Source of the DNA: Pseudomonadota bacterium
GTDB taxonomy: Bacteria; Bdellovibrionota; UBA1018; CAIMNF01
Length of the DNA stretch: 64,000 nucleotides
Direction of reading: 5' to 3'
Assembly (NCBI GenBank): GCA_027486675.1
Contig: JAIXOQ010000004.1
Location: 1-64,000, forward strand
The position numbers were made by a program, and so were the translations under genes. Below the pieces are notes generated by a model. That model made no database searches and had not been told where the DNA came from. It saw only the letters and a list, made by a program, of their open reading frames with translations. Below are positions 1 to 64,000 of this stretch, one piece after another. Numbering within the stretch: the stretch's first letter is position 1; each line of letters opens with the position of its first letter.

Positions 1-141
1 AATGGAATCACGTATCTGAAGTTCAATTAAATCCAACAAAAGAAATGAGGGAATCACTCCAAAATGCCGAACAATCCGCTGCCTAAAAAGCACGCGACAT
101 CTTTCTTGAAAAATTCCGAAAGTAAGAAAGGTAGGTAGAAG
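1..141. other. Left edge, no confident gene
   Basis: I see no recognisable gene here. A 24-codon rightward reading frame (64-138) has an ATG but no clear ribosome binding site and no recognisable sequence, so I do not call it. The stretch belongs to the integrated element whose left end lies outside the window; no copy of the tRNA-Pro 3' end, which would mark the other attachment site, is visible. Confidence 0.5.
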
Positions 142-693
142 GTGGAGAAAGAAGAAGAAAAAACAAAACCAGCAATCCAAATCCCAATCCAAAACCCAAT
201 CCCAATCCAAAACCCAATCCCAATCCAAAACCCAATCCCAATCCAAAACCAAACCAAACCCCAATCCCAGAAACCAATCCATCAATCCCCAGAAAAAACA
301 GCAGAACCAGAAAAAGACCCCGAAATACAAAGAATCGGAATCAGCAGCAAAGCCAACGAAGCCATAAAAGAGTGCATGGAACGGGTGAACGATGGCTTCG
401 TAGGAGGAAGAGTCAATCGGAGCCAAATCGCGAACTGGATCCTAGAACAGGCCACAGAGCGAATCACAGAGTCGGACATCCGGGAAATCAGAGCAGAGCA
501 CTTCGACGAAGTAGCGGCCCTGGAAGGGCTCCTGAGGCAGGTAAAAGGGAACGGAGCGATGCCTGCCGAATTAAAAGCACTGCTACAGAAACAATTACAG
601 CCTTCTGACGGATTAAAACGATCGGGCAAAAAGCCCTTGCCAAATAACTCCATCACAGATGGAGTGAAGGAAGGGAAAGGTGATGGGCAATGA
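142..693 (+). CDS. Hypothetical protein with PIPIQN repeats and a helical domain
   Basis: The protein has 183 residues and starts with GTG. Residues about 14-37 are a run of proline/isoleucine/glutamine/asparagine repeats encoded by four 18-bp direct repeats. Residues about 65-150 look like a compact helical domain containing VNRSQIANWILEQ, which resembles ribbon-helix-helix or accessory DNA-binding proteins of mobile elements; this is only an impression. The stop overlaps the next start (ATGA), so it is the first visible gene of a four-gene operon ending in the recombinase. Its role in element maintenance or transfer is inferred from position alone. The start codon is uncertain because the upstream sequence is purine-rich throughout. 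Confidence 0.65.
   Translation: MEKEEEKTKPAIQIPIQNPIPIQNPIPIQNPIPIQNQTKPQSQKPIHQSPEKTAEPEKDPEIQRIGISSKANEAIKECMERVNDGFVGGRVNRSQIANWILEQATERITESDIREIRAEHFDEVAALEGLLRQVKGNGAMPAELKALLQKQLQPSDGLKRSGKKPLPNNSITDGVKEGKGDGQ
181..252 (+). repeat. Four tandem copies of an 18-bp repeat
   Basis: The unit atcccaatccaaaaccca occurs three times exactly and a fourth time with the last bases changed (181-198, 199-216, 217-234, 235-252). It lies inside the first coding region and each copy encodes six residues, so gain or loss of units would keep the frame. Confidence 0.95.
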
Positions 694-914
694 AACCAGA
701 AGAAATTCGTGCTTTGCGTCACCGCTTGAAGATGAGCCCTTTAGAATTCTCAGAGTTTCTGGCGATGTCCGGCTACAACAGCTTCAACAACCTTGAAATC
801 GGGTTCCGCAATCCAAACAAACTAGCGCTTAAACTACTCCGCTACATTAGCTCCCTTTCCCAAACCAAGGCTTTGACTTTTATTCAGGAGTTCAACCGCC
901 ATGGCGAAAAATAG
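690..914 (+). CDS. Small helix-turn-helix protein of the integrated element
   Basis: The protein has 74 residues. The N-terminal two thirds (MKPEEIRALRHRLKMS, then EFSEFLAMSGY and NNLEIGFRNP) has the spacing of an XRE/Cro-type helix-turn-helix, with the second helix around residues 20-28 and a recognition helix around 31-38. This suggests a repressor or excision/control protein. The ATG overlaps the TGA of the upstream gene, and the 3' end overlaps the next gene by 14 bases, so translation is probably coupled. Function is inferred from fold and from the recombinase two genes downstream. Confidence 0.65.
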   Translation: MKPEEIRALRHRLKMSPLEFSEFLAMSGYNSFNNLEIGFRNPNKLALKLLRYISSLSQTKALTFIQEFNRHGEK

Positions 915-1101
915 AAGAACACGATCCACAAACAGAAGCGCTAGGCTACGCAATCTTAAATCTGAACAAACGCCAGAAGACCCCGTCAGTTACCAAATGC
1001 GCAGAGCAAGGGTGTTAAAAGTTCTCACAGAGGCAGTTCAACAGATCCGTCGCCGAGGGCGTCCATCCAGTGAAAAAGAGGAGTTTCAAGATGCGGCATA
1101 A
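901..1101 (+). CDS. Small basic hypothetical protein
   Basis: The protein has 66 residues and is very rich in arginine and lysine, with no recognised domain. An AGGAG lies about 10 bases before the ATG. Its first 14 bases overlap the preceding gene and its last 11 bases overlap the recombinase start, so it is locked into the element operon. A nucleic-acid-binding accessory to the recombinase is possible but is only inferred from charge and position. Confidence 0.5.
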   Translation: MAKNRRTRSTNRSARLRNLKSEQTPEDPVSYQMRRARVLKVLTEAVQQIRRRGRPSSEKEEFQDAA

Positions 1102-2875
1102 GATCGGAGTTTACTTACGCGTTTCCACAGACGAACAAGCGCAGGTCATTGAAGGATCCTTAGACACCCAAAAACACAGGCTTCAGGGATTTGTGGATTC
1201 AAAAAATATGCAGGACCCAAACTGGGGTCAGATCATTTCGATCTATGCGGATGAAGGCCTGTCGGCAAAAGACATGCGCAGGCCTGCCCTACAAAAGATG
1301 CTGGCCGACATCCGCAAAGGGACGATCAATCTTATTTTGGTGACCGATCTTTCGCGCCTCTCGCGAAGCATCATGGACTTCTGTTTGCTGCTTGAGGCGC
1401 TTAAGAAAGCCAACGCAAAGTTTCTCTCGCTCAAAGAACAGTTCGATACCAGTACGCCCGCAGGCGAGATGATGGTCTTTAATATGATCAACCTCGCCCA
1501 GTTTGAGCGCAGGCAAACATCCGAACGGGTCGCCATGAACTTCCATGCGCGCGCAATGCGCGGCCTAAGAAACGGGGGAAGCTGCATTTTGGGCTTTGAT
1601 CGTGATCCAGAGCATCCCGGCAAATACATCATCAACCCAGTAGAGGCGGCACAGGTCCGCAGAATTTTTGAAATCTACAAAGAAGAGGGATCCTTAGCCA
1701 AAGCTAGAGACCGCATTAGCCTGGAAGGCATCAAACCAAAGCTTCGCGTGAACCGAAGCGACAAACACAATCTTGCCGGACGCTGGACCCTAAAGGTTCT
1801 TTCAACATTGCTTCGAACGATTGCCTACACCGGCAAGAGAGAGGTCAATGCAAAGTACAAAGACAAGGATCAGGACTCCCTGCGCCCATTCGAGAAATAC
1901 CAAGTGGTGAAGGCCTCCTGGCCAGCGATTGTTTCTGAAAATGACTTTGCTGAAGTTCAAGAGGTCCTCGATCATAATCTTGCCCGCGAACGCTCCAGGA
2001 TCACTTGCGGTGAACGCAGGTCCTTTCTTCTGACAGGGCTCGTTTATTGTTCTGACTGCGGAAGGCCCCTTACCGGTTCATCAGGCCACGGCGTGAGCCA
2101 AGTGCACCGCTACTATGTCCACCGCAATATTCCGGGTGAACCCACCACCTGTAGTATTCGTGGCGTTAACGCGGAAGAGTTAGAGACTAGGGTCTTAGAC
2201 CACATGGAGGAGGTCCTACTTCGCGATGGCTATCTTGATGGTCTGGAAGCCCGTCTTGAGATTGCCTATCGAAACAGTGGCGCTGACCTTGGGGTGCGCC
2301 TCTCAAGTACCGAGACCGAGATTCAACAGATCGACCGCGACATGCTTTCCACGATCCGACTCATGGATGAAATGAAGGATGAGGGCATGGAGCAAATGCT
2401 TAAGGCGACACTTAAGGACTTGAAGCACAAGAAAGACAAAGCAACTGCCGCAATGCGTGAATTGAAAGACCAGCAGTCCGCTGCCCAATCGGCACACGAA
2501 GACCGAATAGAAATCGAAGATCGCGCACGCGAGGTCAAAAAAATTCGCAGGAGGGCCAAGCCAGCAACGCTGAAACGGCTGCTTCGAAATCTGATTTCGG
2601 CAGTGACGATTAGTGAGGATGGTGCGCGGGTAGGATATTGGGGGGCCTCGGACAGGAAGTCCGGGGCGCTCGCCCACTCGATGGTGGGACTGCGCAAATT
2701 TGTGAAAGGGATGACTTTTGGAATTTCAGAAGCCAGCCTGCTTGGGGCTGGGAGTAAGGGTTTTTTTAGTGGGTCTATTGTGAAGAATGGTCGGGCTGGC
2801 GGGATTCGAACTCGCGACCCCCTGGTCCCAAACCAGGTGCGCTACCAACTGCGCTACAGCCCGACGAATGAATAA
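1091..2875 (+). CDS. Large serine recombinase with tRNA-antisense C-terminus
   Basis: This is a site-specific recombinase of the resolvase/invertase superfamily that would integrate and excise the element to its left. The catalytic serine lies in VYLRVSTDEQ near the N-terminus, followed by the resolvase domain (to about residue 150), a recombinase domain, a zinc-ribbon segment (YCSDCGRPL with a later TCSIRG) and a long helical, probably coiled-coil segment. I chose ATG 1091 because AGGAG sits seven bases upstream; the in-frame GTG at 1070 has nothing comparable. The last 29 or so codons are antisense to the adjacent tRNA-Pro gene (GGIRTRDPLVPN then YQLRYSP), so the true protein end is fixed by the attachment site rather than by an original stop. 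About 50 residues before that also lack recognisable homology. Confidence 0.9.
   Translation: MRHKIGVYLRVSTDEQAQVIEGSLDTQKHRLQGFVDSKNMQDPNWGQIISIYADEGLSAKDMRRPALQKMLADIRKGTINLILVTDLSRLSRSIMDFCLLLEALKKANAKFLSLKEQFDTSTPAGEMMVFNMINLAQFERRQTSERVAMNFHARAMRGLRNGGSCILGFDRDPEHPGKYIINPVEAAQVRRIFEIYKEEGSLAKARDRISLEGIKPKLRVNRSDKHNLAGRWTLKVLSTLLRTIAYTGKREVNAKYKDKDQDSLRPFEKYQVVKASWPAIVSENDFAEVQEVLDHNLARERSRITCGERRSFLLTGLVYCSDCGRPLTGSSGHGVSQVHRYYVHRNIPGEPTTCSIRGVNAEELETRVLDHMEEVLLRDGYLDGLEARLEIAYRNSGADLGVRLSSTETEIQQIDRDMLSTIRLMDEMKDEGMEQMLKATLKDLKHKKDKATAAMRELKDQQSAAQSAHEDRIEIEDRAREVKKIRRRAKPATLKRLLRNLISAVTISEDGARVGYWGASDRKSGALAHSMVGLRKFVKGMTFGISEASLLGAGSKGFFSGSIVKNGRAGGIRTRDPLVPNQVRYQLRYSPTNE
2788..2863 (-). 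tRNA. tRNA-Pro (UGG)
   Basis: Read on the minus strand, 76 bases fold as a cloverleaf: acceptor stem CGGGCTG with CAGCCCG, D-arm GCGCAGTTGGTAGCGC, anticodon stem CCTGG/CCAGG around loop TTTGGGA with anticodon TGG at 2828-2830, and T-arm with GTTCGAATC. The discriminator is A and the CCA end is encoded at 2788-2790. The recombinase reading frame crosses it antisense. The gene follows the FecR-like gene at 2877-3569 by 13 bases and could share its transcript. Confidence 0.96.
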
Positions 2876-2876
2876 G

Positions 2877-3569
2877 TTACCGGCTCAGTGGGCTTTTAAT
2901 CCACCGCTTTCTGCGTGCTTCATCCAAAGTTTTTAAATAATCCCCCGCTTGGACGCCCTTGCGCTGCGACTCCACGAACTTCCGAAAGGGCGGATCTAAG
3001 GCAATGAGCTTCGTCGTAAGGGATGCCGTCATCGGCAAAAGATTTCCCCGCTTCAAAGAAGATTCGTCAAAAGGCTTAGAAATCCCGCCTTGATCAGGCA
3101 AAACATCAATGCCCTCTAAGCGGGCCTGCACCCACACAGGACCCTTCTCAATCACCCACGCACCATGCGGCGAGCGGACAAACACACCATTCATCCCTTG
3201 GGGCTCGATGAAGGCAAAACCCTTCTCTACAAAAATCGTATAAGGGTTCTCGGTCACCTCCCAAACAGACTTTGCAACCCGGACTGAACCTCCACCCGGA
3301 ATCACGACTAAGGTCGTGGGACCTAGAAGCAGGCTCACTCGACCCCGACTGGGAACTCGGAGGCTTTCCCCGAAATCTAAGAAATCCCCCTCGACGCGTG
3401 AAACAGGCGGAGCACTGTGTTCTCGGTAAGCAATGACTGTGCTGATCTTCTCTAACTTAAGCATATAGGGGCGAAACACGGCCTCCTCACCCACGCCCTC
3501 AGCACGCCCTTTGTCAAAAGCAGTTTCTGCGTGCGAAATCATCATCAGCAGTACCGCAAAAATCGCCAT
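2877..3569 (-). CDS. Secreted FecR-like beta protein
   Basis: The protein has 230 residues. The N-terminus (MAIFAVLLMMISHAETAF) looks like a short signal peptide. The middle is strand-rich with FecR-like patterns (VEGDFLDFGESLRVPSRGRVSL, then a pair of strands ending EKGFAFIEPQ and SPHGAWVIEKG), as seen in periplasmic FecR domains that sense or bind ligands. No TonB-dependent receptor or sigma factor lies beside it, so a sensing role is not supported by context. It is divergent from the small gene at 3590 with only 20 bases between, so their promoters must overlap. Confidence 0.6.
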   Translation of the reverse strand: MAIFAVLLMMISHAETAFDKGRAEGVGEEAVFRPYMLKLEKISTVIAYREHSAPPVSRVEGDFLDFGESLRVPSRGRVSLLLGPTTLVVIPGGGSVRVAKSVWEVTENPYTIFVEKGFAFIEPQGMNGVFVRSPHGAWVIEKGPVWVQARLEGIDVLPDQGGISKPFDESSLKRGNLLPMTASLTTKLIALDPPFRKFVESQRKGVQAGDYLKTLDEARRKRWIKSPLSR

Positions 3570-3589
3570 TCCCGTATCCTTCCCCTTAT

Positions 3590-3811
3590 ATGGAGCCAGA
3601 CTTCAATCGTGAAAAGTATCTATCCGTTGCTCGCACTGATGGGCTCGATGCAGCCGTAACCCAGTTGCATCAAGACCTCTGGGAATTAGAATACCAGTGC
3701 TTTGAGAATCCGACTGGATTCAACCCGTCCCAATGGAAAGTTCTAAACCACATGCGCATTTTTTCGCGCGAGATGTGGGACCTAAAACTTAAACCTCAGA
3801 GCGAATGGTAA
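3590..3811 (+). CDS. Small conserved-looking hypothetical protein
   Basis: The protein has 73 residues, no signal peptide, and no domain I recognise. The aromatic, acidic composition (LWELEYQCFENPTGF, then WKVLNHMRIFSREMWDLKLK) looks like a real small soluble helical protein. There is no ribosome binding site before the ATG, so it may be translated from a leaderless transcript. Its 3' end overlaps the convergent RDD gene by 23 bases. Confidence 0.55.
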   Translation: MEPDFNREKYLSVARTDGLDAAVTQLHQDLWELEYQCFENPTGFNPSQWKVLNHMRIFSREMWDLKLKPQSEW

Positions 3812-4262
3812 TCGTCCCTGCCATTAAGTCGTGCAGTGCCTGTCTTTTCGGATGAAAGTAAGCCATCAAAAATCCACAGCCTAATACCGCATAGGACACC
3901 AGGTAGCCTGCGGTTCGAATCAAGCTCGCCCTCTGCGTGAGCGGGTCTCCATTTAACATCACGATCTCGATCTTCATCCACTTCTTACCCAAACTTTGTC
4001 CCCAATGAAACTGCGGCCAGACATAGTACACATACCCAAGCGCCAAAGTGCTTAAGCCATCGATCGCAATGTTCAGGTAAGGATGGAACGCGCTGTTCAT
4101 GGGTCCCGAAATCAGGCCAAGCGCCTTAAATAATGCAAATGCGATCCCCAAAACTGCGTACCCCACCACAATGCCGAGCGCATTGAAGATCGAGAAGTCA
4201 ATGATGTGCGCTAAAGCTCTTCGGCTAGAGGGGGCATATTCTGCGATCGTGGGTTCTGCCAT
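3789..4262 (-). CDS. RDD-family membrane protein
   Basis: The protein has 157 residues. It shows the three features of the RDD family: SRRALAHIIDF in the first helix, GQSLGKKWMKIEIV plus RASLIRT in the middle, and RQALHDLMAGTI at the end, with three to four hydrophobic helices. Members are inner-membrane proteins; a few have been linked to ion exchange, but no substrate can be named. Its start lies 52 bases inside the end of the upstream EamA gene, so the two are probably coupled. Confidence 0.85.
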   Translation of the reverse strand: MAEPTIAEYAPSSRRALAHIIDFSIFNALGIVVGYAVLGIAFALFKALGLISGPMNSAFHPYLNIAIDGLSTLALGYVYYVWPQFHWGQSLGKKWMKIEIVMLNGDPLTQRASLIRTAGYLVSYAVLGCGFLMAYFHPKRQALHDLMAGTITIRSEV

Positions 4263-5122
4263 AGAGCTAAAGATAAGCCTGAAAAAATAGTCAGAACAGC
4301 AAGAAGCATCCTTAACGTGGGTTCTTCATGAATAACAACCCAACCAAAGAGAATCGAAATCACAGGCTGCAGGTAAATAAAGAGCGCCACAGAGGAAGAG
4401 TGAACGCGAGCCAGGGCCCAGGAATTGAGGAAATAGGTGATCACTGTTGCCGCGATCACATTATAGAGCATCGCAAAGACTTCCGTCTGAGTGGGACTAC
4501 GCGCAACACCCGATAGAAAGTCCGGCACCGCTGCAAAGGTCAAAAGAACCGCTCCGAACAAGAACATCCAAGAGGTGACCCAAAACGTGGAATGCTTCTT
4601 CAGAAAATCACGGCTCAGAATAAAAAAGAGCGCAAGAGAAAGACAATTGAGCAGCGTGAAGATATCCCCTTTAAAAGTGTCGCTCGTGAGTGAAAAGTCC
4701 TCGATCCGGCGAAGCACCAATACCCCACCAAAAGCGACGACGACTCCCAAAACCTTAAGCCTCGAAAAAACTTCTTTTCCAGCCAGGAGTGCGATCACAA
4801 GCGTCACGATCGGGGTCATGGTGTTTAAGATCGAACTGTTCGCAGGCGTCGTGTAATGCAGCCCTAAAAGAAAGAAAGCCTGATTGAGCGCTACACCGAA
4901 AAAACCAAACAAAAGGCAGGTGCGTAAGAATCGAGCGTCAAGAGTTCGACGATTTTTTGGGACGACCAGGGGCGTCACGATAAACATCACAATTGCGGCA
5001 CACCACATGCGAAGCGCCCCCCAATAAAGGGGGGGTAGGTAGTCTAGGATCACTTTGGACGCAACGTAGTTGAGCCCAAAGAGGACTTGAACCACCAAGA
5101 GAGCGAGCACCGCAGGCGACAT
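4211..5122 (-). CDS. EamA (DMT) family transporter
   Basis: The protein has 303 residues and about ten hydrophobic segments arranged as two EamA repeats, beginning LVVQVLFGLNYVASKVI and continuing with GVALNQAFFLLGLHYTTPAN, a hallmark region of drug/metabolite transporters. It should be an inner-membrane exporter or permease of small metabolites; the substrate cannot be read from sequence. The downstream RDD gene overlaps its 3' end. Confidence 0.88.
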   Translation of the reverse strand: MSPAVLALLVVQVLFGLNYVASKVILDYLPPLYWGALRMWCAAIVMFIVTPLVVPKNRRTLDARFLRTCLLFGFFGVALNQAFFLLGLHYTTPANSSILNTMTPIVTLVIALLAGKEVFSRLKVLGVVVAFGGVLVLRRIEDFSLTSDTFKGDIFTLLNCLSLALFFILSRDFLKKHSTFWVTSWMFLFGAVLLTFAAVPDFLSGVARSPTQTEVFAMLYNVIAATVITYFLNSWALARVHSSSVALFIYLQPVISILFGWVVIHEEPTLRMLLAVLTIFSGLSLALWQNPRSQNMPPLAEEL

Positions 5123-5218
5123 AGGAATTAGTTTCCATGAAACTCAGCGTCAGAGCAAAGACAACTCTTTCAGAGCATCAAGTTCCCAACCGTGTCCTCC
5201 GATACACAGGAGAGGCCT

Positions 5219-5992
5219 ATGCAGACCGCGTCGAGAACTGACCGCATCCGAAACCTACCCGCTTTTCCAAAAGTGTCGCTCGACCTTTATAAAAAACTGC
5301 AGTCTCCCCATTCCACATTATCTGAAGTTTCAAGCCTACTTTCGACCGATCCCGCATTAACCGCTCGGGTCCTTAAACTTGCAAACTCAGGCTACTACTC
5401 TATCCCTGGCGGCTGCAGCGATGTCCGTAAGGCTTTTGAATATCTAGGCCTAACCACCATAGGACAAATCGTTATTACGTCCTCGATCCGAGGCGTGTTC
5501 CACCCCGATGCGGCCCATTCCTCCTTTCATCAAGATTTTTGGCAATCGAGCCTATCGATCGCAGTCGCTGCCGAGTGCATTGCACGCGATCAGGATGTCT
5601 TAGATGCTGCAGAAGCGTTTACTCAAGGGATGCTGAGCGACCTAGGGAAGTTGGTTTGGCTCGCGATTGACCCACCCACTTTCAATCACATTCTTTCTAT
5701 CGCGGAGACACGGCTTTTATCCTTCCACGATGCCTGTCTTGATCTTCATGTCGCCACACCTGAAGTGCTGAAACTAGAACTGCTATCCGGCTGGAAACTT
5801 CCGGAAGGCATGTTAACGCCCACTGCTGGTTTTTCAAAAATCTTGGATCTTGCACGCCTCTTCGTAAAAGATTTCCGTCCTGGAGTTGCAGGCGACTTCG
5901 ACCCAGGAACGAAAGATGCCCCAGAAAAACCTCGATGGTTTGAGGCGTACTTAACTCAGGTCGAAAAAGCGAGGTCATACATCAATGGCTAA
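5219..5992 (+). CDS. HDOD-domain signalling protein
   Basis: The protein has 257 residues. It carries an HDOD domain (LPAFPKVSLDLYKKLQ, LLSTDPALTARVLKLANSGYY, AFEYLGLTTIGQIVI, QGMLSDLGKLV), a catalytically dead relative of HD phosphohydrolases used as a signalling or scaffold module. ATG 5219 is preferred because AGGAG lies six bases before it; an upstream in-frame GTG (5192) has no binding site. The gene overlaps the histidine kinase start by 8 bases and opens a five-gene signalling operon, so it probably feeds into that kinase. Confidence 0.88.
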   Translation: MQTASRTDRIRNLPAFPKVSLDLYKKLQSPHSTLSEVSSLLSTDPALTARVLKLANSGYYSIPGGCSDVRKAFEYLGLTTIGQIVITSSIRGVFHPDAAHSSFHQDFWQSSLSIAVAAECIARDQDVLDAAEAFTQGMLSDLGKLVWLAIDPPTFNHILSIAETRLLSFHDACLDLHVATPEVLKLELLSGWKLPEGMLTPTAGFSKILDLARLFVKDFRPGVAGDFDPGTKDAPEKPRWFEAYLTQVEKARSYING

Positions 5993-7109
5993 ACCTCTAC
6001 GCGCATTAAAAAGTGCTGTTGATGTACGCCCCGAAATCCTCTTCAATTGGAACGAGATTTCTTTGCCTATGCTTCTTGTTTCTCAAGACGAAACCATTCA
6101 AGGAAACCTAGCATTTGCCGAAAGGTTCACATCAGGTGCGATTGAGATCGCACGAAAAGATTCAAAAGTTATTCCGCTACCTGGCCGCAACCACACATTG
6201 ACGTCCCAGGTGCTTGCGCAATTTGGGTTTCACGAGCAAGTGGAACTCAAATCGCGTGAAGCCTCTTTCCTAGTCGATCTTGAAATCGTCAAAGCACCAA
6301 CTGAAATTGGAAAAGCTTTGATCGTTGTTCGGGATTCACGTGAAAAAACTGAGCTCGAAGAGGATTTAGCAGACGCCCATCTCGAGGTCGCTCGTTTGCA
6401 TCAAACCATGGTCCACAATGCGAAACTCACAGCACTCGGCGAACTTTCCGCGGGTCTAGCCCATGAACTCAATCAACCCCTTCAAGCAATCCTTGGCTAC
6501 GCTGAGGAACTAAAATCTGGACAACTCACAAAAGATACCGAGTCTGAGTTTTTAGATGACTTAGCTCAGGCTGCACGCACGATGGCTGACATTGTCCGTA
6601 CTTTCCGATCCTTTGCTCGCGACGCTCGTGAAGAAACAACGGACGTGTCTTTAGGTGAAGTGATCCGACAAGCCATGAAGCTCACAAGACAAAGCCTTTT
6701 AGTATCCAATACGGATTTAGAGATTACACCAACGACGCAGGAGTTCTTCTTTAAGGGAAATGCAAGTCAGATGATCGAGGTCCTCGTGAACTTCATCAAC
6801 AATGCGAAGGACGCCATAGGTGCAACCCCTGAAAAGCGTGGGCGGATTCGAATCACACAGGGCCTCACCCCCACCAATGAAACCTGCTTAGACATTGAGG
6901 ACAACGGGTCAGGGATACCAGAGGAAATTAGAGAAAGAATTTTTGATCCATTCTTCACAACTAAGGGCCCGGACCAAGGCACAGGCTTAGGGCTCAGCAT
7001 CGTGCACAAGATCTGCACTCAATTTCACATTCGCATTGAACTTCACACTGAGCTGAAAACAGGAACACGTTTTCGGCTGATCTTCCCGAAACAAAAGGAG
7101 CAAACATGA
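5985..7109 (+). CDS. Soluble sensor histidine kinase (NtrB/DctB-like core)
   Basis: The protein has 374 residues and no membrane segment. Residues 1-125 form a poorly conserved, PAS-like input region, followed by a short coiled coil and the HisKA domain with phospho-accepting His160 in [16 protein letters not shown]. The HATPase domain shows the N box ([11 protein letters not shown]), G1 (DNGSGIPEE), F box (FDPFFTTK) and G2 (GTGLGLSIV). It is expected to phosphorylate the response regulator encoded immediately downstream, with which it overlaps by four bases. Lack of transmembrane helices means the signal is cytoplasmic, plausibly delivered by the upstream HDOD protein. Confidence 0.92.
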
Positions 7110-8590
7110 GCACCAATCCATATAAAGTCATGATCGTCGATGATGAAGAGTCTATCCGAAAGACTCTAAAAAGTCGGCTAGAGCGCGAAGGACATAACGT
7201 CATCGTCGCTACCTCTGCCGAGGAAGCAGAGACTCTGCTCTCGAGGGAGCGCAATATTTCTGTCGTGATCACGGACGTGCGAATGCCGGGCAAGGATGGG
7301 GTAACACTCCTTTCTGAGCAAAAGCCTCTCCACCCGGAGAAAAAATTTATTATCATGACTGGCCACGGTGAGAAGTCCACAGCGGTGACTGCACTCAAAA
7401 ATGGTGCCTCTGACTATTTAGAAAAGCCTTTTGAAATGGATGAGATCCTCCACTCTTTAAAACGGGCGCAATACGAGTACGACTTAGAAAGAAAACAGGA
7501 GAATCAGGTTCAAACCCTAAAGGAACGGGCAACTCGCGCAGAAGCGCTCGCCGTGCAAGACACTTGGGTCCAGCCCAGTTCCTTAGCCATGAAGTCCGTC
7601 TTAGATTGGCTGTCGGTCTTAAAACGCGAGTCTATGAAGAATGACGCACCCGAACCTACAGTCCTGGTCTCCGGGCACACAGGCACGGGAAAAGAAGGCA
7701 TTGCCCAGTTGATCCATAGGCAATCGCGCCGTGGAAACGGCGCCTTAGTCACCGTGAATTGTGCGAATTTCACCACAGCTCAGGCATTAGAATCAGAACT
7801 TTTTGGTCACGAGCGAGGCGCCTTTTCTGGGGCGGCATCCATGAAGCGAGGCCTAGTCGAGCTTGCAGACCGGGGCACGCTTTTCTTAGATGAAGTGAGC
7901 AATATGGACACAAGCGTGCAGGCTCAGGTTGTGCGGCTCTTAAAAGATGGAGTCATACGACGTGTGGGCGGAACTGAGGACATCCAAGTCGACGTGCGCG
8001 TGATCTCAGCAACCCCTGTTGACCTGGAAAGTATCGCGAACGAGGGTACTTTCCGCTCAGACCTTGCGAGTGCTCTGGCAGGGGTCCACATTGAGATGCC
8101 AGAACTCAAGCAACGGCGAGAAGACATCGTACTCCTTGCGAAAACCTTTGCTGAAAAAGCATTTAGGGCGCGGGGAAAACCCTTTGTCGGGTTCACCCTA
8201 GATGCGGAGACCGCTCTAGAGACCTATGACTGGCCGGGAAATGTGCGCGAACTTCAGAACGTCATGGATCGAACGGCATTGTGCTTTGAAGGAACGACTG
8301 CAGTAGAGGCACACCAAATTATTGGTCTCCGGTTTAGAAATCCAGCTCCTTTGCGGGCGATCTCCTCTTCTGAGGTTTCGGTGAGTTTTGAGGTTGGACC
8401 TGAAGGATTCACGGCTTTAAAGAAGCGCTTCTCAGACGAATTCGAGCGTCAATTCATCCTAAGATCGCTCGACCGCCACGGGGGAAATGTCAGCGCAGCT
8501 TCGAAAGAGGCCCTCGTCGATCGGAGTAATTTTCTCAGGTTAATGCGTCGTCACGTAATTCGGTCTGCACAATATCGAAAGGCTGCGTAA
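7106..8590 (+). CDS. Sigma54-type response regulator with GAFSGA loop
   Basis: The protein has 494 residues in NtrC order: receiver (acid pocket D12/D13, phospho-acceptor D57, KP near residue 110), AAA+ domain and a Fis-type helix-turn-helix at the end. The Walker A box at 190-197 reads GHTGTGKE and Walker B reads LFLDEV. The loop that contacts sigma54 is GAFSGA at 238-243 rather than GAFTGA, so Ser241 replaces the threonine. Serine keeps the hydroxyl, so sigma54 activation may persist, but this needs testing. It pairs with the upstream kinase. No obvious -24/-12 promoter was found next to the operon. Confidence 0.9.
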   Translation: MSTNPYKVMIVDDEESIRKTLKSRLEREGHNVIVATSAEEAETLLSRERNISVVITDVRMPGKDGVTLLSEQKPLHPEKKFIIMTGHGEKSTAVTALKNGASDYLEKPFEMDEILHSLKRAQYEYDLERKQENQVQTLKERATRAEALAVQDTWVQPSSLAMKSVLDWLSVLKRESMKNDAPEPTVLVSGHTGTGKEGIAQLIHRQSRRGNGALVTVNCANFTTAQALESELFGHERGAFSGAASMKRGLVELADRGTLFLDEVSNMDTSVQAQVVRLLKDGVIRRVGGTEDIQVDVRVISATPVDLESIANEGTFRSDLASALAGVHIEMPELKQRREDIVLLAKTFAEKAFRARGKPFVGFTLDAETALETYDWPGNVRELQNVMDRTALCFEGTTAVEAHQIIGLRFRNPAPLRAISSSEVSVSFEVGPEGFTALKKRFSDEFERQFILRSLDRHGGNVSAASKEALVDRSNFLRLMRRHVIRSAQYRKAA

Positions 8591-8600
8591 AATATGAGAC

Positions 8601-10493
8601 GTGGCCACATTCGAACAAATCAGACCTAAAAGAAGCATTGGTTTCAAACTCCTTGTAGGAGCAGCCGTATTAGTCGGCAGCATCCTGATTGCGGCAATCG
8701 GGATCGCATTCCCTTTGCTCACAGAGGACTCGCGGAACTTTGCCTTTGAGTTACAGGCCACACAAACTAGGCTGCTCGGAGCTGAGTTTTCTACCGTTGC
8801 GCAATCCGCACTCGAGAACTCGCGCAGTGCACTCGCGAACCTACCAACTGCATCGGGGTATAAGCCTGGAGTAGGCCTAAGTAGCGAGCGGGCAATAGTC
8901 CTGAGATCACAGCTCAATAATCAAGATTCTATTTTAGACTTTGAAGCCTTCTATGTGCCGGGCATAGACCAACCTGCAGAAAAACTTTTTGCGTGGCGAA
9001 GTGATCGAGCAAAATCCCTCACGTTTGCCAACCTTGCTCCGAACGAAGCCCGACTGAAAGAACTCTACAAGCTCGGCGTGAGTTATCTGGCCAAGCCCAC
9101 ACCTGGGGGCAAATCAGAGATCCACATGTTTCTTGCAGAGAAACCGAAGGATGCAAACGGCCCAAAAGGCCTCGTCGTCACGCGTGCACTTTTAGATACT
9201 CGCGCCGTTCATCAAAAGGCCAAAGGAACGTACACGCAGATCTTAGATAATCAGGGCCAAATTCTGATTGATTCAACGAACCCGGCGGGCACCGGTGGAA
9301 CCGTTGCGACGGATAATCCTCTCTATAAAGCGGCCTACTCTTCGTTAGTGCAAGTAGGGACTCTTGAATTTTTAGATAGCGTAAAGACCGAAACCTTATT
9401 CGGAGCATTTGCAGTTCCCGGATACAATACGCTCGTACTCAGTTCGATTCGAAAGTTAGATGCATTTCGCGGTACCTATCAATTATTAGAGCGTCTCATG
9501 CTCACCGGTCTTCTCCTCCTCGGTGCAGCACTCGTGCTTGTGGTCATTTTTTCGATCGGACTCTCCAGGCCAATTGCAGAGCTCACAGAAGCGACCTACG
9601 AAATCGCAGGCGGAAATTTCAGCATGAGGCTCGATGAGCGAAGCACCGATGAGATCGGGATCTTATCCCGGTCCATGAACTCGATGTCGGCCAAGATTCA
9701 GGATCTTCTTTTAGAGAGCATCAAGAAGGTCAAGATGGAACAAGAGGTAGCCATTGCTGCGACCCTTCAGCAAAACTTAATCCCTCCGCGCTTCATTGAT
9801 CAGCCTCATTTTGCACTTCATTCCAGGTATCAATCCGCTGCCGAGTGCGGTGGCGACTGGTGGGGGTATGTAGAATCGAGGGATCATGTGTCAGTGATTA
9901 TTGCAGATGCCACTGGACACGGATTACCGGCTGCGATGCTCACCGCATCCGCGCGTGGCTGTTTTTCGGTCTTACAGAAATTGCTGCAAGATTTCCCAAG
10001 GCTTCCCGCAATCCCTAGCTTCCTACTTTCGTGCGCCAACCGTGCGATCATCGAATCGACCCAAAGCCAGCTCAATATGACCATGTTCATCGCGAGCTAT
10101 TCCATCGCCGAAAAGAAGCTCTCCTACGCGAGCGCTGGCCACAATCCGGCCTACCTCATCACACAAGGAGAACAAGGCCTTGAGCTCAAGCAACTGCGTG
10201 CCCGAGGCGAGCGCTTGGGTGAGAGTGTAGAATATCCAATGCCAAAGACAGAGACGATTGACTTGAAACCAGGAGATCAGATCTTGCTCTATACCGATGG
10301 CGTAACGGACAATATGGATCGCTTTGAGCAGGCTTATGGAAAAGATCGGCTCCAAGATATTCTAAAGAATGCGAGCGATAAATCGGCAAAAGGACTTGCA
10401 GACGCCTTAAACGCGGATCTTGAAAAATTCTATGAAGGCATCACACCTGCGGATGATGTCACCTTCGTCATCCTAGAAACGAGGGAGGCTTAA
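8601..10493 (+). CDS. HAMP-containing SpoIIE-type (PPM) phosphatase
   Basis: The protein has 630 residues and starts with GTG 10 bases after the regulator. A transmembrane helix near residues 18-40, a periplasmic or extracytoplasmic sensor of about 250 residues, a second helix (LLLLGAALVLVVIFSIGL), a HAMP linker and a C-terminal PP2C-like serine phosphatase follow in order. Phosphatase motifs are visible as ECGGDWWGY, IADATGHGLPAAML and LLYTDGVTDNMD, carrying the metal-binding aspartates. Such proteins usually dephosphorylate anti-sigma-antagonist (STAS) proteins in partner-switching circuits. A STAS-like protein is encoded at 26960, but far away, so partnership is speculation. Confidence 0.92.
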   Translation: MATFEQIRPKRSIGFKLLVGAAVLVGSILIAAIGIAFPLLTEDSRNFAFELQATQTRLLGAEFSTVAQSALENSRSALANLPTASGYKPGVGLSSERAIVLRSQLNNQDSILDFEAFYVPGIDQPAEKLFAWRSDRAKSLTFANLAPNEARLKELYKLGVSYLAKPTPGGKSEIHMFLAEKPKDANGPKGLVVTRALLDTRAVHQKAKGTYTQILDNQGQILIDSTNPAGTGGTVATDNPLYKAAYSSLVQVGTLEFLDSVKTETLFGAFAVPGYNTLVLSSIRKLDAFRGTYQLLERLMLTGLLLLGAALVLVVIFSIGLSRPIAELTEATYEIAGGNFSMRLDERSTDEIGILSRSMNSMSAKIQDLLLESIKKVKMEQEVAIAATLQQNLIPPRFIDQPHFALHSRYQSAAECGGDWWGYVESRDHVSVIIADATGHGLPAAMLTASARGCFSVLQKLLQDFPRLPAIPSFLLSCANRAIIESTQSQLNMTMFIASYSIAEKKLSYASAGHNPAYLITQGEQGLELKQLRARGERLGESVEYPMPKTETIDLKPGDQILLYTDGVTDNMDRFEQAYGKDRLQDILKNASDKSAKGLADALNADLEKFYEGITPADDVTFVILETREA

Positions 10494-10494
10494 G

Positions 10495-12015
10495 ATGCGT
10501 TTGCGCAAAACAGAGATCAGCGTTTTAGTGCTCGCTCTCTTTCTGATCGCTCTGCCCGGATACCTTCTTCTTCGTGGCATCGACTTGGTCCCATTCTTCT
10601 TGGGTCAAAGTCAAAGCATGCTGAAACAACGTTTAGGCGAAGTCCGCGTGGCTGAGGGCGAAGTCAAACGCAAAGGGGCTGACGAGGCTTCATTCTTAGC
10701 AGCAGTCTTTGGTGATCCTGTATTTATGGAGGATTCCATTACCACCGGACCAAAGAGTGGAGCGGTGCTGGTCTTAGATGATGGAAGCCGTATTGACGTA
10801 CTCCCGAGTTCTCTTATCCGTTTGGTGTTTAAGAATGAGTTTTCACTCTCTGGCATTCGACGTGCGCCCAGTATTTTGGTCGAGCGCGGGGATGTCGATG
10901 TTAAGGCCGGCTCGCGTGAGATCACTATTGCAAGGGCGCAGGATGCTGCAAAACAAAGCAGCGATGTGCCGACTGCAGTGAAGATGTCGCTTATGCCGCG
11001 TAGTTCTGTTTTTGAGCCTAAAAAAGAAACCGTCGCCTTAGAACGGCAGCAATCGGTGGGACAGCCGATCACCGAGCCTTTGTCTGCGCTACCAGCGGAG
11101 GGTACCACTCAGATCACCCTCATGGCCCCAGCAGACCAAGCCATTGTTAAAGCGACGCCTTTAGGAAGTACCGCGCAGGCTGAAGTTGCATTTGAGGTCG
11201 CGCTCAGTCCTGGTACTGCAAAAGGCACGCTTCAGTTGCTGCGCCAAGACCAAGAGGTCGTTAAACAAGAACTCCCGGTGAGCGAATCAGGAAAAACGCG
11301 GACGCGGATCCTTTTAAAGCAACCAGGTGACTACACTTGGCGGGTGATTTCCGGTACCAGTGCGAGTGAGTACAGAAGACTAACAGTCGCCTCACCTACA
11401 CTTGGAAATCTCACTCTCGGAAAGGTACTGCTGAATCAAGTGACGGTGCCCCCTGTTCTGCCACCGACACTTAGCCTAGGTAAAGCCGCCATTCAGTTTT
11501 CTTACAACCCGCCCGCAAGTCCAAAAGGCAACGTCACGATTGTGGTTCAGTACACTCCATCCGGCGGTGCAACCAAGGCCTACGAAGTACCCGGGGCCGC
11601 AAAATTGGCAACATGGACACTGCCGTCAATTGAGGAGGCAAAGATCTCTTGGAAGGCGGTACTTAAATCAGCAACTGGTGTCCGGATTGAGTCTGACAGC
11701 GAGTCCCTAGAATGGAGTGTCCCTGCACCTGAGTTGACCTTCCCCGCCATGAATCAGGATATTACCGCTGCGCTCGACACGAGCCCAAATAAGCGAGTGC
11801 TATTCACATGGAAGCGGATGCCGATCTGTCCCAAGTTTGAAGTGCTGATAGCACCCAAAGGAAAGCTCAGCACGCCAACCATCCGCCAGACTCTGTCTGA
11901 TAACTTCTTTTCAATGGCCTCCCCAGGCAACGGGCTTTTCGATTGGCGGGTGGACTGTGTTTACTCGCAGCGTTCGCGGAAGGAGTCGGGGGTGCGGGCT
12001 TTCGAACTCCAGTAA
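10495..12015 (+). CDS. FecR-domain protein with fibronectin-like C-terminal modules
   Basis: The protein has 506 residues. One N-terminal hydrophobic segment (VLVLALFLIALPGYLLL) anchors or exports it. Residues about 50-145 form a FecR domain (GEVRVAEGEV, DSITTGPKSGAVLVLDDGSRIDVLPSSLIRL). The rest is strand-rich repeats of about 90 residues typical of Ig/fibronectin-like modules (VSESGKTRTRILLKQPGDYTW). GGAGG precedes the ATG, which follows the phosphatase stop by one base. It likely acts in the periplasm as the output or sensor partner of the phosphatase. Its TAA stop is the first triplet of the inverted repeat of the neighbouring insertion element, so the original C-terminus may have differed. 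Confidence 0.85.
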   Translation: MRLRKTEISVLVLALFLIALPGYLLLRGIDLVPFFLGQSQSMLKQRLGEVRVAEGEVKRKGADEASFLAAVFGDPVFMEDSITTGPKSGAVLVLDDGSRIDVLPSSLIRLVFKNEFSLSGIRRAPSILVERGDVDVKAGSREITIARAQDAAKQSSDVPTAVKMSLMPRSSVFEPKKETVALERQQSVGQPITEPLSALPAEGTTQITLMAPADQAIVKATPLGSTAQAEVAFEVALSPGTAKGTLQLLRQDQEVVKQELPVSESGKTRTRILLKQPGDYTWRVISGTSASEYRRLTVASPTLGNLTLGKVLLNQVTVPPVLPPTLSLGKAAIQFSYNPPASPKGNVTIVVQYTPSGGATKAYEVPGAAKLATWTLPSIEEAKISWKAVLKSATGVRIESDSESLEWSVPAPELTFPAMNQDITAALDTSPNKRVLFTWKRMPICPKFEVLIAPKGKLSTPTIRQTLSDNFFSMASPGNGLFDWRVDCVYSQRSRKESGVRAFELQ

Positions 12016-12039
12016 ACTGGCCCCTTTGGCTGCGCCTCG
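12013..12039 (+). repeat. Left terminal inverted repeat (27 bp)
   Basis: It begins taaactggcccctttggc and is the exact reverse complement of 13008-13034. The first three bases are the TAA stop of the upstream FecR-like gene. Confidence 0.95.
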
Positions 12040-12094
12040 GGCCGATGGAGCCTGCATGACTCGAGGGTATTTGGCCTAGAAATTGAATGTTTTA

Positions 12095-13000
12095 ATGGCT
12101 ATGAAGCCCAACTGCCCTTACTGTATTCAGAATTATGGTCCTAAAGAAGACAAAGTGATCCGAAAGGGCTACTTCTTCCGTGCTTGCGACTCACGACACA
12201 TCGCCCGCTTCCGCTGCAGGAATTGTGGGCGACATTTCTCAAGATCCACTTTGAGCCCTAAATTCAGGCAACATAAACGACGTGAAAATACACCGCTTTT
12301 TGATCTCCTGACCTCTGGTGTCTCCATGCGCCGCTCAAGCACGCTTCTACGCATCAATAGAAAGACTGTCACGCGCAAGAAGAAGTTTCTAGCTACACAG
12401 GCTCGAGTCGAACTAATTGAGCTGATCCAAAAACTCTACCCTGAGGGCTCAGGTGCGACAGATGTACAGTTTGACGACATGGAGTCCTTCCATCATACGA
12501 AGTTGAAACCTCTGAGTATTCCTTTAGTCGTCGAGAACAATACGCGAATTATCCTTGGGTTCGGTGTTTGCGCTATGCCAGCCAAAGGACTCAATGCCGT
12601 AAAATCAATCAAGAAATACGGCTACCGTCCCGACGACAGAGCCCCCATGTGGCGCAAGATATTTAAGCGTCTCAGACCCTACATCGATCAGAGTGCCGCT
12701 TTTCACTCAGATAAAAACCCAATCTATCCATTAGCACTCCGGAAGCACTTTCCAAATGCGGAATACACACGATCGAGATCTCGGCGAGCGTGCGTAGTCG
12801 GGCAGGGAGAACTGAAGAGCGGTGGATTTGATCCTCTCTTTAGCCTCAATCACACTGCAGCGATGCTTAGAGCAAATATCAATCGGCTATTTCGTAAAAC
12901 CTGGTGCACAACAAAAAGGCCAGAAGCACTTTACGATCACATATCCCTCTATGCGGCTCGGCACAACCGTCACATCATTCGGAAACTTGAGCTTACCTGA
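12095..13000 (+). CDS. Zinc-finger DDE transposase-like protein (IS1/IS1595-like)
   Basis: The protein has about 301 residues. An N-terminal zinc finger (CPYC then CRNCGRHFS) precedes a helix-turn-helix-like stretch (LLTSGVSMRRSSTLLRINRKTV), then a region compatible with a DDE catalytic core (VQFDDMESFHHTKLKP; FHSDKNPIYP) and a tail LRANINRLFRKTW typical of this transposase group. Family placement is from memory of these patterns. The reading frame is intact and ends seven bases before the right inverted repeat, so the element could be functional. The start is uncertain: ATG 12095, ATG 12101 and TTG 12083 are all in frame and none has a clear binding site. Confidence 0.72.
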   Translation: MAMKPNCPYCIQNYGPKEDKVIRKGYFFRACDSRHIARFRCRNCGRHFSRSTLSPKFRQHKRRENTPLFDLLTSGVSMRRSSTLLRINRKTVTRKKKFLATQARVELIELIQKLYPEGSGATDVQFDDMESFHHTKLKPLSIPLVVENNTRIILGFGVCAMPAKGLNAVKSIKKYGYRPDDRAPMWRKIFKRLRPYIDQSAAFHSDKNPIYPLALRKHFPNAEYTRSRSRRACVVGQGELKSGGFDPLFSLNHTAAMLRANINRLFRKTWCTTKRPEALYDHISLYAARHNRHIIRKLELT

Positions 13001-14482
13001 CTACTTACGAGGCGCAGCCAAAGGGGCCAGTTTATGGAGTTTAACGGCGTTTGTCGTCCCCCGCCCCAGACTTGGGACGCCCGCCGTGATCAGAATCATA
13101 TCTTCTGCATCCGCCTTGCCGGACGCCTGCAGAATATCCGCAGCATAAGTCCAAAGATCATCCGTAGGGACAATCTCAGGAATCACCACACCCTCTATGC
13201 CCCAAACAAAAGCAAGCTTACGCAGGGAGGCAGGATTATCCATGATTGCGACAATAGGAATCTTCGGCCGGTACTTAGCCAAAGTGCGAGCCGCCGTCCC
13301 ACTGTGTGTAATGCATGCAATCGCTACTGCACCCACATGTTCCGCAACCTTCGCAGCACTATACATAATCGACTCAACCACTGATCCGGAAACAGGGGTC
13401 ATATGCAAATGCTTGTGCGCAGAGTAATTTTCCGCTTCACTCTCTGCCTCAATAATAATCCGTGCCATAGTCTCCACAGAGCGCACCGGATACTCCCCTG
13501 AGGCAGTTTCTGCTGACAACATCACTGCATCGGTCCCATCAAAAACAGCATTGGCAACATCACTTGCTTCCGCACGCGTCGGTGTTGGTGAAGAAATCAT
13601 GCTCTCTAACATCTGAGTTGCGGTGATCACGGGCACACCGAGTTCATTACACATCCGGATTAACATTTTCTGAATCACCGGCACTTTTTGAGCACCGAGC
13701 TCAACTGCCATATCACCCCGCGCAATTAACATCGCATCGGTCACTTCCAAAATTCCTTCGGGGGCGTAAACCGCTTCTTCACGTTCAATCTTCGCTACAA
13801 TAATGGGGCGATGGTTTGAGGTTTTACGGATCAGATCCTTCACAAAAGTGATGTCTTTGGGAGAGCGAACGAACGACAACGCGACCGCATCCACGCCTAG
13901 CTCTAATCCAAGCTTCAAATCCGCAAGATCTTTCTCAGTCGTGCAAGGCAATGAGAGAGGCGTCCCGGGAAGATTGATGCCCTTTTTGGAAGACAGCTGA
14001 CCACCCACTTCGATCTCAACACCAAACTCAGGTGCGTGAGTCTGACTCACCACGCTAGAAAACTTTCCGTCATCAAAAAGGACCTTTGATCCCTTACGCA
14101 CATCTTTGGAAAGTGTTTCTGCGATTTCCGCAGAAATGGGAAGGGGCTTATACCCTGCAGGTAAATGCTGGGGTTCACGCCCCTCAGGGTGAAGCCAATA
14201 AAATTCGCCAGCGACAAGCTTCACGCCTTCTGCGGGGAGTTTACCAACCCGCAGCTTTGGCCCCTGTAAATCCTGTAGGATCGCAACATTCTGGTTTAAC
14301 GCTGCAGCAGCCTCGCGGACTGTCTTCACCAATGTCCGGTACGAAGCATGATCTCCGTGACTAAAATTTAGGCGAGCCGTATCTAAGCCGGCTGAAATCA
14401 GTGCGCGAACCTGATCCGGGGTTGAACTTGCGGGACCTAGGGTCCCCACTATTTTAACTCTTCTTCTGGATGAGCCGTGCAT
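13001..14482 (-). CDS. pyk: Pyruvate kinase
   Basis: This glycolytic enzyme converts phosphoenolpyruvate and ADP to pyruvate and ATP. The 493-residue sequence shows RVKIVGTLGPASS and ARLNFSHGDH at the N-terminus, the active-site region VAKIERE, LIARGDMAVELG and ATQMLESM, and a C-terminal domain ending VPSLGRGTTNAVKLHKL. Typical family members stop about there; the extra APLAAPRK is encoded by the inverted repeat of the adjacent insertion element. The start overlaps the upstream coiled-coil gene by 29 bases. It is the last gene of the leftward train. Confidence 0.97.
   Translation of the reverse strand: MHGSSRRRVKIVGTLGPASSTPDQVRALISAGLDTARLNFSHGDHASYRTLVKTVREAAAALNQNVAILQDLQGPKLRVGKLPAEGVKLVAGEFYWLHPEGREPQHLPAGYKPLPISAEIAETLSKDVRKGSKVLFDDGKFSSVVSQTHAPEFGVEIEVGGQLSSKKGINLPGTPLSLPCTTEKDLADLKLGLELGVDAVALSFVRSPKDITFVKDLIRKTSNHRPIIVAKIEREEAVYAPEGILEVTDAMLIARGDMAVELGAQKVPVIQKMLIRMCNELGVPVITATQMLESMISSPTPTRAEASDVANAVFDGTDAVMLSAETASGEYPVRSVETMARIIIEAESEAENYSAHKHLHMTPVSGSVVESIMYSAAKVAEHVGAVAIACITHSGTAARTLAKYRPKIPIVAIMDNPASLRKLAFVWGIEGVVIPEIVPTDDLWTYAADILQASGKADAEDMILITAGVPSLGRGTTNAVKLHKLAPLAAPRK
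13008..13034 (-). repeat. Right terminal inverted repeat (27 bp), inside pyk 3' end
   Basis: It is the exact reverse complement of 12013-12039. It falls within the coding sequence of pyk and encodes most of its last ten residues (KLAPLAAPR). Confidence 0.95.
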
Positions 14483-16220
14483 TCGTACGTTTCATTCTAG
14501 CGGCTTCATCCTCGTAATGCTCGGTCAAAAAGCGTTCTCGCTCTTTCTGAGTCGCTTCCATCTGTTTGATTTGATGTTCGTAGGTTCTTACACGCTCTTC
14601 CAAAAGCGAGCGGTTCTTACGGTCATTCTCCCGGACAGCTGAATCGCGCTCAAGCTTTGCGGCCTTCAACCGGCCCTCATAGTCCTCAATCATCTCGGAC
14701 ATCTTATTCTCGTGCTCCCGACGCGCTGCGTTCAACGAGTTATTGAACTCCCTGGACATCGTGCGCTCTCTGAGGATGGACTCCTGCAAGGTCTGCTTAT
14801 TCTTTGAATCACTTTGGTAGCGGTGCTCTGCTAAAGCCTCACCCACGGTTGCGGTCTGGACCGCGAGCTCTTCCGCATGAGCCTTCCCCAAACGGTTTGC
14901 CTGCTTCTGATTGACATCCTGAATGCGACGCATCTCAGCATCCTTCGAAGAAACTAGGTCCGTATAAGATGTCGTGAACTGAATTTTTTCTGCCTCACGC
15001 CCACCGAGCAGCTCCCGGCGCATGGCCATGCGATCTCGATCCGTATTGTTCCTGCCATCAATCCGCTCTTTGGCAAAGGAAGCCAGGATCTCTTCACGCT
15101 CGGCTGCATTTTTTGCGTGCACTGTCTCTAGCTTGTTTTCGTAATCATCTCTCACTCGCGCCTCAATACGATCCCTGGCGCTTGCAGGCACATCCTTCAG
15201 GTCAGTAGCCTTACGAAGCTTCTGAAGTTCACGATTCTGCTCTTTCAGCTCTTCGCGCATCATTCCCTGCGCCTGATCCGCGTCGGAGGAAAACGACTTC
15301 TTTTGGCTTTCTAGGGCCTTTTGAGTCGCAACCTCGGCATTGCCTGCGATGACCGCCTGTCCACGAAGTGCGCCATCCTTTGCGGCGGTGATCTCATTCT
15401 CTGCGTTATTGGACTTCATCCGAGTTTCTGCGAGTAAATCTCTCTCTCTTTGTGAGAACTCAGAACGCTGGCTCCTCAAGGCCTCATCCATGCGCGTCTT
15501 ACCCTCAAGCTGCACGTCATGAAGCCGTTGTTTTTGGGTCTCTTCTGTCTCTTTCGCTTTACGATTCTGAAGCGCAGTTTCCGCAGCCAAAGCATCTTGC
15601 ATTGTACCAATCCGTTTGTAGAAGCCTCCCTCTACATCTTGGATCGTCTTGGACCGCGCATCGGCGACCGCTCCCGCCCGCTGCCCTTCCACTGCTCTGA
15701 GATCCTGAATTTCACGATTTACAGCGGCAACTTCGTTCTTCATCCCGCTGCGCTGTTCGGCAAGTGCCTTTTCCGTATTCGTAGCAAAAGTCTTTCGAGA
15801 CTGCTCTGCGCTTTCTTTCTGAAATGCGTCTGCCTTCTTCTGACGATCTGCATATTCTGAAGTCAGCTCTTTTCTAAAGCGTGCAAGATCATTGCGTTCA
15901 TCAGAATAGTCTCTGGCCTCTTTGACTGAAGTTTTTCCACCTTTGTCGTAAAGCTGATTCTTAAGCTTGTCGACCTCAAGTCGTGCACTTTCTCGGTCCT
16001 CGGCGACTCTCCTCGAAGCCTCGCTCCGTGCTCGCTTAATCTCTTCAGCGCTTTCTTTCTGCACGTTGCGCAAATCTTCTAAACTGACTTTCTCCGCACG
16101 TGCGCGCTCTTCCTCTAGGCTCTCCTTGGCTCGTTTGAGCTGATCAGAATACGAATCCTTCTGTTCCTGGGATGAACGAAGGTAAGCATTTTCAGCATTG
16201 GGTGACAAAACCGAAGACAA
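14454..16220 (-). CDS. Long coiled-coil protein
   Basis: The protein has 588 residues, nearly all charged, helical heptads (runs of E, K, R, Q with A/L spacing) from about residue 15 to 575, with no signal peptide, membrane segment or enzyme motif. This is the composition of a filament or scaffold protein, like bacterial coiled-coil rich proteins; the exact role is unknown. The start is a TTG, supported by GGGAGG about nine bases upstream and the absence of any early ATG. It sits between mpl and pyk and overlaps pyk by 29 bases. Confidence 0.8.
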   Translation of the reverse strand: MSSVLSPNAENAYLRSSQEQKDSYSDQLKRAKESLEEERARAEKVSLEDLRNVQKESAEEIKRARSEASRRVAEDRESARLEVDKLKNQLYDKGGKTSVKEARDYSDERNDLARFRKELTSEYADRQKKADAFQKESAEQSRKTFATNTEKALAEQRSGMKNEVAAVNREIQDLRAVEGQRAGAVADARSKTIQDVEGGFYKRIGTMQDALAAETALQNRKAKETEETQKQRLHDVQLEGKTRMDEALRSQRSEFSQRERDLLAETRMKSNNAENEITAAKDGALRGQAVIAGNAEVATQKALESQKKSFSSDADQAQGMMREELKEQNRELQKLRKATDLKDVPASARDRIEARVRDDYENKLETVHAKNAAEREEILASFAKERIDGRNNTDRDRMAMRRELLGGREAEKIQFTTSYTDLVSSKDAEMRRIQDVNQKQANRLGKAHAEELAVQTATVGEALAEHRYQSDSKNKQTLQESILRERTMSREFNNSLNAARREHENKMSEMIEDYEGRLKAAKLERDSAVRENDRKNRSLLEERVRTYEHQIKQMEATQKERERFLTEHYEDEAARMKRTNARLIQKKS

Positions 16221-16282
16221 GGTGAGAACCCTCCCTGATCTTCAGACTAACATTTGGAGGAAAACACTTTGGTCGGCAAACT

Positions 16283-17716
16283 TTACCGTGATGAGAGCTG
16301 CGTCAGGAGTTTTGGGATAAACCCATCAAATCCACCATTGGAAAGAACTACGACGACGTCGCCGGATCGGCAGGATGCCGCCACTGCTTTGACTCCATCA
16401 TCCACAGAGGCGAAAAAGTGAGCCATTTTTCCATGCCTTTTGAGGTCACCTACTAGATCCTGGCTCGAAAACTGATTCGCCTCTGGGATCTGCGCCTGAT
16501 TGAAAGCCTGGGCTATGAACACCTCTGAGCAAGAATCAAAAGCGGCCGCATATTCCTTTTGAAAGATCTTTCTTCGGGAAGTCGCACTTCTGGGTTCAAA
16601 CACTGCAATCAGCCTTCGGCCAGAGTACTTCATCTTCAGGCCCTGTAAGGTTTCACGCACTGCCGTAGGATGGTGCGCAAAATCATCCACCACTAATACA
16701 CCGCGCACTTCGCCACGTTCTTCTTGACGACGTTTTACGCCTTGAAAAGAGCGCAGGACCTGGACGGCAAAGGCCGACTCCACTCCGAGTTCGCGAAGCT
16801 CAATCCAAACTGCAAGCGCGTTCACGGCGTTGTATTGACCTGGGATCTGAAGACGAATGGTTTCAACCTGCTTGTCCTGCGAAAAGACATCGAAGACAAA
16901 CTCTTCCCCTTCTTTGCGATATCCGCGTCCCTGAAAATCAAGAGGTGCAAATTGAGAAAATCCATAGCTGATCACCGGCTGAGCCGATAACTTCGCGATC
17001 TCAACCACCTCGGGATGATCCCCACATGCGATCAAGCGGCCTGGACTTCGAATGCGACCCATCAGCCCTCGAAAGACCTTCTTTACAGCCTCAAAATCAG
17101 GATAAATATCTGCGTGGTCGTATTCAACCGAAGTCAGAATCACATCATTCGGAAGGTAGTGATTGAACTTGGGAACCTTATCCCAGAAAGCGGTATCGTA
17201 TTCATCCCCTTCTAAGACAAAGAGGCCAGCACCACCTCGACTGCCCGCTTCCACATGGAAAGAGTGTGGCAAATCCAAAGAGACGCCTCCGATAAAATAA
17301 CTAGGAGCGAGATTCAGACGGCTCAGACAATGCGCAAGTAAGCTTGCTGTAGTGGTTTTCCCATGCGTGCCAGCCACGACAAGGTTGCGGGTCTGTGGCA
17401 ATAGATGGCGCTCCATAAAATCCGGCAGAGAAACATAAGCAAGCCCCCGGGCCTGTATCGCTTGCATCTCAGGATTGGCAGCACCAATCACATTTCCAAT
17501 CACAATGAGATCTGGAACCCCACCTAACCGATCTAAGTTTTCGGCGGCGTATGGGCTCATCAACTCGACGCCACCAGCCTTCAGCACATCACTCATTGGG
17601 GGATAGACCGGCATGTCGCTTCCTGTGACTCGCACACCGCTTCTTCGCAAAAATGCGGCAAATGCGCCCATCAAAGTTCCGCCAACCCCGACAATGTGGA
17701 TGTGCTTAAAATCCAT
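16283..17716 (-). CDS. mpl: UDP-MurNAc:tripeptide ligase
   Basis: Mpl joins the recycled tripeptide L-Ala-D-Glu-mDAP directly to UDP-MurNAc in murein recycling. The 477-residue protein has the Mur-ligase start HIHIVGVGGTLMGAFAAFL (MurC would read more like GIGGxGM), the ATP loop VVAGTHGKTTTASLL at about 114-128, the carbamate/metal region LEGDEYDTAFWDKVPKFNHY and DDFAHHPTAVRETL, both diagnostic of Mpl. The gene begins directly after the methyltransferase stop (no spacer). A predator or scavenger that takes up murein peptides would profit from it, but this is inference. Confidence 0.95.
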   Translation of the reverse strand: MDFKHIHIVGVGGTLMGAFAAFLRRSGVRVTGSDMPVYPPMSDVLKAGGVELMSPYAAENLDRLGGVPDLIVIGNVIGAANPEMQAIQARGLAYVSLPDFMERHLLPQTRNLVVAGTHGKTTTASLLAHCLSRLNLAPSYFIGGVSLDLPHSFHVEAGSRGGAGLFVLEGDEYDTAFWDKVPKFNHYLPNDVILTSVEYDHADIYPDFEAVKKVFRGLMGRIRSPGRLIACGDHPEVVEIAKLSAQPVISYGFSQFAPLDFQGRGYRKEGEEFVFDVFSQDKQVETIRLQIPGQYNAVNALAVWIELRELGVESAFAVQVLRSFQGVKRRQEERGEVRGVLVVDDFAHHPTAVRETLQGLKMKYSGRRLIAVFEPRSATSRRKIFQKEYAAAFDSCSEVFIAQAFNQAQIPEANQFSSQDLVGDLKRHGKMAHFFASVDDGVKAVAASCRSGDVVVVLSNGGFDGFIPKLLTQLSSR

Positions 17717-18526
17717 CTACTTTAAACCTACACTAAACGCGATCCACGAATAAGCGTTATCCCCGCGTTTGTGGTGCAGATACTCCCCTGTACCTTCGCC
17801 ATCCTTGTCGGTTGCTTCCCAATAGACCCTGGTTTTCTGAAACCCGGCTTCGATCAAAACATCATTGATCTCCGCCAAACTCCAGACGCGCCAGTCGTAT
17901 ACAAAAGCATCCCGATGCATCTGCCCGTACTGGTCCTTAAAATGAATCGCGTACATTCCTTCGCATCGAATCGGGTCATAGACTTGCTGGTCCCAGTAGT
18001 AGGTGAATTTCCCTAAACCCGGTGCCCGGTAAGTTTTTTGCTCCCTGGTTTTCGCGATAAACCCAGGCCCCCCGGCCAGCTCCAAAATAAAGGCACCATT
18101 CTCTTTCAGAGAGTTGTAAGCGCTTTTTGCATAGGCCAAAAATTCAGTCCGGGTCTTAAAGATGAAAAATGAAAAATTACCGACGCCGATGACGTCGACC
18201 TTAGGAGCCCGAACGGTGAGCACATCTTTTTGTAAAATATGAACTCTGCGCTTTTGATCGGGCTTAAGCTTTTTAAAGCCGTGTTCTTGACCATAGATGA
18301 GGGGTTCAGGATCAAGATCTACGCCATATGCCACTCGCTTCGGATCAGACTTCACCCACTCGCAAGAGATCAGATGCGTTCCGCAAAAATCTTCGCGAAG
18401 ACTCAAGGGCTTCTTGTCATAGACCTCTGTAAAGATTCGATCGTAAATCCCGACGTGCTCCCCAGGCGTCTGCACAGAATTCTCGTAGTGCTTGTACTTA
18501 TCAAAAGCTTTCACTCGCTTTTTCAT
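17717..18526 (-). CDS. Class I SAM-dependent methyltransferase
   Basis: The protein has 269 residues. Motif I-like region is LREDFCGTHLISCEWVKSDPKRVAYGVDLDPEPL, followed by VDVIGVGNFSFFIF and GAFILELAGG, consistent with a Rossmann methyltransferase. Substrate is unknown. The start overlaps the hotdog gene by four bases (ATGA) and its stop abuts mpl, so it belongs to the same transcript. Confidence 0.85.
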   Translation of the reverse strand: MKKRVKAFDKYKHYENSVQTPGEHVGIYDRIFTEVYDKKPLSLREDFCGTHLISCEWVKSDPKRVAYGVDLDPEPLIYGQEHGFKKLKPDQKRRVHILQKDVLTVRAPKVDVIGVGNFSFFIFKTRTEFLAYAKSAYNSLKENGAFILELAGGPGFIAKTREQKTYRAPGLGKFTYYWDQQVYDPIRCEGMYAIHFKDQYGQMHRDAFVYDWRVWSLAEINDVLIEAGFQKTRVYWEATDKDGEGTGEYLHHKRGDNAYSWIAFSVGLK

Positions 18527-18996
18527 GCACGAACCTTAACGGAAAGCGTCAGAACAAAAGTAGCCACGGGCTCGTCTCCAAACTTAGACGGAACAAAAGC
18601 CTCGATCCGCACCGGCGTGTCAACACGCTCGAGCGCTTCTTCCGCTCTTTTGACTGCATCGCGGATCGCGGGACCATCCTGACATCGTAAAATAGTGTCG
18701 CCCTCGGGGCGCTTGAGGAAGTCAGCCTGAAAGTTCTTAAAAATAAGGCTTCCTTTGCCCCGTTTCACTTTCGAAAGTAATCGCTGGGCAATGAGTCCAC
18801 CCGCAACATCAGCCCCGATACACAGAGCACCAAAATACATGGAGCCTAAGTGGTTACGGTTCACTCTGCGAAAGGGAAGCTTCACCGATACAGAATCATC
18901 ACTGATGCTTTCGACACTAATGCCTGCAACATGGATGAGCGGAATTTTTGCGAGCGCGTACAAACGAAGAAGAACCGTTTCTTTCCATTGGGTCAT
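18523..18996 (-). CDS. Hotdog-fold protein, DUF4442/PaaI-like
   Basis: The protein has 157 residues. The pattern LPFRRVNRNHLGSMYFGALCIGADVAGGLIA matches the central helix of hotdog thioesterase-like proteins of the DUF4442 group. An acyl-CoA or acyl-ACP thioesterase role is likely by fold but no substrate is indicated. It overlaps its neighbours on both sides by four bases. Confidence 0.8.
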   Translation of the reverse strand: MTQWKETVLLRLYALAKIPLIHVAGISVESISDDSVSVKLPFRRVNRNHLGSMYFGALCIGADVAGGLIAQRLLSKVKRGKGSLIFKNFQADFLKRPEGDTILRCQDGPAIRDAVKRAEEALERVDTPVRIEAFVPSKFGDEPVATFVLTLSVKVRA

Positions 18997-20021
18997 GTGT
19001 CGAAAACAGTAGCATGAAAGGCGCGTCTTAGGTTTCGAATACTCTCTGGATCATTGCGCGTCGGATGCACTCGATTGGTGAGAAGAATCGCGTAACGACC
19101 CCGATCCAGATCTACCCAAAGGGAAGTGCCTGTGAATCCTAAATGTCCGAATGCCGCACCTTTTAGGCTTTTTCCAGTGCTTCCTGAACCATCACCTGGT
19201 GGCATGTCCCAAGCAATCGCCCTCGGTGCGGTCCCGGGTGCGTTCCAGTTTTTAAGAAGGAGCCTTAAAGTTCTAGGAGAACAAAATGCTCCTGAAAAAA
19301 AACATTTACACCAGTCAATGACATCATTCAGAGATCCGAAGAGCCCTGCATGAAACGAAGCGCCGCCCAATGCGTAGGTATTGTCGTCATGGACTTGCCC
19401 TTGAATGAGCCCCCGGCTCGGGTGAACCTCGGTAGCAACACAGGAAGAATCGACTCCAAGGAACTCCGGCAAAGGGCGGTAGCCTAAGGTACTGCCCACA
19501 CGTAAGCGGGGCTTGATCTCGGTTTCAAACCAGTCCTCAATCGTCCGCCCCGTGTGACGCAGGAACACTTGATTGAGCCAAAGGAACCCGACATCCGAAT
19601 ACAAAACCTTACCGAGCTGCGAGGGAGAAGGCATATAACTCTGTAAGAGACCGATTTCTGCGATCGCTGGGAATCCAGAAGTGTGGGTCAAGAGATCCCG
19701 AAGCACCACCGAGCGAGACGGCCCATCGATGCCCAAACAATCCCCCAAAGACTCATCGAGTGAAAACTCGCCATGATCGTAGGCCGAGAAGAAGAAGGTC
19801 CCCCCACTGATGATTTTTGTGAGCGAGGCGAGATCAAACAGAGAGTGATTTGGGGTAACCGGTAATGCGGAGGCTGCCCAAGAGTGAGTTCCATAGGTAA
19901 CGACAGATGGCGAGGCCGTGGGGTCAAGGTAACCCCAAGCAGACGCAAAACCACTGGCAACACGCGCATTGTAAGCGTGAGTCAAGAGCGTCTGAACAGA
20001 GTCCTGTGTTAGATGACCCAT
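18993..20021 (-). CDS. Class C beta-lactamase/DD-peptidase fold hydrolase
   Basis: The protein has 342 residues. The serine-hydrolase SxxK motif is S66-L-T-K69 (DLASLTKIISGG), followed by LLTHTSGFPA and the second motif YSD in VLYSDVGFLWLNQVF, where the usual YxN asparagine is aspartate. GHLGFTGTSLWVD near the end occupies the place of the KTG-like HxG motif. No signal peptide is evident, so it may be cytoplasmic, possibly an esterase or a murein-peptide hydrolase. Its neighbours mpl and the L,D-transpeptidase-like gene point to cell-wall metabolism. Confidence 0.85.
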   Translation of the reverse strand: MGHLTQDSVQTLLTHAYNARVASGFASAWGYLDPTASPSVVTYGTHSWAASALPVTPNHSLFDLASLTKIISGGTFFFSAYDHGEFSLDESLGDCLGIDGPSRSVVLRDLLTHTSGFPAIAEIGLLQSYMPSPSQLGKVLYSDVGFLWLNQVFLRHTGRTIEDWFETEIKPRLRVGSTLGYRPLPEFLGVDSSCVATEVHPSRGLIQGQVHDDNTYALGGASFHAGLFGSLNDVIDWCKCFFSGAFCSPRTLRLLLKNWNAPGTAPRAIAWDMPPGDGSGSTGKSLKGAAFGHLGFTGTSLWVDLDRGRYAILLTNRVHPTRNDPESIRNLRRAFHATVFDT

Positions 20022-21247
20022 TTTTCTTCCTGACGCGGCGCCGAGTCGAAAAAACGCCCCGCACCTAGAAGTGACGCATCAATCCAATTGGACTTTAGCC
20101 CGTGGATCGCATCCGCAATCATTTCTCCTGCCGCAAAACAGTGCATGACTCCGTGCCCCGAAAAACTATGTGCTTCATAACAAGACAGCTCGCCACCACT
20201 AGGATCCAATGCTCTTCCTACAATTCCGTGATGGTCTGGGGAGACCTCATACAAGCCCGCCCAACCTGTGACGTGTTTCAAGCTCTCAAAAGCCGTCGAA
20301 CGCTCATAGAGCGCAGGCCAGATCCATTCCTCAAAAAAAGATTCCCCGTCGTAGTTGAAGCTGTAGCTAGGCTCCTCCGGAGTGGCAAAACCACTGAGAC
20401 CATATGTGGCCTCTGGGTGAAAATAAACCCCACTCGGATCAATGATCATTCCGTAAGAAGAGAGATCTAGGTCCCGCGTCGCAAATAGTGAAATTTGTCT
20501 CCGCACAGGGCGACTCGGACAAAACACCTTCGCACGCTCAGCGATCCTTGGCGCCCAAGCACCAGCACAATTCACCCAAGTTTTAGCCATGATCTGGTAC
20601 TGATCCACAAACAGTAACTGATCCCCCCGCGATAGGATCGCAAGCTTTTCTTCCGCACTTAAGTCCCGGTGGGTCCCTAAGTGCACTACCCACTTCACAC
20701 CACTCTTTGCTGCCGCTAAGAATTCTGTCTTTCCTAAAAATCGCACTCCAAGCTTGGTCGCCTCTTTTCGAAACCACATCTTCAGAGCATTAGGATTCAC
20801 AAGTCCGTCCCGTACTCCAAATAAAGCGCCCGCTAAGTCATCCGACTTATCGATGAACGGCAGCTTTCTCTGAAGTTCGGATCGATCCCACACCTGAACA
20901 TCCCACCCCGATTGCACGTGAAGTTCACGCGTGCGCAACGCATCATCCCACTGAGCATCTTTTTGCAGCCATGCGTACCCGACTGCTTTGTAACCCACCT
21001 CATCTGCATGGTTTGCCAGAAAGTCGATCGTGCGCCGTGACATCGCGATGTTTGCAGGAGTAGACCAGGTGCCCCGTACACCCCCTGCATTCAGCTCCGT
21101 GCTACTGAGCTCCCCATCCAAATCAACATCCACAACCATTACTGAGGAAGTGCCCGATCGTGCGAGATGGTACGCGACAGCACTGCCAATCACGCCAGCG
21201 CCCACAACCAACACATCCACATTCTGCGGACGGCCTTCACTTACCAC
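20009..21247 (-). CDS. FAD-dependent amino-acid oxidase/dehydrogenase-like protein
   Basis: The protein has 412 residues. It starts with GTG and opens with the dinucleotide-binding fold VDVLVVGAGVIGSAVAYHLARSG, an FAD-binding ED-like region (VVDVDLDGELSSTELNAGGVRGTW) and the C-terminal SFSGHGVMHCFAAGEMIAD typical of the DAO family (DadA, glycine oxidase, sarcosine oxidase). Substrate cannot be stated; D-amino acids would fit the cell-wall setting. The start overlaps the end of the upstream gene by seven bases. Confidence 0.87.
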   Translation of the reverse strand: MVSEGRPQNVDVLVVGAGVIGSAVAYHLARSGTSSVMVVDVDLDGELSSTELNAGGVRGTWSTPANIAMSRRTIDFLANHADEVGYKAVGYAWLQKDAQWDDALRTRELHVQSGWDVQVWDRSELQRKLPFIDKSDDLAGALFGVRDGLVNPNALKMWFRKEATKLGVRFLGKTEFLAAAKSGVKWVVHLGTHRDLSAEEKLAILSRGDQLLFVDQYQIMAKTWVNCAGAWAPRIAERAKVFCPSRPVRRQISLFATRDLDLSSYGMIIDPSGVYFHPEATYGLSGFATPEEPSYSFNYDGESFFEEWIWPALYERSTAFESLKHVTGWAGLYEVSPDHHGIVGRALDPSGGELSCYEAHSFSGHGVMHCFAAGEMIADAIHGLKSNWIDASLLGAGRFFDSAPRQEEKWVI

Positions 21248-22110
21248 ATCAACTCCGTAAAACTCTCGCTCACAATTTTTGGCATTCCAGATTCTTCCGC
21301 AAAATAGAGGATCTTGGTCCCCCGGGAAACGAGTCCCTTCCCTCCGCCTTGAAGTTCAGATTGATAGTCTTGAGTGAAAATCAGCATCGTGTATTTGGGG
21401 TGCCTAAAGAAGTACGGTGCACTAGCGCCGACAGTTATTTTTCGATACTTCTTATTCAAAACATTTTTATAGTCTCGCCACTGCGCGCGGTTCCTGCCCA
21501 TCGACGCAAAATCCGTGTGGTAATGATTCATGTAACTATCGATATCGCGAGCCTCCCAGGCCTTGATCCATGAATTAAAGAAGGCATGTAATTTCTCTGA
21601 ACGTTGACCTGTGGCGTACTCCGGAGTCAGTTCCTCAAAAATGAGAATCGGAGTTAACCCTAAACGAATATAAGGCTCCACTTTCAGAAGGTCGGAATTC
21701 TCTAGGACCACACAACCTTCGCTATCAAAATCTTTCTTCATGCGGTCGGGCGCGTTGGTGCCGTGCAACATAATTCCGGTTCCTGTTGCACCAGCAATGT
21801 GGTCGTAGGCATTGGGATAGTTCACTGTGAAGGCCATGACACCAAACTTTGCGGCTAAAGCAGGCGGAAGGCGCCTACCCTGAATCTGATATACCCCTTC
21901 CGGAGTCTTAAGATCGCCCTCTTCGGCCTTATCCCCCTTCACTTTCCCCATCGTCGTGTGAAAGGTGGCGAGCGTCTTTAAAGAATCATCTTTCTGATAT
22001 TCAGCCACGTGCAAAAGATTCGTCTTCTTGTCGACGAGAATCAAAGTCGGCGGGCGACCAGCAAATGCGGATACAGAAATCCCAAAAAACAATGCGATGA
22101 AAGAGGACAC
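21241..22110 (-). CDS. L,D-transpeptidase-fold protein with NTF2-like tail (Csd6/Pgp2-like)
   Basis: The protein has 289 residues with a signal peptide (MSSFIALFFGISVSAFAG). Residues 20-165 form a YkuD catalytic domain: MLHGTN carries the conserved histidine and DSEGCVVL the nucleophilic cysteine. Residues 175-289 look like an NTF2-like domain (FFNSWIKAWEARDIDSYMNHYHTDF). This two-domain build is that of Helicobacter Csd6 and Campylobacter Pgp2, L,D-carboxypeptidases that trim tetrapeptides and set cell shape. The product should therefore act on periplasmic murein, either trimming or cross-linking. The next gene upstream is 19 bases away. Confidence 0.87.
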   Translation of the reverse strand: MSSFIALFFGISVSAFAGRPPTLILVDKKTNLLHVAEYQKDDSLKTLATFHTTMGKVKGDKAEEGDLKTPEGVYQIQGRRLPPALAAKFGVMAFTVNYPNAYDHIAGATGTGIMLHGTNAPDRMKKDFDSEGCVVLENSDLLKVEPYIRLGLTPILIFEELTPEYATGQRSEKLHAFFNSWIKAWEARDIDSYMNHYHTDFASMGRNRAQWRDYKNVLNKKYRKITVGASAPYFFRHPKYTMLIFTQDYQSELQGGGKGLVSRGTKILYFAEESGMPKIVSESFTELMW

Positions 22111-22129
22111 GAATTTAAGTATGCCTGAA

Positions 22130-22837
22130 TTAGGCGATGTTTTTTAGTCGAAGACGCGGGAGACGCAGTAAAGCTTCAATCACAATTTTCAAGCTCATCT
22201 TGGAGTGGCCGACCCTACGGTCCTCAAAGATGATCGGAAACTCGACATGCTGAAAGCCTTTCCGAAAGGCCCTAAATTTCATTTCGATCTGAAAGGCATA
22301 TCCACCAGATTCAAGAGTTTCAAGCCCTACGGCCCCGAGAACTGCTGCTCGCCATCCGTTGAATCCACCCGTAAAATCGCGAATAGGAACACCTAAAACG
22401 AGGCGAGCATACACGCTCCCGCCCCAGCTAATAAAACGACGCAGCACGCTCCAATTGACTGTGCCCCCACCCTCAACGTTCCTCGATCCAATGACGAAAT
22501 CCTTAACCAAAAGTAAGTCAATCATCCGCGGCAAAAACTTTGGGTTATGGGAAAAATCGGCATCCATTTGGATGACGGCATCATAGCCATTTTGCAGGGC
22601 ATAACGAAAGCCAGCGACATAGGCTGGACCTAAACCCTCTTTGCGGGCTCTATGCAGAACGGACAAACGGGTTCTGGACGCCTTTAATTCATCGGCACGA
22701 CGACCGGTGCCATCAGGAGAATTATCGTCCGCAATTAAAAGAGATACGGTCTCTGGGGTCTTAGAGAGGACCGCATCGACGATGAGCTCAAGATTCTCGA
22801 TCTCGTTGTATGTGGGAATAATGATCAGAACACGCAT
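22130..22837 (-). CDS. Family 2 glycosyltransferase, polyprenol-phosphate mannose synthase-like
   Basis: The protein has 235 residues. It is a GT-A enzyme of the DPM1 type: IIIPTYNEIENLELIVDAVL, ADDNSPDGTG, a metal-binding QMDADFSHNPKFLPRM, and FTGGFNGWRAAVL, then HSKMSLK near the end. There is no C-terminal membrane domain. It should transfer a sugar from an activated donor to polyprenyl phosphate at the inner membrane; the sugar is not known. It follows ssb by 12 bases. Confidence 0.9.
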   Translation of the reverse strand: MRVLIIIPTYNEIENLELIVDAVLSKTPETVSLLIADDNSPDGTGRRADELKASRTRLSVLHRARKEGLGPAYVAGFRYALQNGYDAVIQMDADFSHNPKFLPRMIDLLLVKDFVIGSRNVEGGGTVNWSVLRRFISWGGSVYARLVLGVPIRDFTGGFNGWRAAVLGAVGLETLESGGYAFQIEMKFRAFRKGFQHVEFPIIFEDRRVGHSKMSLKIVIEALLRLPRLRLKNIA

Positions 22838-22849
22838 GACGCCGACGGG

Positions 22850-23356
22850 CTAAAACGGAACATCTTCTTCAGTGAAGGTCGGCTCGCCGAAAGAAGGAAG
22901 TGGACTCGAACGGGATGTCGCGCCTGCCCCAGCACCGCCAAATGACGAGTCCGTCATCGACTGCGAAGCAGAGCCATAGGCTGAAGGGACACTCGCTTGT
23001 TGGGATCGGCCAGCGCCAGCTCCCGCAGTTTGACCACCCAAGAACTGCACCGTTTGAGCAACGACCTCTGTGGTGTACTTGGTTTGGCCTTCTTTATCTT
23101 GCCATTGACGCGTTTGAAGTTTCCCTTCCAGGTAGACCTGGCGGCCCTTGACGAGATACTGATTGCAAAGTTCCGCAAGCTTTCCGAAGACAACGACTCG
23201 GTGCCATTCGGTCTTTTCCTGCTTCACTCCGTTTTTATCTGTCCAAGCTTCGTTGGTTGCGATGTTGAGGTTACAAACGCCTTGCCCAGTTCCCGTCATT
23301 TTTAGTTCCGGATTCTGACCGAGGTTCCCAATAAGTATGACCTTGTTCACTGACAT
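22850..23356 (-). CDS. ssb: Single-stranded DNA-binding protein
   Basis: The 168-residue protein has the OB fold core ([56 protein letters not shown]), a Gly/Ser/Ala-rich flexible linker and the acidic tip FTEEDVPF that recruits partner proteins (usually DDIPF). It binds ssDNA as a tetramer in replication, repair and recombination. Unusually it sits near the head of a long leftward gene train of cell-envelope enzymes. Confidence 0.97.
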
Positions 23357-23388
23357 GCCTAAGGCTTACCGGGTGGAGATCCCAAGCG

Positions 23389-23874
23389 TCAAGCAGAGGG
23401 CTTAAGCTGGGACGTTTTTTCTGTGGGCTCTGGATAAACCGGAGTTGAAGTTGGGTTAGGCGTAATACCTGAGAGTTTCTTCTCGGGATATGGCAGACCC
23501 ATTTGCTCAAATCTTTTGCGCCAATGCGCTTCAACCGCTTTGGCTGCTTTTTTGTTGTCGACTAAGAAGAGAACAGGATCAAAACCACACTCATCACACA
23601 CCAGCGCATCGCGCATACGCATTCTATAAACGGCTTCAAAAATCGCCCAAAATGGAATAAACGCAACGACGCCCTTCCATGAAAATAGGGGCCAAGCGAT
23701 CAGAGTAAAAAAAGCAGTCGAGATTAAAACCTGGGCTGCGTGATGTGCCGTGCCTACTTGCGGAGGCGCAAAGATGCGACGTTCACGCTTGCAACCTGCA
23801 CAAAAGAAACGGAAGCCCTTGCGCTCAACATCTCTCCACGCCGATTTTAAGGGAAACTTGTTCGACCACTCCAC
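23389..23874 (-). CDS. Zinc-ribbon membrane protein of unknown function
   Basis: The frame encodes two Cys-x2-Cys pairs (FFCAGCKRERR and LVCDECGFDP) on either side of two hydrophobic helices (VLISTAFFTLIAWPLF, VVAFIPFWAIFEAVY), with a proline-rich tail. The knuckles probably bind one zinc on the cytoplasmic side. The start is uncertain: GTG 23874 keeps it clear of the divergent gene at 23898, while an upstream ATG at 23964 is in frame but would overlap that gene by 67 bases. Function is unknown. Confidence 0.65.
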   Translation of the reverse strand: MEWSNKFPLKSAWRDVERKGFRFFCAGCKRERRIFAPPQVGTAHHAAQVLISTAFFTLIAWPLFSWKGVVAFIPFWAIFEAVYRMRMRDALVCDECGFDPVLFLVDNKKAAKAVEAHWRKRFEQMGLPYPEKKLSGITPNPTSTPVYPEPTEKTSQLKPSA

Positions 23875-23897
23875 TTCATCAATTGTACATTGAATGT

Positions 23898-25115
23898 ATG
23901 AAAATCGAAGGAACTCCGGCCCTCTCTTTGGCCGCTCTGGATCGAAGTCCTGAATTCCCGGCAATTTGGACCGAGTTTGTCGACAATGTTTTGACGGCGG
24001 TCGTCAAAAAACGCTTCAGTCCGAAACCGGAATGGAAAGACAAACCCTTCTCGAAGACCGATGTCACTTTCTTTTCTAAGGGTCTTATCGAGCTCCAAGA
24101 AGAACTCACTACGGATCGCTTAACGAGTACACGCACGCGGGACTACTTTGCGCACCCTGCAAGTAGGTCGAGCTATCTTTTGTTTTATTTACCTCTGCAG
24201 GCAGCAAAATTTTTAGCGCTGTTTGATCATCACCGCGATGCCTTGAAGGCCAGGATCGAAAAATCCAGTGGAAGTCTCCGCATCCTCGATCTAGGCGCGG
24301 GACCAGGCACCGCCTCACTTGCGTTCTTAGCTGCAGCACAAACTTTCATTCCAAAGGGCACCAAGGTGCAATTGGTGTGGCTCGATCGTCGGTCTAAAAT
24401 CATGGAAGATGGCATGGCGTTGCTCGATGCATTTATCCTCTCGCAGAATTTTGATTTCGAAGTGAGGCTCGAAAAGAAGTACCTCGATTTGGCCGCAATT
24501 TCTGCACTTCCTGCATCAGACTTCATTTTGGCAGGACACGTCATGAATGAACTTTCTGCGAAGGCACAAGACCAGGTCGTGCGGATTGTTTCTGAAACTC
24601 TTGGACGCGCGAATGCACCAGAACTCATTGTCGTAGAGCCCGCATTTCGCTCCTCTGCCCAACGGCTGAGCGCTAACCGCAACAGCTGGTTAAGCAACAA
24701 CCCAAGCCTTAATATCGTCGGGCCTTGCTTGCATCGCGAAACTTGCCCACTCACAACAAGTCGGGACTGGTGCCACTTCAGTGTACCTGCGCAGATCCCG
24801 GGTCGCTGGTTTGCGGAATTTTCAAAGGCCCTAGGCGGCGAACGCGATTGGCTTAAGTTTGCATATGTTTGGATCAGCCCGAATCTTCGCCTGAAGAAAA
24901 CGGCTTCTGAGGTACGTCGAGTGGTGAGTGACCCGATTCAGACTCCGGATGGAAGAAAAAATCTGCTGTGCGCCCCGAGCATGCTTGAAAGTCACATCTC
25001 CGAAGGACGAGGTTTTTTACGTGGCGCTTTATTTCCGGTAAACTCTAAGACAGATGCCCATCGAGTACATAAACCGACGATCCGGAAAGTCCGAGCAGGA
25101 AAAAGTTCTCGGTGA
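23898..25115 (+). CDS. Rsm22-like ribosomal small-subunit methyltransferase-type protein
   Basis: The protein has 405 residues. It carries a SAM-binding motif (LRILDLGAGPGTASLAFLAA) and the Rsm22 signature: FILAGHVMNELSAKAQDQVV, then GPCLHRETCPLT and DWCHFSVPAQIPG, where the cysteines and histidines may bind metal. Family members are linked to small-ribosomal-subunit assembly. ATG 23898 is chosen as the first residue that leaves a credible N-terminus; there is no binding site, and a weak TCGACC/TACATT pair just upstream suggests a leaderless transcript. The 3' end overlaps the next gene by 62 bases. Confidence 0.85.
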   Translation: MKIEGTPALSLAALDRSPEFPAIWTEFVDNVLTAVVKKRFSPKPEWKDKPFSKTDVTFFSKGLIELQEELTTDRLTSTRTRDYFAHPASRSSYLLFYLPLQAAKFLALFDHHRDALKARIEKSSGSLRILDLGAGPGTASLAFLAAAQTFIPKGTKVQLVWLDRRSKIMEDGMALLDAFILSQNFDFEVRLEKKYLDLAAISALPASDFILAGHVMNELSAKAQDQVVRIVSETLGRANAPELIVVEPAFRSSAQRLSANRNSWLSNNPSLNIVGPCLHRETCPLTTSRDWCHFSVPAQIPGRWFAEFSKALGGERDWLKFAYVWISPNLRLKKTASEVRRVVSDPIQTPDGRKNLLCAPSMLESHISEGRGFLRGALFPVNSKTDAHRVHKPTIRKVRAGKSSR

Positions 25116-25941
25116 TTTTTGGATTAAATTCGCCTATCACCCACTCTTTCAATGGTTCACTGATCAATTCCTCACCCGGAGTTGGATCAGCTCTCTTGTA
25201 GGGTCCCTGCAAAATACAAAAGGGAGCCGCGCTCGGATCGCGGGTTTTGTGCAAGACTATGGCATCCCTGTCCAGGATTTTGAGGAAAAAGAGTACGCGT
25301 CCTTCAACGAGTTCTTTATTCGAAAATTCAAGCCCGGTGTCAGACCCTTTGATACCGGCGCGGGGGTATTTGCCAATTTCGCCGAATCTAGGATGTTTGC
25401 GCTCGAAGGCATTTCGGGGGAAACCGAATTCCGGGTCAAAGAAGCCCAAATTGATCTTGCGGAGTTGCTCCGGGATGCCCCGCTCGCAAGGTCCTTCTCC
25501 GGGGGTACGCTTCTTCTGGCTCGGCTCTGTCCGGTGGATTACCACCGGTTCCACTACCCTTGTGACTCGGTTGTGCTTGAACAACGAACCATCCACGGGA
25601 AGCTACACTCGGTCAATCCGGATGCTCTGAAGGCTCGCCCAAGGCTTTTTTTGGAAAATGAACGTCACATCACTCTGCTGCAAAGTCCTTCGTTCGGTCG
25701 TTACGCACTCATCGAAGTGGGCGCCCTTTGTGTGGGAAAAATCGTACAAACAGGCCCGCTAGAAGGACCCGTCTTAAAGGGCCAAGAGAAGGGGTATTTC
25801 TTGTTTGGCGGATCAACTGTCATAGCACTCATCCCTGAAGGCCGCCTGATCTGTGACCGGGACTTGATCATCAATACGCGCGCTGGTGTTGAAACTTGGG
25901 TTCCACTCGGGGATCGGCTCGGCGAGGCAAAACACCCGTGA
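25054..25941 (+). CDS. psd: Phosphatidylserine decarboxylase
   Basis: This inner-membrane pyruvoyl enzyme converts phosphatidylserine to phosphatidylethanolamine. The 295-residue protein starts IEYINRRSGK, has FNEFFIRKFKPGVRPF, the catalytic region CPVDYHRFHYPCDS and the self-cleavage site FGGSTV near residue 251 (most relatives read LGST), where the serine becomes the pyruvoyl group. The overlap of 62 bases with the upstream gene is real because the N-terminal motif lies within it. The stop overlaps the next start. Confidence 0.93.
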   Translation: MPIEYINRRSGKSEQEKVLGDFWIKFAYHPLFQWFTDQFLTRSWISSLVGSLQNTKGSRARIAGFVQDYGIPVQDFEEKEYASFNEFFIRKFKPGVRPFDTGAGVFANFAESRMFALEGISGETEFRVKEAQIDLAELLRDAPLARSFSGGTLLLARLCPVDYHRFHYPCDSVVLEQRTIHGKLHSVNPDALKARPRLFLENERHITLLQSPSFGRYALIEVGALCVGKIVQTGPLEGPVLKGQEKGYFLFGGSTVIALIPEGRLICDRDLIINTRAGVETWVPLGDRLGEAKHP

Positions 25942-26963
25942 GCCAACACATCGTCGACCATCCACTCATCACCAAATTTTTAGAGACTTACCTGCTTCCG
26001 CTCAAACGCTCCAAAGTGGAGCCCTTGCTGAAAGAATCAGACCTTTTGGAAGAACGTGTAGGTGTCTTGCAAAATACGTTCCGCGGGCGTGGAGACTGGA
26101 TCAATGCCTTTACTGCGCTCATCAAGTCGATGCACGCTTTTGAAAATACTCCAGCGCTTGAGGAACAAATCCGTTTCTTTACGGCAAAACACACCAGAAA
26201 CTGGCTCATTGTAAACTTGCTCAATGACGTTCTTCATCTTAAAGAAACTCAAGTGGACTTGACCACTGGCCGGCTCCCATCCCGCGCACACGACATCATC
26301 CAAAATGCCTACCTATCTATGAATGCTCTTGGCGAAGAATCCAGATATAAGAACTACCTTTTTGCCACGGGTCTCTTGTTTGACTTCGTACTTCTTGCTT
26401 CAAAGAGTCCGCAGCTCAATCCCAGCGGGACAAAGTTTGATGAATTCGTGAAAACTGCGTATGCCAAAGGCATTGAACAATCCAAAAAAGCCGTCCTCCT
26501 TTCCAAACATAAGGAACGACTCAGTTTGGAAAGATTCGTGCCTATTCTGCCGCTCTTAAGACAGGCCGCCATGTGCGTCTTCGCATACATTGAACCCAAG
26601 TGGCTTGACTTGAACAAGAAGTCCGAGGCGGCAAAAACGCCTGAAACGCTTCGATGTGTCTTAGAGTACGATCACTTTGGAATCCACACTGGGACCATCA
26701 TGACCCTGATCGCTCAAAGCTTTAGTGTCTTTGAGAATATGGCGGAAAGCGCTTCAAATTGGCCGTTCGTTTATATCTCCTGGCAGGACGGACGTAAAGA
26801 CCACCACGACGCTGCTGCCATGGCGGCACTCACTGTGGCATTAGGGGAACGCCTGACTCCCGCATCTTTTCCAGACGGCCAAAGAGCCTCAGCGGGCTTG
26901 CCGGAGCTTGAGTTCTTAGACTATGTGACGCAGGCCTCTGTTTTAGGGGGGAAGGCAAAATGA
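25938..26963 (+). CDS. Helical protein, possible degenerate HDOD domain
   Basis: The protein has 341 residues if it starts at GTG 25938, which overlaps the psd stop (GTGA). No known domain is certain. The segment around residues 225-280 (EYDHFGIHTGTIMTLIAQSF then a helix and HHDAAAM) follows the spacing of the end of HDOD domains, so a diverged HDOD fold is possible. The following STAS-like and coiled-coil genes are coupled by four-base overlaps, indicating a three-protein module. Soluble, no signal peptide. Confidence 0.6.
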   Translation: MSQHIVDHPLITKFLETYLLPLKRSKVEPLLKESDLLEERVGVLQNTFRGRGDWINAFTALIKSMHAFENTPALEEQIRFFTAKHTRNWLIVNLLNDVLHLKETQVDLTTGRLPSRAHDIIQNAYLSMNALGEESRYKNYLFATGLLFDFVLLASKSPQLNPSGTKFDEFVKTAYAKGIEQSKKAVLLSKHKERLSLERFVPILPLLRQAAMCVFAYIEPKWLDLNKKSEAAKTPETLRCVLEYDHFGIHTGTIMTLIAQSFSVFENMAESASNWPFVYISWQDGRKDHHDAAAMAALTVALGERLTPASFPDGQRASAGLPELEFLDYVTQASVLGGKAK

Positions 26964-27595
26964 AACTCAAACTCGATGAACACAATGAGCTTCTGGCCCT
27001 CAGCATTCGGGGCAACGTAGACGACAAGCTTCTTCGGGTGCTTGCAACAGGCATTGAGTCCATTCTCAAAAAGGATGCGAGGATCATCCTGATTAACTTT
27101 TCCCAGGCACTCTGCACCCCTTCAACAGTCCTGGCTCTACAAACTCTTAAAAAACTTCAGGAGAAGATGAACAGCAAAGCCAAAATCTACTGGATCCATA
27201 AGGATAGGACCTTAGGTGATTTTGTGACTGTCGACCTCCTGTTTTCGCGACTCCAGGGGGCTCGGTACCGTCAGATTGGCCAAAAGATCAGTATCGACGA
27301 TCAAGTTGATGCGCTGGCTGATGAGCGCATACGACTCGAGGCTGAGTTTAAGGCCTTGGCCGGAGACGATGCGAATTCGCAGGCCGCTATTATCGAAAAC
27401 GCTCACTTAAAAGCCACCAAAACGATCTTCGAGGGAATGTTGTCGTGGCGCAAGGAACGCCTTGAGGGGATCATCCCGCATCCGAGCGAGGACGAGAATC
27501 GGGATGCCCAAATCAGAGAAGCGCGCGATGCCCTAGCGAGCGCTTCAGAAAAAGCAGGCCTACTGCCACCTGGGAAAAAAGAGATCTCTCTATGA
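26960..27595 (+). CDS. STAS-like protein with helical C-terminal extension
   Basis: The protein has 211 residues. Residues 1-105 alternate strands and helices like an anti-sigma-antagonist STAS domain (LALSIRGNVDDKLLRV, ARIILINFSQALCTPSTVLALQTLKKL). The phosphorylatable serine position of classic antagonists reads CTPST, so switching by phosphorylation is possible but not shown. The C-terminal 100 residues are charged and helical. ATGA overlaps connect it to both neighbours. Confidence 0.6.
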   Translation: MKLKLDEHNELLALSIRGNVDDKLLRVLATGIESILKKDARIILINFSQALCTPSTVLALQTLKKLQEKMNSKAKIYWIHKDRTLGDFVTVDLLFSRLQGARYRQIGQKISIDDQVDALADERIRLEAEFKALAGDDANSQAAIIENAHLKATKTIFEGMLSWRKERLEGIIPHPSEDENRDAQIREARDALASASEKAGLLPPGKKEISL

Positions 27596-27858
27596 CTCAA
27601 GAAGAACTCGCCAAGGTCGTCCACGAACTTGAACAAAGTAAAGCGAACCTAGAAAGTGAGGTCGGTGTACTGCGGGATAAACTTCACGCCTTGCAGTTAG
27701 CACTTCATGAGAATGACTTGCTTCGAGAACAGGTTGCAAAACTCTTTGGAGAGTACAGAGCAATCGAGGCTACAGAATGGAAACGAAAGTCCGAGTATTT
27801 CCCTGACATCCTTGGAAAGATCCTGGAACGAGCCGGCCAGGCTCCGGCAAAAAAGTAA
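27592..27858 (+). CDS. Short coiled-coil protein
   Basis: The protein has 88 residues. Residues 1-55 are leucine-spaced coiled coil (LAKVVHELEQSKANLESEV, LRDKLHALQLAL), then a basic tail. It starts inside the stop of the STAS-like gene, so it is very likely made with it and may dimerise it or its upstream partner. No function is known. Confidence 0.6.
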   Translation: MTQEELAKVVHELEQSKANLESEVGVLRDKLHALQLALHENDLLREQVAKLFGEYRAIEATEWKRKSEYFPDILGKILERAGQAPAKK

Positions 27859-27975
27859 GGTCCATACCTCAAGGCCTATAGCCGCTAAAAACTAATCTCA
27901 GCTACATCCACCTGTTTCCTGGACTCATGGCGATTTTTTCGCTATCCGAAGAGGACCCTACACTGGAGGTTCTCT

Positions 27976-28965
27976 GTGAATTTAGTTGTGCTACTTCTTG
28001 GCTCTCTTTGTTTTCTTAGTTCCCAGGCTCATGCCGCTCCCATCCGTATCGGTCTTTCGATGGACACCTTAAAAGAAGAGAGATGGCAGAGAGATCGGGA
28101 CCTCATTGTCGCAAAAGCAAAAGCACTGGGTGCTGAGGTGTTAGTCCAAGCAGCAAACGGGAACGACGCACTACAAAATTCTCAGGCAGAAAATCTACTC
28201 ACGCAGGGCGTGGACGTTTTAATCGTCGTACCCCACAACGGTGTCACGGCCGCATCGATCGTCGCTTCCGCTCACAAGGCGGGAAAAAAAGTCATCGCTT
28301 ACGATCGTTTGATCCAGAATGCGGATGTTGATCTGTACGTGTCTTTTGACAACTTAGAAATCGGCCGTTTACAGGGTGAATACATCGCAAAGCGCGTCAA
28401 AGGAAATGTGATTTGGATCGGTGGAGCTCCGACTGACCCAAATGCAAAAATGCTGCGGGATGGTCAGATGCAAGCCTTAAAGCCTGCAATAGATCGCGGC
28501 GATATTAAGCTCGTGACTGAACAGTGGGCACGCGACTGGCAAGCTTCTGAAGCACTGAAACACACGGAAAATGCGCTTATTGCTAATAACAATAATATCG
28601 TCGCGGTTCTTGCACCCAATGACGGCACAGCCGCAGGCGTGATCGCTGCGCTCAAACAACAAAAATTAGACGGCAAAGTTCTGGTGACGGGACAAGATGC
28701 TGACCTTCCCGCCTGTCAGCGCATCGCCCAAGGTTCTCAAACGATGACAATCTATAAGTCGATCCCAGCACTTGCGCAGGCAGTAGTAGAAGCTGCGATA
28801 GAATTAGCTAGCGGCAAGGAAGTCAAACAAGCGAACCGCAAAGTGCCGAATGGAAAGAAGGATGTGACATCCGTACTTCTGAGCCCGACAGCTGTAGATA
28901 AAGACAACATGCGGCAGACCATTGTGAAAGACGGTTTCCACAAAGCCTCAGACATATACAAATAG
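27976..28965 (+). CDS. xylF: D-xylose ABC transporter, substrate-binding protein
   Basis: The 329-residue protein has a signal peptide ending AHA, then IRIGLSMDTLKEERWQRDRD and QAANGNDALQNSQAENLLTQG, which track closely the start of known XylF proteins, and the hinge SFDNLEIGRLQGEYIA. It should bind a pentose or hexose in the periplasm and hand it to XylH. GTG start with GGAGG eight bases upstream. First gene of a coupled operon with a glucoamylase at the end, so glucose may be the true ligand. Confidence 0.9.
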   Translation: MNLVVLLLGSLCFLSSQAHAAPIRIGLSMDTLKEERWQRDRDLIVAKAKALGAEVLVQAANGNDALQNSQAENLLTQGVDVLIVVPHNGVTAASIVASAHKAGKKVIAYDRLIQNADVDLYVSFDNLEIGRLQGEYIAKRVKGNVIWIGGAPTDPNAKMLRDGQMQALKPAIDRGDIKLVTEQWARDWQASEALKHTENALIANNNNIVAVLAPNDGTAAGVIAALKQQKLDGKVLVTGQDADLPACQRIAQGSQTMTIYKSIPALAQAVVEAAIELASGKEVKQANRKVPNGKKDVTSVLLSPTAVDKDNMRQTIVKDGFHKASDIYK

Positions 28966-28978
28966 GCACAAGGCTTTT

Positions 28979-30508
28979 ATGGCAACCCTTCAGATGCAAG
29001 ACATCATCAAGGATTTTCCGGGTGTTCGCGCCTTAGGGGGCGTGTCTCTTAGGGTTTCCAGTGGGGAGGTGCTCGCTCTATGCGGCGAAAACGGTGCAGG
29101 TAAGTCGACCCTGATGAAGATCTTAAGTGGGGTCTATCCCCACGGGAGTTTCGCAGGCGAACTCACATTAGATGGAAAGCCCCTTTATTTTCGTGGAATC
29201 CCAGACTCTGTTCGAGCTGGAATTTCGATCGTGCACCAGGAACTGTCGATCATTCCTGAGCTTTCGATCTCCGAAAATCTTTTCTTAGGACATGAGACTT
29301 CAGTTTTTGGATTTGTAAATGCCGCAAGTGAAGCCAGACGCAGTGTTGATTTGCTCAATCGCGTGGGTCTGAACGTGCATCCAGATTCTAATGCGGCAAA
29401 CCTAAGCGTTGGAGAGCAACAACTCTTAGAAATTGCCAAGGCTCTCAGCTCGAATCCAAAGTTCCTGATCTTAGACGAACCCACTTCTGCCCTGAGCCCG
29501 AAAGAGGTGCAAAAGGTTCTACAGGTGATTGAGGGGATCAAGAAGCAAGGCGTCGGCTGCGTTATGATTTCTCATAAACTAGAAGAGGTTTTTGAGATTG
29601 CCGATGCCATCGCCGTGATCCGCGATGGCATTTCTATTTCTTGGAACAAAATCCACGAAACAAAAACGGAGCAAGTCATCCGTGAAATGGTGGGACGAGA
29701 ACTCAACGACATTTACCCTGAAAAACACCGCCTCACAGTCCTGAGCGAACCCATCCTTGAAGTGCGAAACCTGACCACGCGGGTAGTAAAAGACGTGAGC
29801 TTCAGTGTGCACAGGGGTGAGATCTTAGGAATCGCGGGCCTCATGGGCTCGGGGCGATCTGAGCTTTTACACTCCATCTTCGGTACTGGTCCCAAGATTC
29901 AATCCGGTGAAGTCCGCTTCGAAGGACGAAGATTCATTTGCAAATCCCCCGTCGAGTCCGTTCGGCAAGGACTTGCCTTAGTGACCGAGGACCGAAAACG
30001 TCTTGGCCTTGTGCTCGATCAATCCATCCAAGAGAACTCGACCTTAACTGCGATGTGCCTAGGTCAGTGGGTTCGTGCGATGGGTTTTATCCAACCGGCT
30101 GCGATTCGAAAGAGGGCAGAAGAACTTTTTGAACTTCTCCACATCAAAGCGCCAAGCTTAGATGCAATCACCCGCAACCTAAGCGGCGGTAACCAACAAA
30201 AGGTTGTGCTTTCTAAGTGGCTCATGACGCTCCCTAAGGTTCTTTTCTTAGATGAACCCACAAGAGGGATCGACGTCGGAGCAAGAGGAGAATTCTACCA
30301 ACTCATCCGGGATTTAGCGGACCAAGGCTTAGGCGTCGTTGTCGTCTCTTCAGAACTCCCTGAAGTATTAGGACTGAGTCATCGGGTTCTCGTTTTAAGC
30401 GAAGGTCGGGCGATGGGTGAGGTCGAAACATTGACCGCTACACCTGAATCCGTGATGCGCCTTGCGGTAAAAACAAAGAAAGATGACTGGAAGGAAACCT
30501 CTGCATGA
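28979..30508 (+). CDS. xylG: Sugar ABC transporter, double ATPase subunit
   Basis: The protein has 509 residues: two fused ABC domains as in XylG/RbsA. Domain one has Walker A LCGENGAGKSTLMKIL, signature LSVGEQQLLEIAKAL and Walker B FLILDEPTSAL. Domain two has the degenerate loop AGLMGSGRSELLHSIF, signature LSGGNQQKVVLSKWL and VLFLDEPTRGID. It powers sugar uptake through XylH at the inner membrane. AAGG lies five bases before ATG; the stop overlaps xylH by four bases. Confidence 0.93.
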   Translation: MATLQMQDIIKDFPGVRALGGVSLRVSSGEVLALCGENGAGKSTLMKILSGVYPHGSFAGELTLDGKPLYFRGIPDSVRAGISIVHQELSIIPELSISENLFLGHETSVFGFVNAASEARRSVDLLNRVGLNVHPDSNAANLSVGEQQLLEIAKALSSNPKFLILDEPTSALSPKEVQKVLQVIEGIKKQGVGCVMISHKLEEVFEIADAIAVIRDGISISWNKIHETKTEQVIREMVGRELNDIYPEKHRLTVLSEPILEVRNLTTRVVKDVSFSVHRGEILGIAGLMGSGRSELLHSIFGTGPKIQSGEVRFEGRRFICKSPVESVRQGLALVTEDRKRLGLVLDQSIQENSTLTAMCLGQWVRAMGFIQPAAIRKRAEELFELLHIKAPSLDAITRNLSGGNQQKVVLSKWLMTLPKVLFLDEPTRGIDVGARGEFYQLIRDLADQGLGVVVVSSELPEVLGLSHRVLVLSEGRAMGEVETLTATPESVMRLAVKTKKDDWKETSA

Positions 30509-31629
30509 AAGATAAACTGCGCGCCCTGTCTATGGTCATTGCCCTGGTCTTGATTTGGATCGTCTTTGATCGGGTCACCGGCGGAACATTTCTGCAGCCC
30601 AGAAATATTTCAAACTTAGTTCGCCAGATGGCTGTGACAGGAATTTTGGCGAGCGGGATGGTTCTGGTCCTCGTTCTGCGCCACGTCGATTTATCGGTTG
30701 GATCCTTGGTGGCCTTCTTAGGGACCATACTTGCCGTAGTGAACGCGCAGTGGGGACTCTCCCCGCTTTCGGCTTTAATGGTCACCCTGTTAGCCGGCGG
30801 ATTATTAGGCTCTATTCAAGGGTTTTTGGTCAGCTTTCCAAAGATCCCTGCATTCATTGTTACTTTAGGGGGGATGCTCATTTTTAGAGGTGCTGCGATG
30901 TGGACCACCTCAAATACGACGGTCCCACTCCCTACTTCTTGGCTTTCGGACCTGGGCACCGCCTATCTCAGCGCTACTCAAGGCCTCACGGCTTTTTCTG
31001 GAGTCGCAATTTTCTTGCTGCTCGGTTTCTTCTTGCGCGCTCGAGCCTACAAATCCGTGAACGTCCCGCGTCCAAGCAACGAATCATTCACCACCACGAT
31101 TACAGCTCTCGTCGTCTGCGGCATCGCTCTTTTGCTGTTCAATAACTACAACGGCATACCGGTGCCGGTCTTTATCATGCTCTCCATCATGGCGATCTTG
31201 ACACTCGTCGCAAGACGTACGGTATGGGGACGCCAGGTCTACGCAATGGGTGGAAACCCTGAGGCCGCATACCTTTCTGGCGTTCCTGTGCATTCGCGAT
31301 CCTTGCTGACTTTTACTTTGATGGGAGTTCTATCAGCCGTGGCTGCAGTGGTGCTGACCGCTCGCGTGGGCAGCGCATCTCCTGATGCAGGGCAGTTGCT
31401 GGAGTTAGACGCGATCGCTTCCTGCGTAATCGGTGGCACCTCGCTACGGGGCGGACGCGGGACGATCTTCGGCGCACTTCTGGGGGCACTCGTCATGGAG
31501 AGTCTAAACAATGGAATGAGTTTGGCTAACATGGAGCCCTTCTGGCAGTTTGTGGTCAAAGGGGGGGTGCTTGTGGTAGCTGTCTGGATGGATCTTGCTT
31601 CTCAAAAGCAAAAGGAAGTCTTTGCGTGA
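30505..31629 (+). CDS. xylH: Sugar ABC transporter permease
   Basis: The protein has 374 residues with about ten transmembrane segments and the RbsC/XylH motifs SGMVLVLVLRHVDLSVGSLVAFLG, GFLVSFPKIPAFIVTLGGMLIFRG and SCVIGGTSLRGGRGTIFGALLGAL. It forms the membrane channel for the sugar bound by XylF. ATGA overlaps link it to the upstream xylG and the downstream glucoamylase. Confidence 0.93.
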   Translation: MKDKLRALSMVIALVLIWIVFDRVTGGTFLQPRNISNLVRQMAVTGILASGMVLVLVLRHVDLSVGSLVAFLGTILAVVNAQWGLSPLSALMVTLLAGGLLGSIQGFLVSFPKIPAFIVTLGGMLIFRGAAMWTTSNTTVPLPTSWLSDLGTAYLSATQGLTAFSGVAIFLLLGFFLRARAYKSVNVPRPSNESFTTTITALVVCGIALLLFNNYNGIPVPVFIMLSIMAILTLVARRTVWGRQVYAMGGNPEAAYLSGVPVHSRSLLTFTLMGVLSAVAAVVLTARVGSASPDAGQLLELDAIASCVIGGTSLRGGRGTIFGALLGALVMESLNNGMSLANMEPFWQFVVKGGVLVVAVWMDLASQKQKEVFA

Positions 31630-32996
31630 AACTCATCTTATTAGGCCTCTTCACTTGCCACCTCAGCGCTTTCGCTCAAACACCCGATAAAGACCTGCCC
31701 AAATGGTTAAAAGACCAAAGTACATATTCAGAACAAAAGGTGATGCAGGCGATCTCTGCTACGAAGAAGCGCGCTCATCCTGGCGCGGTTTACGCTTCAC
31801 CTTCGCTTGCACTCCCAAACTACTACCGGCACTGGATCCGGGATGCTGCCTTAGTCATGCGTGAGGTTGAGGAATTGGCAAGTCAGAGCAAGGGTGCGGC
31901 CAAAGAACGCTATGACCAAGAACTCTATGAGTACGCAAAATTTTCACAAAAGAATCAGAATCGAAAAAACAAAAGCAGCAGCCGAAGTCACAAACTGGCA
32001 GTCACAGGCCAAACCATTTTGACCAACGATAGCGGCTTAGGTGAGCCCTTGTTTCAGGTGTCGGGCAAGGCCTTTAAACCAGGCTGGGGAAGACCCCAAA
32101 GCGATGGGCCAGCCTTGCGCGCGATCACGCTCATCAAAACTGCTACCCGATGGCTGAACGAAGGCGATGAAAAACGCGTCCGTTTCGTGAAAGAAGTCCT
32201 CTATGACGGAGTCTGGTCCGACGCAGGATTTCCGCAGAGCCCTTCTGTGATTAAGCGTGATCTTCAATACATCGCCAACAACTGGCGACTTCCCTCCTTT
32301 GATTTGTGGGAAGAAAAAGCAGGAGATCACTTCTACACCAGGCTCGTTCAATACCGAGCACTCGTGATGGGCGCGAAGTTTGCCCATCAGATGGGAGATC
32401 ATGGAGGTGCCGGATACTATGAGGCCACCGCCGATGCGATCTGCGCATCACTACACTCATTCTGGAATCCCGAAAAAGGGTACATGTTATCCACCCAAAA
32501 CCGATGGTGGGAAAAAGAAGAGGATTCATACCTCGATGTATCTGTGATCTTAGGAGTCCTTCATGCAGGTGAAGAAACAGGACTATACTCGGTTTTTGAC
32601 GAAGGAATCAAAGCTACAGCGGATGCTCTGGCCGCAAAGTTTTCGAAACATTACCCCATCAATCGGACCACTTACTCAAAAACAAATGGCAAGCTTGCCC
32701 CTGCAATTGGCAGATATCTAGAAGACAAGTACGACGGCGTTTTTGACGATAATATCCCAAACCCTGCAGGCCCTTGGATTCTTGCAACTCTAGCGATGGC
32801 TGAGTTTTATCTAAAACGCGGCGAGATCGAGCAAGCACTGCCCTTCTTAGCGCGCGTGAAGGAACACACGAATCTCTCTTTGAGTGAACAGCTCGATCCT
32901 GCGACGGGCGCCCCGCAAGGTGCTTCCGATCTGACCTGGTCCTATGCAGCAGTGCTGTCCTGTCAGAGGGCCTACACCTCAGTCAGCCAACCCTAA
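31626..32996 (+). CDS. Secreted glucoamylase, glycoside hydrolase family 15
   Basis: The protein has 456 residues with a signal peptide (MKLILLGLFTCHLSAFAQ). Family 15 features include NYYRHWIRDAALVMREV near residue 60, WLNEGDEKRV, and SFDLWEEKAGDHFYTRLVQYRAL, where the glutamate after DLW is the expected catalytic acid, then GPWILATLAMAEFYL. It should release glucose from starch or glycogen-type alpha-glucans in the periplasm or outside. Its overlap with xylH suggests that the released sugar enters through XylFGH. Confidence 0.92.
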   Translation: MKLILLGLFTCHLSAFAQTPDKDLPKWLKDQSTYSEQKVMQAISATKKRAHPGAVYASPSLALPNYYRHWIRDAALVMREVEELASQSKGAAKERYDQELYEYAKFSQKNQNRKNKSSSRSHKLAVTGQTILTNDSGLGEPLFQVSGKAFKPGWGRPQSDGPALRAITLIKTATRWLNEGDEKRVRFVKEVLYDGVWSDAGFPQSPSVIKRDLQYIANNWRLPSFDLWEEKAGDHFYTRLVQYRALVMGAKFAHQMGDHGGAGYYEATADAICASLHSFWNPEKGYMLSTQNRWWEKEEDSYLDVSVILGVLHAGEETGLYSVFDEGIKATADALAAKFSKHYPINRTTYSKTNGKLAPAIGRYLEDKYDGVFDDNIPNPAGPWILATLAMAEFYLKRGEIEQALPFLARVKEHTNLSLSEQLDPATGAPQGASDLTWSYAAVLSCQRAYTSVSQP

Positions 32997-33013
32997 TCAA
33001 GAACGGCTTAAAC

Positions 33014-34195
33014 TCACCTGATCCCAACAAACAACCCGTCTCCGCTCGACCCAATGCCAGGCGCCCAGAACTTAGACTCGGGTGCATCCTTCAGGTGCTC
33101 GGCTTCAAAGAGCGAACATACGGAATAAATCAGCTGACCCTTCGGGGCTAAGTGCTCACCGGCCCACGCGACAAGCTCTGCTTGTTTGCGCGCTGCAATC
33201 TCAACGTCTTCATATTTGCGATTCCACTTTACCTCTGGATGCCGTCGCAATAACCCGCTTGAAGTACAGGGAGCATCGAGCCAAATCGCACCCCACTTTC
33301 GGTCCTCCTGCCACACCTCTGAAAAGTTACGGATCTCTACGAAGTCACCGGCCCCAAGACGCGTCACGTTTTCACGAACCCGGGACAATCGGGACTCACT
33401 TTTATCGGTTGCCACCACTGACCTGCCTTGCTCCACGAGTCCTAAAGTCTTCCCACCCGGAGCCGCACATAAATCTAAGATCGGTCCGGACTTCGGCGAC
33501 AGCCGATCGCCCACCCACGCACATAGTTCAAAGTTTGAAGAATCCTGCACGTAGCCTAGAGGCGCGTTCAAATCTGGCAAACGCTCATGCTCCTCAAAAG
33601 CACCCTTCCAAACCTTCACACCAATCTTTGGCCGTGCAAGCGCAGCCGCGCCCAAATCCCGTGTCCACTCCTCGCCCTTCCATTTCACAAACATCCCGTA
33701 CATCCATGACGGCAGACTGCACCACGCCGCACGAATCGCTGCGGATTCTGTGGCTGGATATTCCCAAGCCCGCCACTGCGGCAACGCCTCGACAACTTGT
33801 CTTAAAAGCGCGTTTGCAAATCCTGCAGCTTGCGTGCCTTCTTTCGCACGAATCGCACTCACGGTTTCCGATGCGATGAGTTCGGGCGGATGATCCTGAG
33901 CGAGCATCTGTGCAAGCGCAATGCGCAGGAGCCGCAACACTGAACCCGTCGGAGCCTTCTTCCGGGAATAAACCCCAATGAGGTAATCAATACGCCCGCG
34001 GTAACGCAGTTCGGTGGAGGCAACCTCCATGATCCAGGCACGGTCCTCCCAAAGCATATTCTTTGCGACGCTATCTAAAGCGTCCTCTAAGCTTTGACCA
34101 CGCTCTGCGTCTACGGCCGCCAAGGCTTGAGCAGCTTTTCGCCTCAACTCTACTTTGCCCAAGCGCTGGTGGGCGCGTTGCTTAACGACCGGCAT
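33014..34195 (-). CDS. RsmB-type 16S rRNA m5C methyltransferase
   Basis: The protein has 393 residues. An N-terminal NusB-like domain (RRKAAQALAAVDAERGQSLEDAL) precedes the methyltransferase core: ILDLCAAPGGKTLGL (SAM motif I), ATDKSESRLSRVREN, the catalytic DAPCTSSGLLRRHPEVKW and SVCSLFEAEH with the second catalytic cysteine. It is expected to methylate C967 of 16S rRNA. ATG 34195 is chosen because ATG 34231 would overlap sppA by 50 bases. It overlaps the end of sppA by 14 bases, so both share a transcript. Confidence 0.88.
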   Translation of the reverse strand: MPVVKQRAHQRLGKVELRRKAAQALAAVDAERGQSLEDALDSVAKNMLWEDRAWIMEVASTELRYRGRIDYLIGVYSRKKAPTGSVLRLLRIALAQMLAQDHPPELIASETVSAIRAKEGTQAAGFANALLRQVVEALPQWRAWEYPATESAAIRAAWCSLPSWMYGMFVKWKGEEWTRDLGAAALARPKIGVKVWKGAFEEHERLPDLNAPLGYVQDSSNFELCAWVGDRLSPKSGPILDLCAAPGGKTLGLVEQGRSVVATDKSESRLSRVRENVTRLGAGDFVEIRNFSEVWQEDRKWGAIWLDAPCTSSGLLRRHPEVKWNRKYEDVEIAARKQAELVAWAGEHLAPKGQLIYSVCSLFEAEHLKDAPESKFWAPGIGSSGDGLFVGIR

Positions 34196-35177
34196 TCCAG
34201 AGCCAATACATACCCGAAGGAAGTGCTGCATGGTGACCAGGGATAGCGCGTTTCACGACGGCGTCTACCCAGCTTTCAGAGGATGCCTCATCGTCGCTAT
34301 TCCAATCGTCGTCATCATCCGAAGTCATCAGAAATTCAAATGGATTTGGAACTTTCCGCGCAGGATAAACAAGCTTCACAGGATCCTTCAGTTTCGCTTC
34401 CTTTTTTAAGTACTCGAGAGCGTCATCCATGCTCCCTAACTGATCCACAAGCTTTAACTCCTTCGCCTGAGACCCAGTGAATACACGCCCATCAGCTACA
34501 GCATCCACTTCTGCTTCGGACATTTTCCGACCCTCACGCACTGCACCCTTAAACTGAACTAAAGAATCATTCACCAGTGCTTGGAAGTAGTCCCGCTCTT
34601 CCTTGGACAACTCTTTGTATTCGGCACCAGCGTCTTTGAACTTTCCGGTCTTGATCGCAAGGCGTTCAATCTTGGCCCACTCATAAAGCTTCTTTAAGTT
34701 GGCGAGCTCAATGATCACACCGATGGATCCTGTCAGAGTTCCTGAGTTTGCAAACACCTGCTTGGTGCCGGCTGCAATATAGTAGGCGCCACTCGCTGCG
34801 ACTGAGCCCATGGAAGCCACCAAAGGTTTTGGGAATTTTTTTACCGCAGAATAGATTTCCTGCGAAGGTCCAACCGCACCCCCTGGGCTGTTTAAGCGCA
34901 ACAAAACACCAGAGATCTCTTCGTCCTCTTCAGCAAGCTTCAGACTTTTTAAGATCCTTTTGGAATCCAAGATGACGCCCTTCACTTCAATCACCGCAAC
35001 GTAAGACTTCTTTTTAGAAAGAACCGTGACTCCGCTGGAATGCCGATCAGACTGAAACCCTGATCCGCCTTTCATGACAAAAAAGAATGACGCGATCATC
35101 GACAGGACAAAAAGGGCCCCTGCAATTCCAAACACAAGCACCAGCGGGTTTAAGGACTTTTTTGGAGAGTTTTCCAT
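34182..35177 (-). CDS. sppA: Signal peptide peptidase SppA
   Basis: The protein has 331 residues. A single N-terminal membrane helix (LVLVFGIAGALFVLSMIASFFFV) precedes the serine protease region: YVAVIEVKGVI, LLRLNSPGGAV, MGSVAASGAYYIAAG with the nucleophilic serine in ASGAYY, and GTLTGSIGVIIELANLKKLYEW. It degrades released signal peptides at the inner membrane. I use ATG 35177 because the ATG at 35225 lies inside the rpsA terminator hairpin. An acidic Asp-rich patch and Ser-rich tail are unusual. Confidence 0.92.
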   Translation of the reverse strand: MENSPKKSLNPLVLVFGIAGALFVLSMIASFFFVMKGGSGFQSDRHSSGVTVLSKKKSYVAVIEVKGVILDSKRILKSLKLAEEDEEISGVLLRLNSPGGAVGPSQEIYSAVKKFPKPLVASMGSVAASGAYYIAAGTKQVFANSGTLTGSIGVIIELANLKKLYEWAKIERLAIKTGKFKDAGAEYKELSKEERDYFQALVNDSLVQFKGAVREGRKMSEAEVDAVADGRVFTGSQAKELKLVDQLGSMDDALEYLKKEAKLKDPVKLVYPARKVPNPFEFLMTSDDDDDWNSDDEASSESWVDAVVKRAIPGHHAALPSGMYWLWNAGR

Positions 35178-35201
35178 AGACCCTAACCATAGCAGAAAAA
35201 G

Positions 35202-35232
35202 CAAAGGCCTCGGCGGGATCCCCACCGAGGCC
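35202..35232 (-). terminator. Rho-independent terminator of rpsA
   Basis: Read leftward, AAGGCCTCGGTGGGG pairs with CCCGCCGAGGCCTT around a short loop, and TTTGCTTTTTCTG follows. The hairpin stands between the rpsA stop (35268) and the sppA start. Confidence 0.85.
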
Positions 35233-35267
35233 TTAAAATTTTTACTGAGGCTTTAAACCTACAGGGC

Positions 35268-37109
35268 TTACGCCTTGTCTCCGTCTTCCTTTTCAGGATC
35301 CTTGGAATCCAGAGCACTTTGCAGCGCGGAACCGAAGGCATCGCCCATCGAGGTCTTTTTGCGGTTATCGCCCATGTAGTTCTCAAAGTTCGCCCGTTCT
35401 TCCGAACGGCCAAGTTGTTTGATCGAGAGGCTAATACGACGCTCTTTTGGATCGATCGAGAGGATCTCTGCGCGCACTTGGTCACCGGATTTCACTACAT
35501 CCGATGGTTTTTCGATGCGGCTTTCGGAAAGTTCGCTGATGTAGATCAGACCTTCCACGCCTTCTTCAAGTTCCACGAAAGCACCGAAGTCCATGATCTT
35601 CGTCACGACACCGTCCACGCTTTGGCCAGTGCGGTAACGGGACTTGATGTTGTCCCATGGATCACGCTCAAGCTGCTTCACGCCCAAAGAGAACTTCTCG
35701 CTCGCTTTGTCGATGCTGAGTACAACAGCGCGCACTTTGTCGCCCTTTTTGTACTTCTCGGAAGGGTTGGTGACTTTCTTGGTCCAGCTCATGTCGCTGA
35801 CATGGATCAAGCCGTCGATGCCCAGGCCCACATCCACGAAGATACCGAAGTCTGTGATCGAACGGACTTCTGCTTCTTCGATGATGCTGCCCACTGGGAA
35901 ACGAATTTCAAGCTCGTCCCAAGGATTGGACTGCAGTTGTTTGATCCCAAGGCTAATGCGCTTGTTGCGGGTGTCGACTTCAAGAACTTTACATTCTGTT
36001 TCGTCGCCCACTTTTACAAATTTAGCTGGGTTCTTCACGCGCTCGGTCCAGGACATTTCGCTCACGTGAATGAGACCTTCGATGCCGTCGTCGAGTTCGA
36101 CGAATGCGCCGTAGTCTTTCACGCTGACGATTTTACCCTTTACAACTTTGCCTACAGGGAACTTAAATTCCGCTTCATCCCATGGATTTGGCGAAACTTG
36201 TTTTAGCCCCAAAGACACGCGTTGTTTTTCGCGGTCGTATTTCAGGATTTTTACTTTGATCTCGTCCCCGACGTTGATCACTTCGGATGGGTGCTTGATA
36301 CGGCCCCAAGACATATCGGTGATATGAAGCAATCCGTCCATACCGCCCAAGTCTACGAATGCGCCGTAGTCCGTGATGTTCTTCACGTTACCGACAACGA
36401 CCATGCCTTCTTGCATTTGAGCAAGGGTTTCAGCACGTTGTTGTTCGCGTTCGTGAGCAAGAACTGCACGACGTGAAAGCACGATGTTTCCGCGCTTTTT
36501 GTTGAACTTCAAAATCTTGAACTTCATGCGCTGGCCGATGAAACGATCCAAGCTCTTGATTGGCTTGGTGTCGAGCTGTGAGCCAGGAAGGAACGCTTTT
36601 ACGCCGATATCAACGGCCAAGCCGCCTTTTACCTTCGCAATAACGATTCCGTCGACGAGCTGATCGCTTTCGCAAGCTTCAGAAATTTCGTCCCACGCTT
36701 TGATGATGTCAGCGCGGTCTTTGGATAGATAAATTGCACCGTGTTCGATGTCCAAACGTTCAACATAGACCGACAACGTGTCGCCAATGGTGAGTTGCGG
36801 GCTCCCTGTGGAATCGATGAATTCATGGAGCGGCACAAGCCCTTCACATTTAAATCCGATATCGATGGTGACGTATTCTTCACCACGAGCGACGATTTTC
36901 CCTTCGATCACTGCGCCTTCTTGGATTTCGCTATCCTTTTGCGCCTGTTCAAAGAGCTCCGAAAAGTTCTCTCCGATTGGGGTGGGTTTCAGTTCAATGT
37001 CTTCGCTGGCCCCTAGGCCGTCGAATTCCTCGATCCATTTTAAATTGGCAAGGATTGGCCCTTTCGCTTCCGGTGTGGAAGGAGTGGCATTTTGATTCAG
37101 TGGCGTCAT
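35268..37109 (-). CDS. rpsA: 30S ribosomal protein S1
   Basis: The protein has 613 residues with six S1/OB-fold repeats, the first at about 45-115 and the last near 530-600, each marked by GxVV/I then D(F/Y)GAFVDLG (KNITDYGAFVDLGGMDGLLHITDM; VKDYGAFVELDDGIEGLIH; ITDFGIFVDVGLGIDGLIH). It binds mRNA leaders and helps start translation. Followed by a strong terminator, then sppA. The last 40 residues are charged and linker-like. Confidence 0.98.
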   Translation of the reverse strand: MTPLNQNATPSTPEAKGPILANLKWIEEFDGLGASEDIELKPTPIGENFSELFEQAQKDSEIQEGAVIEGKIVARGEEYVTIDIGFKCEGLVPLHEFIDSTGSPQLTIGDTLSVYVERLDIEHGAIYLSKDRADIIKAWDEISEACESDQLVDGIVIAKVKGGLAVDIGVKAFLPGSQLDTKPIKSLDRFIGQRMKFKILKFNKKRGNIVLSRRAVLAHEREQQRAETLAQMQEGMVVVGNVKNITDYGAFVDLGGMDGLLHITDMSWGRIKHPSEVINVGDEIKVKILKYDREKQRVSLGLKQVSPNPWDEAEFKFPVGKVVKGKIVSVKDYGAFVELDDGIEGLIHVSEMSWTERVKNPAKFVKVGDETECKVLEVDTRNKRISLGIKQLQSNPWDELEIRFPVGSIIEEAEVRSITDFGIFVDVGLGIDGLIHVSDMSWTKKVTNPSEKYKKGDKVRAVVLSIDKASEKFSLGVKQLERDPWDNIKSRYRTGQSVDGVVTKIMDFGAFVELEEGVEGLIYISELSESRIEKPSDVVKSGDQVRAEILSIDPKERRISLSIKQLGRSEERANFENYMGDNRKKTSMGDAFGSALQSALDSKDPEKEDGDKA

Positions 37110-37241
37110 GATTTACGGTTCTTCTTTCGTGAGCACCTGCATAAACACGCTTCGCAAAGCAAAGGCTTGGCCTATGTCAGATGAGCCGAAATACTAGCAC
37201 AAAAGTGCGAAAGAACCGGACTTTTCTATAACTAAACGACT

Positions 37242-39278
37242 TTACTGCACACCCATGTAAAAGGATGGGATCCTAAAGCCGAAGCCATTGCCGCCCCAGT
37301 TATTGCCACCCCATGGATTCCCGAATTGATTGCCGCCCCAGTTGTTGGCGCCCCACTGGTTCCCACCCCATTGATTCCCGAATTGGCCCTGCTGCATCAT
37401 CATGAGCTCTTGTTGGATGGCGCCGTTGTTTGCGAATTGGTTATTTAGGCCACCGTTAAACCCATTGAAGCCGAAGCCACCATTCCCGAATCCGCCGTTA
37501 AATCCATTGAAGCCAAAACCGCCATTCCCGAATCCACCATTGAAGCCAAACCCACCGTTGAATCCACCATTAAATCCGCTATTTCCTCCGTACACCGGCA
37601 TCATCGGGGAATACGTCGGAAATGGGCCTACAGCTCCATTTCCTTGATACACGGCTAATTTATCTTGAAATGCTTGGAGCCCATTATTGTTCGCAGCAGT
37701 GACGGCGTCATAATACGAGCGCTGTCCCCAAAGATTCCGGTTTGCTTGCGCTAAACCAAACGCGCCCTGCGCGACAACTGCACCTACTGTGGTCGCAGCA
37801 GTAGCCCATGGGCTCATTTGTTGCTGGCCCCCTTGAAGCACTTGTCCCTGAGCGTTCACCATATTCTGACCATTCACACCTATGCAATTCATCCCTGCCA
37901 TGCACCACTGTTGCGAACAGCCCGGTGCGTTTGGATACGCGCAAGAGGCGTATTGACCAGGGCCTGTGTTTGAAACATTGGAATAGCAAGACTGAGAATA
38001 TTCACCGAACGAAGCGCAATGATCAGTATAAACGTATTCATCGCGGTTTGATCTTCGTGAGCTCGATTCTTCTTCCGCATATTGAGCGCGGCAATTGGCA
38101 CAGCCACCATCAGACACATCACCCACCTGAGCCCAAAGGGATTCACAGGAAAAACGGACCGCTTCCACACAGTCGCGACCATACTCAAGCGCGTCTTCAA
38201 GAGTTGGGATATTGAAATCCCCGTCGGATGCGATCGAGCACGCTTCTTTCATTTCGTCTTTGGCCTCATCTAAGTTGCTCTCAGCTAGTTCGACTGCAGC
38301 ATGTGCGACCCAATAGGATTTTGCGCAGCCCGTCTTAAAATGAGTGAGCAAACCTTCGCGGCAAGCATCTTTGTCCACGCGATTCCCCTTGATCGAGGCA
38401 CTCGCGGACTTGTTATTCACACCGAGAGACATCACTTTTACGTCTTTATCCCAGAGATCAGCACAACTGTTGGGCTTACTGATTGCTGTTATGTCATCGC
38501 CCTTTGCGTCCTTTGCTCCAGTTTTGTAAGTACCAAAGACGGCACACCCCGTAAGCACCTTAGCTACCTCGGGTGAATTGTTAAAAAGACCTTCGCAGCC
38601 GCATTTGCCGTCTGGGTTCTTTTCAGAAAAAACGAGATCTTCCGCATCTTTCAATGCCTCTTTCGCTTCTTTCAGTTCTAACTTGAGATCCGCAATCTTC
38701 CCTTTGTTCTTAGACTTTTTGTAATCGCTGCTGTCGCGCCATTCGTTCACTTCACCAATGAAATCATCACAGCTGCGTAATCCTTCTTCTAAATCGTAAT
38801 CATCAAAACGCATGCGCTTTCCGCGAATGGTTGCAGAAATATTGGTGCTCGACTTGATCACAGGGCCATTAGAACAACCACCGTCGCCGCTTCGGCCACG
38901 GCAATACTGCGGAATATAAATACCGTTTGGATTTCTAGCGCGGGAATTCGAAAGATAATACTTGTTTGGGTCGTTTTTTGCGGTGTAGCTAGATGTTGTA
39001 CTTGCAACTCCGTTGCGACGTGCGACTCTTTCGTTTCTCTTTAACTGGCGAAGGCGTTGCTTACAAATACCATAGAAGCCTTTTCGCACCCCTTTGCCCA
39101 TATCAAGAGTATTGCAATCTGATGGTCGACTGCCCGGAGTGATAGTCACGATGTGCCCGGAATCATCCTCGATCACCGCCTCGTTCTCATTCCATTGCGC
39201 ATGCGCAACAGAAGAACACAGCATGACCAAGGTCAAACTCAGAGATTTTAAGTTTTTCGACAAATCCATAAACTCCAT
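37242..39278 (-). CDS. Secreted Cys-rich protein with Gly/Asn/aromatic repeat tail
   Basis: The protein has about 678 residues. The start is placed at ATG 39278 (the ATG at 39269 is also possible); both leave a signal peptide ending SSVAHA. Residues 20-440 contain many paired cysteines (CKQR, CGCEGLF, CANCRAQYAEEE) suggesting disulphide stabilisation after export. The last 200 residues are low-complexity: GGF and FNGGFGNGG repeats, then GGNQWG/NNWGG repeats rich in Trp, Asn and Gly. Such tails occur in adhesins and phase-separating proteins. No known family. A clear sigma70 promoter lies at 39377-39406. Confidence 0.75.
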   Translation of the reverse strand: MEFMDLSKNLKSLSLTLVMLCSSVAHAQWNENEAVIEDDSGHIVTITPGSRPSDCNTLDMGKGVRKGFYGICKQRLRQLKRNERVARRNGVASTTSSYTAKNDPNKYYLSNSRARNPNGIYIPQYCRGRSGDGGCSNGPVIKSSTNISATIRGKRMRFDDYDLEEGLRSCDDFIGEVNEWRDSSDYKKSKNKGKIADLKLELKEAKEALKDAEDLVFSEKNPDGKCGCEGLFNNSPEVAKVLTGCAVFGTYKTGAKDAKGDDITAISKPNSCADLWDKDVKVMSLGVNNKSASASIKGNRVDKDACREGLLTHFKTGCAKSYWVAHAAVELAESNLDEAKDEMKEACSIASDGDFNIPTLEDALEYGRDCVEAVRFSCESLWAQVGDVSDGGCANCRAQYAEEESSSRRSNRDEYVYTDHCASFGEYSQSCYSNVSNTGPGQYASCAYPNAPGCSQQWCMAGMNCIGVNGQNMVNAQGQVLQGGQQQMSPWATAATTVGAVVAQGAFGLAQANRNLWGQRSYYDAVTAANNNGLQAFQDKLAVYQGNGAVGPFPTYSPMMPVYGGNSGFNGGFNGGFGFNGGFGNGGFGFNGFNGGFGNGGFGFNGFNGGLNNQFANNGAIQQELMMMQQGQFGNQWGGNQWGANNWGGNQFGNPWGGNNWGGNGFGFRIPSFYMGVQ
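37449..37532 (-). repeat. Two 42-bp direct repeats encoding FGNGGFGFNGFNGG
   Basis: The segments 37449-37490 and 37491-37532 are near-identical tandem copies. Flanking sequence continues the GGF theme in shorter, diverged units to about 37600. Length differences would keep the frame. Confidence 0.85.
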
Positions 39279-39583
39279 CCCATCCACCACCCAAAGTCCA
39301 TGGGCCACCGGTGTCACTTCATTTCGGTAGGGAGGCGCTCAAAGTTGAGTAAAAACGCGCTCCTCCCCCATTCTTGATTATCTTAGGCAAGGAATTGGCA
39401 TGTCAACTGGTGCCATTGGGCTCTAATGAGAAGGATTTGACGCCCTGCCCGCATGGACAGCCCCCCTTAGAAGCCTATTTGGGCAACAACTAGGCGCCAC
39501 CCCCGAAATGGCTGATGTTTCAGGGAAATCCGTTACCTATTTGATCTGTCCGATCGTCCTGGGGGACACTTTTGGCCATTCTT
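39279..39583. other. Intergenic region between divergent genes
   Basis: It holds the leftward promoter at 39377-39406 and its leader with a GC-rich stem (39330-39338 pairs with 39357-39367, two-base bulge). Between 39410 and 39560 I see GC-rich sequence but no gene, tRNA or riboswitch that I recognise. The hemW promoter is not obvious. Confidence 0.6.
39377..39406 (-). promoter_or_regulatory. Sigma70-type promoter for the Gly-rich secreted protein
   Basis: On the minus strand TTGACA (39401-39406) and GATAAT (39377-39382) are separated by 18 bases. Transcription would start near 39370, giving a leader of about 90 bases that begins with a hairpin (39330-39338 with 39357-39367). Confidence 0.75.
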
Positions 39584-40711
39584 ATGGCAACCACAATTTC
39601 CTCTCTTTACGCCCACTTCCCGTTTTGTGAGACCAAATGCCATTACTGCGACTTCTATTCCATCGCTTCCAGCAAAGCTAAGGCCTCTGACCCTGACCGC
39701 TTTGAAAAAGCACTGATCCAGGAAATCAAACACAGCGCGTCATTGTTGGCGCCGACCATCGATACCCTTTTCTTTGGTGGCGGCACGCCATCTATGACCC
39801 CACCCGCATCGATGGCCCGAATCACGCGCTCTTTGCAAGAGTTGACCGACACAACCCATGCCGAATGGACCATGGAGGCCAACCCCTCTTCTATTGACCG
39901 CGAGCGCATGACCGAATACCTCAGTTTCGGAATCAATCGTATCAGCATGGGCGTGCAAAGCCTGATCGATGACCAGTTGAAGCGTCTAGGCCGAGTGCAT
40001 GACTCCAAAGCCGTACCTCAGGCACTGAGCGATGTGTTTGCCGCTGGGATCAAAAACGTTTCTTGTGACCTTCTTTGCGGAATTCCCAATCAAACATTGC
40101 AAGAACTAGAGCAATCCATCGATGGGTTGCTTCAATTTCCACTCAATCACATCAGCATCTACTTGCTAACCCTGCCCAAACATCACCCGATGGCAAAATC
40201 CCTTCCTCATGAAGACGTGCAGCTCTCGCATCTGCATTTGATTCACGATCGTTTGACCGTCGCAGGTTTTGAGCATTACGAAGTTTCCAATTTTGCGCGT
40301 CCCGGATTTCGAGCGCGCCACAACGAGGTCTACTGGACGGGCGGAAGCTATTTGGGCTTAGGTCCATCGGCGCATTCCTTTGATGCGGCGGTGGGAAACC
40401 GCTGGAAAAACCTTTCATCCCTTCACGCCTGGAGCGAGCGGATCATGGAGGGCAAGAGCCCGATTGAAACGACAGAGGCGCTTGATGAGAACGCGAAAAA
40501 TCTTGAACGCTGGATGCTATCGCTTCGTCGTGCCGAAGGTTTTCCTGTCGAATGGTTAGACAACGATGATCGAAAGCGCATGGCAGAAACCCTGCTACGC
40601 AAGAAGATGCTTGTGGAAGTTCCAGGCCTCACACTGGGTTCGACCGCACACCTCCGCGTGGATCCGAAGTCCTGGCCCGTGATGGATTCGATCGTGCAGC
40701 TTTTGGCCTAA
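39584..40711 (+). CDS. hemW: HemW-like radical SAM haem chaperone
   Basis: The protein has about 375 residues. The radical-SAM cluster motif CxxxCxxC is in HFPFCETKCHYCDFYS near the N-terminus, followed by DTLFFGGGTPS, TMEANPSS, INRISMGVQSL and YEVSNFARPGFRARHNEVYW. It resembles HemN but is the HemW type, a haem-trafficking protein rather than a coproporphyrinogen oxidase. ATG 39584 is used; TTG 39572 is in frame and has GGGGGA five bases upstream, so it is a serious alternative. Followed by grpE, with no hrcA between them. Confidence 0.93.
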   Translation: MATTISSLYAHFPFCETKCHYCDFYSIASSKAKASDPDRFEKALIQEIKHSASLLAPTIDTLFFGGGTPSMTPPASMARITRSLQELTDTTHAEWTMEANPSSIDRERMTEYLSFGINRISMGVQSLIDDQLKRLGRVHDSKAVPQALSDVFAAGIKNVSCDLLCGIPNQTLQELEQSIDGLLQFPLNHISIYLLTLPKHHPMAKSLPHEDVQLSHLHLIHDRLTVAGFEHYEVSNFARPGFRARHNEVYWTGGSYLGLGPSAHSFDAAVGNRWKNLSSLHAWSERIMEGKSPIETTEALDENAKNLERWMLSLRRAEGFPVEWLDNDDRKRMAETLLRKKMLVEVPGLTLGSTAHLRVDPKSWPVMDSIVQLLA

Positions 40712-40750
40712 GACCTGCGCCACACTCGTGCAATGACTAAACTTTATTTT

Positions 40751-40778
40751 TTGACAAAGTTCGCATCCGCACCATAGT
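40751..40778 (+). promoter_or_regulatory. Heat-shock-like promoter of grpE
   Basis: TTGACA (40751-40756) is followed after 13 bases by CACCATAGT (40770-40778), which resembles the sigma32 pattern (TTGAAA, then CCCCATnT). Read as sigma70 it would be TTGACA, 16 bases, CATAGT. Either way transcription starts about at the ATG of grpE (40786), implying a leaderless or nearly leaderless message. Confidence 0.6.
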
Positions 40779-40785
40779 GATTTGC

Positions 40786-41331
40786 ATGACGACAGAATCC
40801 ACCTCACAAACACCACCGGCCGAAGCCGCACCCGACGCGTCCCCAGATCACCAAGAGGCAACAAGCCCTGAATCACCGTTGGCCGCTCTAGAAGTCCAGT
40901 TGAAAGCGGCAGAGCAAAAATACGTTTATCTTTACGCTGAGTTCGAAAATTTCAAGCGTCGCGCTCAAAAAGAACGTGAAGAGGCCGTAAAGTACGGCTG
41001 GGAAAAAGCGAGCTACGACTTTTTAGAGGTCATCGACAATCTAGACCGCGCGCTTCACTTTGCAGGCACCAACACTGACAAAAATTTACTCATGGGACTA
41101 AAAATGGTCAGCGACCAGTTCCGCGCAGCTTTAGAAAAACAAGGTGTGCAGCCGATTGATACGGCCGGCCAAAAGTTTGATCCGCACCTTCACGAAGCCG
41201 TGGGGGAAGCAGAAAGCGAACTCCCGAAGGGGGGCATCGTGCGGGAAGAAACCAAGGGTTACAGAATCCATGGGCGCCTTCTTCGTGCAAGCAGAGTCAT
41301 TGTGAGTAAAGGGAATGAAAAAGAAGTCTAA
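40786..41331 (+). CDS. grpE: Nucleotide exchange factor GrpE
   Basis: The protein has about 181 residues. A Pro/Ala/Thr-rich unstructured start leads into the long dimerisation coiled coil (LEVQLKAAEQKYVYLYAEFENFKRRAQKEREE) and the beta domain ending EETKGYRIHGRLLRASRVIVSKG. It exchanges ADP for ATP on DnaK. ATG 40786 is chosen over GTG 40777 because the promoter places the transcript start at this base. It precedes dnaK by 60 bases. Confidence 0.96.
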   Translation: MTTESTSQTPPAEAAPDASPDHQEATSPESPLAALEVQLKAAEQKYVYLYAEFENFKRRAQKEREEAVKYGWEKASYDFLEVIDNLDRALHFAGTNTDKNLLMGLKMVSDQFRAALEKQGVQPIDTAGQKFDPHLHEAVGEAESELPKGGIVREETKGYRIHGRLLRASRVIVSKGNEKEV

Positions 41332-41391
41332 GCACCGGACTTGACGTAGGCATTTTAAGAATCATTGAAAGAGACGTAGGAGAAAAATTTT

Positions 41392-43311
41392 ATGGGAAAA
41401 ATTATTGGTATCGACTTAGGAACAACAAATTCATGTGTGTCCGTCCTTGAAGGGGGCGAACCCAAAGTCATCGCGAACTCTGAAGGCGTAAACACCACCC
41501 CGTCCGTGGTTGGTTTTACCGTCAGCGGTGAAAAACTTGTGGGACAAACCGCCAAGCGCCAAGCGGTTACAAACCCAGATAAAACCGTATTTGAAGCAAA
41601 ACGCCTTATTGGCCGAAAGTTCTCATCACGCGAAGTGAATGAATTCGCAAAAGTAGCTCCGTTCAAAATCGTCGAAGCTAAAAACGGCGACGCTTGGGTG
41701 AAAGTGGCGGACCGCGAATACGCTCCGCAGGAAATCTCTGCATTGATTCTTCAAAAAATGAAGAAAACTGCAGAAGACTACCTCGGTGAACCCGTCGCCG
41801 AAGCTGTGATCACGGTTCCTGCTTATTTCAACGATGCACAACGCCAAGCGACCAAAGACGCAGGCCGGATCGCTGGTCTTGATGTGAAACGCATCATCAA
41901 CGAACCCACGGCTGCAGCCTTGGCTTATGGCTTAGATAAAAAGAATCAAAACCTCACCATCGCGGTCTTTGACTTGGGCGGCGGTACCTTTGACGTCTCA
42001 GTCCTTGAACTTGGCGATGGCGTATTCGAAGTAAAATCCACCAACGGGGATACCTTCTTAGGCGGCGGTAACTTCGATCAACAAATCATTAACTGGATTG
42101 CCGATGAATTTAAGCGCGAAAGCGGCATTGATCTTCGCTCTGACAAAATGGCGCTTCAACGATTAAAAGAAGCTGCTGAAAAAGCAAAACATGAGCTATC
42201 CGGCGTGACAGAGACCGACATCAATCTTCCGTTCATTACGGCAGATGCTTCAGGTCCAAAACACTTGAACTTGAAATTGTCCCGCGCAAAGCTTGAACAA
42301 CTCGTTGAGCCACTCATCCAAAAACTGGTTGAGCCTTGTATCACTGCATTGAAAGATGCCGGTCTCACGAAAGACAAAATCGACGAAGTGATCTTGGTCG
42401 GCGGTATGACCCGCATGCCACGCGTGCAAGCGAAGGTAAAAGAGATCTTCGGGAAAGAGCCATCTAAAGGTGTGAACCCAGACGAAGTCGTCGCTGTGGG
42501 CGCGGCTGTTCAGGGTGGCGTTCTTAAGGGTGATGTGAAAGACGTTCTTCTTTTGGATGTCACTCCGTTAAGCCTAGGGATTGAAACCTTGGGTGGCGTT
42601 TTCACAAAACTCATCGAAAAGAACACGACGATTCCTACGAAAAAGTCTCAGACCTTTTCTACCGCCGCTGATAATCAAACAGCAGTGACGATTCACGTGC
42701 TTCAAGGGGAGCGTGAATTCGCCGAGCACAATAAATCATTGGGTCGTTTTGACTTAGTGGGCATTCCAGCAGCAATGCGTGGAACACCGCAAATCGAAGT
42801 GGCTTTTGATATCGATGCCAACGGGCTTGCCAGTGTATCGGCAAAAGACCTAGGCACCGGTAAAGAACAGTCCATCAAGATCACTCCTTCCGGCGGTCTG
42901 TCAGAAGAAGAAATCAAACGCATGGTGCGCGAAGCAGAAGAGAACAAGTCGGCGGATGAACAACGCAAACAAGTGATCAATGCACGCAACACCTTAGATG
43001 GTTTGGTCTACTCGATTGAAAAGACCATGAAAGATTCTGCGGACAAGATCCCAGAAGACGAAAAGAAACGTGTTGAAGAGGCATTGGTTGAAGCGCGTAA
43101 ATTCACTCAAAGTGATGACCTTGCTGCGATTGAAACCGCGACCACGAACCTCACGACCGCTTCAAACAAAATGGCGGAGATTCTGTACAAAAACGCGTCT
43201 GAGAATGGCGCGGGAGCACAGGCTCAAGATCAGACTTCTGCTTCGGCTGGTGCCTCATCAGAAAAGAAAAACGACGAAGGCGTCATCGACGCGGACTACA
43301 AAGAGGTCTAA
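41392..43311 (+). CDS. dnaK: Hsp70 chaperone DnaK
   Basis: The protein has 639 residues. ATPase motifs include [55 protein letters not shown] and [17 protein letters not shown]; the peptide-binding domain follows ([20 protein letters not shown]) and the C-terminus ends in a charged tail [11 protein letters not shown]. It folds and rescues proteins with GrpE and DnaJ. TAGGAG lies about nine bases before ATG. Only four bases separate it from dnaJ. Confidence 0.98.
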
Positions 43312-43314
43312 GAC

Positions 43315-44472
43315 TTGGCTCCACAGTCGAAGCGTGATTATTACGAAGTACTTGGCTTAGCAAAAAACGCTTCCGGCGAGGAGATTAAGAAGGCCTACCG
43401 AAAACTTGCCGTTCAGCATCACCCGGATAAAAACCCGGGTGATGCGTCGGCTGAAGCAAAGTTCAAGGAACTGAGCGAAGCCTACGAAGTCTTAAGCGAC
43501 GAAAAGAAACGTCAGGCCTACAACCAATTCGGCCATGCCGGTGTCAACGGTGGTCCTGGAGGCTTTGGTGGCTTCGGCGGGGGTGGCGATTTCGATGGGT
43601 CGTCGATCAACGATATCTTTGGCGATATTTTTGGTGATCTTTTTGGTGCTGCAACCGGGCAACGCGGCGGCGGTGCTAGGAGGCGCCGTGGACGACCAGG
43701 CGCTGACCTTGAAACCTCTGTCGATATTTCCTTTGAAGATGCCTACCGAGGCGCAGAGAAAGTGATTTCGGTTTCCAGGCGTGTGAACTGCGACACCTGC
43801 AGTGGCAATGGCGCAAAACCTGGAACTGAACCTGAAACCTGCAAGCAGTGTCAAGGACGCGGGGAAGTCACCTTTCAACAGGGTTTCTTTGCAGTATCGC
43901 GCCCCTGCACCACATGCCAGGGTACAGGGCGGGTCATTCCGTCCCCATGCGCAAATTGCCGAGGTGCTGGGAAGATCAAAAAAACTTCGCAGCTTTCCAT
44001 CACGATCCCAGCCGGAGTCGACTCCGGCCAGAGGCTCAAACTTTCAGGCGAAGGAGAGGCCGGCGAAGGTGGCGCACATTCGGGTGATCTCTACGTACAC
44101 ATCCGGGTACTTGAGCACGATTTCTTTCATCGCGATGGCGCGGAAGTTCTCTGTGATATCCCGATTTCGTTTTCTCAGGCCGCTCTTGGAACAGAGATCG
44201 AAGTTCCAACCTTAGATGGACGAGTGAAAATGAAGATTCCAGCGGGCACCCAGTCTCAGAAGATCTTCCGCTTAAAGAACAAGGGCCTTCCCAAGCTTGG
44301 AAGTTACGGCAACGGGGATCAGCTTTGCCGCGTGATTGTCGAAGTGCCGTCGAAGCTTTCTAAAGAACAGGTCGAGGTCCTAAAGCGCTTTGAGGACCTA
44401 TCTAAGGCAGATACCCAGTCCCATCCGATGCAGAAAAAATTCTTCGAAAAGGTGAAGCATTGGTTTGAATGA
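43315..44472 (+). CDS. dnaJ: Chaperone DnaJ
   Basis: The protein has 385 residues. J-domain with HHPDKNPG, then a Gly/Phe-rich linker, four zinc repeats [24 protein letters not shown] and CANCRGAG, and the C-terminal substrate domains. It delivers clients to DnaK and stimulates its ATPase. The start is TTG, supported by GAGG eight bases upstream and by the expected N-terminus [11 protein letters not shown] full-length, type I DnaJ. Confidence 0.97.
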
Positions 44473-44500
44473 GTGCGTGATGCATAACTAAGGGATGCAC

Positions 44501-46033
44501 ATGCTTCGCTTGGCCGCTTCGGCTCTCTCACTGGTCTTCATAGCGTTTGGCTGCCAAACCGCTCCAAAAAAGGGAGCGAGAGAAGTCATCAATTGGGCGG
44601 AGAAATGCAAAGAAGGCAGCAGCCTTGGATGTTATGTCCGCGGCGTAGAACTCCGGGATCAGGGTAAATACAAAGAGGCTGAAAAGCTGCTGTCAGACGC
44701 CTGTGGCAATGGATGGGCGCACGGCTGCTCGGACTTGTCAGGTGTCCTGTGGAAGCTTAAGAAATCCCCGGCTGCCGTTATAGCGCCCGCAGAGAAGGCG
44801 TGTGCATTGGGAGATGCAGCAGGATGTTACAACGCGGCATGCGCTCACTGCGCGTTAAATCAGGACCTGGACCAAGCTGGCGTTTATCTAGAGAAAAGCT
44901 ACAGACTCGGATTTTCTGATCCAGACCATGCGGCACAAGACAGTGACCTCAATTGCTTAAAAGGGGACTCACGTCTCAATGGATTTATCGAGCGCATGAG
45001 GACGAGGACCGATGCTCGTTCTACCGCATTCACCCAAATTTACGTTGAGTCTGTTGCGACCTCTTTTAACCTACCCTTTTCTAAAGTTGAAAGTCTAAGC
45101 CCACTCATGATCAGTGATCCTGAGTCCGGAGCACGACTCATCGCTACAGGTGCAAGCGTGAATGTGAAGACTGCGATCGAAGAAACCCGCGCAGAGCTTG
45201 CCGCAATGCGGATGAGGGACCCAACCATCGAACTCATTTCCAGCAATGAGCGCACGGTGAATGGATACCCTTACTTTCTGCAGACTGTGCAATTTCGTGA
45301 GCGTGGTTTGGGAATGAAATCGATTACAGGGATGATTGGAAATGAAAAGTTTCACTCTCAAATAACTGTGACCTTTCTGCAATCTTTGGAATCCCAGTTG
45401 AAAGATCAAGTGTCAGCAATTTTTGGGTCGGTGGTCTTCAATCCAGATCAAATTCCGGATGCAAGCGATCTTCCGTTTCAGATGGATGCCAAGGCGCTTG
45501 GGTTCCTGCCTGCTGGCTTTACGGGTGGTTTCTACGTATATAACGGGACAGGCATCATTGATCGCTCGATGATGAACAAAGAGCCTGCTGTTTTTGTCCG
45601 TTCGATTCTGATCCCAAACACTTCAGCGGAAGAATCTTTAAAGCCTTTCTTTGACTCGTTTGAGAAGGCTCAATTCACGAAAGTTACGTCGACGTTCGCG
45701 GTCCCTACCCGGAAGATCACAACGCTTCAGGGAAAGACTTGGAACCTTTATGGGCGGACCTCCCGTGGCGCCAACGACCTCAATCAGCCCCATGAACTTC
45801 GCAACGAGATTCTCATGCTTGAAAAACCTAAATCAAAACTGAGTTTTGCGATTCAAATGATCAGCATTAAACCTCAAGGCTCAAAACCATTCACTGGGAA
45901 TTTGGAGCGTGGCATACGGTCCTTAAGAATTTCAGAAAAGACCGTGCAAGATGTACTACGCCCAAGTAAAACCCCACCATCAAAAGGAACGAACGATTCC
46001 CCTATCGGAACTGGTGCACTTCCTTTCGGATAA
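44501..46033 (+). CDS. Lipoprotein with Sel1-like repeats
   Basis: The protein has about 510 residues. ATG 44501 has AAGGG six bases upstream and is favoured over ATG 44495. The N-terminus is a lipoprotein signal (lipobox AFGC). Residues 30-150 contain Cys-rich Sel1-like repeats (EKCKEGSSLGCYVRGVEL, LLSDACGNGWAHGCSDLS, EKACALGDAAGCYNAAC), like those of HcpA-type proteins that form disulphide-tied solenoids. The rest, about 330 residues, is of no known family. It is likely anchored to the outer or inner membrane facing the periplasm. Confidence 0.78.
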   Translation: MLRLAASALSLVFIAFGCQTAPKKGAREVINWAEKCKEGSSLGCYVRGVELRDQGKYKEAEKLLSDACGNGWAHGCSDLSGVLWKLKKSPAAVIAPAEKACALGDAAGCYNAACAHCALNQDLDQAGVYLEKSYRLGFSDPDHAAQDSDLNCLKGDSRLNGFIERMRTRTDARSTAFTQIYVESVATSFNLPFSKVESLSPLMISDPESGARLIATGASVNVKTAIEETRAELAAMRMRDPTIELISSNERTVNGYPYFLQTVQFRERGLGMKSITGMIGNEKFHSQITVTFLQSLESQLKDQVSAIFGSVVFNPDQIPDASDLPFQMDAKALGFLPAGFTGGFYVYNGTGIIDRSMMNKEPAVFVRSILIPNTSAEESLKPFFDSFEKAQFTKVTSTFAVPTRKITTLQGKTWNLYGRTSRGANDLNQPHELRNEILMLEKPKSKLSFAIQMISIKPQGSKPFTGNLERGIRSLRISEKTVQDVLRPSKTPPSKGTNDSPIGTGALPFG

Positions 46034-46049
46034 CGGTTAGAATAGGGGA

Positions 46050-46829
46050 ATGATTCAAGCCCTAGCCCTCCTGTTGTTGTCGTCCACCTCCCATGCTGCC
46101 TTGCAAACGGCTGACCTTGAATATGGTGAAGGCAAGTTTTTAGGTTACTTAAGCCGTCCCAAGAATGTGGCCCCATCCGCGCCAGGGATTTTACTGATCC
46201 ACAATTGGATGGGCATCAGCGATGAAACAAAATCACAGGCCGACCGATACGCAAAACTAGGCTATGTGGTTTTTGCAGTCGATGTGTTCGGAAAGGCTGC
46301 AAAACCAAAGACCCAAGAAGAGGCTGCCAAAATCGCAGGGCAATTTCGCGATGGTAGCCGAGCGTTGTTTCGCGAACGACTGATCGCGGGATTAGAAGTC
46401 CTGAAACAACAGAAGGGCGTAGATGCAGATCGCCTTGCCACTCTGGGGTACTGCTTTGGTGGCACGGGTGCCATTGAACTTGCGCGCAGCGGAGCAAACC
46501 TGAAAACATTCGTCAGTTTCCACGGAGGCTTAGACAGCCCAACTCCTGCCGACGGGAAGTACATCACAGGCCGGGTGCTTGCGCACCACGGCGCAATCGA
46601 TCCATTCGTGAAGGCAGAAGCGCTAGCCGCATTCGAAAAGGAAATGAAAGATAGCAAAGTCAATTACCGACTCATTTTCTATCCGGGCGCAGTGCACTCG
46701 TTTACAGATAAAACTGCAGGTGCGGATATCTCACAGGGTGCCGCCTACAATGCAGACGCGGACAAAAAGTCTTTTGCTGAAACCAAAGCACATCTGACGA
46801 AAGTTTTTGCCGAAGGCAAACGGTCCTGA
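46050..46829 (+). CDS. Secreted dienelactone hydrolase family protein
   Basis: The protein has 259 residues with a signal peptide ending TSHA. The alpha/beta-hydrolase triad is visible: Cys in LGYCFGGTGAIEL, Asp in HGAIDPFV and His in GAVHSFTD. GILLIHNWMG precedes it. It is a hydrolase of esters or lactones in the periplasm; substrate unknown. AGGGGA precedes the ATG, and the upstream lipoprotein gene ends 16 bases earlier. Confidence 0.88.
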   Translation: MIQALALLLLSSTSHAALQTADLEYGEGKFLGYLSRPKNVAPSAPGILLIHNWMGISDETKSQADRYAKLGYVVFAVDVFGKAAKPKTQEEAAKIAGQFRDGSRALFRERLIAGLEVLKQQKGVDADRLATLGYCFGGTGAIELARSGANLKTFVSFHGGLDSPTPADGKYITGRVLAHHGAIDPFVKAEALAAFEKEMKDSKVNYRLIFYPGAVHSFTDKTAGADISQGAAYNADADKKSFAETKAHLTKVFAEGKRS

Positions 46830-46832
46830 TCC

Positions 46833-47192
46833 ATGATCGCGTCTGCCCTGATCTTCCTTGTAGCTGCGTTGCATCTGTACTTTTTGGTTCTGGAGATGTT
46901 CTTTTGGACAAAACCCATGGGTCTAAGGACCTTTCGGATGTCGCTGCAAAAAGCGCAAGAGAGCGCAGCACTTGCTGCGAATCAGGGGCTGTACAACGGA
47001 TTCTTGGCGGCTGGCCTCGTTTGGTCTCGGATTTCAAGCGATCCACAATTTGCCACCCAGCTTTCAATCTTCTTTTTAGGCTGCGTGATTGTGGCTGCAC
47101 TTTACGGGGCTTATTCAGTGGGAAAGAAGATCTTATGGATCCAAGGCCTTCCAGCACTCTTAGGCATGATTGCCGTTTTAACGGGCATCTAG
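46833..47192 (+). CDS. DUF1304 membrane protein
   Basis: The protein has 119 residues with four hydrophobic helices and the pattern HLYFLVLEMFFW and ANQGLYNGFLAAGL typical of DUF1304 inner-membrane proteins. Function is not known for the family. It starts three bases after the hydrolase stop and probably shares its transcript. It converges with map. Confidence 0.85.
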   Translation: MIASALIFLVAALHLYFLVLEMFFWTKPMGLRTFRMSLQKAQESAALAANQGLYNGFLAAGLVWSRISSDPQFATQLSIFFLGCVIVAALYGAYSVGKKILWIQGLPALLGMIAVLTGI

Positions 47193-47203
47193 GACGCTAC
47201 CTG

Positions 47204-47959
47204 TTAAGGAAGCGTTAGAATCCGTGGGCCTTCGCTTGTGATGAGCACCGTATGTTCATACTGAGCGGACCATGTGCCATCGGACGTTTCGTAAAGTCCG
47301 ATCTCAGAATTTGGAATCTCTAACTCATCAATCGGAGCATTTGTCTCATTGACCATCGGCTCAACCGTGATCGTGCCCCCGACTTTCAGTTGTGCGCCTT
47401 TTCCTTTTTTTCCAAAGGACGGGACGAAAGGCTCCTCGTGGAAAATACGACCAATGCCGTGCCCACCAATTTCTTTGACTGCGTAGTAGCCCTTATTGCG
47501 GACAAATTTTTCGATAGCAAATCCGATGTCACCCACAGTTCCGTTTGGGGTAATGGCTTGAATTCCTTTGTGCATTGCTTCAAATGCAACATCGCAAAGA
47601 AGCTGCGCCTTGTCTGACACTTTTCCTACCTTAAACATCGAAGAAGTATCCCCGTGGAATCCATCTTTGATCACAGTGACATCGATGTTGATGATGTCGC
47701 CCTCCTGTAAGATCCGTTCATTCGGCACACCGTGACAAATCACTTCATTTACTGACGTACAAATCGCTTTGGGATATCCATGGTACCCGATGCATGCAGA
47801 TTTTCCGCCTAAGCTTAAAATGAAGTCGTTGGCGATCTGATCGAGTTCATTGGTCGTGATCCCGGCCTTCACAAACTTTCCTGTATGTGCGAGCGCTTGT
47901 GCGGCCATCTTGCAGGCTCGCTCCATGATCCGGATCTCTTCAGCTGTCTTGGTAGTCAT
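47204..47959 (-). CDS. map: Methionine aminopeptidase, type I
   Basis: The 251-residue protein has the metal ligands of the pita-bread fold: NEVICHGVPNERIL, INIDVTVIKDGFHGDTSSMF, GGHGIGRIFHEEPFVP, VEPMVNE and QYEHTVLIT. It removes the initiator methionine from new proteins. No N-terminal zinc extension is present. It is followed three bases upstream (minus strand) by the VOC gene. Confidence 0.97.
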   Translation of the reverse strand: MTTKTAEEIRIMERACKMAAQALAHTGKFVKAGITTNELDQIANDFILSLGGKSACIGYHGYPKAICTSVNEVICHGVPNERILQEGDIINIDVTVIKDGFHGDTSSMFKVGKVSDKAQLLCDVAFEAMHKGIQAITPNGTVGDIGFAIEKFVRNKGYYAVKEIGGHGIGRIFHEEPFVPSFGKKGKGAQLKVGGTITVEPMVNETNAPIDELEIPNSEIGLYETSDGTWSAQYEHTVLITSEGPRILTLP

Positions 47960-47962
47960 AAA

Positions 47963-48310
47963 TTATTTCTTCGACCAGACCGCAAGCTCATTTCCACTTG
48001 GGTCTAAAAACTGGAATCGTCTGCCACCCGGGAACTCAAAGATGTCTTCAGTGATCACTGCCCCAATACTTCGAACAGCCCTGAGGGATTCATCCAGATC
48101 GTCGGAATACAGTACAACAAGGACGGCACCTGTACCCCCTGAAAATTCCGGATTACAGAAGAACCCACCCACCTCGCCTTGATCCCCACGAATACCTACG
48201 TAAGTAGGACTATATTCATTGAAAGTCCACCCAAAGACCTTGCCGTAGAAGGACTTGGTTTGTTCCATGTGCTTCACTTTAAATTCGATATAGTTGATTT
48301 TGTGGTGCAT
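47963..48310 (-). CDS. VOC (glyoxalase/bleomycin-resistance) family protein
   Basis: The protein has 115 residues in two beta-alpha-beta-beta-beta halves: INYIEFKVKHMEQTKSFYGKVFGW and later ITEDIFEFPGGRRFQFLDPSGNELAVW. Family members bind a metal and act as lyases, dioxygenases or resistance proteins; no substrate can be named here. Its stop lies three bases before the map start, so the pair is cotranscribed. Confidence 0.87.
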   Translation of the reverse strand: MHHKINYIEFKVKHMEQTKSFYGKVFGWTFNEYSPTYVGIRGDQGEVGGFFCNPEFSGGTGAVLVVLYSDDLDESLRAVRSIGAVITEDIFEFPGGRRFQFLDPSGNELAVWSKK

Positions 48311-48312
48311 CT

Positions 48313-48798
48313 CTAATCCTTAAGCCAGCCCTTTAAGCTATCTGCGACTGCCTTGATTTCTTCATAGCTATGGACCTTGCCCTTCCCTACGCCTGGGCAA
48401 AACGAGGCAACCTCTTGACTCCAAGTTTTAGCATTGAGGACTTCAGGCCAGAAGGGCCAAGTTCTGCATTGCTCGGGACGGGCCTCGTAGACGCTGCAGC
48501 GCTTTTCTTTGAGGAAACGGCAGTCCCCCCCACCTTCATGACCGGACCGCTCCTTGAGCATGAAGTGGCCATTGTGTTTGCCGCAGTACTGCTTCGTAAA
48601 TTCAGTGAGTGTGAGTTCGAAATGAGCGGCCATACGTTTACGGTCTTTGAGCGTGAGGTAGACGTACCCATAACCACCTCGCGAGGTGCAGCACTTGCCA
48701 GAACCCTGGCACTCAAACTGAAGTCCGTCTTTATAGAATGGAATGGAAGATTTTTTTATAGGGACAGAATTTTTTGCCTGGGGCTTCTTCTGAGTCAT
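48313..48798 (-). CDS. YkgJ family cysteine-cluster protein
   Basis: The protein has 161 residues from ATG 48798; an upstream in-frame ATG at 48861 would overlap the preceding Cys-rich gene. Conserved cysteines are arranged as CQGSGKCCTSRGGYGYV, FTKQYCGKH, DCRFLKEKRCSVYEARPEQCRTWPFWPEV and FCPGVG, the signature of the YkgJ/CxxCxxCC group that may bind zinc or an iron-sulphur cluster. Function is not established. It lies 13 bases after a 37-residue Cys-rich gene. Confidence 0.86.
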   Translation of the reverse strand: MTQKKPQAKNSVPIKKSSIPFYKDGLQFECQGSGKCCTSRGGYGYVYLTLKDRKRMAAHFELTLTEFTKQYCGKHNGHFMLKERSGHEGGGDCRFLKEKRCSVYEARPEQCRTWPFWPEVLNAKTWSQEVASFCPGVGKGKVHSYEEIKAVADSLKGWLKD

Positions 48799-48811
48799 CA
48801 GTCTTAGGTCC

Positions 48812-48925
48812 TTATTCCCTCGGATAACAGTTATGACAGGAGGCGCATTGGTGGCAGACATAACGTTTACAGATGTTGCACTGAGAATCAGCTTTTTCGC
48901 GCTTACAGAAGAAACAAAAAGTCAT
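48812..48925 (-). CDS. Overlooked 37-residue Cys-rich protein
   Basis: The minus strand reads 37 codons and TAA. Eight cysteines fall in FCFFCKRE, QCNICKRYVCHQC and CASCHNCYP, giving four overlapping Cys-x2-Cys knuckles with two histidines, as in treble-clef or zinc-ribbon microproteins. An AGAGGG lies nine to ten bases before the ATG. The stop is 13 bases before the YkgJ start, so both are probably one operon of metal-binding proteins. This frame is too short for routine gene calls. Confidence 0.72.
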   Translation of the reverse strand: MTFCFFCKREKADSQCNICKRYVCHQCASCHNCYPRE

Positions 48926-49064
48926 GATCAAGGGCCCTCTGTCACTAGCGTCTCACCGCTTTGGATTCCAGCCCAGGGAAAGAACCACAGAGGCAGCAGA
49001 ACAGACTTCACTTGAATATCTCGATTGGATGAAGTGGCATCCTTTAGTGTAGACTCCTCGGGAC

Positions 49065-49511
49065 ATGTTTCCATCCGTAATCATGAGCCTCCTTATGACC
49101 ACAGCTACCTGCCTAGCGCAGGAAGGCGATGATATTCAGACAGAGTTTTGGACCGTCATAGCGGAAACCAAAGATCACCTCTCACAACTCGATCTCGAGC
49201 TGCCGTCTGAGGTGAAGTACTTTGAAGACGTAGCAGAACACGTTCGCAAGAAGGGGCGCAATTCTGGTAAGCAGTACTCTGCACACAAAACACGGGCGGA
49301 CGAACTCATCTCATGTCTGGATTCTTATCATGCAGAGCCCGGCACAGAAAAACTCTGGGAAGTTTTAAAACGCGTCTATGGGAATGCAACCCTATCTGAA
49401 ACAGAACGTCTCAGGATGTATCGAGCTGCGGATGAAGTATTTGAGTGCGCAAGGTCCTTGCTTCCGGCTTTGATCCGACTCAAAAATGGATTAGCTCAGT
49501 CCAATCTGTAG
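49065..49511 (+). CDS. Small secreted hypothetical protein
   Basis: The protein has 148 residues with a signal peptide (MFPSVIMSLLMTTATCLAQ). The mature part is helical and charged with two cysteines (LISCLDSYH, VFECARSLL) that may pair. No known domain. It converges with the acyltransferase gene at 49524. Confidence 0.65.
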   Translation: MFPSVIMSLLMTTATCLAQEGDDIQTEFWTVIAETKDHLSQLDLELPSEVKYFEDVAEHVRKKGRNSGKQYSAHKTRADELISCLDSYHAEPGTEKLWEVLKRVYGNATLSETERLRMYRAADEVFECARSLLPALIRLKNGLAQSNL

Positions 49512-49523
49512 ATGGGATAAGCT

Positions 49524-50351
49524 TCAGCGCTTTACAGAGAGAGTTCTCCGCCGCAGCTCACGCGCGATGGCTGGAGGGGACTCGGTAAACATCGCGTCAT
49601 CGCTCAGAATGGGCACCCCGATCTGAACCCGTATCACACTTGGAGGATTTAAGAGCTCGCGTGCAAGCAGCGGCAGACGCAAAGGAGGGAACAAATATCC
49701 CATGCGCAAAAAAAGCTTGCCTGCCTGCCCGTGAAAGTAGATTGGGATGACCGTTGAGCGCGTATTTTTTGCGAGGATGCCTACGTGGTGAGTCCAGGGA
49801 CGTTCTTCGGCAAGAGATGAGCTCCATCCTGGAAGTTCCGCCACTTGACCCGCTGGAAAGATCCCGAGTGCACCTCCTGAAATAAGATGATCCATCGCAC
49901 TGCGAAGGACACTCACGTTTGAGTGGCTGTGACGGCTTCTCTCCATAACATTCACCGGTAAGAGAACGGATTTCAGTTCAGGCAGAATCTGCAAGGAGGA
50001 ATTCCCAAAGAACTTAAATTCAGAACGAATCTTTTGCAGCATCGAAATGAGTACCAAAGCATCTACACCACCAAAGGGGTGATTCGCGACCAAAAGCAAA
50101 GGACCTGGGAGCAACCGTAGCCGTTCTATGTCATCCAAAGCCAACTCCACTTTTACCCCTAAAGTGCTGAGCACCCTCTCAAAGAACTCTCCGGCCTGAG
50201 CCCCAGCATTTAGGTTTCTACGGGAAGCATCATAGACCGCTTCTAGCTGTTTCAATCTCAGGACCCATCGCACGAAGGGTGAAAGAAAACGAGGAAGGCC
50301 AAAATCAAATGCGCTCACACTCGGGCTGCCCTTCCTTCTTTTCAACCGCAT
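49524..50351 (-). CDS. PlsC-like acyltransferase (hemolysin/OlsA-type)
   Basis: The protein has 275 residues. It has the acyltransferase motifs NHPFGGVDALVL (HX4D; H and D catalytic) and GIFPAGQVAELPG (substrate binding), preceded by helices at the N-terminus. It should move an acyl chain from acyl-ACP or CoA to a lysolipid or amino-lipid at the inner membrane. It is divergent from the SDR-P450 gene with 46 bases between, so the two probably share control and perhaps a lipid product. Confidence 0.85.
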   Translation of the reverse strand: MRLKRRKGSPSVSAFDFGLPRFLSPFVRWVLRLKQLEAVYDASRRNLNAGAQAGEFFERVLSTLGVKVELALDDIERLRLLPGPLLLVANHPFGGVDALVLISMLQKIRSEFKFFGNSSLQILPELKSVLLPVNVMERSRHSHSNVSVLRSAMDHLISGGALGIFPAGQVAELPGWSSSLAEERPWTHHVGILAKNTRSTVIPIYFHGQAGKLFLRMGYLFPPLRLPLLARELLNPPSVIRVQIGVPILSDDAMFTESPPAIARELRRRTLSVKR

Positions 50352-50397
50352 TCAGTGCACCCTCGACTTCCGAGCCACCCAATGCCTACGCTGAGGA

Positions 50398-52566
50398 ATG
50401 ATGATCCAGGGCGCTCGAATCTTCGTGACCGGCGGAAATGGATTCATCGGTTCAAGAGTAGTCGCGGAACTCATTTCAAGAGGCTACCGTGTTCGATGCC
50501 TGCTTCGGAAGCAGAGTGACTTCAGTCGCATAAGCCACCTGCCCTATGAACCTCATACGGGCGACATCTTAGATGTAGAAACTCTTATTTCTGGAATAAA
50601 GGATTGCGACGGGGTGATCCATTTAGCAGGGATATCGTCCTGGGAGGAGATCAGGAAAGCCCGGGCCCATCTCCACACCGTGATCGTTCAAGGAACCAAA
50701 AACGTGCTGGACGCTAGCATTCGTAACGGAAGACCTAGGCTTGTTTTTGTCTCTTCCAGTGCAACCATCAATGCGAGCGAAACTCCGAAATTATTCAATG
50801 AGAAGACCCGCTTTAGTCCAAAAAGGCCGCATCTTCACTATTCACAAGCCAAACGCGATGCTGAACGTCTGATCAGACGCTATCGGATCGACGGAATGGC
50901 GGATGCAATCATCGTTAACCCTTGCGAGGTGTATGGTCCAAAAGACATTGATGGAATAACCGCATCTAATCTGATGGGCTTCCTTCAATATCTGCCAGCC
51001 GTCGTGTGTCGGGGCGGAACGTCAGTTGCACACGTGGAGGACGTAGCCCGTGGGATTGTCATTGCTTTAGAAAAGGGTCGCCTGGGTGAACGGTACATCT
51101 TAGGCGGAGAAAATCTTACTCTAGAGCAAATCGCCCGTACCGTGCGGAAGGTTGCAGGGTTAAGTGATCGTGTCGTACGTGTCCCAAGCTCCTTGCTGAA
51201 GGCCGCATTGAGAGATGTCATCGAATATGCATCGCTCTATTGGTTTATGGATTCATCTAAAGCTATACAGGAACTGGGCTATCAATTTCGTTCATCTTCC
51301 GAAGTATTCGCTGAAGTCATTCCTGAACTCATGCAGAAGCAGAAACGCCCTTTCAACCTATCCTTGAGGTATGGTGGCGGTGGTTTTGATGCTCGGACTT
51401 TCCTGTTAAAGATCGCTGGACGCATCCAAAAACGAGACGTCGTGGTGCTGAACTCTGACCCCGTACTCTGCAGCAGAGTTCTCAGTGCTTCAAATAAAAA
51501 GGGAGACTTCATAGAGAGCCTCATTGCGACTCCCGCTTGGCACCCTATTTATTCTGTGGAATCCACCGACGGTGAAACATGGGAAAAACTTTCAGAAGGA
51601 TTCAGAAAAACGATGACCTCCTTAAACTGGAGGGAACGACTGCCACCAATCACCTTGCGGCATTGCGATGCCGTTGCCCTGACCATGAAAGATCAGCCAG
51701 AAAAGATCATCGATGCAGAACGGATCTCACGTCTGGTTCTGCATGTGCTGTACGAACTCGTCTTCGAAGAGCCGATTAGTATTAATGATGAGAATCTTTT
51801 TTACCGGGCATCGCTTGAATGGAGAAAAGAGATTGCTGTTAAGGGCACTGCCCAAAGCGGGGTTAAGGACGCATTCATGAGTCGTCTTAAACAAATTGCA
51901 AGCGTCTCCCGATTCAAAGACGATGCTGTAACCTATGGATCTGATCCCAATCTTTGGCTCTCGATCTTCGCCCAGCCTTTTCTGATCTCCCCCCAAATCA
52001 ATGTTTCAGACATCTTTTGCTCCGTCTTCCACTTCTTAAGAAAGGAACCTGAGCTGTACGCAAAGGTTCAAGGATGGGCAAGGAGTGGCGATAGAAGGCG
52101 TCTAGAAGGAGTGGTCCTCGAGGCGATTCGCTTAAAACACCCCTTTCCCATTCTTGAGCGTGAACTGACCGAAGACTTAAACACCTCCGAGACCGTTTAC
52201 AAGAAGGGAACGCAGTTCTTCATTCTTTTAGATCAGTTTCGGCAAGACCCCAACTTTGATCCCGACCGTTGGCTTCAGATGAGTTATGAAAATCCCTATT
52301 CATCTATTCCATTTGGAGTAGGGCCACGTATGTGTATCGGGAAGCCGATTGCGATGGAACTCCTCACGGAACTCTTAAGCCAGTTCTTGACGCGTTTCCA
52401 AGAGGAGGTCATACGACCAGAGATCGGACATCTTTACAGTGGAAGAGATAATGATCGAAATGGGTCAATGAGTGAAGGCATATACCAGCTCAAAGTGTTC
52501 TCCAAAGTTCTTTGGAAGAGCTTCGGTATTGGGAGAAAAAAAATGTCGCTTCGGGATGAGTCTTAA
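50398..52566 (+). CDS. Natural fusion: short-chain dehydrogenase + cytochrome P450
   Basis: The single frame of 722 residues joins two enzymes. Residues 1-320 are an extended SDR of the dihydroflavonol-reductase/epimerase type: nucleotide loop TGGNGFIGSR (G12-G18), and catalytic Y148 with K152 in HYSQAK. Residues about 340-710 are a P450-like domain: ExxR at E575-R578 (EAIRL) and the haem loop PFGVGPRMCIGKP with Cys646 as thiolate ligand. The expected I-helix Gly-x-x-Thr is not seen; the aligned region reads ISPQINVSDIFC, as in non-classical P450s such as peroxygenases. No reductase domain is fused. The frame is intact. Confidence 0.85.
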   Translation: MMIQGARIFVTGGNGFIGSRVVAELISRGYRVRCLLRKQSDFSRISHLPYEPHTGDILDVETLISGIKDCDGVIHLAGISSWEEIRKARAHLHTVIVQGTKNVLDASIRNGRPRLVFVSSSATINASETPKLFNEKTRFSPKRPHLHYSQAKRDAERLIRRYRIDGMADAIIVNPCEVYGPKDIDGITASNLMGFLQYLPAVVCRGGTSVAHVEDVARGIVIALEKGRLGERYILGGENLTLEQIARTVRKVAGLSDRVVRVPSSLLKAALRDVIEYASLYWFMDSSKAIQELGYQFRSSSEVFAEVIPELMQKQKRPFNLSLRYGGGGFDARTFLLKIAGRIQKRDVVVLNSDPVLCSRVLSASNKKGDFIESLIATPAWHPIYSVESTDGETWEKLSEGFRKTMTSLNWRERLPPITLRHCDAVALTMKDQPEKIIDAERISRLVLHVLYELVFEEPISINDENLFYRASLEWRKEIAVKGTAQSGVKDAFMSRLKQIASVSRFKDDAVTYGSDPNLWLSIFAQPFLISPQINVSDIFCSVFHFLRKEPELYAKVQGWARSGDRRRLEGVVLEAIRLKHPFPILERELTEDLNTSETVYKKGTQFFILLDQFRQDPNFDPDRWLQMSYENPYSSIPFGVGPRMCIGKPIAMELLTELLSQFLTRFQEEVIRPEIGHLYSGRDNDRNGSMSEGIYQLKVFSKVLWKSFGIGRKKMSLRDES

Positions 52567-52619
52567 GCATTCTTGTGCATCTGCGGCCTTCGTATTGAGA
52601 TCGCGACTCTGATGGATTT

Positions 52620-52973
52620 TTATTCTGGGACTTCTGTCGTCACTTCGAAACTAAAATGAGTCTCTTTTCCATCAAGAATGGAACGCGCCCCGTCGATGCC
52701 ACCGAGAAAAAGTCTGATGAAATTTTTTGGAATAGACGGTTTGCCTTTGAAGCTCATTAGAATGAGCTCGAGTTTATGCACATGCGCTTGTAGGGAATGC
52801 AGCTCCATCATTCCCGATGCGCCTTTTAGATTATGAAAGGATCTAAAAACTGAGTCAAAGAAAGGGGTTAGATCGCCGGTTTTTTCTATTGCGACAAATT
52901 TAGCCTCCGCATCATCGAGAATTTCGAGTGCCTCGACCTTAAAATCCTTTAAATCATCCTCGGGGAATGCCAC
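52620..52973 (-). CDS. Histidine phosphotransfer (Hpt) protein
   Basis: The protein has 117 residues and starts with GTG. It has the Hpt helix with phospho-accepting His47 in RSFHNLKGASGMMEL. It should carry phosphate in a phosphorelay, presumably with the receiver (53275) and hybrid-free kinase (53606) on the same strand. Between it and them lies 300 bases with a gene remnant. Confidence 0.85.
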   Translation of the reverse strand: MAFPEDDLKDFKVEALEILDDAEAKFVAIEKTGDLTPFFDSVFRSFHNLKGASGMMELHSLQAHVHKLELILMSFKGKPSIPKNFIRLFLGGIDGARSILDGKETHFSFEVTTEVPE

Positions 52974-53274
52974 CTACTCATATCGTACACCCTAAAGGAA
53001 ACTAAATTTGATCGATCTCTTTTTAAGAAAACAACACATCGACACAGCGCTTCCTCGCCGAAATGAACTTTTAATGTAGCCATTATTTCATTAGCATTCA
53101 TTTTTGACCTAACGTGTTAGATCATAGATTTTAAAACCTCAGCTACAGAAATCTCTTTTGGTCGATGGTTCCGAGTCGACACCTCATGGATCTTCGCAAG
53201 TTCAGATGGATCCGTATCTTTCGTTCATGTGATGAAATAAGAGGCGATAGCCAGAGGATCATTGTTAGGACACG
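52974..53274 (-). pseudogene. Remnant of a receiver-like gene and short frame
   Basis: At 53127-53260 the minus strand reads a plausible receiver C-terminal tail (DPSELAKIHEVSTRNHRP then KEISVAEVLKSMI, TAA) in which an in-frame TGA breaks it after SYFIT; no start is found. A second frame (53101 to 52949, 50 codons) begins MNANEIMATLK and runs into the Hpt start; it may be a shadow. I regard the interval as a decayed gene, with low certainty about its identity. Confidence 0.4.
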
Positions 53275-53616
53275 CTAAGATTGCTGCAGATATTCATGAA
53301 TAGACGAAAGAATCAGTTGTTCTTCATAAGGCTTCTTAAAAATTCGTTTGAATCTGTATTTTGTATCTACGGCTGCCTCTCCGGTGATTAAGAACTTAGG
53401 AATTTCTGAAGGAAGGAGTTGTGCGACTTCGTCGCCGTTGGTACCTGGGAGTCTGTAATCGATAAAGATAAGATCTGGCGAATGATCAGTGATGAATTGT
53501 CTCGCCAAATCTGAGTCAGTAAATGTTTTGATCTCAATATCAATAGACGAAAAAAGATCAACAAAGATCTCACAAAGCATAGGCTCATCATCTAAATAGA
53601 CTATTCTAAGCGACAT
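53275..53616 (-). CDS. Single-domain response regulator
   Basis: The protein has 113 residues, a bare CheY-like receiver: acidic pocket D9/D10/E11, phospho-acceptor D53 in LIFIDYRLPGTNG, LITGEA with the switch threonine, and IFKKPY with the lysine. No output domain, so it works through protein contact, probably between the kinase it overlaps by 11 bases and the Hpt protein. Confidence 0.9.
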   Translation of the reverse strand: MSLRIVYLDDEPMLCEIFVDLFSSIDIEIKTFTDSDLARQFITDHSPDLIFIDYRLPGTNGDEVAQLLPSEIPKFLITGEAAVDTKYRFKRIFKKPYEEQLILSSIHEYLQQS

Positions 53617-54991
53617 TCTTTAGTTTCTCTGCCTTCGGGAATCGAATCTCAAAGCATGTATTGGGTGAATCAGTCAAAAGAGAGATGGTCGCACTATGCT
53701 CATCCAGAATCCCTCTACTAATTGAAAGTCCTAGGCCGGTCCCTTCTCCCACTTTCTTTGTGGTAAAAAAAGGCTCAAAAAGTCTGGTGCGGACTTCTTC
53801 TGAGATGCCTTTTCCGGAATCCATCACGAAGAGTCTGATGTACTCATCGCTCTCTACTATCGACACCTTGACCCATCTATCAGAGCAATCTTTCACGGCT
53901 TCAATCGCGTTATTCATTAAATTTACTAAAACCTGCTCAATCTCAACTTCGTTACAAAAGATAGCAGCATCTTTCATTCCGTCGAAGGTCACTGGAGTGG
54001 AGTTCCTTTTGGAACTACTGTCAATCAGCACAAGCGACTCTCTAACAATTGAGGCTAAATCATGACGCGATAACTCTATGCTATCGCCTGACCGTGAAAA
54101 TTTTTTGAGCCCTTTCACAATTGCTGAAATGCGGTCACAGGATCTCTTGATCGCTTTGATTTTAGAGTTCATTTTATCCGGATCATTCAGAAACCTCGGA
54201 AGCAAGGAGACTGCTCCGTCGATGATCGCAAGAGGATTGTTGATTTCATGAGCGATACCCGCTGACATCTCGCCCAATGATGCCAGCTTTGCGTTCTTGA
54301 CTGACTTCATTCGTTCAGAGTCCAGGTTTTTTTGCAGGCTGATCAAGGCCGTGATGTCCCTCGCAAAACCTAAAACGCCGTAAACTTCGTTCTTATGATT
54401 CCGGACTGGTGCTTTGATTGTATGAAAAATATGAACTTCACCATCAATGACGGCCGGATCATTCTCCAAAACCAAAGTCTTTCCGGATGTAGTGACTTGA
54501 TCATCCAGAGGCCAAAATCCAGTGATTCCTTTTTTCGCGTTCCCTCTTACCAATTCTTCGGGAAAGCCTAAGTCTAAATCTGTTTTTCCAATAAAATCAG
54601 AGGGCTTTAAATGAAGCGCGCTCGCATAGCCTTGATTCACTTTTACGTAACGATGCTCTAGATCTTTAATAAAGATCCAATCCGGCGTGCTATGAATGAT
54701 CTCTTCCAATAAGATACGTTCCGAGGCCACTTTCTCCGTTTGGGTTTGCAAGACGCGAATCACTTCATTGAACTGGTCAATAACTTGACTCAGATCATGG
54801 TCTGTAACGGGAGCGATTTCAGTAAATCTTCCCACCTTCAAATCGGCTAACGCAGTCAGTATGTCTTGTACGGCCTTCGGCTTTTTCCGCTGTTCATCCA
54901 TAAGATACTCTGAGATCCGTCCAATAAGTGCACGCCAGGCCTTTGAGGCCAACAGACATACTTCGGAATGCGGAGGGAAATCTTGATTCAT
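53606..54991 (-). CDS. PAS-domain histidine kinase
   Basis: The protein has 461 residues and no membrane segment. N-terminal helices and a HAMP-like coiled coil lead into a PAS/PAC sensor at about 105-225 (IIHSTPDWIFIKDLEHRYVKVN; EVYGVLGFARDIT), then the HisKA histidine in GIAHEINNPLAIIDGAV and the HATPase boxes [40 protein letters not shown]. It likely phosphorylates the overlapping receiver. Confidence 0.93.
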   Translation of the reverse strand: MNQDFPPHSEVCLLASKAWRALIGRISEYLMDEQRKKPKAVQDILTALADLKVGRFTEIAPVTDHDLSQVIDQFNEVIRVLQTQTEKVASERILLEEIIHSTPDWIFIKDLEHRYVKVNQGYASALHLKPSDFIGKTDLDLGFPEELVRGNAKKGITGFWPLDDQVTTSGKTLVLENDPAVIDGEVHIFHTIKAPVRNHKNEVYGVLGFARDITALISLQKNLDSERMKSVKNAKLASLGEMSAGIAHEINNPLAIIDGAVSLLPRFLNDPDKMNSKIKAIKRSCDRISAIVKGLKKFSRSGDSIELSRHDLASIVRESLVLIDSSSKRNSTPVTFDGMKDAAIFCNEVEIEQVLVNLMNNAIEAVKDCSDRWVKVSIVESDEYIRLFVMDSGKGISEEVRTRLFEPFFTTKKVGEGTGLGLSISRGILDEHSATISLLTDSPNTCFEIRFPKAEKLKNVA

Positions 54992-55028
54992 TTCGCAGAT
55001 TAGACTGAGATAGACGAATGACGGGTAT

Positions 55029-55248
55029 ATGGCTATGAAGATAAAAATCCTTGCGGGGATATTTTCAGCTCTTGTAGTCTTAAGCCCTGATTACCGAAAC
55101 GACTCACCCACCAGCCGCAGGCGTTCCGATTTTGGTTCTAACGTCTCAAGCAACTTGAACGTTTTTAGTCTTTCCTTTGCTCGCCGGAGTTGTTGTACTG
55201 CTCAGCTTTAGTTTTGCAGATAAAAAGGTCGTAAGATTTTTACGCTAG
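55029..55248 (+). pseudogene. Broken small membrane-protein gene
   Basis: The first 19 codons give a signal or membrane helix (MKIKILAGIFSALVVLS). Moving one frame after about 55085 continues as ALITETTHPPAAGVPILVL, an in-frame TGA at about 55156, then TFLVFPLLAGVVVLLSF to TAG at 55248. A frameshift and a stop together indicate decay of a two-helix membrane protein. Family unknown. Confidence 0.5.
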
Positions 55249-55333
55249 GAGCAGAAGTTAGCCCAATGTTCAGTGGGAGCTGCGCCGTTCTATGGGCGTC
55301 AGGAGTCTCCACACAAATGGCGTAGAGATCCCC

Positions 55334-56608
55334 TCAGCCGGGCACTAGCTCCCCAATTTCGCGTTTTAGCTCAAAAATGAGTTCTTCGAACTTTACGATC
55401 CTCTGCCTAAGAAGAGTCTTTCCGGCAGTCTGAGAGCCAGACTCCAGAATGATTCGCATCTGTCGCACGTAATTCTCTGCACGTTCAATCCAGGGGGAAA
55501 TATATTCATCCCGACTCTCACGATCAGCGCCCGTTCGCATCATCATGCCGCGTAAGCTTGGCCACACCGTCCAGTGACGCCCTGAAAAGTCACTCATCAA
55601 TGTGCTTTCTTGAAGTTCGAACTCGCCCAGCTGTGAGATCTCGACATCATTTAAGGCACTCAACTTCTCATCTAGCACACCCTCTCCCGACGCATCGAAA
55701 AGCTCAGCAAGAGTTGGAACGGATACGTCCTGCAATTTAAGGTACGGCTCTTTAGGGTTCCATCCAGTAGCAAGACTGAGGGAGGTACGATCCTCGGAGT
55801 GTGAAAAATTGAGGAGGGTTGTCAGCAATCCTAGGAAAGCAGTGCTAAGGCCCGCGATTTTTGAGAGCACTCCTTCCGCGAATTCGGGGAACATCAATAA
55901 AGTCCCACCGGTCACCACAGTGCCAAACAAGAAGGGCCACCAAGGAAAACCACGAGTTTTAGAGAGGTAAGCAACATTTTCAGGCAATGACAGAGCGGAG
56001 AAGCCTGCGATCTTCACCGTTGCATACACAAAACTCATATTCGCTCGAATGCGTTCCTCTTTACTCAACTTGACGTTGAAATCCGGATCCGGATGAAGTT
56101 GCGTGAACCAAAGCCTCAACTGTGCATCGGATGGGTTCGCGGGGCTGAGGTGCAAGTAATCTAGAACAAGATGCTCCTGCGAGAACTCAGAAAGTAGGTT
56201 CATCGCAGACTTTAGGTAGGTCCCCTGCTTTGCCCCACCCCAAAGCTGGAGAGCGCTCAGCAACATAGAATCCGAATAGTCTTCGCTTACCGATGAAGCA
56301 GTACCGTCTGCACCAAACCGAGCTGCCGCACGGGCGAGCGTTACAAATCCGCTGGAATTTCTTGCAATCGCGTCACGAAAAGATTTTCTCAGGTCACTCG
56401 GTATGGCCTGTACGACTGCTACCCACTTTTGATCTTCGACAAGTTCTTGAACTATTTCGGTCTGAAGGGTCTCAGCACCGCTTGCAGCCGACCCACAAAG
56501 CCTCTGCACAGTGGCCCAAGCTGCAGGTTCATCGCTTTTGCCTTCTGTTGCTGAGGACGCCCATGGGCAAAGCAACAACAGAACAACCATAAATGTACGG
56601 AGCATCAC
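55334..56608 (-). CDS. Large exported protein with two central helices, unknown
   Basis: The protein has 424 residues with a signal peptide (MMLRTFMVVLLLLCPWASSA). A pair of hydrophobic helices near residues 225-265 (FPWWPFLFGTVVTGGTLLMF, KIAGLSTAFLGLLTTLLNF) suggests membrane attachment. An N-terminal cysteine (RLCGSA) lies at the same place as in two neighbouring secreted proteins. No known domain. Confidence 0.7.
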   Translation of the reverse strand: MMLRTFMVVLLLLCPWASSATEGKSDEPAAWATVQRLCGSAASGAETLQTEIVQELVEDQKWVAVVQAIPSDLRKSFRDAIARNSSGFVTLARAAARFGADGTASSVSEDYSDSMLLSALQLWGGAKQGTYLKSAMNLLSEFSQEHLVLDYLHLSPANPSDAQLRLWFTQLHPDPDFNVKLSKEERIRANMSFVYATVKIAGFSALSLPENVAYLSKTRGFPWWPFLFGTVVTGGTLLMFPEFAEGVLSKIAGLSTAFLGLLTTLLNFSHSEDRTSLSLATGWNPKEPYLKLQDVSVPTLAELFDASGEGVLDEKLSALNDVEISQLGEFELQESTLMSDFSGRHWTVWPSLRGMMMRTGADRESRDEYISPWIERAENYVRQMRIILESGSQTAGKTLLRQRIVKFEELIFELKREIGELVPG

Positions 56609-56825
56609 GCGGATTTATACCAGGACGTAACGAAAGTAAATGTCCGCCTTTTTGACTCAACCACACGGATTGCAGGCTTTGATCATTCGATGCATGGGCC
56701 TCTGTTTTTCTCGATTTCTTAGGGGGAGGGATGGACCGTTGGTGAAGATTAAGATGGGTAGATTTCAGGGATAGCATGGACTGGGCCGTAGGGTTCGGAT
56801 GGCGCTTCTCATTCATCCTATAAAG

Positions 56826-57533
56826 CTACTTTTTTAGCAGCCTTTCAAACATCTTCATCATTCTTTCGTCAGCCTCCTGTTCGGTTAAGTGGGAGCTTGG
56901 GCCCATTCTTTCTTGAGGGGCAAAAGCACGACTCAGTTTTTCCCAACGTTGGCTTAGGTCACCTACGGTCATGGTTCGATCCAGAGGAATATAGACGTAG
57001 GCCGAAATTGCCAGGAGATCTTCCACAATTACGAGCCGAGAATGATTTTCCGGATCTTCTCTAACAGCTGTGGTGACTTCGTTACCGCCCCCGAGACTCG
57101 AAGGATGATCTATATCCGGTCCGCCGTAACTCCAAGGTCGTCCGATACGCGCATCGTCCAGACTTTTTGAGAAGAGGCCAAACAGAATTTTTTGATTCTC
57201 CTTTGAAAGCCCGGTAAACCAAAAAGCCAATCTCGAATACGCCTTACCATCGTAGAAATAACGGTTTTCTGACTGAAGATCGTTCTTATTTGCGCTACTG
57301 GAGGACGTGGAAATATTCTTTCTTAGCATTTCAAGGATCGCGGGAATGAGAGGCACCTCAATATAGGATTCAATATTTTCTGGGGTCAATAACGCATCGG
57401 CATAAACAGGGATCGCATCGACATCAGTAACTAACAAATTACAAAGATTCTGATTATTTCCAGCGTGCGCTACACAGCCTGCAAAAATGAGAGAACTGGC
57501 TATCATTGGGACATATATCCTTAAAGTGGACAT
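56826..57533 (-). CDS. Lipoprotein-like secreted protein, unknown
   Basis: The protein has 235 residues. The signal ends at IFAGC, a fair lipobox, so it may be a lipoprotein. A second cysteine follows in NLCNLLV. A segment around 95-130 (YSRLAFWFTGLSKENQKILFG) resembles one in the frameshifted gene at 57764 (PAVYLAVLRTLPDADQSRLS), suggesting distant paralogy. No known domain. Divergent from that gene with a 230-base gap. Confidence 0.65.
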   Translation of the reverse strand: MSTLRIYVPMIASSLIFAGCVAHAGNNQNLCNLLVTDVDAIPVYADALLTPENIESYIEVPLIPAILEMLRKNISTSSSSANKNDLQSENRYFYDGKAYSRLAFWFTGLSKENQKILFGLFSKSLDDARIGRPWSYGGPDIDHPSSLGGGNEVTTAVREDPENHSRLVIVEDLLAISAYVYIPLDRTMTVGDLSQRWEKLSRAFAPQERMGPSSHLTEQEADERMMKMFERLLKK

Positions 57534-57763
57534 CGGCGCTGAACTTACATTCGCATAATTTTGTTGTCACTAGTGCAATGCAGAGCATAGACGAAGCAAA
57601 GACTTGAGGCGCAATCCCGGGGACCACCCCCATTCCGTAGAGATTACTTAGGAATTCCTACCAACCCCAAAAGCGGACATATAGCTGATTACCAACATCG
57701 ATCGCCCCAATACTTGACAAAAGTTATCGATAATTTTAGTTTACCCGCATTTCTCGTAGGGGT
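57534..57763. promoter_or_regulatory. Divergent promoter region
   Basis: TTGACA occurs at about 57715 and AT-rich sequence (gataatttta) follows, but the spacing to GATAAT is only nine bases, so the -10 must be the weaker element further on. No gene seen in this 230-base interval. Confidence 0.4.
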
Positions 57764-59153
57764 TTGCATTTTACTTTTGCCTTCACTGTTTTTGCCGCTC
57801 CCATGGCTTTCGCAGCAGAGCCGGTCCTGAGCCCTGGAGTAATGCTAGCGAATGGTTTTTGCGCTCATGTTGTGGACGCTCCTGCTTCGCAAACTTTAAG
57901 GAGTATTGAGGATGTACTCATTGCTACTGCGAATACAAATGAGCTGCAAATCGAACTTCTCCATCAGGTCGGCTACATCACGCCAAAGACACTTCTAAGG
58001 TACACCGCTACCCAAGAAGTGCCCTCAGGAGTCGTGCGCCTTCCTGATCTATTCGGCATGTTGGAGCATTCCTCCGAGTTCTTAGCGAAAAAGCTAGGAT
58101 ATGAACCGCTGCCTGGCATGGATTCGATGTCGAGCGATTTAAAATCTTTACGGTATCCCCCTGCAGTGTATCTCGCCGTTCTTCGTACGCTACCTGACGC
58201 AGATCAATCTCGCTTAAGTTACGCTGAGCCGGCGAACGGTTTGAGTACAACCCTGTTTGAATCTGCTACTGAATATCTAAGAAATATTAGGATCGTAGGG
58301 ACAGAGGAAGTTCACAAGGTGCTTCATCCGCTTTTCGCGTCGATGCTTCAGAGGCATAACGGAGGCTCTCCAGAAACTTCCATTCTCACTGCCCTTGCGC
58401 GTTTCAATGTCGCTTATCTACTCATGGGCAGCTTCAACGAATCCTGGTTCAATTTCGATCCGGAGGGATCAGCGGTGCTTCTCTCAGAGATCGCTCGGTC
58501 GCTTGGATTCCAGATTAGCCGGAATCTTCAAAGCTCAGGAAGAGGGATTGTCCATCGTACTGGATCTGAATCATGCGCTAACGTCCGGTCTTGGACTAGG
58601 AGCGAATGCGAGCCACCTGCGCACCTTGTTGCAGGATCTTAGATCTGCAATGCAAGATCCGAAATCAGCAAAATATACAATCAAGGGTCATTATTTGAGC
58701 ATCTTTGCGGAAGCGGCTGAGGCTTTCAAAGTGATCGAGCGGTACCTCCTCATTTCTGAGTTAAATGCCTCCTCTTTCGCAGAGCAGCTTCAAACACTTC
58801 GGTCGCGTGTTACCGCACTTCGCAAATCGGGAAATGAGTCTTCGCTCGAAGGTGCCGGATCACTGATAAACAAAACTCTCACGCAGAGGTTGGATTACGC
58901 GGATGAAGTCCTTCAGGAGGCGATCAAGATGCTTGGTGCTTACAAGCTCATGAGGGCACAGCCTGATCAGGTTCAAGAGGTGATACGCCGTCGTGAAGCT
59001 CTTGAAAATAATATTGCTCCATTAGCCGAGAACTGGTGGCCGCACGAAGGAATCGACAGGATCACAGATCAGCAGATCAGCGATTTCTCGTACGATGCCG
59101 CTGAGATCATCTCGGTTCTATTTAATTTAGCTCAAATTCCTCGGACCCCATGA
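57764..59153 (+). pseudogene. Secreted protein gene split by a frameshift
   Basis: The first frame (57764-58642) encodes a signal peptide (MHFTFAFTVFAAPMAFA, TTG start) and about 250 coherent residues. Its sense ends near LLSEIARSLGFQ. The second frame (58395-59153) becomes coherent at GIFKAQEEGLSIVLDLNHAL and runs 200 helical residues to TGA. The switch is by one base between about 58500 and 58545. The product would have about 463 residues and no known domain. It could be a real mutation, a sequencing error or, less likely, programmed shifting; no slippery site is evident. Confidence 0.72.
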
Positions 59154-59298
59154 ACTCATGCGTCATGCGTGCCGGATCACATCAAGTGCACAAGCAGCCT
59201 GCCCATTTTTTCGCTTCTAGCTCAAGATTTTGTCGAATACGCCTGCTTAGCTTCGTCTTCTTATCGCGAGCCGAAGGGAGAGCCTACATACGGCCGGT

Positions 59299-59844
59299 TC
59301 AGTCAACATCCCAAAAGCCGTCCCAAAACTCATCCCAGGCACTAGGGCGGTCTCCGGTATTCCGTGTCTCATCTTTTCTCGGCCGGGGAAATCCGTACCC
59401 TATATGCCCACGCTTTGGCTTGGCTTTACCCATTTGATATTGGCCAGGCTTAAATACCTTCGCTGAAGGACTTTCCGGAGCAGTACCTTCGCCTCTCAAA
59501 AGCCTCAATTGCGAACGCGTCAACCGCTCCTGACCCAAAAAAACTCGACCTGCAAGATCCTGAAACCAGTCTTCTCGACCCAAAAGTTCATTCGCAATCT
59601 GTGAAACAAGCTCAGGCCCTCGCGTAACGTCGGCACAGACGGAAGTTTCTAGTTTAAGGGCTTGAAACAACGCTATGTGCGAATTAAAAAGTCGCTCAGT
59701 TCGATATGCCCTACCGCTTGCATGTCTGACCGCTTCATTAAAGGCATTCTCTCCAATCCTCACTGCGGCTTCGTAAGGCAAAACGGCGTTAGCCATTCGA
59801 CCAAAAGAAAGAACAAATACGACGAAGAGAACCCGAAATGCCAT
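59299..59844 (-). CDS. Secreted hypothetical protein
   Basis: The protein has 181 residues with a signal peptide (MAFRVLFVVFVLSFGRMANA). The mature part has one cysteine (VCADVTRGPELVSQIANELL) and a tail rich in Pro, Lys and aromatic residues. No known domain. It stands alone in a cluster of secreted proteins. Confidence 0.65.
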   Translation of the reverse strand: MAFRVLFVVFVLSFGRMANAVLPYEAAVRIGENAFNEAVRHASGRAYRTERLFNSHIALFQALKLETSVCADVTRGPELVSQIANELLGREDWFQDLAGRVFLGQERLTRSQLRLLRGEGTAPESPSAKVFKPGQYQMGKAKPKRGHIGYGFPRPRKDETRNTGDRPSAWDEFWDGFWDVD

Positions 59845-60155
59845 AGGGTATGACTTATGTTTTTATTAACGTTAAGTCTATAGCTAATCTGGGATCAACA
59901 AGGCCGGTGTACAGAGTGATCTCCGAGTTCATCGAGTTGTATGCGATAACGCCCGTAGACGAAATAATAGCTCAAAGCACCTAAATTTTTCTTCGGGTAG
60001 CGCTTCGATCCTTCCGATTTCCTAAAAACTTTTTCGGGGTTTGAAAAAGATTCACTGAGACTTGGGCCAACCTTCCCCATAGCCACTCTCTAAGCTATGT
60101 TATCGTGGAGCGACTCGTGGTTCCTACCATCATCAGATTTTGGGGTAATTAAGGG
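59845..60155. other. Intergenic region with one doubtful small frame
   Basis: A minus-strand frame (59895-60080) of about 61 residues begins with ATG or an upstream GTG and has GAGAG nearby, with a basic sequence (KKNLGALSYYFVYGRYRI); it may be a real small gene or a remnant. I see no RNA gene. AT-rich sequence near 60135-60155 may hold the promoter of the next gene. Confidence 0.35.
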
Positions 60156-61166
60156 ATGATCAGGCTTTGTTTAATTCTATGGATCTTTATTCTTTCATTC
60201 TTTGATTCGATCTCCGTTCGAGCCAATGGCGGAAATGATGTCATCTACTTTTTAGTCAAGGCACGCAAGACCGGAGATCAGGAGATGACTATCCTAAATA
60301 AGTTGTGGAGTAACTCGGATCTTGTCGCGAATGCAGAAGTAGAGCCTACTCCCGCGTACGTCATTGAGAAGGTTAATTTATTTATCGATAAGATATTTTT
60401 GAAGACTCACTTGAGCCGCTTCTCTATTTGGAGTGATTCCGGACTATTTTATAAAATGATCTATGGCGAACTTCTCAGGCATCCAAAACTGATGTCTCTT
60501 ATCCGAGATGATAAGAACGGAGAGGTTCATGGATATATCGAGGACTACCTCCGAGGGGAGCTTCAATATGCGATCAAAACCCCAACTTATCCGGTGGAAC
60601 GACTGCCGTGCCTCCTAACGATTGCAGATAAATACTTTCAGAACATAGTCAGCAAGAAACAGTTAACGGTGTTGCAAGATAGAGTAATTCATTCATTATT
60701 CGAGAATCCGAGCCTCTTTCACGAAGTAGATCAAGAGTATGTGTCTCTCAACTGGAGCAAATTACCAATTTGGGAACGCCTCTTAAAAATGAAGCCTGAA
60801 ATACGAGCACGATGGGTACTCGATCAACTTGACCCAGAGAATGAAGATAGACGCGCAGTCAAACAGATTTGGGCTGTTCTTCGGGAAAAAGTGCAAGGAG
60901 ATCCACTTCATTACCCAACTGATTTCCAAATCATTGTTGATGCCGTCCGCAAAGATGGCGACGTCACGGGATGGTTCTCCGCTGAAGAATTTTATACTTG
61001 GGTATTTGAAGCATTGAAGGAGCAGCCCGCACGTAGCTGGATCACCCCTTACATTTCATGGATCGAAACCGATCCCTATTTTAAAATCTTAAGAGTCGAA
61101 AATTCTTCAGCTCATCTGTCGCCAAAAACTTGCACCGATATCGTTCAGCGATCAAACCCTAATTAA
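60156..61166 (+). CDS. Secreted helical protein, unknown
   Basis: The protein has 336 residues with a signal peptide (MIRLCLILWIFILSFFDSISVRA). The mature protein is helical with a few cysteines near the end (TCTDIVQRS) and in RLPCLLTIAD. Lower GC than neighbours, as are the adjacent genes. AAGGG lies just before the ATG. No known domain. Confidence 0.68.
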   Translation: MIRLCLILWIFILSFFDSISVRANGGNDVIYFLVKARKTGDQEMTILNKLWSNSDLVANAEVEPTPAYVIEKVNLFIDKIFLKTHLSRFSIWSDSGLFYKMIYGELLRHPKLMSLIRDDKNGEVHGYIEDYLRGELQYAIKTPTYPVERLPCLLTIADKYFQNIVSKKQLTVLQDRVIHSLFENPSLFHEVDQEYVSLNWSKLPIWERLLKMKPEIRARWVLDQLDPENEDRRAVKQIWAVLREKVQGDPLHYPTDFQIIVDAVRKDGDVTGWFSAEEFYTWVFEALKEQPARSWITPYISWIETDPYFKILRVENSSAHLSPKTCTDIVQRSNPN

Positions 61167-61251
61167 TCCAACAACAGAATTCTGCTCCACGACGGTTGCC
61201 CTAAGACCGCGTGAGCGATTCCAAGTCCTTAAAATCTCTTAATCCTATAGT

Positions 61252-61728
61252 TTGGTCCAATCTCGCATCGCCAACGATTCAAAAAAGTATTACTCAATGA
61301 CCATGGCATTTATTTCGAAACTCAAGCCAGTAGTTCGACAATATGGGTCCTGTCAGGTCATTCCTTACGTGGATGAAAGCTGGGACAGGTTAGACCAGGC
61401 TGAGATCGACTTACAGTTATCGAGTGCCTTGCAAGTTTCCGGTTGGGCTTCCGAAGATTCTCTCTATTTTATTGGGTTCTGTTGGAAGTCCGGTGATCGA
61501 CCGTATATTGACCTCTGGCGCTTTAAAGCAAATCCTGTGGACGATCACTCAGGACCGCTCGCGGATATGGTCGTCTGTCAATCTGGGAAGTGCGTACAAA
61601 ACATGGGGGTCGCGTCAGGGAATACATTAGCCGTCTTGGGGTTAGAAGAGCTGCATCGTCGCGACTGCGGGTCTTTGGAGAAGTATCTCCTTCTAAGACC
61701 AGAACTTCCGTTAGGCCTTTGGAAGTAA
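61252..61728 (+). CDS. Hypothetical protein
   Basis: The frame from TTG 61252 gives 158 residues; ATG 61297 or 61303 is an alternative start. Sequence is a mixed alpha/beta domain with several cysteines (GSCQVIPY, GFCWKSGD, CQSGKCVQ, RDCGSLE). No domain is recognised. There is no signal peptide, unlike its neighbours, so a missing 5' part is possible. Confidence 0.5.
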   Translation: MVQSRIANDSKKYYSMTMAFISKLKPVVRQYGSCQVIPYVDESWDRLDQAEIDLQLSSALQVSGWASEDSLYFIGFCWKSGDRPYIDLWRFKANPVDDHSGPLADMVVCQSGKCVQNMGVASGNTLAVLGLEELHRRDCGSLEKYLLLRPELPLGLWK

Positions 61729-61829
61729 GAACTTCTGGTGGCCTCCTGCACGTGAGGGAATCGATGTCAAAAATACAGATGCGTGATTAGGTTTGAGAAA
61801 GGTATCTGCCAAGACTTTATCCAGTTGGT

Positions 61830-62416
61830 TCAAAATAACTCTCGAAAGCGCGGCTCTGTCTCGAACGATACTATGATCAATCCAACCCCTTCGGCGAAAC
61901 AGGTCATTGTGCCATTGCCTCCTGCTGGAATTTCATCGAAGAAGTAAATCCCTCCTAGACCACCAACGATTGCTAGTTCGTCGCCTAGCAGTTTCCGTAC
62001 AGCCAGTATTCTTTCAGGTGTAGGAATGCTTCCAACTTTATGGCTGTTATCTGCGGGACCAACGTGCACAACTCGGCTATATTCTCGGGCTGCAAATGCA
62101 CTCTGGTTACCTCCTCATAGTCCTGGAGAATAATCGGAAGTGAAGTACTGTCCGCTACACGACGATAATGTCTGATGAATTCCGGTCCGTAGATCCAACC
62201 ATCAGGAGGAGCGACCATTACAGCACCGGCCCTTAAATCGAGAGCTGATGCCGTCATTCTTATTGCCTCTTCCGTACCGTTGGCTGACGCACCAACGACT
62301 ACAGGGCAACGACCATCAACTATTTCAAAGATTCTTCTAGAGAGTAACTGGGGGACGCCGTGAATGGTGCCGAAGAACTGGCGGGTTAGACATGAATACT
62401 CAGTGCTATACACCAA
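61830..62416 (-). pseudogene. DapA-family (DHDPS/NAL) aldolase pseudogene
   Basis: Two minus-strand frames together give a middle piece of a dihydrodipicolinate-synthase-like protein: CPVVVGASANGTEEAIRM, VMVAPPDGW, ILQDYEEVTRVHLQPENIAEL and AIKLE with the Schiff-base lysine in frame one, then after a shift near 62030 KVGSIPTPERILAVRKLL and IVGGLGGIYFFDEIPAGG NGTMTCFAEG in frame two. About 80 N-terminal and 50 C-terminal residues are missing. It cannot be functional. Confidence 0.85.
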
Positions 62417-62435
62417 GCACCGAAATCGGTGTGGT

Positions 62436-63266
62436 CTATCTTATGTGCCGAACTTGGCCGGAAATGCGAATCGAGTCGCCAGCATCCTTAGGAATCTTGG
62501 CATAAATACGAGACCGCATCCCGATATCTTCCCCTTGAATGATTTCAATCTCGCCGCTACAAGGCCACTGAATATGTCTGAGATACCCAGCAAAAGCAGC
62601 TGCAGAGGATCCAGTGGCTGGGTCCTCATAAACTCCGCCTGCTGCAAATGCGTTCCGAGCATGAAAGAGTTGTTCGTTTTCTGCGTATACGACCATCACA
62701 GTCACAACTCCTAAATCATTCATGAGATGGAGTCCTTGGTCGAAATCATATCTCATGGCGGAAAGCCGGGTCTTACTGTTTAGAGCCAACAATAGGTGCT
62801 CGTTTCCGGCATTGATAAATGCCGATGGAATCTTCTGATCTAAGTCACCCCGGGTATATCCAAAGACTCGTAGTGCCCTCGTGATCACGTCATCATTCGT
62901 CGCCTGACTTCGGGTAGGAAACGACTGAAGTGCAGCTGTCATTGTGTTCTTTTTGCTCTCGGCTTCGACGGTAATGGATCCGCTACTGAGTAGGAGCGGG
63001 AACACACCATTTCCATTTTTCAGTGCGAGTGCGGCTCCGAGCGCGAGCGTCGCATGACCGCAGAAAGGAACTTCAACTGTTGGAGAGAAGTAACGGACGG
63101 TCCAGGCGTCCGCAGAAGGCGTTGCAAATACAGTCTCTGAATAGCCGACTTCACACGCGATTGCTTGCATTTGTTCTGCATCTGGCAGTTCGTCCGCGAG
63201 GACCACACCCGCAGGATTGCCCCCAGTGTCGCGGTCCGAAAAAGCAGCAAATTTCTGTACTCTCAT
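62436..63266 (-). CDS. PhzF family isomerase/epimerase-like protein
   Basis: The protein has 276 residues. PhzF features are QKFAAFSDRDTGGNPAGVVL, the catalytic glutamate in GYSETVFATP, RYFSPTVEVPFCGHATLALG and YEDPATGSSAAAFAGYL. The fold resembles diaminopimelate epimerase; substrates vary widely, so no reaction is assigned. Frame intact, unlike the aldolase remnant 20 bases downstream. Confidence 0.9.
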   Translation of the reverse strand: MRVQKFAAFSDRDTGGNPAGVVLADELPDAEQMQAIACEVGYSETVFATPSADAWTVRYFSPTVEVPFCGHATLALGAALALKNGNGVFPLLLSSGSITVEAESKKNTMTAALQSFPTRSQATNDDVITRALRVFGYTRGDLDQKIPSAFINAGNEHLLLALNSKTRLSAMRYDFDQGLHLMNDLGVVTVMVVYAENEQLFHARNAFAAGGVYEDPATGSSAAAFAGYLRHIQWPCSGEIEIIQGEDIGMRSRIYAKIPKDAGDSIRISGQVRHIR

Positions 63267-63276
63267 CCCACATGTT

Positions 63277-63480
63277 TATACACGAGCCAAACTAGATGCG
63301 ATAGCAAGCGACGCCTTAAGGACCTACGGAAGCACCATCGCGGACATCACACGCCACATGAATGCCCCCAAGATCCCGCCCCGCCGGGGACACGAGTGGC
63401 ACTACATGACCATCAGAAGCATTTTAATTCAGCCGTGTGCCGGATGCTTGCAATTTCAGTGCTCCAGGCAGAACCCATAA
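63277..63480 (+). pseudogene. Fragment of a serine-recombinase-type domain
   Basis: The frame reads LDAIASDALRTYGSTIADIT then NAPKIPPRRGHEWHYMTIRSIL, which is the usual recombinase-domain pattern (ATELNARGIPTPRGGxW..TTVRRIL). Catalytic parts are absent and there is no sensible start, so I treat it as a leftover of a mobile element or a small stand-alone derivative. It overlaps nothing essential of the divergent PhzF gene. Confidence 0.5.
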
Positions 63481-63486
63481 TTCTTC

Positions 63487-63515
63487 TCGACATAGTATGC
63501 CATATATGGCATAAT
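63487..63515 (+). promoter_or_regulatory. Toxin-antitoxin promoter with palindromic operator
   Basis: TCGACA (63487-63492), 17 bases, then CATAAT (63510-63515) form a sigma70-type promoter. The 18-bp perfect palindrome TATGCCATATATGGCATA (63496-63513) covers the spacer and the start of the -10, as expected for an antitoxin-bound operator. Transcription would start at about 63522, two bases before the toxin ATG. Confidence 0.75.
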
Positions 63516-63523
63516 CGTACATA

Positions 63524-63823
63524 ATGAGGGTGAAGCGCACTGACGAGTTTGATGCCTGGTTTGACGACCAGAATGTAAAAGACCAGGCTCAGGTGGATGC
63601 TCGCATCCAAAGAATTGAAGATCATGATCATTTCGGTGACGCAAAGGATTTGGGAGAAGGCTTAGCTGAACTTCGCTGGGCAAATGGTAGGCGAGTCTAC
63701 TTCACTCGAGTTTACGATACAGATGGTTCACTCGTTTTATTGATTTTAGGAGGAATGAAGAATGGCCAGAAAAAAGACATCAAAAAAGCAAGGCTTCTCG
63801 TTCGAAAATATGCCCATGCTTGA
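63524..63823 (+). CDS. RelE/HigB-type toxin (addiction module killer)
   Basis: The protein has 99 residues. The pattern TDEFDAWFDDQNVKDQAQVDARIQRI, DLGEGLAELRWANGRRVYFTRVY and GGMKNGQKKDIKKARLL is that of the phage-derived HigB/killer group (RelE fold), ribosome-dependent mRNA nucleases. Arg and Lys in GRRVYFTR and KKDIKKA are the likely active or rRNA-contacting residues. It is first in a toxin-then-antitoxin order. Confidence 0.9.
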   Translation: MRVKRTDEFDAWFDDQNVKDQAQVDARIQRIEDHDHFGDAKDLGEGLAELRWANGRRVYFTRVYDTDGSLVLLILGGMKNGQKKDIKKARLLVRKYAHA

Positions 63824-64000
63824 GCTGAAGTCGAACGTTAAGTTTAAGGATGCCAAGGCGTCTGATCGTTTGAAGGATAGGCACTATGTTGCCGCTGCGC
63901 TCATTCAGTGCCTTCAAGATGGCGATGCGGATGCATTTAAGGAAATTCTTGGTAGTTATCTAGACGTAGTGAATAAGAGCAATTTTTCGAAGAAAACAGA
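63762..64000 (+). CDS. HigA-type antitoxin (partial, cut by the window edge)
   Basis: Eighty residues are visible from ATG 63762, which has AGGAGG eight bases upstream and lies inside the toxin gene. The segment RHYVAAALIQCLQDGDADAF then GSYLDVVNKSNFSKKT matches the antidote family that pairs with this toxin, with the helix-turn-helix expected just beyond the edge. Confidence 0.85.
   Translation, partial: MARKKTSKKQGFSFENMPMLELKSNVKFKDAKASDRLKDRHYVAAALIQCLQDGDADAFKEILGSYLDVVNKSNFSKKT

Follow-up and report, generated by a model that had tools for sequence, protein, structure and literature searches.

The minus strand of the window, by which we mean the whole stretch of 64,000 nucleotides analysed here, carries a genuine gene for a 37-residue microprotein (MP) that is under strong selection across one bacterial order. 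The protein is probably a binuclear zinc finger, and genes of DEAD-box helicase and ArfB-like families, which were singled out after their adjacency had been seen, lie near its gene more often than expected by chance. From this neighbourhood we propose that MP is an accessory zinc microprotein associated with the ribosome or with rRNA, a reading that we hold at about even odds (probability roughly 0.5).

Translation of window:48812-48925(-) gives MTFCFFCKREKADSQCNICKRYVCHQCASCHNCYPRE*, a protein of 37 residues with eight cysteines, exactly as the initial annotation had described it. The coordinates of the gene and its neighbours are collected in Table 1. The ribosome-binding site, called good in that annotation, is AGAGGG and was graded as fair. 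The MP stop codon ends at 48812 and the ATG of ykgJ is at 48798, so that the distance of 13 nt given earlier is right, and an open reading frame of 37 codons lies, as was also pointed out, below usual length cut-offs and can be missed. The probable ribosome-binding site of ykgJ shares nucleotides with the stop codon of MP, and the two genes therefore probably share one transcript in the window's genome; judged from gene spacing, this transcript probably comprises four genes and begins with MP. The YkgJ protein scored 42.2 bits against PF03692 (cut-off 23) and the methionine aminopeptidase 274 bits against TIGR00500 (cut-off 171). Divergent from MP, positions 49065-49511 (+) encode a protein of 148 residues whose start resembles, in our own reading, a signal peptide. 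This protein had no Pfam match over cut-off, and a phmmer search across 30 MP loci matched the window's own locus alone.

Table 1. Features of the MP locus in the window, with the basis of each assignment
Feature	Coordinates	Strand	Basis
MP gene, 37-aa binuclear zinc-finger-like microprotein	48812..48925	minus	translation, alignment, pN/pS
AGAGGG, probable MP ribosome-binding site, 9 nt before ATG	48935..48940 (48940-48935)	minus	sequence only
AAGGA over MP stop codon, probable ykgJ ribosome-binding site, 10 nt before ykgJ ATG	48809..48813	minus	sequence only
YkgJ-family protein (PF03692), downstream neighbour of MP	48313..48798	minus	Pfam
Glyoxalase-superfamily protein (PF00903), next after ykgJ in putative operon	47963..48310	minus	Pfam
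Type I methionine aminopeptidase, last of putative operon	47204..47959	minus	TIGR00500

Homologues of MP were found in 31 of the 58 genomes of the class, the window's own included, with one strong copy per genome. All of the carriers belong to the window's order (31 of 55 genomes), none of the three class genomes outside the order has MP, and no strong match was found beyond the order among 368 genomes of the phylum. A phylum-wide distribution was rejected, as just six genomes outside the order gave matches, all of them weak (E 9e-4 to 1e-2), and four of these fall by position on the finger of the larger protein A3 described below. A scan of named genome contigs located 26 MP loci, every one in a record titled MAG. 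The titles name Bdellovibrionales, Oligoflexia, Bacteriovoracaceae or just Proteobacteria, with one Lysobacteraceae (JAGTJX010000003.1) that is probably a wrong taxon label.

When 29 of the 31 MP sequences were compared, every one of the 406 pairs had a pN lower than its pS (median ratio 0.20), which shows purifying selection. The closest relative of the window's MP, in a genome of another family (G039), has 92% amino-acid identity, with pS 1.22 and pN 0.04. Recent horizontal transfer, which such identity might indicate, was rejected: synonymous sites are saturated, and the identity therefore reflects constraint. An old transfer may have taken place. DNA similarity to the four relatives compared lay within the MP reading frame, besides short low-scoring pieces. 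A mobile or phage origin was likewise rejected, with no phage or plasmid match by tblastn (E<=0.01), and of 24 stretches on viral contigs that carry the MP cysteine pattern none was confirmed as MP. The initial annotation had staked the gene on conservation of its frame in close relatives and of its cysteine codons; 31 of 58 class genomes carry the frame, and no residues of the protein vary less than the ligands. At one locus (L038, in G034) the MP frame lacks a stop codon and continues into a secreted-peptidase-like reading frame of 703 residues, which points to a fusion or else to an error in the sequence.

In an alignment of 26 MP sequences, residues C4, C7, C16, C19, R21, C24, C27, H31, C33, Y34 and R36 are invariant, and the non-ligand residues F6, K8, K20, V23 and N32 nearly so. 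K8 is replaced by Gln in two genomes (G021 and G023), and a basic residue there is therefore not universal. Position 30 is Cys in only 7 of the 26 sequences, and His31 is constant in all 26, so the conserved ligand set consists of seven Cys and one His. These eight likely ligands (C4, C7, C16, C19, C24, C27, H31 and C33) are present in 31 of 31 MP sequences and define the motif C-x2-C-x8-C-x2-C-x4-C-x2-C-x(3,5)-H-x-C, with the ligand order CCCCCCHC; the CxxC motifs of the window's MP read CFFC-K, CNIC-K and CHQC-A. The earlier picture of an eight-cysteine metal-binding microprotein thus survives as a conserved, probably metal-binding protein, but with His31 in place of the variable Cys30. Two metal sites are probable, with zinc as the likely metal.

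An AlphaFold2 model of MP had a mean pLDDT of 88.3. Foldseek searches with this model returned 35 rows (best E 0.86), mostly zinc-finger chains and many of them RING, B-box or HIT. When the 35 chains were realigned, the top match was the CONSTANS B-box (7vsq_A; Z 4.0, rmsd 1.7, 32 aligned), tied with the Hit1 zinc finger (Z 3.9, rmsd 2.1, 37 aligned); the Bcd1 zinc finger followed at Z 3.4. These Z-scores are low, as expected at 37 residues, and B-box and zf-HIT chains are tied. By this modelling MP looks like, and probably is, a binuclear finger of the cross-brace type, similar to those of B-box and zf-HIT proteins. AlphaFold2 models are described as not telling metal binding, and of 14 predicted zinc fingers that were tested, 5 are reported to be zinc-free (PMC11241148).

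B-boxes are described as binuclear RING-like treble clefs with the ligands CC/HCCCCHH (PMC4506424). MP is like them in its predicted binuclear cross-brace and in weak Pfam matches, but its CCCCCCHC order departs from the pattern given in that source, and a B-box is a domain whereas MP is a whole 37-residue bacterial protein. Weak matches were obtained with zf-B_box_Trim66 (PF25287) in 24 of 26 MP members (best E 1.2e-4), with zf-B_box (PF00643) in 22 of 26 (best E 1.4e-4) and with PF22586 in 19 of 26. The gathering cut-off was not reached in any row for which scores were displayed: the window's MP (P0001) scored 11.4 bits against PF00643 (cut-off 24.1), and the best score displayed against PF25287 was 21.6 (cut-off 27).

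The zf-HIT finger has the ligand order CCCCCCHC, as in MP, and its last spacings differ from those of MP. The modelled structural match to the fingers of this kind in the yeast proteins Hit1 and Bcd1 spans the whole MP peptide, and the zf-HIT Pfam model was unmatched at E<=1 (26 members) and at E<=10 (six peptides), in searches where the HMMER filters drop most weak matches. Fingers of this family are eukaryotic and lie within larger proteins, whereas MP is bacterial and free-standing. The model suggests a resemblance, from which homology does not follow. MP is accordingly assigned to neither the B-box nor the zf-HIT family, yet it looks, and probably works, like such a finger. Hit1 and Bcd1 are described as box C/D snoRNP assembly factors in yeast (PMC7994586, PMC9418376).

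Stand-alone zinc finger proteins shorter than 70 residues are reported from haloarchaea, where 12 of 16 gave deletion phenotypes and a contribution to fitness is seen in certain conditions (PMC6562870). These proteins are short and stand-alone like MP, but archaeal, and haloarchaeal proteins predicted to be zinc fingers are described as carrying C(P)XCG motifs (PMC11241148), of which MP has none. NCBIfam held no family for P0001 and gave three chance-level matches among the 26 members, a sequence search of the PDB with MP reached a best E of 0.33, and no match of MP to a ribosomal or RNA-binding family stood above cut-off. A literature search, judged from titles and the openings of abstracts, found no description of the family.

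The genes around MP are hardly ever alike between genomes, the exceptions being near pairs such as G028/G040 and G002/G010. A theme of RNA and translation is seen among its same-strand neighbours (20 of 28 scanned). A DEAD-box helicase gene lies directly downstream of MP in genomes of three families, with gaps of 6 nt (G016) and 13 nt (G025) or an ATGA overlap (G023). In G027 the downstream gene, 15 nt away, encodes ArfB (132.5 bits against the curated NCBIfam model, cut-off 100), and in three genomes of one genus (G028, G040 and G053) it encodes an FtsJ/RlmM-like methyltransferase whose score falls short of the RlmM cut-off. In G024 MP is followed after 72 nt by an ABC-F ATPase gene, which does not reach the cut-off of the model that it matches best. 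Divergent arrangements were found in G038, where an ArfB-like gene lies beside MP, and in G051, where a piece of an ABC-F gene at the contig edge lies upstream of MP with a putative 92-residue reading frame between. Such translation or ribosome genes adjoin MP in 10 of 31 genomes from 8 genera, or in 9 from 7 if G051 is left out. The window's own genome has none of the DEAD-box, ArfB, ABC-F or FtsJ genes by MP, and the sole translation gene nearby is that for methionine aminopeptidase.

To assess enrichment, counts were compared with those expected if genes were placed at random, allowing for the contig window. Of the 31 genomes, 6 have a DEAD-box helicase gene no more than 3 kb from MP (0.24 expected; p 2e-7), and 8 have one no more than 10 kb away (nine genes). 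For ArfB-like genes the number of genomes was 4 at 3 kb (0.043 expected; p 1.4e-7) and 5 at 10 kb, and for all genes with an RF-1 domain taken together it was 7 at 10 kb (0.41 expected). FtsJ genes within 3 kb occurred in 3 of 31, all of one genus (expected 0.21, p 1.4e-3). ABC-F genes were not enriched at 3 kb (1 found, expected 0.21, p 0.19) and occurred within 10 kb in 4 of 31 (expected 0.59, p 3e-3). The four families were selected post hoc, after adjacency was seen, and these p-values are therefore optimistic; nor are the genomes independent, as G028, G040 and G053 are of one genus and G002 and G010 have a common gene order. The neighbour families are also linked to one another: with 77 of 116 ABC-F matches used, ABC-F was linked with DEAD-box genes 8 times (expected at most 0.63) and with ArfB-like genes 4 times (expected at most 0.12). 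Because ABC-F, ArfB-like and DEAD-box genes are mutually linked, MP seems to be part of a loose, reshuffled ribosome-maintenance neighbourhood.

The controls yielded few hits or none. Near MP itself there was no NUDIX gene at 3 kb (0.20 expected) and a single one at 10 kb (0.55 expected). When 116 NUDIX genes were themselves used as anchors, no DEAD-box (expected at most 0.93) or ABC-F gene (at most 0.54) and one ArfB-like gene (at most 0.18) lay within 3 kb. Around 20 YkgJ anchors in MP-bearing genomes no DEAD-box or RF-1-domain gene was found within 3 kb, and 20 YkgJ anchors at 10 kb gave one ArfB-like (expected 0.09) and two DEAD-box genes (expected 0.54). These controls bear on the possibility of a general role outside translation, in which MP would be a protein-protein adaptor or regulator and the neighbourhood signal a side effect of gene order in housekeeping regions. 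Such a role would suit the 21 of 31 genomes in which none of these translation genes is directly adjacent to MP, and the variety of its other same-strand neighbours, among them genes for a thioesterase, a fatty acid desaturase, YceG, PLD and cytochrome c. The NUDIX and YkgJ anchors, however, show no enrichment at 3 kb; we consider an adaptor outside translation rather unlikely.

A related finger protein of about 165 residues, A3 (for example L123, L125 and L131), is present in 146 of the 368 phylum genomes. Its N-terminal, cross-brace-like finger has the core C-x2-C-x8-C-x2-C-x4-C-x2-C, as in MP, and aligned with MP by hhalign at a probability of 95.8% (E 8e-9). Unlike MP, A3 carries an additional domain, and the last loop of its finger is longer and ends in H-x3-C-x2-C; A3 occurs in those 146 genomes of the phylum, whereas MP is restricted to one order within the 368-genome set. 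Three A3 proteins were scanned against Pfam; the best match of the finger was ADD_DNMT3 (1.8e-4, in one of the three), and the C-terminal part matched nothing. Over the 58 class genomes, 28 have both proteins, 3 MP only, 7 A3 only and 20 neither (Fisher 5e-7). A hand tally by genus gave 17/1/3/16 (p 1.3e-6), the genus being the one level at which kinship was addressed, and the split within genus g2 was 7/2/2/1. DEAD-box helicase genes lie beside A3 at 3 of 30 A3 loci (G006, G033 and G039). With A3 as the anchor, in a third control, 2 of 28 genomes had DEAD-box genes within 3 kb (three genes, expected 0.24) and 1 of 28 an ArfB-like gene, so that A3 may share the translation-gene neighbourhood of MP. 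In one genome (G005:C7:207035-209288), genes for an FtsJ/RlmM-like protein, an ArfB-like protein and A3 stand in a row on one strand within 2.3 kb, a compact form of the ribosome-maintenance neighbourhood. The neighbours of A3 are thus a second hint of an RNA context.

The shared finger and the co-occurrence would also fit a microProtein in the plant sense, that is, one that binds and regulates A3 through the finger they have in common, in the way reported for the plant B-box microProteins miP1a/b and their larger relatives (PMC4807768). MP is found without an A3 match in three genomes, however: the window's own (95.3% complete), G001 and G009. The split within g2 indicates that much of the association lies between clades, where it may follow genome size, and cysteine-rich profiles inflate profile scores such as that of MP against A3. 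Regulation of A3 by MP is for these reasons improbable. Eight cysteines among 37 residues might equally suggest a small metallothionein-like store or buffer of zinc, which is very unlikely given the invariance of R21, Y34 and R36 and near-invariance of F6, K8, K20, V23 and N32, none of them ligands, the confident prediction of a single fold, and a ligand spacing that is that of a finger.

The initial annotation had paired MP with YkgJ in metal delivery or sensing, the two genes being adjacent, co-directional and 13 nt apart and both products Cys-rich, and had supposed that such pairs may be widely overlooked. YkgJ relatives (E<=1e-5) are present in 30 of the 58 class genomes, 29 of them strong matches and one weak. 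The scan upstream of YkgJ genes for the cysteine pattern that had been suggested as a check was run on these 30 loci, with flanks of about 1.5 kb, and an MP-like pattern was found at 1 of 30; in the reverse search, YkgJ was nearby at 1 of the 30 MP loci scanned (G023 left out). The sole case in both searches was the window's own. A conserved MP-YkgJ gene pair was accordingly rejected, no further pairs appeared in the set examined, and, as the pairing is not conserved, metal delivery via YkgJ is unsupported; a joint role in metal delivery or sensing is largely refuted and hardly credible. We judge YkgJ to lie outside the function of MP: the adjacency looks accidental, and the linkage would be a local accident of gene order in the window's genome. 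Microprotein adjacency seen in one genome can mislead.

For the proposed ribosome- or rRNA-associated role, the following scheme may be envisaged. From the cross-brace order, the two ligand sets would most likely be C4/C7/C24/C27 and C16/C19/H31/C33. The basic and aromatic residues F6, K8, K20, R21, Y34 and R36 could then form a binding face, which would most likely contact rRNA or a ribosome-bound protein. MP would share a process with DEAD-box RNA helicases, ABC-F ATPases, the ArfB rescue hydrolase and the FtsJ/RlmM-like methyltransferase, and this process may be ribosome assembly, repair or rescue. A more specific version is put forward tentatively and is somewhat doubtful: in it, a hitherto unannotated family of free-standing B-box/HIT-like cross-brace fingers of ~37 residues would serve as a dedicated co-factor in ribosome rescue or assembly (with ArfB, ABC-F, DEAD-box helicase and RlmM-like methyltransferase) in one order of Bdellovibrio-like bacteria, and would be a bacterial counterpart of the eukaryotic RNP-assembling zf-HIT fingers. 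If the neighbourhood signal holds, a stand-alone zinc finger would be added to bacterial ribosome rescue or assembly, with ArfB, the ABC-F ATPase, DEAD-box helicases, the RlmM-like methyltransferase and A3 as candidate partners. A tiny gene is thus preserved by strong selection throughout an order known here from MAGs.

Elsewhere in the window, positions 50398-52566 (+) hold one reading frame of 722 residues, which we take, recognising the motif FGVGPRMCIGKP, to combine an NAD-dependent epimerase-like N-terminus with a cytochrome P450-like C-terminus.

Follow-up and report, generated by a model that had tools for sequence, protein, structure and literature searches.

What lies at the locus?

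The window, by which we mean the whole 64,000-nucleotide stretch of DNA analysed here, carries on its forward strand an open frame that runs from an ATG at 50398 to a stop at 52566 and comprises 722 codons with no internal stop. A sequence-only reading had proposed that this one intact frame joins a short-chain dehydrogenase (SDR) to a cytochrome P450, and this is borne out both by Pfam, which finds the two domains in the 722-aa product (Epimerase at residues 8-236, 3e-37; 3Beta_HSD, 1e-21; p450 at residues 569-671, 1e-22), and by an orthologue of like architecture in a related genome, G030. The N-terminal half of the P450 scores weakly and lies in the same frame as the C-terminal half. The protein is laid out as an extended SDR (residues 1 to about 316; 50398..51345, +), a weakly predicted linker (about residues 317-321; 51346..51360, +) and a P450 (about residues 322-722; 51361..52563, +). 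The motif SIRYGGG, with which a stand-alone P450 in another related genome (G028) begins, matches residues 322-328 of the fusion and therefore sets the domain border near residue 320; AF2 confidence is low across this stretch (pLDDT < 50 at 317-333). At the other end of the gene, GAGGA stands immediately 5' of the annotated ATG (window 50390-50403) and, because it touches that first ATG, the true start may be the second, at 50401.

Just upstream, separated by a gap of 46 nt and transcribed divergently, is a PlsC-like gene (49524..50351, -), exactly as had been noted from the sequence. Its product is a predicted O-acyltransferase, whose closest relatives are GlsA and the N-terminal domain of OlsF; we will return to it below.

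Could the fusion simply be an artefact? The source genome is a draft in 33 contigs, and this is the one point in favour of a frame-joining assembly error or a gene in decay. Against it, G030 encodes a 744-aa chain with the same order of domains and conserved motifs, 52% identical over its full length, with both frames open, and the GC and GC3 of the window gene resemble those of its neighbours. Since such a chain recurs at this level of identity, we reject an assembly artefact, and the artefact-or-decay reading as a whole has a negligible probability; the fusion is real, and not a product of chance.

How widespread is the fusion?

Our search for relatives returned three close P450s, all of them in the order to which the window organism belongs. 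The first is the G030 chain, from another family of that order. The second, from a third genus (G028), is a stand-alone P450 of 433 aa (L032:13084-14385) with an identical I-helix motif; tblastn finds no SDR near its gene, and its genome holds no match to the SDR of the fusion at E<=1e-15. By eye, this gene sits beside Fic-like and deaminase-like genes. The third copy, in G053, is interrupted by the end of its contig. In a profile search of the phylum, a P450 of this family was present in 4 of 369 genomes, two of the four being shown to be fused, while the next-ranked matches were ordinary P450s with E-values of about 1e-15. The domain order had been described as uncommon, and the search for the same architecture across genomes supports this, with G030 as its second instance; all of our statements about rarity cover the phylum searched. 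A scan of a large genome collection used whole-protein patterns, none of which fell in the best-conserved P450 motif; such a scan has little sensitivity for this P450, and it recovered relatives of the SDR only. Viral contigs held no relative of the fusion, and plasmids and phages held only distant SDRs or P450s, with none spanning both domains.

The nearest unfused relative of the SDR half, 46-48% identical to it, is a stand-alone protein encoded in another phylum (L028:10007-11008, MAG 3_bin.68), immediately downstream of a Ser/Thr kinase gene. In 195 genomes of that phylum no P450 of this family was found at the threshold used, in a search that ran without a positive control.

The tree makes the history rather more intriguing. 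The four family P450s form one clade (100/100), whose branch measures 2.76 changes per column, and within it the two fused chains pair with each other (98/99), contrary to the grouping of the species: G030, G028 and G053 share one family, and the fused pair cuts across it. Either a single fusion event was followed by transfer of a cassette of the PlsC-like gene and the fusion, or the pattern reflects ancient duplication and loss, and it is the conflict between the fused clade and the species grouping that suggests transfer. This patchy distribution, with a gene tree at odds with the species, is also what might be expected of an enzyme of specialised metabolism, in which P450 and SDR would act as monooxygenase and reductase on a small molecule rather than a membrane lipid (a terpenoid, for example, or an acyl-derived signal), with the PlsC-like enzyme supplying an acylated precursor or product. 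The relatives of the SDR, which include ketone and CoA-ester reductases, would fit. However, the flanking genes scanned with Pfam encode no terpene synthase, PKS or NRPS domain, and the fusion is the sole P450 of its genome, so that we consider this reading unlikely.

What kind of dehydrogenase is it?

The N-terminal half is an extended SDR with all of its signature residues in place, namely TGxxGxxG (T11-G18, with GxxGxxG at 12-18), Ser119-121 and YxxxK (Tyr148-x3-Lys152). Residue numbers given earlier for both domains (G12/G15/G18, Y148, K152, E575-R578 and C646) are all right. The Arg37 that follows strand 2 presumably indicates NADP(H), as we would assume from SDRs in general. Gox2253 (PDB 3WJ7) is the nearest solved relative whether sequence (3e-36) or fold (E 7e-22, TMt 0.79) is compared, and cinnamoyl-CoA and kavalactone reductases also rank among the top fold matches. 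Among family models the best for the SDRs of the window protein, G030 and L028 is HpnA (TIGR03466), at 187-236 bits; the window protein scores 187 bits, well short of the curated cut-off of 368.

These HpnA-like matches could point to a sugar-nucleotide or triterpenoid substrate, which would weigh against the lipid-modifying role that we favour below, but no squalene/hopene or oxidosqualene cyclase (SQHop_cyclase_C) was found in the window genome, G030, G028 or G053. Because the HpnA score falls below its cut-off and a cyclase is absent, we reject a hopanoid or sterol pathway.

What is unusual about the P450?

Its fold, like that of the SDR half, is confirmed by AF2 and Foldseek. Modelled alone, the P450 part reaches a pLDDT of 77 and a pTM of 0.80, and all 50 PDB matches listed by Foldseek are P450s (best E 3e-10, probability 1.0, TM about 0.58), among them CYP3A, CYP97, CYP90B1 and a Thermus P450; the idea that this region might turn out not to be P450-folded was thus tested and failed. 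The nearest solved structure is CYP24A1 by sequence and CYP3A by fold. The whole-protein model is weaker (pLDDT 71, pTM 0.56), and at that pTM the relative placement of the two domains is unreliable.

The hallmarks of the superfamily are all here: the haem-binding loop FGVGPRMCIG (residues 639-648, with Cys646; 52312..52341, +), which is an ordinary FxxGxRxCxG; the K-helix ExxR, as EAIR (575-578; 52120..52131, +); and a PERF-like FDPDRW (620-625; 52255..52272, +). The departures lie elsewhere. In the C-helix the usual W-x3-R becomes W395-x3-S399 (51580..51594, +), and the span from there to the I-helix is shorter by 15-35 residues than in the comparison P450s; from ExxR to FxPxR there are 45 residues in place of 52-53, the seven fewer falling in the K'-meander. 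At the C-terminus is an extension (52426..52563, +) made up of GHLYSGRDND, of which GH-YSGR-ND is invariant in the four sequences and specific to the family, and a basic, weakly amphipathic helix modelled at 691-717. AF2 gives this helix partly low confidence and its helical moment is 0.35-0.66; as modelled, it would suit a membrane-bound substrate.

A further departure is in the I-helix core, S531-P-Q-I-N535 (51988..52002, +), where Ile534 and Asn535 occupy the acid and Thr positions of the (A/G)Gx(D/E)T motif that typifies classical monooxygenases. We aligned the four family members with a further 15 P450s from the phylum: the pair is Ile-Asn in all four, Asp/Glu plus Thr/Ser in 15 of 15 comparison P450s, and the Gly of (A/G)G is replaced by Pro in every family member. 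The longer motif AQPx-x-ISPQIN-x-x-DI is invariant across the four. The missing Gly-x-x-Thr reported from the sequence is therefore genuine, and fixed in the family. By the usual rule of CYP nomenclature, families are bounded at 40% identity and, because identity to the other P450s compared is under 20% over the domain, the four-member group would constitute a new CYP family.

What, then, might such an I-helix do? The sequence-only reading took the missing Gly-x-x-Thr as a hint of peroxygenase or rearrangement chemistry, and this we find unsupported as it was put. A CYP152-like peroxygenase would use H2O2 rather than O2 and a redox partner, leaving the SDR to process the hydroxylated product, and there is something to be said for this: the acid-alcohol pair is replaced, CYP152 enzymes carry a Pro in the I-helix and here Pro stands at the second I-helix Gly position, the meander is shortened and no redox partner is encoded nearby. 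CYP152 peroxygenases have themselves lost the acid–alcohol pair, although CYP152L1 has an Arg, Arg245, in the distal I-helix near the haem (PMC10988616). In the fusion there is no Arg between Trp520 and Arg548, and by counting it is Ser531 that occupies the Arg place. The haem loop is of the ordinary kind, CYP152 does not group with the family by sequence and ranks far below many monooxygenases, and redox genes do exist elsewhere in the genome. We reject membership of CYP152 because the I-helix Arg is absent, and we think peroxygenase chemistry improbable.

A rearrangement would make the P450 an isomerase or lyase whose substrate is the hydroperoxide or endoperoxide of a lipid, in the manner of prostacyclin synthase or CYP74, with the SDR acting on the carbonyl product. 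Both of those enzymes have an Asn in the I-helix, which in prostacyclin synthase stands at the Thr position, and the missing acid residue, together with the lack of redox genes nearby, fits the idea. CYP74, however, has a non-canonical haem loop where the loop here is canonical, Pfam reveals no hydroperoxide source among the neighbours scanned, and the hydroxylases of the CYP7 clan, which are true monooxygenases, also have Asn at the Thr position; on balance we rate this reading as quite improbable. Asn535 stands where the CYP7/CYP8 clan has its Asn, yet no CYP7/8 structure appears among the sequence or fold matches listed, and PDB sequence, profile and I-helix-only searches speak neither for nor against kinship with that clan.

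Where would the electrons come from?

There is no Fer2 or FNR-type gene on the window contig, in agreement with the earlier remark that neither ferredoxin nor reductase lies in the neighbourhood. In a bacterium this absence says little, because an Isc-type ferredoxin, which is the best Fer2 protein of the genome and is encoded beside NifS-like and IscA-like genes, and a single FNR-type reductase, on another contig, are available elsewhere. Docking of an ordinary ferredoxin could be altered, given that the C-helix lacks its Arg and the proximal meander is short.

With a pyridine-nucleotide domain fused to the P450 and no redox gene close by, it is tempting to ask whether the protein is self-sufficient, the SDR feeding electrons to the haem or the P450 taking them directly from NAD(P)H as P450nor does. 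Self-sufficient P450s carry a fused flavin or Fe-S domain, however, and this chain holds SDR and P450 domains only; SDRs transfer hydride and have neither flavin nor an iron-sulphur centre, and the G028 P450 manages without an SDR altogether. We regard self-sufficiency as highly improbable.

What might the locus do?

Here the PlsC-like neighbour becomes important. Its top family models are OlsF (8e-32; 111 bits against a cut-off of 620) and GlsA (2e-19; 70 bits against 260), both of them below the cut-off, and the OlsF (ornithine-lipid) and GlsA (glycine-lipid) enzymes esterify a 3-hydroxy group. The gene is matched in only 3 of 58 relatives: the window genome, G030 and, more weakly, G017. In G030 it again stands divergent to the fusion, with a gap of 82 nt and 39% identity over 170 aa. 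The G030 gene is split between L031:1-582 and the end of L061, which we read as one gene because the two contigs share an exact 141-nt overlap. The G017 match (contig C42, L059) is a frame of 664 aa that includes an OlsF-like acyltransferase region; it shares 31% identity with the PlsC-like protein of the window. Neither G028 nor G053, both of which have the P450, yields a match to this PlsC-like protein.

Beyond the PlsC-like gene, the genes of the window genome and of G030 differ, so that only the pair itself is conserved. Adjacency in two genomes is by itself no more than suggestive; but each of the two genes is very rare in the order, and they recur side by side and divergent in two genera that belong to different families, amid otherwise unrelated surroundings, which makes the functional link likely, as had been surmised. 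The G028 P450, which has neither this SDR nor a PlsC-like partner, indicates that P450, SDR and PlsC are nonetheless separable. Elsewhere in the window genome (contig C14, L062:375-2043) are adjoining OlsB-like and OlsA-like genes, distinct from the PlsC-like gene; a separate ornithine-lipid pathway is probable and, because this pair is present, ornithine-type or aminolipid chemistry is plausible in this organism.

We tentatively favour a bifunctional, lipid-modifying oxidoreductase that would yield a hydroxyl for the divergently encoded enzyme to acylate, while recognising that the odds are still somewhat against it. In such a scheme, the P450 would oxygenate a hydrophobic substrate, probably a fatty-acyl chain or lipid, the NADPH-type SDR would interconvert alcohol and carbonyl at the group made by the P450 or at a neighbouring one, and the lysolipid-type O-acyltransferase would then esterify the hydroxyl. 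Electrons would reach the P450 in trans, from the housekeeping Isc-type ferredoxin and the single FNR-type reductase, and the invariant Pro-Gln-Ile-Asn may handle proton delivery in place of the acid-Thr pair, with Asn535 perhaps standing in for Thr. More doubtfully, the protein may be the founding member of a new SDR-P450 family, marked by its ISPQIN I-helix, that takes a lipid through oxidation and reduction in two non-standard steps and, with a dedicated O-acyltransferase, makes a lipid class that has not been described. The linkage to PlsC directs attention to a specific, testable lipid product.

How does it compare with known systems?

Our literature search, of limited coverage, turned up no account of a chain that joins an SDR to a P450. 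We conclude that the fusion is a real enzyme type, very rare in the phylum searched and probably lipid-modifying. Each of its parts has familiar cousins. The SDR resembles HpnA, the 'hopanoid-associated sugar epimerase', but scores below the cut-off and is fused to a P450, and Gox2253, to which it is about 29% identical, is a stand-alone enzyme. The PlsC-like neighbour resembles the OlsF and GlsA lysolipid O-acyltransferases but is without the OlsB-like half of OlsF. With the P450 superfamily (PF00067) the second domain shares fold, ExxR, PERF-like and Cys haem motifs, while differing in its Ile-Asn pair, its lost C-helix Arg, its shorter K'-meander and its own C-terminal extension. Like the CYP152 fatty-acid peroxygenases, it has lost the acid–alcohol pair, but those enzymes differ in the I-helix Arg, the haem loop and their sequence grouping; fixation of this loss in an otherwise canonical P450 offers a natural test of proton delivery without Thr.

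Natural P450 fusions with a second catalytic or redox domain include CYP102A1, CYP5619 and CYP6001 (PMC5919972). Such fusions have revealed which partner reactions are coupled in nature, and have become biotechnological tools. The self-sufficient CYP102 and CYP116B enzymes and the dioxygenase-P450 chains of CYP5619 and CYP6001 are likewise natural fusions, but in this one the partner is an SDR, which brings no redox cofactors and no peroxidase haem.
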